A DNA stretch of 21,962 nt. It comes from a virus. The notes under the pieces are model-generated. The model did no database searches, had not been told where the DNA came from, and saw only the letters and a list, made by a program, of their open reading frames with translations. Positions 1-21,962 of the stretch are shown piece by piece (the first letter of the stretch is position 1; every line of letters starts with the position of its first letter). Position numbers and translations under genes: made by a program. The stretch is from IMG/VR virus record IMGVR_UViG_3300044470_000117, positions 1-21,962 of that record. One strand, 5' to 3'.

Positions 1-463
1 TATCCTGTAGGCCTCTCAGGTTCGCTGTGGCTTTGTTAAACCCATCTAAAACCGAGGATCGGGTGCTCCCGAGTTCGGTAGGTAGCCCTGAGTAGGTGTT
101 TTGATCTGAGCGTGGCAAATCGTTATCTATAAAAGTATAGCAAATATCGTGAAACGGGTGCTGCCAGAACTCGTCATAGTCTTTAGTTGTGTCGGGCGGG
201 TTATACCGTTCGCGCTTGAATCCGTCCAGCAGTGGACGATATCGCAGGTTTTTGTGGATATCTTTGGCTAGCCCAATGATGTACTCGAGGGTGTGTTTCA
301 TCAAAGCGCGGTTATGTTGGTGCTGTAGGTAGAGTTCAGTTACAGCATCCGGGACCAGGTCAGGCTGGTTAGACACGGCTTCCGACAGGGCATTTATAAT
401 AATCTGGTAATTAAGTTTCCACCATTGCGGAAGGGTCTTTGCTGGTATAATTTCGGTGTCCAT
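1..463 (-). CDS. Unidentified protein, N-terminal part (runs off the left window edge)
   Basis: A reading frame on the minus strand begins with ATG at 463-461 and stays open for 154 codons to the window edge, so only the N-terminus is seen. It opens MDTEIIPAKTLPQWWKL and is rich in charged and aromatic residues, with a predicted helical stretch around residues 38-75 (many His, Gln and Leu) and a PPDTTKDYDEFW segment. No signal peptide or membrane segment is visible. I do not recognise the family. No good ribosome binding site precedes the ATG. It is divergent from the sigma-like gene at 509 with only 45 bp between the start codons. Codon use looks like that of its neighbours and the frame has no stops, which supports a real gene. 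The product may belong to the packaging/head set, but that is a guess from position only. Confidence 0.7.
   Translation of the reverse strand, partial: MDTEIIPAKTLPQWWKLNYQIIINALSEAVSNQPDLVPDAVTELYLQHQHNRALMKHTLEYIIGLAKDIHKNLRYRPLLDGFKRERYNPPDTTKDYDEFWQHPFHDICYTFIDNDLPRSDQNTYSGLPTELGSTRSSVLDGFNKATANLRGLQD
443..451 (+). promoter_or_regulatory. Putative extended -10 promoter for the sigma-like gene
   Basis: TGGTATAAT is an exact extended -10 element (TG-n-TATAAT) and lies 58 bp upstream of the ATG at 509. No good -35 is present (the nearest, TTGCGG at 425-430, leaves only 15 bp), which is typical of extended -10 promoters. It overlaps the beginning of the divergent gene on the other strand. 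Confidence 0.4.
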
Positions 464-508
464 ACTTTAATAATAGTCAAAAATTATGTTATATTTAGTA
501 GAAGGCTT

Positions 509-985
509 ATGATTACCTACCAACCAGATCTCGATTCGTTTTATAAAGCCAACCATCAGGAACTGCTCGCCTGTTTCCAATCGTTGGGAGTTACTGACCG
601 CAATGAGCTCCACGATATGTCTCAGACGTTTTATGTGCAGCTTCCCGACATCATTAGGTTATACGATCCTGCCAAGCAAGTTAAGTTTTCCACTTATATT
701 TTCCAATGTGTCAAGAACTTGATTTGCGCTGTGCGGTGTAGCAGGCATGCCAGTCATGTTTACATCCAGTATAACGATGACATAGCCGACCGCGACTTAC
801 TGGCCGGGATCAGCTTGCGATTAGAGGATTTCAAATTATTTTGCAGGAGGACAGGGTCATTAGCAACTGAGCAGGTCATCAGTGAGGTCCAGTCGATGAT
901 GCAGGACCATAGGGGATTCACGGGTGTCAATTATTGTACCTATACAGAATATCGTGACAGGTTCCTTGCTGCCGAACGATTATAG
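509..985 (+). CDS. Small sigma-70 region 2-like protein, candidate phage transcription factor
   Basis: This 158-residue protein starts at ATG 509, chosen because AGAAGG at 500-505 is a ribosome binding site at suitable distance; a TTG 28 codons upstream has none. Around residues 33-75 it reads like sigma factor region 2.1-2.3: a helix ending in DIIRLYDPAKQVKFSTYIF followed by QCVKNLI, matching the family pattern of FDPxKGxKFSTYxxxxxRxxI. That part of sigma binds the RNA polymerase clamp and the -10 region. No region 4 helix-turn-helix is evident; the C-terminal 80 residues are unfamiliar. T4 gp55 shows that phages use such short sigma proteins for late transcription. Its stop overlaps the 3' end of the convergent portal gene by 6 bp. 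The assignment rests on one motif, so it could also be an unrelated helical protein. Confidence 0.5.
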   Translation: MITYQPDLDSFYKANHQELLACFQSLGVTDRNELHDMSQTFYVQLPDIIRLYDPAKQVKFSTYIFQCVKNLICAVRCSRHASHVYIQYNDDIADRDLLAGISLRLEDFKLFCRRTGSLATEQVISEVQSMMQDHRGFTGVNYCTYTEYRDRFLAAERL

Positions 986-3124
986 TTTTCTCATAGCACC
1001 CGGAGCAATTCCAGGCTGACAAAATTTCTGCACATCAATCTCGCCGTTTGGATCTATGCTGGCTAACAATCTGTCAAGACGATGATGGCTTACAATTGCG
1101 ACATTTCCGCCCTTGTGCTTGTTCAGGATATCCTGGACGGCGGATAATGATCGTTCTCGGAACTGATTAAAGCTTTCTCCCTTTGGTATTGGTTTGTCAG
1201 GAGTTGCCACATATTTTCCAATGAGTGCTTGTACGTCATCACTATCATGACCGGTGTAAACCCCCACGTCCCACGGTCTGAGCTCTTTCATTTTAGTCAC
1301 TTTAGCTCCGGAAGATTTACCGATAGCATCAGCTGTATCAGAGGCTCTTGACAAATCGCTTGTATAGATAGCGTCAAGTTTTGAATCTTTTAGCTGGCCT
1401 GCCACTCGTTTCGCATCTCCCAATCCTTTTTCGTTAAGTTTGGGGTTGCTCCAGCCGCGTATGACATGGTTAGCATTGAGGTCAGTCTCTCCGTGGCGGA
1501 CAAGGTATGCGTTTGTCCGAGTAGGCTTTTCAATATCTTGCTTGACATTCTCGGAGGATTCTTGTTTATCCATTTTAGGCTTGTCCTTTTGTTTAATACC
1601 TTCTTCAGCATATTGATACCCCTGAGCTTGTGCATGTAGTATAGCTGCCAACGTATCCTCATTGCTTGCAACATCCTTAGTTTCAATTCCAGCTTCCGTG
1701 ATAGCTCCAGATGTTGCAGAGGACATTCCGTCTGATCCTTGTTGCCCAACTTGCTGCATAGATTTTGTTCCGTCGTCTTCACGCGGCTCTTGTCCTTCAG
1801 GAATAGCCCCAGCGACATTTCCTTTGCTGCCAGTTGACAACGTTTGCACAGGTTGACCGATTTCAAACTCGTCGTCGTTGTATCCGTAGGTCCGCGAGAA
1901 ATAAGACTTTGTCAACTTGACTCCAAGCTTGGACATCATCAGGTCTATGTTGGCACGGTCAACTGTAGGAGGTTCTGATTTGTACAGTTTGAATTTAGGA
2001 AGCTTCTCGGTAGTGCCAAAGTCGTACCAGCACACCCATTCGATCAGTTGGTTCATGCTGGTTTCAATCATCCTGGCGTCTTCCTTGATGATGTCATCAC
2101 GGACTCCAGCAAGTGTTGTAGCTGCAGCAAAACTTCCGCCTTTGATTTCAGCGGACATATTATTGCCGAGGATGGCCATGTCTATCTCGCGGTCCATAAC
2201 ATCCATCCAGTCGACATAGTTTTGCACCGCTTTGGTGTCAGACATGTCAAGAGGTTTGATTTCAGTGTTCTTCGGATGTGCAACGATACCATTGGCAAAT
2301 GTCTGTTGCAGGACGTTTAACACTTCGTCAAGACGTTCTTTTTGCAAGCCGGATTCCAGCGAGACATCGATCCAGGGAGATCCATATTTCTCAACAAAAC
2401 GCATGCCGTATTCCAGGATCATGTGGCGGAACTTGACAGGCCAGTAGAGGGAGTTGAACAACGCTTCTCTTGATGCATGCGGATCATCATAACGGGGATG
2501 ATAGCGTGTGACAAGGAACTTGCGAGGCGGTAAACGTTCCCCCTGTACTTGCTCGACTTTAGTTTTCATGCGAATAGAATTGAGTTCGTCAAAGCCAAAC
2601 CATCTTGCAGCTTTTCCACGAAGGTCTGTTGGGATATATAATCCGTCTTTATTTTCCCAGATTACTTCAGTTACAGCGTAGCCATAAAACGGCGCTTGTA
2701 GCATCTCCGCTATAACTTCGTAAATGTTATACTGATCAAACATTTTCTCGATAGTTTTGAACATCCGCGATGGAGCTTCGTTTTGATCTATAGTCCATTT
2801 GAGCGACAGAGTGCCAGCTCGTCTATTTGCAAATGCCGCATGCACTCGTCCGTCTACAAGGAGTTGATCCATCTCCTCAATATTTTTACCGAGCGCAATA
2901 AGAATATCGGACTGAGTAGGTAGAAGTAAACTGGTTCTATAAAAATCCCATATAACGGCTCTGGTGGTAATTTCTGGCATGTATGGAATTTTGGACGTGA
3001 CCTGGTATCTCGGATCATTAGTAGTATCATCCGGATGAGAGAATGGATCGGGAGCCGGTGTGCTCTTGTTGGGTTGGACGTACGACGGCTCTGAGTGATC
3101 TAAATAACCCTTTTTCGCTGTCAT
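980..3124 (-). CDS. Portal protein (Mu gp29/DUF935-like) fused to a C-terminal histidine phosphatase domain
   Basis: The 714-residue product has two parts. Residues about 45-425 look like the DUF935 (Mu gp29) portal, the dodecameric ring through which DNA enters the head: ADGRVHAAF-like helix at 90-100, QAPFYGYAVTEVIW near 143-156, KYGSPWIDV at 246-254 and the acidic/glycine run around 310-350. After a Gln/Ser/Lys-rich linker (about 430-535), residues 537-714 form a phosphoglycerate mutase/histidine phosphatase domain: LVRHGET with catalytic Arg543 and His544, YTSDLSRASDTA with Arg593, the acidic Glu614 before RPWDVGVYTG, KGESFNQFRER, and VSHH with His680. All catalytic residues are in place, so activity is plausible. 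Mu gp29 is only about 510 residues, so the extra domain is the oddity. The start ATG overlaps the large-terminase stop by 4 bp (ATGA), indicating coupling. The 3' end overlaps the convergent sigma-like gene. Confidence 0.9.
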   Translation of the reverse strand: MTAKKGYLDHSEPSYVQPNKSTPAPDPFSHPDDTTNDPRYQVTSKIPYMPEITTRAVIWDFYRTSLLLPTQSDILIALGKNIEEMDQLLVDGRVHAAFANRRAGTLSLKWTIDQNEAPSRMFKTIEKMFDQYNIYEVIAEMLQAPFYGYAVTEVIWENKDGLYIPTDLRGKAARWFGFDELNSIRMKTKVEQVQGERLPPRKFLVTRYHPRYDDPHASREALFNSLYWPVKFRHMILEYGMRFVEKYGSPWIDVSLESGLQKERLDEVLNVLQQTFANGIVAHPKNTEIKPLDMSDTKAVQNYVDWMDVMDREIDMAILGNNMSAEIKGGSFAAATTLAGVRDDIIKEDARMIETSMNQLIEWVCWYDFGTTEKLPKFKLYKSEPPTVDRANIDLMMSKLGVKLTKSYFSRTYGYNDDEFEIGQPVQTLSTGSKGNVAGAIPEGQEPREDDGTKSMQQVGQQGSDGMSSATSGAITEAGIETKDVASNEDTLAAILHAQAQGYQYAEEGIKQKDKPKMDKQESSENVKQDIEKPTRTNAYLVRHGETDLNANHVIRGWSNPKLNEKGLGDAKRVAGQLKDSKLDAIYTSDLSRASDTADAIGKSSGAKVTKMKELRPWDVGVYTGHDSDDVQALIGKYVATPDKPIPKGESFNQFRERSLSAVQDILNKHKGGNVAIVSHHRLDRLLASIDPNGEIDVQKFCQPGIAPGAMRKL

Positions 3125-4584
3125 ATTTTATATCCTCTCATTGGTGAATGACCCGGAACAGAATAGCCTTGTAGTCTGTCGTCAAACGGCATGTAAGACG
3201 AGGCGTATCCCGGTATAGGTTTGTTTGGAATAATTTTCCTTGTTACAATCTTATCCGATTTTGCATCTGTCATCCTTGCCCAAAGTAAAGCTTGACTTAT
3301 TGTGTCAACCATGTCGTCGTTATTACCCAGAGGAAAAACTGTACACTGGTTAATCAATTCTTTGTTCCAAACTTCATTCAGTTTTAAGTGGACTCTTCCA
3401 CTTTGTAAATAGGTTGTGATAGATGTTGCCCGGTCCACCTTGTCACCTTGTGGATCAAATGGAGACACGGGCAATGTCTCCAGGTCATGTTGGAGGACTT
3501 GAATAAGCGACTGGCCAGATGCTTTATTTTCGATAACCACATTGTCTGGTTTGTAATTGGCTATATATTCCTTAACTTTTTCCACGAGTGTTGGGAAGTC
3601 AAGCCTACCATGCCAGCAGTCTACACACCAGAAATCTCCATCAAATAATTTGTACCACACGGTCAGAGCTGATTCGTCGTTAACAGTTTTTATTCCGAAC
3701 GCTGTGTCAATGCTTATAAATGTTTTCATTATCGTTTGCGGTTCGGGAAGTTTATCAGATGTTTTCCACCATTCCGGTTGAAAGATTTGTAGTTCTGATC
3801 TGTTCAGGAACTCTCCGTGTAACTCCTGGGCACGTAGGACTGGAGGCGTTTCGTCCTCTAACTCCTTTATTTGCTCAGGATTAAGAGTCGGATTCTCGTA
3901 GGAAGAATACTTAAATGATGCATGTTTATTCTGGTTGGGGTCTTGTCCAGCTTTGAACATCTTATAGTACTTGGATTCGCTACCGTCCTTGTCAACTGTG
4001 CCTCTGGGTGTGCCAATAAAAAAAGCCCGGGAATCTTTAAAGTCAAGTAACATGGGACTGAGATACTGTGACCACAAATCAGGTTGGTCAAACATTTGTA
4101 TGCCAGCTTCATTTACTACTATCATCCGATATCCACGACCTACAAGCAAATCAGGTCTGTCTGAGCTTCGAAATGTTATTGTACTGTTGGCTATAGTCAA
4201 CTCACGCTGTTGAGCGTTCCAGTGCCACACTTCAGGTCTAAGCTTATTTAGTATTGGTAAAAAGTAATCTTGATAATAGGATATGATTTGTCCGTAGGAT
4301 ACCTCGCACCATAATATTTTCCAGGACTGGTTTTGTTGACAGGATAAGTCTATACAAAACTGAGCTGCGCCAAATGTTTTCCCGGAACGTCTACCGCAGG
4401 ATGCTACAACATATTTTGCGGTAGTCTTCAGGAAAATATTTTCTTGGATCTCGGTATATGACAGCTCGAGAGGATTACCGTCCAGGGTTGCTGGAGCTCT
4501 CGGTATCATCGGATCCAAAACTGTCAAGGATGCTATTGATTTCGGAACCAGATTCGGTTCTTTCTTCAATTGTTTTTTTGTCAT
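3121..4584 (-). CDS. Terminase large subunit (DNA packaging ATPase/nuclease)
   Basis: This 487-residue protein has the full two-domain layout of large terminases. The ATPase domain has Walker A GRRSGKT at residues 64-70, Walker B MIVVNEA at 154-160 with Asp replaced by Asn158 and catalytic Glu159, and the coupling motif GTPRG at 191-195. The RNase H-like nuclease domain has acidic residues at expected places: Asp293 in SIDTAFG, Glu352 in VVIENKASG, and Asp424/Asp427 in NNDDMVDTI. It translocates phage DNA into the prohead through the portal and cuts it. The length is usual for the family. It lies 4 bp after the small-terminase stop and overlaps the portal start, so the three genes form a coupled leftward operon. 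The ATG has no strong ribosome binding site and probably depends on coupling. Confidence 0.96.
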   Translation of the reverse strand: MTKKQLKKEPNLVPKSIASLTVLDPMIPRAPATLDGNPLELSYTEIQENIFLKTTAKYVVASCGRRSGKTFGAAQFCIDLSCQQNQSWKILWCEVSYGQIISYYQDYFLPILNKLRPEVWHWNAQQRELTIANSTITFRSSDRPDLLVGRGYRMIVVNEAGIQMFDQPDLWSQYLSPMLLDFKDSRAFFIGTPRGTVDKDGSESKYYKMFKAGQDPNQNKHASFKYSSYENPTLNPEQIKELEDETPPVLRAQELHGEFLNRSELQIFQPEWWKTSDKLPEPQTIMKTFISIDTAFGIKTVNDESALTVWYKLFDGDFWCVDCWHGRLDFPTLVEKVKEYIANYKPDNVVIENKASGQSLIQVLQHDLETLPVSPFDPQGDKVDRATSITTYLQSGRVHLKLNEVWNKELINQCTVFPLGNNDDMVDTISQALLWARMTDAKSDKIVTRKIIPNKPIPGYASSYMPFDDRLQGYSVPGHSPMRGYKI

Positions 4585-4588
4585 CTAT

Positions 4589-4978
4589 TCACTCTATTTT
4601 TGCGGTAACTTCTTGTCCAACTTTATTCAATGTTTTTCTAATGACTTCCAGTTTTAACCCGCCGGTCATACTGAGTTGGTTTTGTTGTAGTTGGAATCTT
4701 TCCCCTTCTTTCCAACGTTCTCCGTCATAAGCTTTTAACCAGCGCCAAATCCAAAGATCGTCGCCTTTATCGATTTTTTCCTTTACTTTGCTTTCTACGT
4801 ACTCCCGGAAGGACACAATAAGGGTTTTTATGGCCGAATTAAACTCAGGATCATGGTCCATCCAGTTATGATATGTTTGCAAAACGATACCCGTTGCTCT
4901 ACAACTATTCGATATTTGTCCGAAATTTTTTTCGAATATCTCTAAAAAGGCTATTTTCTTCTTTTTTTCAATTGCCAT
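4589..4978 (-). CDS. Terminase small subunit-like DNA-binding protein
   Basis: The 129-residue protein starts with a lysine-rich stretch and then has FLEIFEKNFGQISNSCRATGIVLQTYHNWMDHDPEFNSAI split over residues 11-50, the helix-turn-helix pattern (N-x-S-x-x-C-x-x-x-G-I-x-x-x-T-Y-x-x-W-x-x-x-D-P-x-F) found in small terminases and phBC6A51-type DNA-binding proteins. The rest is helical and charged, with GDDLWIWRWLKAYDGERWKEG at 72-92, as in related small terminases where this region oligomerises. It should recognise the packaging site and recruit the large subunit encoded just downstream. The start is supported by AGGAG (+ strand 4985-4989) at good spacing. It is the first gene of the leftward operon and sits behind the divergent promoter region. 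Confidence 0.85.
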   Translation of the reverse strand: MAIEKKKKIAFLEIFEKNFGQISNSCRATGIVLQTYHNWMDHDPEFNSAIKTLIVSFREYVESKVKEKIDKGDDLWIWRWLKAYDGERWKEGERFQLQQNQLSMTGGLKLEVIRKTLNKVGQEVTAKIE

Positions 4979-4984
4979 AATGTT

Positions 4985-5014
4985 CTCCTGTACCTATCCC
5001 GCATCATCCGGGAT
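4985..5014 (-). promoter_or_regulatory. Leader hairpin next to the small-terminase ribosome binding site
   Basis: ATCCCG at 4996-5001 and CGGGAT at 5009-5014 are perfect inverted repeats around a 7-nt loop, with two more pairs beyond one mismatch. In the leftward mRNA this hairpin ends about 6 nt before the AGGAG of the small-terminase gene, so it could modulate translation or be a protein-binding site. No T-run follows, so it is not a standard terminator. Confidence 0.35.
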
Positions 5015-5058
5015 TGGTTAAAATGTATTCAAATTTGGATTTTTTTGGTCAAAAATTA

Positions 5059-5076
5059 TCCCAAAACGTTCCCAAA
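5059..5076. promoter_or_regulatory. Tandem TCCCAAA heptamers, possible operator
   Basis: TCCCAAA occurs at 5059-5065 and again at 5070-5076, an 11-bp phase that puts both on the same face of the helix. They lie just downstream of the inferred leftward start point. Such placement fits a binding site for a regulator, but nothing identifies the protein. Confidence 0.25.
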
Positions 5077-5087
5077 TGACTATTCTA

Positions 5088-5132
5088 ATACCATTATACT
5101 ATTTTTTCGGGCATTATTTAGTATAATGGTAT
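5088..5132. promoter_or_regulatory. Palindromic divergent promoter region (mirrored TATAAT boxes)
   Basis: Positions 5088-5101 and 5119-5132 are perfect 14-bp inverted repeats separated by 17 bp. Each arm contains TATAAT: on the plus strand at 5122-5127, reading toward the decoration gene, and on the minus strand at 5098-5093, reading toward the small terminase. Start points would fall near 5134 and 5086, giving leaders of about 30 and 110 nt. There is no TTGACA-like -35 at either side, so an activator or a phage sigma factor may be needed. The repeat could also be an operator overlapping both promoters, or a hairpin in RNA. It is the only sizeable gap between the two divergent operons. Confidence 0.55.
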
Positions 5133-5165
5133 GTTACGAGGATTTTAACCCCCGGAGTATCACCT

Positions 5166-5708
5166 ATGTCGTTTAATACTCAAAATAATTTTTCAATTTC
5201 CAGTCAGTGCGGCGAGGATCTCAGTCTCAACCAATTCCAATTTGTAACCCTAGCTTATGACAATACAATCTATGCAGCCCGTAACACCGACATCGCAAAC
5301 GGCGTTCTTACCGATGTCCCCTCGCTGGGTCCGCTTGGGCAATATTCCGGAACTGTGGTAACCGAAGGAATAACCAGGATCTGCGTTTTAAATGCTTACC
5401 CAATCGGCACTTTTTTAGTCCCTTATTTTGACGGGACAACTTATGGCGTAGGCGCATCAGTAGCTGATGCAGGATCACAAGATCAATACATCAGAGCCAG
5501 GACGTTACAGGCCTCTACCGCCGCATACGATGTTGTCGCTTGCGAGTTGCTTTACAATCCTTACGGGGACGCAACTATAGCAACGATGGTGTCAGTATCC
5601 GCAGCTGCCGGGCTTGGAATAACAGGCCCACATGTTTCCCCCACATCATACGTTTGGGCAAATTTGAATGGCGTGACTGGTGTATTTCAGTTTTACGCAA
5701 CAGCTTAA
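5166..5708 (+). CDS. Capsid decoration-like protein (DUF2190 type), copy 1
   Basis: The 180-residue protein is rich in small and beta-forming residues, and residues about 22-130 follow the pattern of phage head decoration proteins of the DUF2190 kind: QFQFVTLAYDNTIYAA, TEGITRICVLNAYPIGTFL, YIRARTLQASTAAYDVVACELL. It is a clear paralogue of the protein at 7650-8105, which shares QFRFVTL, VDGVTRVEVNTALPVGTIV and LQPSTAAGDVVACKLL. A 45-residue C-terminal extension (from about 136) containing GITGPH and NGVTGVFQFY is absent from the other copy. The start has GGAG at 5154-5157, 8 nt upstream. It is the first gene of the rightward structural operon. The exact role (decoration, head fibre, spike) is inferred from family and position. 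Confidence 0.7.
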   Translation: MSFNTQNNFSISSQCGEDLSLNQFQFVTLAYDNTIYAARNTDIANGVLTDVPSLGPLGQYSGTVVTEGITRICVLNAYPIGTFLVPYFDGTTYGVGASVADAGSQDQYIRARTLQASTAAYDVVACELLYNPYGDATIATMVSVSAAAGLGITGPHVSPTSYVWANLNGVTGVFQFYATA

Positions 5709-5718
5709 GGATTGACAG

Positions 5719-7590
5719 ATGCCGTTTCGTACAGAACATTCGATTCGTGTTAAGTCACCTACTGGATATGATAAGTATCGCAGGGGTAATTTAACAACTG
5801 GAGTGGATGCGATATTTGGTATAAAGAGCGGGAAGAGCGAGATACAAGCTCTTCGTTTTGACAAGAGCAAGTTCAGTCCCGAGGAAGCAAGAGCTTGGGC
5901 AGATAAGCACGGATACAAAGGCTCTTTACACAAGGCTAAACCTAAGTCTGATCATGACGAAGGAGCACCGGCCCCAGCAGGGTCGGCAGGTATAACAGTT
6001 ACTACGGCTTTAAGAAAAGATTTATCTGTACAATATGCTGAGGATCAGAATGAAATAGACGATGACTTCGGAGAAGACTTGATCGACTTACTATGTGACA
6101 AGGATTTTGATTTTAAGGAGTTGCAGAAGGGTTTAGAGCACGAGCTCGAGCATACATCGGATAGAGCGATGGCTCTTAAGTTTGCATTCGATCATTTGGA
6201 AGAACATTCTAATTACTATAGTGTTTTAAACAAAGCTGAAAAAACTATGGATCATGCTTCTAAAACTGTGCATAAAGAATTTGAGAAAGAACCAGATCCA
6301 GAAGATCCCAATGAATTAGATGAAGATGAATTTGAGGTAGAGGCTTTCTCTACAGGAACTCATACAAGCTCTGAAGGAGAGGTTTGTTCGTACTCTTCGG
6401 AAGATCTTGATAACATAGTAAAAAAATATGAGGAAACTAAAAATACAGATCCAGCTCCTGTTTGTCTCGGGCATCCTGCGGACTCGAGTCCTGCATACGC
6501 TTGGATTAAGAGTGCAAAAAGGGTTGGAGATAAATTGGTGGTTAAACTCCACCAAATGAATGAAAATTTTGTTGATGCCCTAAAAAATCATGCTTATAAG
6601 AAAGTTAGTTTAAGTTTATATGATTCTGAAGATGGTCCACGGATCAGGCATTTGGCTTGGCTCGGAGCGCAACCTCCCGCTGTCAGAGGACTTGCGATAC
6701 CCGCTATAGCTTTTGCATCATCCGATAAGTATAAAACTTTCACAGAGGAGTTCGAGATGTCTAAAGATACAGTCGACGTTAAGGATTTGACCAAGAAACT
6801 TGCTTGGTACGATAAGCTTTTCAATATGTTTAAATTGGAAGTAAACAAAGATTATGCTGAAGAGCCAGCTAAAGTTGAAGCTGTAGCTAAGCCGGAAGAG
6901 ACTAAGGTTGTCAACCACTCGGATGACAAGTCCGTTCAGGCCAAAGAGCAGGGCTCGGGAGATAATCAGGCAGGAAGTATTGTGGAAAAAGAGACCAAGG
7001 ATCCTGGCGAAGCAACCAGCGCTTCTGCTTCAGAAAAAGAAGTCAAAGCTAAAGTCACAAATGAAGCTAATGAGGCACAGGATGAACTTTCCAAACTGAA
7101 AACTGAGAATGCTAGTTTGAAGAGTGAACTTGAAATACTCAGAGCTGCTCTGAATGTAAAGAATCATACAGAAGCAGAAGCTTCTAAAAAGTCTGACAGG
7201 CTGTTCTGCGAAGATCTTGTCAAACAGGGCAAGTTGAGACCTGCAGATCTGGATATGACTATCCTCAACTTAGAGGCTCGTTCGAATCTTGACGAGATAC
7301 GAAATTATTCCGAAGAGCAGTCGGCGGCAAAGAAATATCGTGAGGCTCTTACTGCTGCCCCCAAGCTTGTGGAATTTGGCGAGTTTCCCCAGGTCCCCAA
7401 CATGACGACAGCGGCAAGTATCCCGGATGTTGGCATGGCTGAGTATCTTGAGAAAGCCATAAAAGACAAAATGGCAGCTACGCCAAATATCAGTTACTGG
7501 GATAGCATGAAGGAGTGTTATGCAGAAGCTCAGAAGAAAGATCCTGTAAAATTTGCTGAATATATGAAGGCATTAATTCCGAGTCGTTAA
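5719..7590 (+). CDS. Multidomain head maturation protease (Mu gpI-like) fused to scaffold
   Basis: This 623-residue protein has several parts. Residues 6-66 (HSIRVKSP...RFDKSKFSPEEARAWADKHG) match a short module common at the front of phage head proteins. Residues about 138-176 (ELEHTSDRAMALKFAFDHLE) resemble the DUF5661 domain. Residues about 206-335 match the Mu gpI protease: STGTHTSSEGEVCSYSSEDL, VCLGHPADSSPAYAWIKS, AYKKVSLSLY, and HLAWLGAQPPAVRGL. His252 and Ser297 or Ser299 are the likely catalytic residues, by analogy with other prohead proteases. Residues about 350-545 are acidic/lysine-rich with a heptad coiled coil near 452-478 (ELSKLKTENASLKSELEIL), as in scaffolding regions removed during maturation. 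It probably shapes the prohead and then digests the scaffold. AAGGA lies upstream of the start. It sits between the two decoration paralogues. Confidence 0.85.
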   Translation: MPFRTEHSIRVKSPTGYDKYRRGNLTTGVDAIFGIKSGKSEIQALRFDKSKFSPEEARAWADKHGYKGSLHKAKPKSDHDEGAPAPAGSAGITVTTALRKDLSVQYAEDQNEIDDDFGEDLIDLLCDKDFDFKELQKGLEHELEHTSDRAMALKFAFDHLEEHSNYYSVLNKAEKTMDHASKTVHKEFEKEPDPEDPNELDEDEFEVEAFSTGTHTSSEGEVCSYSSEDLDNIVKKYEETKNTDPAPVCLGHPADSSPAYAWIKSAKRVGDKLVVKLHQMNENFVDALKNHAYKKVSLSLYDSEDGPRIRHLAWLGAQPPAVRGLAIPAIAFASSDKYKTFTEEFEMSKDTVDVKDLTKKLAWYDKLFNMFKLEVNKDYAEEPAKVEAVAKPEETKVVNHSDDKSVQAKEQGSGDNQAGSIVEKETKDPGEATSASASEKEVKAKVTNEANEAQDELSKLKTENASLKSELEILRAALNVKNHTEAEASKKSDRLFCEDLVKQGKLRPADLDMTILNLEARSNLDEIRNYSEEQSAAKKYREALTAAPKLVEFGEFPQVPNMTTAASIPDVGMAEYLEKAIKDKMAATPNISYWDSMKECYAEAQKKDPVKFAEYMKALIPSR

Positions 7591-7617
7591 TGTAAAACGG
7601 CTCTCAACTATATAGAT

Positions 7618-7623
7618 TATAAT
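7618..7623 (+). promoter_or_regulatory. Possible -10 box before decoration copy 2 and capsid genes
   Basis: TATAAT occurs in the 59-bp gap before the second decoration gene, 26 bp upstream of its start. No -35 hexamer is recognisable. It could give extra transcripts for the abundant shell proteins, but a single hexamer in AT-rich sequence is weak evidence. Confidence 0.2.
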
Positions 7624-7649
7624 TTTTCACAAACTAAAGGAGTTTACAA

Positions 7650-8105
7650 ATGGCTTACGCAATTAGTGATGTAAGGACAATTTCAGCTCAGACGACAGCT
7701 GATCTGTCGGGTTCTCAGTTTCGTTTCGTTACTCTTAAGACCGATATGACCGTTGATGTCTGTGGAGCAACTGGGATGGCTCTTGGTATTTTGGAAAACC
7801 AGCCGTCCGCACCTATTCTGTCAACGTACGGAAGCACAGGTGTTTCCGGTTATGTTGCTGGTCAGTATGCGTGCACAGTTTCAGTTGACGGTGTAACAAG
7901 AGTTGAGGTTAATACAGCTCTTCCTGTGGGCACAATTGTTGGCCCATCCATAGCTAACGACGGCGTTGCGGCAGGCATTGGAGCTACAGGTTCGTATGGG
8001 TATTATTATTTTTCACGTGCTATCCTATTACAGCCCTCTACGGCTGCAGGCGATGTTGTGGCTTGCAAACTATTAGGCCCTGCAATGGGTAGCCCAGCTG
8101 CTTAA
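7650..8105 (+). CDS. Capsid decoration-like protein (DUF2190 type), copy 2
   Basis: The 151-residue product is a paralogue of the protein at 5166-5708: the shared blocks are QFRFVTLKTDMTVD, DGVTRVEVNTALPVGTIV and the closing ILLQPSTAAGDVVACKLLGPA. The composition (Gly, Ala, Thr, Val) and the block order agree with small head decoration proteins that sit on the capsid surface. It ends soon after the common core, without the C-terminal extension of copy 1. A strong AAAGGAG at 7636-7642 precedes the ATG, consistent with high expression. It lies directly before the major capsid gene, the usual place for a decoration gene, so I regard this copy as the more typical one. Confidence 0.75.
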   Translation: MAYAISDVRTISAQTTADLSGSQFRFVTLKTDMTVDVCGATGMALGILENQPSAPILSTYGSTGVSGYVAGQYACTVSVDGVTRVEVNTALPVGTIVGPSIANDGVAAGIGATGSYGYYYFSRAILLQPSTAAGDVVACKLLGPAMGSPAA

Positions 8106-8160
8106 GGTTTAACAAAAAAAAACCTATCGATAAGGTAGGTCTTAACAAAGAGAGGTTATT

Positions 8161-9159
8161 ATGGCTTTGCCATCCGTATCCCAGGTGACCGTGCCGGTCG
8201 CATTACAGAACCTTACGATTCAGTACAAACCAGACTCGCTTATTGGCGAGAGAGTTTTCCCCATTTTCCCACTGTCAAGTGCTTGTCAGAAGGTCCTGAA
8301 ATATTCCAAGTCGAATATGTTCAGGATTGAAGATGGTACTCTTTACAGAGCGGAAGGCGGGGAGACAAAGATTTTTAACTGGGACATTTTGACTCAGACT
8401 GTCAATCCCAGACAGATTTCTGCTGCTGAGAGTGTGCCTGTCGAAATGATTGACATAGAGAACATGCCTGGACAGCTGCCTACTAATTCTATCGTAGATG
8501 CCGTTCAGCACGCATATTCTCGTATCGATCAGTTCAAAGAGAAGCTCATTTCCGATACGATTTACGGAAATGCATGGCTTGACGGCGTTATTGGCGGATC
8601 CGCTCCGTCAACATCTGCTGGTTGGGGATTAGCGACTACTGGCAACACGTTCATCAATGACGTGTTTACCCAGAAAGCTGCGATCCTGAATTCAACTGGT
8701 GTGCGTCCGAACGTGCTTGTCATGGACTATTCGACATTCGTGGCCCAGCAGTTCAACCCAAACCTCAGCGACAAAATCAAGTATACACAGAGATCTGTTG
8801 TTACTGCTGATTTGATCGCTGCCGTGCTTGAGTTGGACGAGGTTATTGTTGGAGCGTCTGTCTATACATCCAGCAAAGAGACCAAGAATGCAACGACCGC
8901 AAAATTTCCTACGATGACTCCGATCTGGAATCCATCGGGTAAGGGCAACGCTTTCTTATTTCACAAGGAAGCCCCGGGTCTTCGTTGCTTGACAGCTGGG
9001 TTGCAGTTCAGACTCCCGTATCGTGGCTCAATGAGGTATGTCGAGGGGTATTATGATTACACTCGCAGAAGCTATGTCTACAGCGTGACCGAGCAAATTG
9101 AAATTGCTCCGCTGGCCACGGATATTGGGTATGCCTGGCGTAATTGCATTACGGCATAG
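8161..9159 (+). CDS. Major capsid protein
   Basis: The 332-residue product follows the protease/scaffold and decoration genes, the position of the Mu-type major head protein. Its N-terminus (QYKPDSLIGERVFPIFPLSS, residues about 21-40) matches the pattern of a large group of HK97-fold capsid proteins, in which an N-arm is followed by a strand-rich region with YRxDxGE-like composition. Further supporting blocks are VDAVQHAYSRIDQFKEKLI (a long spine-type helix), GVRPNVLVMDYSTFVA and the closing YVEGYYDYTRRSYVYSVTEQIEIAP, all common in such proteins. It forms the icosahedral shell. AGAGG precedes the start. Length is usual for the fold. There is no sign of a separate delta domain, fitting a protein assembled with the scaffold encoded upstream. 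Confidence 0.9.
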   Translation: MALPSVSQVTVPVALQNLTIQYKPDSLIGERVFPIFPLSSACQKVLKYSKSNMFRIEDGTLYRAEGGETKIFNWDILTQTVNPRQISAAESVPVEMIDIENMPGQLPTNSIVDAVQHAYSRIDQFKEKLISDTIYGNAWLDGVIGGSAPSTSAGWGLATTGNTFINDVFTQKAAILNSTGVRPNVLVMDYSTFVAQQFNPNLSDKIKYTQRSVVTADLIAAVLELDEVIVGASVYTSSKETKNATTAKFPTMTPIWNPSGKGNAFLFHKEAPGLRCLTAGLQFRLPYRGSMRYVEGYYDYTRRSYVYSVTEQIEIAPLATDIGYAWRNCITA

Positions 9160-9279
9160 AGATTTTAGTTGTATAAGGACTTCTTTGTGGTAGATGTAAC
9201 GTAGGTCTGGGGTGTTTTGGAGATGGGGACATAACCCTTTTAACAAACGCTTTAAAGTACGCAGATGGGGTAATTTAAG

Positions 9280-9735
9280 ATGGCATACAGTTCAATAGTG
9301 GATCTAAAGAATTATCTGCCGGAATCAGTGCTATTACAACTTAGCGATGATTCCAACACAGATGATATTGATCAGGAAAAAATTCAGGACAGTATAGCCA
9401 GAGCGGATAGTTTTTGTGATGGATATCTTCGTGGTCGTTATACGGTTCCCATAACGGGAACGGTCCCGGTTTTGATTAAGGATCTATCAACCAAGCTTGC
9501 CGTTTACTTTTTATATAAGAGGTCGTTGATAGAAACTCTTCCAGATCCGGTAAAAGATGATTACAAATTTGTTATGGAACAATTAAAAGCTATCCAGAAG
9601 GGCCAGCTCAGTCCATTCGAAGTATCTGCAAATCCAGCCTGGGTTGTGAGTAACACGGTTGGGCAGATACCCTTGACGACAGCAACCATGACGAGTCCTA
9701 ATTCGCCACAACCCTATGACCGATTTTTGATCTAG
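9280..9735 (+). CDS. Mu gp36-like head-tail connector protein (DUF1320)
   Basis: The 151-residue protein matches the DUF1320/Mu gp36 pattern: MAYSSIVDLKNYLPE, then ARADSFCDGYLRGRYTVPI and LIKDLSTKLAVYFLYKRS, a helical bundle with a conserved G-Y-L-x-x-R-Y core. In Mu this gene follows the capsid gene and its product is thought to act in joining head and tail. Here too it follows the capsid, and the next gene is gp37-like. The start is preceded by a G-rich GGGG at moderate distance, a weak ribosome binding site. The last base of the stop codon (TAG) is the first base of a 52-bp repeat, so the gene ends exactly where that element begins. Confidence 0.85.
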   Translation: MAYSSIVDLKNYLPESVLLQLSDDSNTDDIDQEKIQDSIARADSFCDGYLRGRYTVPITGTVPVLIKDLSTKLAVYFLYKRSLIETLPDPVKDDYKFVMEQLKAIQKGQLSPFEVSANPAWVVSNTVGQIPLTTATMTSPNSPQPYDRFLI

Positions 9736-9786
9736 TCAACTACCACGGGCATAAAGCCCGTGGTTTCCTTGCGTAAAACTCATGAA
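9735..9786 (+). repeat. 52-bp intergenic hairpin repeat, copy 1
   Basis: This 52-bp sequence is identical to 11874-11925, in the same orientation. It contains ACCACGGGC-ATAAA-GCCCGTGGT at 9742-9764, a perfect 9-bp stem with a 5-nt loop, followed by a conserved tail that ends CTCATGAA. It fills the whole gap between the gp36-like and gp37-like genes and provides the ATG of the latter. GC-rich hairpins of this type with unpaired ATAAA or CTAAAG loops resemble the ends of IS200/IS605-family elements, but no transposase gene is near. Confidence 0.8.
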
Positions 9787-10354
9787 TAAAAAGGACATAC
9801 CAGATAGTATAATGCTCAGTTTAGCTGAGGCTATTTCAAACAACCTGAAAGACAATGGACTATTTACAGAAGAGATTTCGTATCGTGACTTGATAGACGG
9901 TAGAGTAAATCTAAGGACACCAGCGGCAAATATAGTTTTTAACAATGCCACGGTAAAAAAGGTAACGGTAAACACTTATAAATACGTCACGATAGTTTCT
10001 ATTTTGTTAGTGACAAAATGGCTGGTGGGTGGAGAGCAGGGAGCAGCTCAAAGAAAAGGGATCATATATGCTCTCATCGAAGAGATCAGCAATTATCTGA
10101 CTCTTCAAGATTTTGGACTTCCGTTAGAAAATCCTTTATATCCTATGGGATTTTTCAATGTAACTCCAAAATCAAGAGCTGAAGCGGGGTATCAGATTTA
10201 CGAGTTGAGATTCTGGACCGCATGGAATGTCACAAAAGCCGATCAGTATCCTGACAGTTTGAATTTGAAATCGATTGTTGCCGAATATAACCTTGTGCCT
10301 GGACTCACCGGAGCCCAGCCGCCACAAGCTTCTGATATAATAACGTTCTCTTAA
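9782..10354 (+). CDS. Mu gp37-like tail completion protein (DUF1834)
   Basis: The 190-residue protein fits DUF1834, the Mu gp37 family: a long N-terminal helix (residues 3-25), a strand region, an AAQRKGIIYALIEEISNYL helix around 94-113, then the characteristic block LPLENPLYPMGFFNVTPKSRAEAGYQIYELRF at about 119-150 (shown here only to name it in parts: PLENPLYPMGF, TPKSRAEAGYQIYEL). In Mu it lies between gp36 and the sheath gene, as here, and is believed to act in tail completion or head-tail joining. The ATG at 9782 lies inside the 52-bp repeat and has no ribosome binding site. ATG 9812 (residue 11) is an alternative, also without a good site. Function at the molecular level is not established. 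Confidence 0.85.
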   Translation: MNKKDIPDSIMLSLAEAISNNLKDNGLFTEEISYRDLIDGRVNLRTPAANIVFNNATVKKVTVNTYKYVTIVSILLVTKWLVGGEQGAAQRKGIIYALIEEISNYLTLQDFGLPLENPLYPMGFFNVTPKSRAEAGYQIYELRFWTAWNVTKADQYPDSLNLKSIVAEYNLVPGLTGAQPPQASDIITFS

Positions 10355-10366
10355 AAGGAGATCATA

Positions 10367-11848
10367 ATGTCAAGCATTAATGTTATAACGGATCAAATCC
10401 CTAATACTCGCGTTCCTGGTTTTTACGGGCAGGAGAACGTGTCAAACGCTCTCCAAGGATTATCACCCCTTGTAAACAAAGTGGTTATAATTGCTCAGGA
10501 GACTTCCAGCGGATCGGTCCCCGCTAATACTCCTACTAAAGTGTTTGACAGTGGATCGGCCCAGCTTTATTTCGGTGCGGGATCTATCGCTCATAAAGCC
10601 GTAGAAGCCGCTATCGAAGCTAATCCTAATGTCAATTTGACCGTTCTTCCGCTTGCCGATGGTATCGGTTCGGTAAAAGCGGCAGGATATTTTGGATTGA
10701 CTGGGGCATGCACGTCTGCAGGATCCATTAATTACTGGATAGGTGATGAAAATGTTTCCGTTTCAGTCAGCGCAAATGACACGGCTATTACAGTGTGTAA
10801 CAACGCTAAGCTTGCAATATCAAAAATTATAAGTGAGCTCCCAGTAACAGCAGGTGTCACCGGGACAAATAAAATCGAACTTACAGCAAAAAACGGCGGA
10901 ACTCTTGGCAATCAAATAGCGTTATCTTACAAGGCATCTCCCAGTCTTGCGGGTCTTACACTTAGCGAAACAGGAATGTTTGGCGGATTAACTGATCCTG
11001 CGGTTGAGGATTATGGTACAGCCGGGACAGCGCTTAATGCTATCGTCGCTGGTGGATACAATGTTATATGTTCCACATTGCCTGATGCGACAAATCTTGG
11101 TAAAATCAAAACCATGATAGATTATATCAGCGGTCCCGTGGAACAGCGTCCAGCGGTTGGGGTATTTGCTTATACTGATCTTGTTGGAACATACGCCGCA
11201 GTGGAAACTCTTTGTGGTACGACTATCAATGATGGTCGTATAACGTGCGGATACGCTTCTTATGCTTCGGATAATTTAGCCAAATCACCTCAGTTTGAAT
11301 TGGCGGCTTCGTACGCGGCCCTAATAGGTGCTGCAACAGATCCAGTTCTACCGTTCAGCGGGGATGTTTTAGAGGATATGGCTCCTCCATCAGTTATGGA
11401 CCGGTTTACATTTGCTCAGAAGGACGATCTTCTTCAAAATGGTGTAACTCCTCTTTATGTTGCGGCTGGTGAGCAGCTTGCTATTTGTCGTGCGGTATCT
11501 ACTTACACGACCAATTCGAGCTCGGTCCCGGACGCCACGTTGCTGGACATCAATACTTACATGACTCTTGACTATGTAAGAGAGCAGGTACGTGAAAGGA
11601 TCACGACAGTTTTTGCGAAGGCCAAACTGAATGCTCGAACGATTAAGCTTGTCAGGTCGGAAGTTATCGACGTGTTGTATACGTTGGAGCAAGCGCAAAT
11701 CGTTCAGAATGTCAAGCAGTATGAGGCAGGTGTAATAGTTGAGCAGGACTTGACGGATGTTACAAGACTTGACATAGCTATTCCGACAAATATCGTGGTT
11801 GGCTTGGAAGTTATCGGAGCCTCGTTTAATTTAATTTTGGGAGTCTAA
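10367..11848 (+). CDS. Tail sheath protein (Mu gpL-like)
   Basis: The 493-residue product has the length of Mu gpL (495). It starts with IPNTRVPGFYGQENVSNA, the usual sheath opening around the conserved P-G-x-Y-x-E region, and has the variable insertion domain in the middle. The conserved C-terminal sheath domain is visible in DYVREQVRERITTVF, near 412-426, followed by VRSEVIDVLYTLEQAQIVQ and VEQDLTDVTRLDIAI at 458-472. This C-terminal part forms the handshake that links sheath subunits. The protein makes the contractile outer layer of the tail. A strong AAAAGGAG precedes the start. The sequence at 458-470 recurs almost exactly in the gene at 17784. Confidence 0.93.
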   Translation: MSSINVITDQIPNTRVPGFYGQENVSNALQGLSPLVNKVVIIAQETSSGSVPANTPTKVFDSGSAQLYFGAGSIAHKAVEAAIEANPNVNLTVLPLADGIGSVKAAGYFGLTGACTSAGSINYWIGDENVSVSVSANDTAITVCNNAKLAISKIISELPVTAGVTGTNKIELTAKNGGTLGNQIALSYKASPSLAGLTLSETGMFGGLTDPAVEDYGTAGTALNAIVAGGYNVICSTLPDATNLGKIKTMIDYISGPVEQRPAVGVFAYTDLVGTYAAVETLCGTTINDGRITCGYASYASDNLAKSPQFELAASYAALIGAATDPVLPFSGDVLEDMAPPSVMDRFTFAQKDDLLQNGVTPLYVAAGEQLAICRAVSTYTTNSSSVPDATLLDINTYMTLDYVREQVRERITTVFAKAKLNARTIKLVRSEVIDVLYTLEQAQIVQNVKQYEAGVIVEQDLTDVTRLDIAIPTNIVVGLEVIGASFNLILGV

Positions 11849-11873
11849 GAAATTATATTATAAGTGGGGAGTG

Positions 11874-11925
11874 GTCAACTACCACGGGCATAAAGCCCGT
11901 GGTTTCCTTGCGTAAAACTCATGAA
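11874..11925 (+). repeat. 52-bp intergenic hairpin repeat, copy 2
   Basis: It is identical over 52 bp to 9735-9786, with the 9-bp stem at 11881-11903. It lies in the 151-bp gap between the sheath and tube genes, 26 bp after the sheath stop. The ATG at its end opens a 28-codon frame that reaches into the tube gene start. The two copies are 2.1 kb apart and have unrelated flanks, so a mobile or recombination-spread element is more likely than a tandem duplication. Confidence 0.8.
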
Positions 11926-12007
11926 GGCCACATATGATCAGAAACTTTTTATAGAGCAGGCTGTTAAAATAGCAAAAAAATTTATTGTGGAGGTTAAAAA
12001 TGAGTAG
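11921..12007 (+). CDS. Possible 28-residue peptide after repeat copy 2
   Basis: Starting at the ATG in the end of the repeat, the frame encodes MKATYDQKLFIEQAVKIAKK followed by FIVEVKNE, and stops at TAG 12005-12007, overlapping the tube start by 8 bp. It could be an amphipathic helical peptide. There is no ribosome binding site and no known family. It may be a remnant of a gene that once followed the repeat, or simply chance. Confidence 0.25.
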   Translation: MKATYDQKLFIEQAVKIAKKFIVEVKNE

Positions 12008-12368
12008 ATCTCTTGTGCGTGCTCAAATTTCCGTTAATGGGACGGTTATTGATGATTTCAAATCAGTAACTGAAAAACAGATTACCAATCGCAAGGCCGT
12101 GCATTTGATGTATAAAACAAATGCTGCAGACCTGACAAGGCGATTCCTGTTTGATCTGGATTATGTTTTACCTCGTGATGCGACAGAATTTGATTTCTCG
12201 TCTGTCACTGGTGGAACATCTGTCATCGAATATGATAGCGGAGAAGAAGTCCGTTATGGTGGTGTGCATTGCCTTACTGTGGGAGACGCTACAGCGGATG
12301 GCGAAAATGAAGTAGTCAAGAAAATTGAATTTGTTGCCGAAACCAGAAATGGTGACACCGGCGCATAA
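12000..12368 (+). CDS. Tail tube protein
   Basis: The 122-residue, strand-rich protein follows the sheath gene, the place of the Mu gpM tube protein and of tube proteins in most contractile phages. It opens RSLVRAQISVNGTVIDDFKS and contains alternating beta segments (RRFLFDLDYVLPR, VRYGGVHCLTVGDA, VVKKIEFVAETRNG), as expected for the beta-barrel tube fold. The start ATG 12000 is chosen because GGAGG at 11989-11993 lies 6 nt upstream; a TTG five codons earlier would place that site inside the gene. The gene is smaller than some tube proteins but in the usual range. Identification rests mainly on position and strand pattern. Confidence 0.7.
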   Translation: MSRSLVRAQISVNGTVIDDFKSVTEKQITNRKAVHLMYKTNAADLTRRFLFDLDYVLPRDATEFDFSSVTGGTSVIEYDSGEEVRYGGVHCLTVGDATADGENEVVKKIEFVAETRNGDTGA

Positions 12369-12394
12369 AACTAAATAACAGATAGGAATAATCT

Positions 12395-12910
12395 ATGAGC
12401 GATCTTCTACAGAAATTGAAGCTCGGAACAGATCATACAAAGTTAATAGATTTTCCCGGAACAACTCAAAAGGTGGTCATCAGGATTCTGTCAACAGCGG
12501 ACCTTCAGATGGCCACTTTTAATACAGAGAGGCTTTTTAAAGCAGAAAAAATAGATATCAACATAGTCAGTGCAAATGACTATGATGATGAAAGAGCAAC
12601 ACAAATGCTCTATATGGCGTTACGGGATCCGGAAAACCAGGATGAGCCTATAGCCAGGACGATTACAGAATTCAGACGATCAATAACCAAAGAAATCAAA
12701 TCCGCTCTTGTAGATGAATATCTGACCTTCGAAAAAGATGTTTCGCCTACCCCAGATAATCTGTCCAGTGAAGAACTGGATAGGACTATCGCTGAAGTAA
12801 AAAAAAAGCCAGAGACGATCCTTACGAGTGCTATAAGTACAGCCATGCTGAAAAAGCTTATTATTATTTTGGCAAGCCCGCCAACCAACTTACAGACGGG
12901 CAATGGTTAG
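12395..12910 (+). CDS. Tail assembly chaperone, zero-frame form
   Basis: The 171-residue product lies between tube and tape measure genes, the place of tail assembly chaperones (lambda G, Mu gp41). It is charged and helical, from SDLLQKLKLGTDHTKLIDFPGTTQKVVIRILS at the start through helices at about 60-130. I do not recognise a specific domain. AGGA lies 8 nt before the ATG. In this family the short form and a longer -1 frameshift form wrap around the tape measure during tail building. Here a slippery run occurs at codons 136-138, described separately, after which the zero frame runs only 33 more codons. Confidence 0.75.
   Translation: MSDLLQKLKLGTDHTKLIDFPGTTQKVVIRILSTADLQMATFNTERLFKAEKIDINIVSANDYDDERATQMLYMALRDPENQDEPIARTITEFRRSITKEIKSALVDEYLTFEKDVSPTPDNLSSEELDRTIAEVKKKPETILTSAISTAMLKKLIIILASPPTNLQTGNG
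12802..12808 (+). other. Programmed -1 ribosomal frameshift site (A AAA AAG)
   Basis: The zero frame reads GTA AAA AAA AAG from 12797, giving the slippery heptamer A AAA AAG in correct phase, the same heptamer as in E. coli dnaX. The -1 frame is closed by TGA at 12793-12795 just before the site and stays open for 69 codons afterwards. I see no strong pseudoknot or stem just downstream, though short pairings are possible. Confidence 0.8.
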
Positions 12911-13017
12911 TACTGTTAGCGCTTGAAGAAGCGATCCTCGACAGACAAGAAAATCCCGACAAAGTACGAGAGTCTCCTGAAGCTCGAGCAAGAAGGCTAA
13001 ATAAGCATGGCACGTGA
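12808..13017 (+). CDS. Tail assembly chaperone, -1 frameshift extension
   Basis: After a -1 slip on A AAA AAG, reading resumes with GCC at 12808 and adds 69 residues up to TGA at 13015-13017, giving a fusion of about 207 residues. The extension begins ARDDPYECYKYSHAEKAYYY and continues with a compact hydrophobic helix DGQWLVLLALEEAIL and a charged tail. It has no start codon of its own near the beginning. It covers the 96-bp gap between the zero-frame stop and the tape measure gene and overlaps that gene by 11 bp. It corresponds to the GT-like long form, which binds the tape measure or tube in other phages. The sequence looks like genuine protein, unlike random frame readings. Confidence 0.8.
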   Translation, partial: ARDDPYECYKYSHAEKAYYYFGKPANQLTDGQWLVLLALEEAILDRQENPDKVRESPEARARRLNKHGT

Positions 13018-14524
13018 TGTAGACATAGGGATGAAACTTAAACTGTTCACTGAGGGGCTAAAAAATGGTCTCAATCAGGCGGATAGTCGTATCCATCAAT
13101 TTACCTCTAAAGCCAAACGAGAATTTGATAGCGTAGGAAAATCTTCCAAGTCTTTATTTACGGGTAGGTGGAGTTTATTTGGGGGAGCTATAGCCGGTAC
13201 CGCCCTGCTTGCTGCTATAAAACAAGTTGGAGAATTTGATGATAAAGTAAGACGATTAGCTACTGATTCCAATATGACAACTTCGGAAATGCTTAGGATG
13301 AAGCAACAGATCCTGGACACTGGTATTAAGACCGGAGTATCCACCGATGATCTTACTGCGATGTCTTCATCGGCTTATAAGACATCCAAGAATATCACGT
13401 TTGTCAAAGAGGAAATGGGGTTCATGGCAAAAGTTGCTCAAGCCTCAGGAGCAAGTGGAGAAGAAGTTGGGGATATGCTTGGGATGTTGCAGAGAGAATC
13501 TGGTCTAACGGGAGACGCTTTCGAAAGCTTGGTAAAACAATTAGGAGCGTTTGGGGCTACTAAGGGTTCCAGGATGTATCTCAAAGCCTTCCTTCCGGAA
13601 GCTGGAGATCTACTTCGTACTGCAAAATTACTTGCTAAAACAGGCGCTATAAAAGATGTGGGTAAAGTTTTGATAGAGGGAGAGTTTACCGGGGCTCCTA
13701 AGCAGGTAGCAAACGCTTATTTGACTATGCATGGTCGGCAAAATTTGAAATTGATTCGTATGCTTGGATTAAAGCAGGGAGCATCTTTGACAGAGGCTAT
13801 ACAGTCGGTATTTGCAAAAATACCTCCTAGTAAACAAACGGCAGCATTTGAGATGCTGCTGGGCCGTAGGAATGTTAAGGGGCTTGCTCCAATGATTGAG
13901 GATGTCAATGCATTAGCCAGAGCTGAGCGGGAGGCTGCTGGTATAGATTTTATTGGAAAATCTACTGAAGAATCAAAAAGTTTTGGGGCCGCAATGAATA
14001 GACTACATGCAACATTTTTGACAATGGCCGATACGGGTCTTGCTCCTATAATGACCGAATTGTCAGATGATATCTCTAAAATAGATCCTGAAACAATAAA
14101 AGGTTTAGCTGAGGCTTTTGGGGGATTTGCAAAAGTTTTATTGGCGGTTGCTAAGGGGGCTGGATTATTGGTTAATGCTCTCACGGACCTGCCAACACTA
14201 TTGGCTGGCACAAGAGACGAAGCACAAAGACAAGAAATGCATGCGGCTCGTTTAACGGATATAGGCAAATTTGAAGCTGCTGGAGCAAAAGCCAAGGGAG
14301 CTGGAGATACAGATGTTGCTAAAAAATATTATCAAAGAGCTCTCCAGATGGCCGAAGGTGCTGGAGAAGAAGGATTAAGAAAACAAATACAAAGCATATT
14401 GGTTAAAATGGAACTGGCCCCTAAAACTGAAGTAAAGGTTTATGTCGCGGGCCAAGAACAGAAGCCCGATAAAGTGATAACTAAATCTGGTAAACAAGGT
14501 AAAGTAACGCACCCGAGTAAATAA
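13007..14524 (+). CDS. Tape measure protein
   Basis: The 505-residue product follows the frameshifted chaperone, the standard place of the tape measure. It is highly helical. Residues 1-50 are charged (GLNQADSRIHQFTSKAKREF). A hydrophobic stretch spans about 57-72 (LFGGAIAGTALLAAI) and a second about 371-400 (FGGFAKVLLAVAKGAGLLVN), the type that contacts the host membrane during DNA entry. Blocks such as FDDKVRRLATDSNMTTSEM near 77-95 are usual in TP901-type tape measures. Using the known 1.5 angstrom per residue rule, the tail would be about 75 nm long, shorter than Mu's. AGAAGG lies 10 nt before the ATG. The C-terminus ends in a lysine-rich tail that could be cleaved. Confidence 0.85.
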   Translation: MARDVDIGMKLKLFTEGLKNGLNQADSRIHQFTSKAKREFDSVGKSSKSLFTGRWSLFGGAIAGTALLAAIKQVGEFDDKVRRLATDSNMTTSEMLRMKQQILDTGIKTGVSTDDLTAMSSSAYKTSKNITFVKEEMGFMAKVAQASGASGEEVGDMLGMLQRESGLTGDAFESLVKQLGAFGATKGSRMYLKAFLPEAGDLLRTAKLLAKTGAIKDVGKVLIEGEFTGAPKQVANAYLTMHGRQNLKLIRMLGLKQGASLTEAIQSVFAKIPPSKQTAAFEMLLGRRNVKGLAPMIEDVNALARAEREAAGIDFIGKSTEESKSFGAAMNRLHATFLTMADTGLAPIMTELSDDISKIDPETIKGLAEAFGGFAKVLLAVAKGAGLLVNALTDLPTLLAGTRDEAQRQEMHAARLTDIGKFEAAGAKAKGAGDTDVAKKYYQRALQMAEGAGEEGLRKQIQSILVKMELAPKTEVKVYVAGQEQKPDKVITKSGKQGKVTHPSK

Positions 14525-14526
14525 CT

Positions 14527-15846
14527 ATGTCAAAACTATTTACAGCACGCCTTGATAATTACCTACTTGATATCCTCGACATCAATGATCTCGAGTCTAT
14601 GGCTATTGCCAGTCATGAGTTTATAAACACCGATGGAGCCATATTAGAACAAACAGGGCGGCATCCACACGAGATAAAATTCAGGGGTTTCTTCAATGAT
14701 TTATCAACCACTAAAGACAACGATTATCTTCCTCCGACGTATGCCAATCATTTTGATTTTCTTAATCTGATGTCAAACTCAGATTTTGACCATACTTTGT
14801 ATCATCCAAAATATGGTAAGATTGAAGGGTTCGTTCGGAGCATGAACATAGTTACCGATGATACTCAGAATTTTGCGGTCATCGATATAGAGTTTGTTGA
14901 GAAGGATTTACAACAGGGATCGTATCTTGCTGATCAAGGCTCTATCGATGTTATCTTAAATCAGCAACAGACTAATCTTTTAAATAAGCAACTGACAGCA
15001 AATTCTAAGGGGATAAACTCTCTTGGCTTTGGACAATTCCTTGACAAAACCATAAACAACACTCAGAATCTGGTAGATCAATTTAACAATGCTGTAGGCC
15101 CCGCCAGAGACTTCCTTAAGTCCTGTGACCAGTATACATCTCAACTATCCGAAATAGCAAGTATAGCAAGTGAGCCGTTTAACACGGTTACTTCAGCTGT
15201 CAATTTTGCTAACGATGTCCCCAGCAGGCTTGTTGGTAGTGTCAATTCGGCTTGTAATAGATACATAGGAATGCTTAACGCTATCAGTAATACTCCTGTG
15301 ATTTTTATAAACAACTTGACAAATTTAGCCAATATCAATATAAATACGACTACTCAGACAGCATTCTTTCAAGCTAAATTCTTAACGGTCGTAGCTGGAT
15401 CAGTCGCTTGGCAGGCAGGACTACTGTTTGCTGCCGATGAGATCAACCGAGCTGCTGCAGCACGGTTGGAACAGACTCAATCATTTGATGTCAAAGGTAA
15501 TCGTGTCAACTCGGTAATAGCACCGGATGTAATGTCGGTTAATGACATAGAGTCTATCCTTTACACAACACGACAGTTGATACAAAGAGCGATTCTTGTT
15601 AACCGAGAAGCCAATGAAGATACTACTGATTTGGCTAACATGGCAGCAGCATTGGTGACATTTGTAAACAGTATCAAGCTGACCAGACGGTTGATTAAGA
15701 CGATAACAGTAAGTAATATCCCCATGCATGTACTGGCCACTCAGTTAGGTCTTGACTACAATGCAGCAGACAGGGTGTTAAAGCTTAATCCACAAATCAA
15801 GTGTCCGAATTTCTGTGAAGGTGAGTTGCAAGTATATGTCAGTTAA
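14527..15846 (+). CDS. DNA circulation protein / Mu gpN-like tail protein
   Basis: The 439-residue protein begins with a domain resembling the DNA circulation protein N-terminus (Mu gpN, gp43): residues about 12-110 include SHEFINTDGAILEQTGRHPH, the strand EIKFRGFF at about 49-56, HPKYGKIEGFV near 97-107 and VIDIEFVEKDL. The remainder is helical with a long hydrophobic/alanine segment around 285-315 (FLTVVAGSVAWQAGLLFAAD). In Mu this protein is part of the baseplate and may also protect injected DNA ends; the order tape measure, N, P is kept here. The start follows the tape measure stop by 2 bp with no good ribosome binding site, so translation is probably coupled. The end overlaps the next gene's start by 11 bp. 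Confidence 0.85.
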   Translation: MSKLFTARLDNYLLDILDINDLESMAIASHEFINTDGAILEQTGRHPHEIKFRGFFNDLSTTKDNDYLPPTYANHFDFLNLMSNSDFDHTLYHPKYGKIEGFVRSMNIVTDDTQNFAVIDIEFVEKDLQQGSYLADQGSIDVILNQQQTNLLNKQLTANSKGINSLGFGQFLDKTINNTQNLVDQFNNAVGPARDFLKSCDQYTSQLSEIASIASEPFNTVTSAVNFANDVPSRLVGSVNSACNRYIGMLNAISNTPVIFINNLTNLANININTTTQTAFFQAKFLTVVAGSVAWQAGLLFAADEINRAAAARLEQTQSFDVKGNRVNSVIAPDVMSVNDIESILYTTRQLIQRAILVNREANEDTTDLANMAAALVTFVNSIKLTRRLIKTITVSNIPMHVLATQLGLDYNAADRVLKLNPQIKCPNFCEGELQVYVS

Positions 15847-17146
15847 TCTGGATAAATTCACTTTGCTTATTAAGAATCAACCGATTGATGTTGCATCATA
15901 CTCGGTTCGTTATGATATGTTTAACGGGGCAGGAGACTTTGAGGCGGATATAGATCATACCTTGATGATAGACTTGACGAAAGGTGAAGTGCCTTTCGAG
16001 ATCAGAATAAATGATCAATCGATGATGATTGGATTTCTGGAAAAAGTAAACAGACAACATTCCAAAGGTAATATATCTCAGACAGTTTCTGGACGAGACA
16101 TGTGTCAGGTGTTGATTGACAATTACATTATGCAGCCTCAGGTATATCCTGGCAAGCCTCAAAAGGCTAATTCGCTTAGTCAACTATTTGGAGATAGCTC
16201 AGCGCAGACTCAGATTGACATAGACACATTGATAAACAATGTATGGCAGTCCTCTCAGACTATTAGTTCGATAGCGACTGCAGGAGCAAAAGCAGACTCT
16301 AACGGGTATATAAAAGGTGCTGTAGTTCTACCAGAAATAACTTTACCCAGTGTTGATTTCTGTCAAGATAAACGAAAACCACACGCTAACTATGCTGATA
16401 ATGCTAAAACATCCGATGGTAAATTTGCTCATTTGTTTCAGATTAAAAAGATACGTACAGGACACGGACAGACGTTGTTTGACTTTTTCAGTCACTTGTT
16501 GAACGGTTTAGGTCTTTACATTTACAACATAGCAGGGACAAGGACGATCATTATCCATTCTATACAGTCAGATACGCCTGTAAAATCGTACGATAAGTAT
16601 TGCAATCTGGTTAAAGATAAGCCATATAATATCATTAATTCACCAGATAATCCTGGTAACAATGTAGAGTCAGCAAGTTTTTCCCAGGATGTTTCGGACT
16701 ACTATACATTTTTTAGATTCATCGGACAAACCGAGGATGAGGATGTTTTTAGTGAAGACAAAGCTCCCAGCTATTTTATTGCTGAGCGGCAGATACCAGG
16801 ATTTAAGGGGGTCACCAAAATGCGGGCTACCTCGCTACATGCCCTTAATGCCAACGTGTGGTATAACGAGCAGGTCAAACTGATCAACAATGAGTTTATG
16901 AATCAGAATAAAAAATTGTATGGGTTCCAGTATACGCTTGCTGGGCATAGTCCAGACAGGCAGACTCCGTATTATTTCAACCATGTTGCAACCTTGACAG
17001 ACTCATATTTACATATTTCAAATCAGCCGTTGCTGGTGTATGGTGTAGAATATAAAGGATCCAAACAAGCTGGACAGACGACTACTTTGTCGTTATACAG
17101 TCCTTCAGAAGTTCCAAAAATGATCTCTAACCCGGATATTTTCTAA
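15836..17146 (+). CDS. Baseplate hub protein (Mu gpP/gp44-like)
   Basis: The 436-residue protein has the layout of Mu gpP, a T4 gp27-like hub: a beta-rich start (FTLLIKNQPIDVASYSVRYD), the strand region GEVPFEIRINDQSMMIGFLE, and QTVSGRDMCQVLIDNYI at about 81-97, the conserved S-G-R-D block seen in hub proteins. The later part (HLLNGLGLYIYNIAGTRTIII, near 222-242) and the final VYGVEYKGSKQAGQTTTLSLY also fit. It forms the centre of the baseplate, between tube and spike. The start ATG 15836 is preferred over a GTG 7 codons upstream because AAGGTGAG lies about 10 nt before it. It overlaps the preceding gene and its stop TAA shares a base with the next ATG. Confidence 0.87.
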   Translation: MSVNLDKFTLLIKNQPIDVASYSVRYDMFNGAGDFEADIDHTLMIDLTKGEVPFEIRINDQSMMIGFLEKVNRQHSKGNISQTVSGRDMCQVLIDNYIMQPQVYPGKPQKANSLSQLFGDSSAQTQIDIDTLINNVWQSSQTISSIATAGAKADSNGYIKGAVVLPEITLPSVDFCQDKRKPHANYADNAKTSDGKFAHLFQIKKIRTGHGQTLFDFFSHLLNGLGLYIYNIAGTRTIIIHSIQSDTPVKSYDKYCNLVKDKPYNIINSPDNPGNNVESASFSQDVSDYYTFFRFIGQTEDEDVFSEDKAPSYFIAERQIPGFKGVTKMRATSLHALNANVWYNEQVKLINNEFMNQNKKLYGFQYTLAGHSPDRQTPYYFNHVATLTDSYLHISNQPLLVYGVEYKGSKQAGQTTTLSLYSPSEVPKMISNPDIF

Positions 17147-17784
17147 TGCTTGAAATGATCAGAACAGTTCTAATAAAAATGTTGAATCTTGATTCAACAT
17201 TTATGACGCACACCAGTAAGGGTAGGCCGGGGGAAGCAATTGGCGGTAAATCATTTCAACATTATGGATTTAGATCTATACCTCCTTCAGGAACAGACTT
17301 GGTTACTTTGCAGGATGGAAATAATAATTACAGTGTAGCAGAAAACTATGATGACCCAACAAGGTATCCTGGTATGACAGAGGGGGATGTCTTATTATAT
17401 ACAGCAAATGTCAATAATACAAATTCTGTGATACTAATGAGACAGGCCGGAGACTTTGACATATCTAATAAAACTGATAATACTGTTCAAAATATTGTTT
17501 TAAGTTTTGATGGTATAAATATAGATTCCAATGGTGGGACGATTGAGATAAGTAATGATCTAAATCGGATAGATATCGACAACGGGAACTTAACTATAGA
17601 CAAAACTCCAACAATCCCAGGAACGCTTGCCCCAGTAGCTACTCAAGCTTTTGTGCAGGCTGTTCAGGTATTCATGACGGCTACAGCATCCGCCACAACA
17701 GCAGCACAAATAGCAGCAGCAGCTACAATATTCAACGGTGTAGTAACTACATTATTTACGACACAATCAGTAAGGGCGTTATAA
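17146..17784 (+). CDS. Baseplate spike protein (Mu gp45-like)
   Basis: The 212-residue protein is close in size to Mu gp45 (about 197). Residues about 22-60 contain the SKGRPGEAIGGKSFQHYGFRS and PPSGTDLVTL pattern of the gp45 OB-type domain. YDDPTRYPGMTEGDVLLYTA and the following repetitive short strands (IVLSFDGINIDSNGGTIEIS) fit a trimeric beta-helix spike. The C-terminus is alanine/threonine-rich and helical (ATQAFVQAVQVFMTATASAT and beyond). In Mu this spike closes the tube and pierces the outer membrane. Gene overlap TAATG with the hub gene indicates coupling, and the stop overlaps the next start in the same way. The final 50 residues are unusual for a spike and could be a separate attachment segment. 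Confidence 0.82.
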   Translation: MLEMIRTVLIKMLNLDSTFMTHTSKGRPGEAIGGKSFQHYGFRSIPPSGTDLVTLQDGNNNYSVAENYDDPTRYPGMTEGDVLLYTANVNNTNSVILMRQAGDFDISNKTDNTVQNIVLSFDGINIDSNGGTIEISNDLNRIDIDNGNLTIDKTPTIPGTLAPVATQAFVQAVQVFMTATASATTAAQIAAAATIFNGVVTTLFTTQSVRAL

Positions 17785-18146
17785 TGGATTTTAAAGTTTT
17801 AGTAGCAACTCCAGGAATAATGACATTTACCGGTAATACGGATGTCAGTACGGATATATACATGTCACTGTCTACTCCGAAGGAGTCGTTTTTTCAAAAT
17901 AAAAGCTTTGGTCTTGAGGGTATTCAGAAAATAACCCAGAATAATATACTAATATTAAAAGAGAACATCGCTTCAGCCTTGAAATGGATGATCCTTGCAG
18001 GAAGCGTTACTTCATTCGATATAGTAGTTGAGCAGGATTTGACGGATATAAACAGACTGGACATATCAGTTACAGCAACACAGGCAAACGGATTTATTGT
18101 ACACTATCAGCAGTTTTATGCAGTTGGAGGACCTTCTAATGTCTAA
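17784..18146 (+). CDS. Sheath initiator / baseplate wedge (Mu gp46, T4 gp25-like)
   Basis: The 120-residue protein lies between gp45- and gp47-like genes, the place of Mu gp46. It is short, as gp25-like wedge proteins are, and its C-terminal half has the hallmarks of that fold: a helix (NNILILKENIASALKWMILA, near 52-71), then strands SFDIVVEQDLTDINRLDISV at 77-96 and TQANGFIVHYQQFYAV. Residues 82-94 match the sheath's own 458-470 almost exactly. T4 gp25 is known to resemble the sheath handshake domain and to start sheath polymerisation, so the resemblance supports this assignment. Start shares a base with the previous stop (TAATG). Confidence 0.8.
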   Translation: MDFKVLVATPGIMTFTGNTDVSTDIYMSLSTPKESFFQNKSFGLEGIQKITQNNILILKENIASALKWMILAGSVTSFDIVVEQDLTDINRLDISVTATQANGFIVHYQQFYAVGGPSNV

Positions 18147-19269
18147 TCCCTTTCTTAGAAATTTTGATGACATACTCGATGAGTTATTGATAGACTATAA
18201 AAATCTTTCACCGTCCCCAGATGTGTCTGAGGGGTCTATCGTCTTCATCAAGGCCGCTTGCTTAGCGAGCATGCTATGGGGACTTTACAGATACCAGGAT
18301 TTTATATCTCTACAGCCATTCCCGGACACATGTGATACCGAAAATTTAAATCATTGGGGTAGCATCTATGGTATTACTCGTAATACAGGCGAGTCCGATC
18401 ACGACTATGCTGGTCGCATCATAGGATATTTACAAGCTCCCCCAGAGGGAGGTACTGCAGAGGACTACATGACCTGGGCATTAGCAATTACTACTACTAT
18501 AAATGTTCAAGAAAACTTTAGCCCCGCTGCTGTAAATGTTGTTGCCAATACTATAACATTAAGTGTAGATTGGGATACTGATACGTCCACATTTCCTAAT
18601 ATAGTTACATTTTCCACGAACGGGACTCTTCCTTCAGGCTTGTCATTAGGGACTCAGTATTATATTATTCATGATGGTACATACACGATACAAGTTTCAA
18701 CTTCTCGGGGTGGATCAGCTGTAGCCCTTGGTTCTCAGGGCACAGGTACGCATACCATTGTCCCAGCTGTCACCCCGCTATATCACGCACAAGCTGCGTA
18801 CGTGATTACTCCTAACAGCCCCAGTAGTCCTACGATCCCCGGAACTGTATCTGTAGTAATAGACCCTAACCTTATAGATAACAGTTTAGACGCCACGGAC
18901 AAAACTACATTCCTCTTTTCAAACGGTATGACGACATTGCTAAATGCGATACACGCTTATATAGAAACATTACGGCCTGTAACGGCGAATGAAACTAATG
19001 TTCTTCCAACCTCTACATTGTCTACAGCCATTGAGATACAGGTTTTGCCTTCAACTTTATCCAGTACTCAGCTTTCTACCATGACATCCGATATAACGGC
19101 ATTTGTAAACTCGCTGATACCTGGACAAATTTTATATATTTCCAAACTCGAGGCGATATGTATCAATGACGGAGCTGTTGGAGCAGAGGTTATTAGTCCT
19201 ATTTTTGATGTTGTGCCCACAAACTATCAAACAGTAATATTATCAGGGAATCCGAACATACACGTTTAA
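18139..19269 (+). CDS. Baseplate protein gpJ/gp47-like with an inserted beta domain
   Basis: The 376-residue protein fits Mu gp47 (P2 gpJ-like), the wedge protein of the baseplate. Residues 1-115 hold the conserved opening: PDVSEGSIVFIKAACLASM, DTENLNHWGSIYGITRN, then AGRIIGYLQAPPEGGTAEDY. The C-terminal part (VSVVIDPNLID, LHAYIETLRPVTANETNVLP and the following strands) is the usual J-type end. Between them, about 150-207, lies an extra segment with FSTNGTLPSGLSLGTQYYII and AVALGSQGTGTHTIVP, a small beta domain seen in many phage fibre and adhesin proteins. Start 18139 is chosen since GGAGG at 18125-18129 lies just before it; a start 14 codons earlier has none. It overlaps the previous gene by 8 bp. 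Confidence 0.85.
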   Translation: MSNPFLRNFDDILDELLIDYKNLSPSPDVSEGSIVFIKAACLASMLWGLYRYQDFISLQPFPDTCDTENLNHWGSIYGITRNTGESDHDYAGRIIGYLQAPPEGGTAEDYMTWALAITTTINVQENFSPAAVNVVANTITLSVDWDTDTSTFPNIVTFSTNGTLPSGLSLGTQYYIIHDGTYTIQVSTSRGGSAVALGSQGTGTHTIVPAVTPLYHAQAAYVITPNSPSSPTIPGTVSVVIDPNLIDNSLDATDKTTFLFSNGMTTLLNAIHAYIETLRPVTANETNVLPTSTLSTAIEIQVLPSTLSSTQLSTMTSDITAFVNSLIPGQILYISKLEAICINDGAVGAEVISPIFDVVPTNYQTVILSGNPNIHV

Positions 19270-19279
19270 GGAGTAAAGT

Positions 19280-20251
19280 ATGGCTTATTACAATAATGGA
19301 TATCAGATACCAGATCTGGGTGACCAGTCTTGGCCATTTATCAACGACACTATGGATAAAATTACAAATGTTCTTCCTCCGGAAGGATCCACGTTTGTAA
19401 CTACTCAACATAACCACGGTAACATTACTACTCCAGCCGGGGTATCAGTTGTAAATGTGCTTGGAAGCGGATCAACAGGAATTGTTAATCTCCCCAACAT
19501 CCCGGTTAACAGGTATCTCGCAACAGATGCGGGGCATAATATTGTAGGAGTTACAGGACCGTCAGGATCAGGCGGGGCAGGTATAACAGGAACGCCTAGC
19601 GTTTTGGCCATGTACGGACCAGACGGAAAAAGTCTTGCTAATAGCTTGGCCTATGTAACTCCGATGGGTGGGTTTGCCGTCGCTGTGCCGGGGGTAACAG
19701 GACTGTTGACGTTGACCGCAAATGAGTCCGTACTATTAGAGTCTTCTGCAGCAAGTGCGAATGTCATTGGTCAAGAGGTTTACATAGACAGTTTCAACGG
19801 ATCAGCTCTCAACGCTTACATCAGCCTGTTCCCCACTCCCGCAACTCCGGCCGCGTCTAACTGCGTGTCAATGATATTAGCTTCAGTTTCTGGAGTAAAT
19901 CTTACGGCGGGGGGAGTGACAAGTCTTTATACCGTCCTGGCAGGACAGAACGCTATTGTAACTTCCGTTATAGTGAGATGTACTAATGCGACATCAGTTA
20001 TCGGTATACCGTCCGCATCGGTTATATCCGTATCATCGCCCACTTTTGAAATATTTGATTCACGAACGTTAGGATGGCTCGGTTATGATCCAACACAAAA
20101 CGCATATAGATTTGTAACCTCAATTTCTGGTGCATCTAATGATACATTCCACATTTGTACAGCGGGAGAAACGATTCAATTTTCTGTTGATGTTCCAGGT
20201 ACAGCATCAGTTTACACAGCGGCTATAGATTTATTTGGATACATTTTATAA
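19280..20251 (+). CDS. Tail fibre-like structural protein (position of Mu gp48)
   Basis: The 323-residue product takes the place after gp47, where Mu has gp48 and then the fibre gene. It is rich in Gly, Ser, Thr, Val and Ala and short of charged residues. Residues about 92-110 (VTGPSGSGGAGITGTP) are a flexible Gly-rich hinge. The C-terminal third, with QNAIVTSVIVRCTNATSVIG, WLGYDPTQNAY and TVS-type strands, looks like a beta-sandwich head domain found on phage appendages. AAGGAG precedes the ATG. I do not see the usual gp48 signature, so I call it a fibre or receptor-binding component by composition and place. The N-terminus (YNNGYQIPDLGDQSWPFIND) could attach to the baseplate. Confidence 0.6.
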   Translation: MAYYNNGYQIPDLGDQSWPFINDTMDKITNVLPPEGSTFVTTQHNHGNITTPAGVSVVNVLGSGSTGIVNLPNIPVNRYLATDAGHNIVGVTGPSGSGGAGITGTPSVLAMYGPDGKSLANSLAYVTPMGGFAVAVPGVTGLLTLTANESVLLESSAASANVIGQEVYIDSFNGSALNAYISLFPTPATPAASNCVSMILASVSGVNLTAGGVTSLYTVLAGQNAIVTSVIVRCTNATSVIGIPSASVISVSSPTFEIFDSRTLGWLGYDPTQNAYRFVTSISGASNDTFHICTAGETIQFSVDVPGTASVYTAAIDLFGYIL

Positions 20252-20252
20252 T

Positions 20253-20903
20253 ATGATAGGAAACAGGACAGTATCCATATTAACCAGAGTAATGAATAGA
20301 TCTGAGCACCTGGCTAAAACATTACCAACCTGGTTAGCGTTAAGAGAAGTTGACGAGATAGTTATAGTCGACTGGAGCTCGAGGATACCAATTAAAATAA
20401 ATGATCCACGAGTAACAGTAATCAGAGTGGAAGGACAGAAATATTTTGAGCGAAGTGCAGCTTGGAATTTGGGTTTGGATAACAGCAACACGGATTTTAT
20501 CTTTCTTTGTGATGTGGATGTTCTTGTTCTTAGATCACCATTCGAACTAGTAAAAAAAGACGCCTCTCGTTTCTTTTATGTCAGTTTTGGCATAAGAGAG
20601 GGGACTTTTGGAAGCTGTATAATTACAAAAGAGCAAGCTAAGATAAAATTTGATGAGTCTATAAAATATTATGGAGTGGAAGACTCGAATTTCTACCTAA
20701 GGTTACAAGGAGCAGGTTTTAGAAAACTACATTGTCTTAGCACAGATTATCTCGAGCACATACATCATTCCGACGAACTAAGATACAGGGAGCAGCCAGA
20801 AAAACATGTCTACCAATATTATAAAACGGATACAATTTGCGTGCGGAGTGAATCAGAGTCTGCCCGGCTGGGAGTCTTACGACAAAGAGCTGGACATAAA
20901 TAA
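20253..20903 (+). CDS. Family 2 (GT-A) glycosyltransferase
   Basis: The 216-residue protein has the GT-A core: SILTRVMNRSEHLAKTLPTW at residues 8-27, VDEIVIVDWSS at 33-43, FERSAAWNLGLDNSNTDFIF near 65-84, the metal/sugar nucleotide motif DVD at 87-89, and YYGVEDSNFYLRLQGAGF near 139-156, which contains the ED pair typical of GT2 catalytic loops. It transfers a sugar from a nucleotide donor; the acceptor is unknown. The ATG 20253 is 1 bp after the preceding stop, with weak ribosome binding sequence. The last 98 bp overlap the next gene in another frame, so its C-terminal 33 residues (after PEKHV) may be unconstrained. It is short for the family. Its place among fibre genes suggests modification of virion proteins or host surface glycans. 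Confidence 0.8.
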   Translation: MIGNRTVSILTRVMNRSEHLAKTLPTWLALREVDEIVIVDWSSRIPIKINDPRVTVIRVEGQKYFERSAAWNLGLDNSNTDFIFLCDVDVLVLRSPFELVKKDASRFFYVSFGIREGTFGSCIITKEQAKIKFDESIKYYGVEDSNFYLRLQGAGFRKLHCLSTDYLEHIHHSDELRYREQPEKHVYQYYKTDTICVRSESESARLGVLRQRAGHK

Positions 20904-21348
20904 GCCGTTGCCGTTTGAAAATGATTCTGTTGATTTTGTCTACATTGAACATGGAATCGAACATATAAATCAGCAAAATGTGCTGAAGTTTTTGAAAGAG
21001 GTCCAACGGATTTTGAAGGTCGGAGGAGTTATACGGATAGCATTTCCCGATTTGACTCGGATACGTTTTATAGACGGGCATGCGTATAATGAAAAATTTG
21101 GCAATGGTACTACGTTGGGTGCGATGATAGCGTGTGTAACAGGGTGGGAGCACCAAAGCTGGTGGAATTGGGATTTAATGAGTGACACTTGCATGGTAGC
21201 CGGGTTATTACCAGACGACCAGAATTATAGGCCAGGTTGCAGTAAGAGAATTGATTTACAGAATCTCGAACAGCATTGGAAATTTACAGGATCCAAGGAC
21301 ATGTATGACACTGAAACCAGCATCATTGAGGCTCGCAAATGTCAATAG
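20806..21348 (+). CDS. SAM-dependent methyltransferase
   Basis: The 180-residue protein resembles small class I methyltransferases of the Methyltransf_11 kind often found beside glycosyltransferases: [20 protein letters not shown] at residues 9-28 (SAM-binding loop, first G-x-G-like segment), then [23 protein letters not shown], and [18 protein letters not shown] at 66-83. The later [17 protein letters not shown] and SIIEARK blocks are usual at the end of this family. The target could be a sugar, a lipid head group or a protein. The ATG at 20806 lies 98 bp inside the glycosyltransferase gene, and the SAM-binding motif is in the overlap, so the overlap is needed for function. AGGGAG lies about 13 nt upstream. 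Its end overlaps the next gene by 10 bp. Confidence 0.8.
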
Positions 21349-21962
21349 TTAACAGTATAGTTTGGACCATATACGATCAGGTAGTACCTCGTGACCGTCT
21401 GCCTCGAGTGGAGATATCTACAGATTCAGCAGCGTATGGTACGATCACGTTTGAGATACCCCCTCTTAATACGCTTAATAGTCTTGCCTGTAGCGTATTT
21501 AGACTCGTACCACCATCGTCTACAGAGGATCGTTGGAGCAGGATACAGCCCGATTTGTGGTCGCCCGATATCGTTAGTTTTACGTGTCAGCAATTGTCAA
21601 CGGGGATGTATCAGATTACCTGGCAGTTTGTGCCTACAACTATTCCGGGGATAGGAAATGATCAGTATTTTAGTATAGAGTTTTTTGTCAACCAAGGCCC
21701 GTCTGCTTTAGTCGCTCAAATAAGTGGTAAATTAGTTATACACACCGTTAATGATATTGACTATACTGGGATTACCGGTTGGCAAGGAGGATCATTTTCG
21801 GGGATAACGGGGCCTCAGGGATTTACAGGAGCAGTCGGAACCCAGGGGGTGCAGGGCGCAACAGGTTTAAACGGTGTAACTGGTTCAGCTGGAGTTACAG
21901 GATCAGTAGGAGTGACAGGTTCGGTGGGAGTAACAGGGTCTACTGCACCTACTGGAATACAG
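21339..21962 (+). CDS. Tail fibre with collagen-like repeats, N-terminal part (runs off the right edge)
   Basis: A frame opens with ATG 21339, overlapping the methyltransferase stop, and stays open for all 208 codons to the window end. The first 145 residues form a domain with strands ([44 protein letters not shown]) probably for attachment or assembly. From about residue 146 there is collagen-like Gly-X-Y sequence: [20 protein letters not shown] and then [14 protein letters not shown] and similar, with GVTGS repeated. Such trimeric collagen-like stretches are common in phage fibre stalks. The start has no clear ribosome binding site and is likely coupled to the preceding gene. The receptor-binding end lies outside the window. 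Confidence 0.82.

Follow-up and report, generated by a model that had tools for sequence, protein, structure and literature searches.

Positions 980–3124 of the window (the whole stretch of viral DNA analyzed, 21,962 nucleotides) hold, on the minus strand, a single unbroken frame of 714 amino acids in which a Mu-type portal protein is followed by a histidine phosphatase domain (HP). That the portal frame runs without interruption into a phosphatase domain had been claimed by the sequence-only reading, to which a stop or a frameshift in the linker would have been fatal. Neither occurs in the 714 codons, both Pfam domains lie in the one frame, and an orthologous fusion is present in a second phage (L280). 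The features of the gene and of the adjoining head genes are:

980–3124, minus strand: portal–histidine phosphatase fusion gene, 714 amino acids (frame, Pfam, orthologous fusion in L280)
1883–2872, minus strand: Portal_Mu (DUF935) domain, residues 85–414 (Pfam PF06074, E 9.5e-74; PHROG 113, portal)
1610–1834, minus strand: low-complexity portal tail, residues 431–505, ending in ...GYQY (alignment with L276)
1517–1609, minus strand: charged, lineage-specific linker, residues 506–536 (12 of 31 residues alignable to L280)
1571–1573, minus strand: in-frame internal ATG (Met518), with AAGGA 10 nt upstream
983–1516, minus strand: histidine phosphatase domain (HP, branch 1), residues ~537–714 (PF00300, AlphaFold2, fold Z 22.8 to 4ij6)
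3121–4584, minus strand: large terminase (PF17289, PF03237)
4589–4978, minus strand: small terminase (PHROG 4044, E 5e-7)
5719–7590, plus strand: head maturation protease with DUF5661 and without HP (PHROG 976, E 2.5e-50)

The portal match covers profile positions 4–335 of 336 (249 bits vs. a cut-off of 23.9), and the match of the HP to His_Phos_1 (PF00300) covers residues 540–687 (E 2.4e-38, 132 bits vs. a cut-off of 21.7). With a profile built from 11 portals, the portal of Pseudomonas phage JBD30 (Mu-type DUF935, 8rka) is found as a solved relative of the same family (E 2e-73); unlike that protein, the window portal is extended by the low-complexity tail, the linker, and the HP. The position of the portal gene beside the large terminase and the head protease is that of a Mu-type portal (PF06074), and this order is kept in the sister phages. 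The HP matches phrog_12933 (PHROGs v4, listed there with neither function nor architecture; E 2.7e-23), and all fusion proteins compared with PHROGs match this entry through their HP.

Met518 may be a second start or the relic of a separate gene. The portal tail (residues 431–505, window 1610–1834) contains a GIETKD motif, possibly a cleavage or binding site, that is kept in L276 and L277. The reading frame at 500–985 (plus strand), which converges on the fusion gene, has a weak similarity to Sigma70_r2 (E 2.8e-4) and counterparts in L280, L284, and L286. Two paralogous small proteins (5166–5708 and 7650–8105) lie on the two sides of the protease gene. A single copy is present in L276, and the copy in L280 contains repeats matching the collagen-like protein at 21339–21962 of the window. 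Genes resembling glycosyltransferase 2 and a methyltransferase (20235–21348) adjoin this collagen-like protein.

The phosphatase domain

Relatives of the HP were gathered by degenerate motif patterns and alignments, and residues were counted in 64 non-redundant phage relatives. The positions of interest, all on the minus strand, are:

1493–1498, minus strand: catalytic Arg543-His544 of the RHG motif (543–545); Arg in 61/64 and His in 64/64 relatives
1346–1348, minus strand: catalytic Arg593; 64/64 relatives
1274–1276, minus strand: Pro617 of LRPWDVG, at the position of the PhoE catalytic Glu (alignment to PhoE 1h2e)
1175–1177, minus strand: invariant Glu650 of GES; Glu in 64/64 relatives and in PhoE too
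1085–1087, minus strand: catalytic His680, in VSHH (678–681); 62/64 relatives, two fragments stopping earlier

All catalytic residues had been credited to the domain in the sequence-only reading. The assignment stands for Arg543, His544, Arg593, and His680, but not for Glu614, which is Glu in only 5 of the 64 relatives; the acid of B. stearothermophilus PhoE, which we take to be Glu83 (in REIHLG), aligns instead with Pro617. At position 617, the relatives have P (41), S (12), A (6), T (3), E (1), or D (1). Glu650 may or may not be the catalytic acid of the window HP. A loss of catalytic residues in relatives, which would have counted against that reading, is not what the counts give, and the Arg and His are kept across the phage relatives. 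In the HP fusions examined, the catalytic residues are likewise retained, with two exceptions (in L247 the first Arg is replaced by Ser, and L238 is cut). Because the usual catalytic acid is missing, phosphatase activity of the HP is likely, not certain.

The structure prediction that had been called for gives a histidine phosphatase fold. The AlphaFold2 model of the domain (19 sequences; pLDDT 95.5, pTM 0.89) has phosphoserine phosphatase 4ij6 as its closest solved fold (Z 22.8, 2.0 Å, 175 residues), with PhoE 1h2e (Z 22.2) and the mycobacterial glucosyl-3-phosphoglycerate phosphatase 4qih (Z 21.5) as further near folds; most mutases rank below the branch-1 phosphatases. A fold search of BFVD with the HP returned no portal protein among the best matches. 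With PhoE (1h2e) and Hydrogenobacter phosphoserine phosphatase 1 (4ij5/4ij6), the HP shares the fold (Z 22–23), the RHG motif, the second Arg, and the C-terminal His; unlike these enzymes, it has Pro for the usual catalytic Glu, in the motif LRPW[DN]xG of its phage-specific clade, and sits on a phage head protein. Profile, fold, RHG, second Arg, and C-terminal His all place it in branch 1 of the histidine phosphatase superfamily (PF00300). The Glu after the second Arg by which PhoE and cofactor-dependent phosphoglycerate mutase are recognized is replaced by Pro617 in the window and occurs in 1 of the 64 relatives, which rules out filing the HP as either enzyme. The substrate is not deducible from the common fold.

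Carriers of the phosphatase in sister phages

The closest phages of the same gene order were found via alignments of the terminase and the portal. Among them, L280 has a portal–HP protein of 699 amino acids, 56% identical along its length to the window fusion (portal core 68%, HP 51%, linker unalignable), with no Met in the linker matching Met518. In L276, a portal of 499 amino acids (66% identical) has its stop codon right after ...GYQY, the last residue preceding the window linker. Since L276 stops at this point and L280 keeps the fusion, residues 506–714 are, as judged from these alignments, a clean C-terminal addition maintained in a second lineage.

The carrier varies among the other sisters. 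The contig L243 (shared with L278 and L288) is syntenic, with small and large terminases and a portal without HP; its protease of 940 amino acids is of the window type (DUF5661 and PHROG 976) and has the HP inserted after the first ~80 residues. In L289, the HP is N-terminal to the same type of protease. In L281 (5887–8238), a MuF domain occupies the C-terminus of the portal, where the window portal carries the HP. In L276 and L277, both partial contigs, there is no HP in the head genes seen. The large terminases of L280 (3635–6001) and L283 (3581–5905), of 775–789 amino acids, contain an intein-like Hint domain after the nuclease domain.

In a 32-row tree of the HP, the window and L280 are sisters (98/85), L243 joins them (92/89), and L289 falls elsewhere; a single clade of the four is not rejected (p 0.20). 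Before L280 was added, the window and L243 were closest to each other (98/91), and an 88-row tree does not resolve that pair. Because L289 falls elsewhere and yet the four-member clade is not rejected, the HP may have been transferred within the lineage or captured repeatedly.

Carriers of the phosphatase in other phages

A search for the same fusion in other DUF935 portals, as the sequence-only reading had proposed, leads, besides L280, to a distant second Portal_Mu protein (L029). A C-terminal HP of the same phage clade occurs also on Phage_portal_3 (L050, L230, and L238), on Phage_portal_2 (L060), on SU10_portal (L208), and in L093 on what is probably an HK97-type portal (36.9 bits, below the cut-off of 39.1). 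In L044 and L236, the HP is joined to a match of the C-terminal part of a portal family, and in L044 the remainder of the portal is the upstream gene. A single clade of the portal fusions (six held together) is rejected (p-AU 1.06e-5), from which it follows, on this tree test, that portal–HP fusions arose more than once.

The proteases form a second group of carriers. The HP is N-terminal to XkdF-type proteases in L059, L074, L228, L235, and L247, with a NUDIX domain between HP and protease in the single polypeptide of L074, and N-terminal to DUF2213 in L094. Separate HP genes are found between portal and protease in L055, where the start is at most 10 bases away from the last codon of the portal, and between terminase and portal in L042. 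Those of L017, L024, L026–L028, and L036 have an N-terminal cysteine-rich stretch, and that of L047 has a HIPIP-like C-terminus. In the phage record PseuP_222, a histidine phosphatase gene lies in the early region, off the head proteins.

Giant proteins carry the HP as well: with LPD38 and a P-loop Zeta-type kinase in the polyvalent protein of L014, with ART-PolyVal (below its cut-off) in L054, and with a 2H (2′-5′ RNA ligase) domain in L117. Phage proteins of 2500–3000 amino acids in L241, L246, L248, L249, and L252 have the HP near residue 1300–1500; DUF7178 is present in both that were scanned (L248 and L252). In L240 (4360–7110), one chain of 917 amino acids combines the HP with a LigD 3′-phosphoesterase and an ATP-dependent DNA ligase. 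The protein at 11426–12697 of L015 resembles a ligase C-terminus followed by the HP, the ligase part being without Pfam confirmation.

Searches of viral contigs for close relatives gave no match with either the HP alone or the portal alone. When genome contigs were scanned with the HP, the matches listed were mostly ordinary cellular phosphatases, and after a filter for long frames or PW motifs no LRPW-type member was among them. By tblastn, none of 50,697 phage records covers 80% of the fusion, so the fusion is not tied to a cultured phage or host.

Probable placement in the head and possible role

In the portal of JBD30, the capsid encloses crown and wing, and the clip projects from it (PMC11445458, cryo-EM); in that of P22, the C-terminal domains form a barrel that is thought to point inward (PMC4992974). 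The fused HP is most likely in the capsid lumen, because homology to the JBD30 portal (PMC11445458) puts the portal C-terminus on the lumen side. The sequence-only reading had offered two placements, around the channel or inside the head, and the second is the likelier. The location rests on homology, since the full-length fusion reached only pLDDT 40.8 with AlphaFold2. For the portal C-terminus, the prohead protease, and the packaged polyvalent protein, the common denominator is, on our analysis, the inside of the head.

We therefore regard it as rather probable that the HP is an enzymatic cargo of the phage head that acts on a small phosphorylated compound after release or injection; location, packaging, delivery, activity, and substrate are what we infer here. 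A catalytically competent HP of the phage-specific clade would be carried in the head, with the fusion to the portal C-terminus anchoring up to 12 copies at the lumenal face of the portal ring. Other phages have the domain in other settings: attached to the head maturation protease, encoded by a gene of its own next to the portal, or built into giant polyvalent proteins. Early in infection, the HP would be released, or injected with the DNA, and would hydrolyze a nucleotide, a nucleotide derivative, or a sugar phosphate. This substrate is most likely on domain association only. Portals are normally not ejected, so injection of the HP would need cleavage or another route.

Enzymes on head proteins are a described theme. 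In the survey of phage polyvalent proteins by Iyer et al. (2017; PMC5512222), PBECR, 2H, InPase, and lysozyme domains are fused to portal or MuF (a portal-fused InPase is that of Burkholderia virus BcepF1), and effectors fused to head proteins are found also within giant polyvalent proteins and are predicted to enter the particle and to be injected. Fusions of Nudix domains with MuF, with portals, and with the capsid serine peptidase were reported later (Iyer et al. 2022; PMC9503650). The HP resembles the former effectors as a small enzyme on a portal or head protein that recurs in giant polyvalent proteins, but it is a histidine phosphatase; it resembles the Nudix fusions in its set of carriers and in the polypeptide shared in L074, but differs in fold and chemistry. 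Two criteria of the polyvalent class of Iyer et al., an enzyme on portal, MuF, or head protease and the same domain in giant polyvalent proteins, apply to it. The main text of PMC5512222 contains none of the terms "histidine phosphatase," "phosphoglycerate," "phosphatase," or "PGAM," and that of PMC9503650 mentions neither histidine phosphatase nor phosphoglycerate mutase. A literature search for a phage histidine phosphatase fused to a portal gave nothing relevant in open-access papers, which is weak evidence of absence. The sequence-only reading knew of no established role for such a fusion; it is not an isolated case, enzymes on portals, MuF, and head proteases being already described, though neither survey names the histidine phosphatase. 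The kind is known; this member, and the range of portal families to which it extends, appear to be new within the open-access papers covered.

A more specific proposal, which we consider possible and hold with little confidence, is that these proteins form an unnamed, widespread class of virion-delivered phosphatases, carried by turns on portals, maturation proteases, and polyvalent proteins, that would disarm host defense by hydrolyzing a phosphorylated nucleotide signal or its product. Nudix, joined to the HP in the one polypeptide of L074, would then possibly be its partner in a series of reactions.

It is unlikely that the HP acts in the producing cell, when heads are assembled or DNA is packaged, and is not delivered; its target there might be a phosphorylated protein of head or host, or nucleotides close to the motor. 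The carriers, portal and maturation protease, do both act in assembly, and separate copies lie within the terminase–portal–protease block; but the HP is missing from the head genes seen on the partial contigs of L276 and L277, so that it seems dispensable for the assembly of this phage type, and giant polyvalent proteins that have ART, Zeta, and LPD38 domains carry it too. Rather improbable is a nucleic-acid end phosphatase that would act on incoming genome ends or on cleaved tRNA, in end healing and sealing. The chain of L240, with LigD-type 3′-phosphoesterase and ATP-dependent DNA ligase, agrees with such a function, as do the Zeta-type kinase of L014 and the 2H domain of L117, but most HP copies have no such partner and the nearest folds are small-molecule phosphatases. 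To our knowledge, a function as polynucleotide end phosphatase is not established for any histidine phosphatase.

There is little to recommend an incidental fusion, in which the functional product would be a free enzyme started at Met518 or the HP would be a fold merely decorating the portal. The AAGGA upstream of Met518 and the separate gene straight after the portal in L055 are in its favor, and Met518 with AAGGA hints at an origin of the HP as a downstream gene of its own, the state still found in L055. But L280 retains the fusion with no such Met in its linker, so what is conserved is not a free product; C-terminal HP fusions recur across several portal families, and mere decoration would not need the conserved catalytic Arg and His. 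An assembly or sequencing error that joined two adjacent genes is conceivable for a window that is a single viral contig, but has practically no chance, given that the independent contig L280 encodes this fusion in a protein of 56% identity and that the architecture recurs in other portal families.

With this fusion, a histidine phosphatase joins the few enzymes known to be fused to phage head proteins. The sister phages amount to a natural experiment: with a constant gene order, the HP is fused to the portal in some and to the protease in others, a MuF domain takes its place in one, and the head genes seen in others have none. This pattern fits selection for having the HP inside the head and not for a particular point of attachment; with it, the general question of portal-anchored cargo can be tested directly within one phage type.
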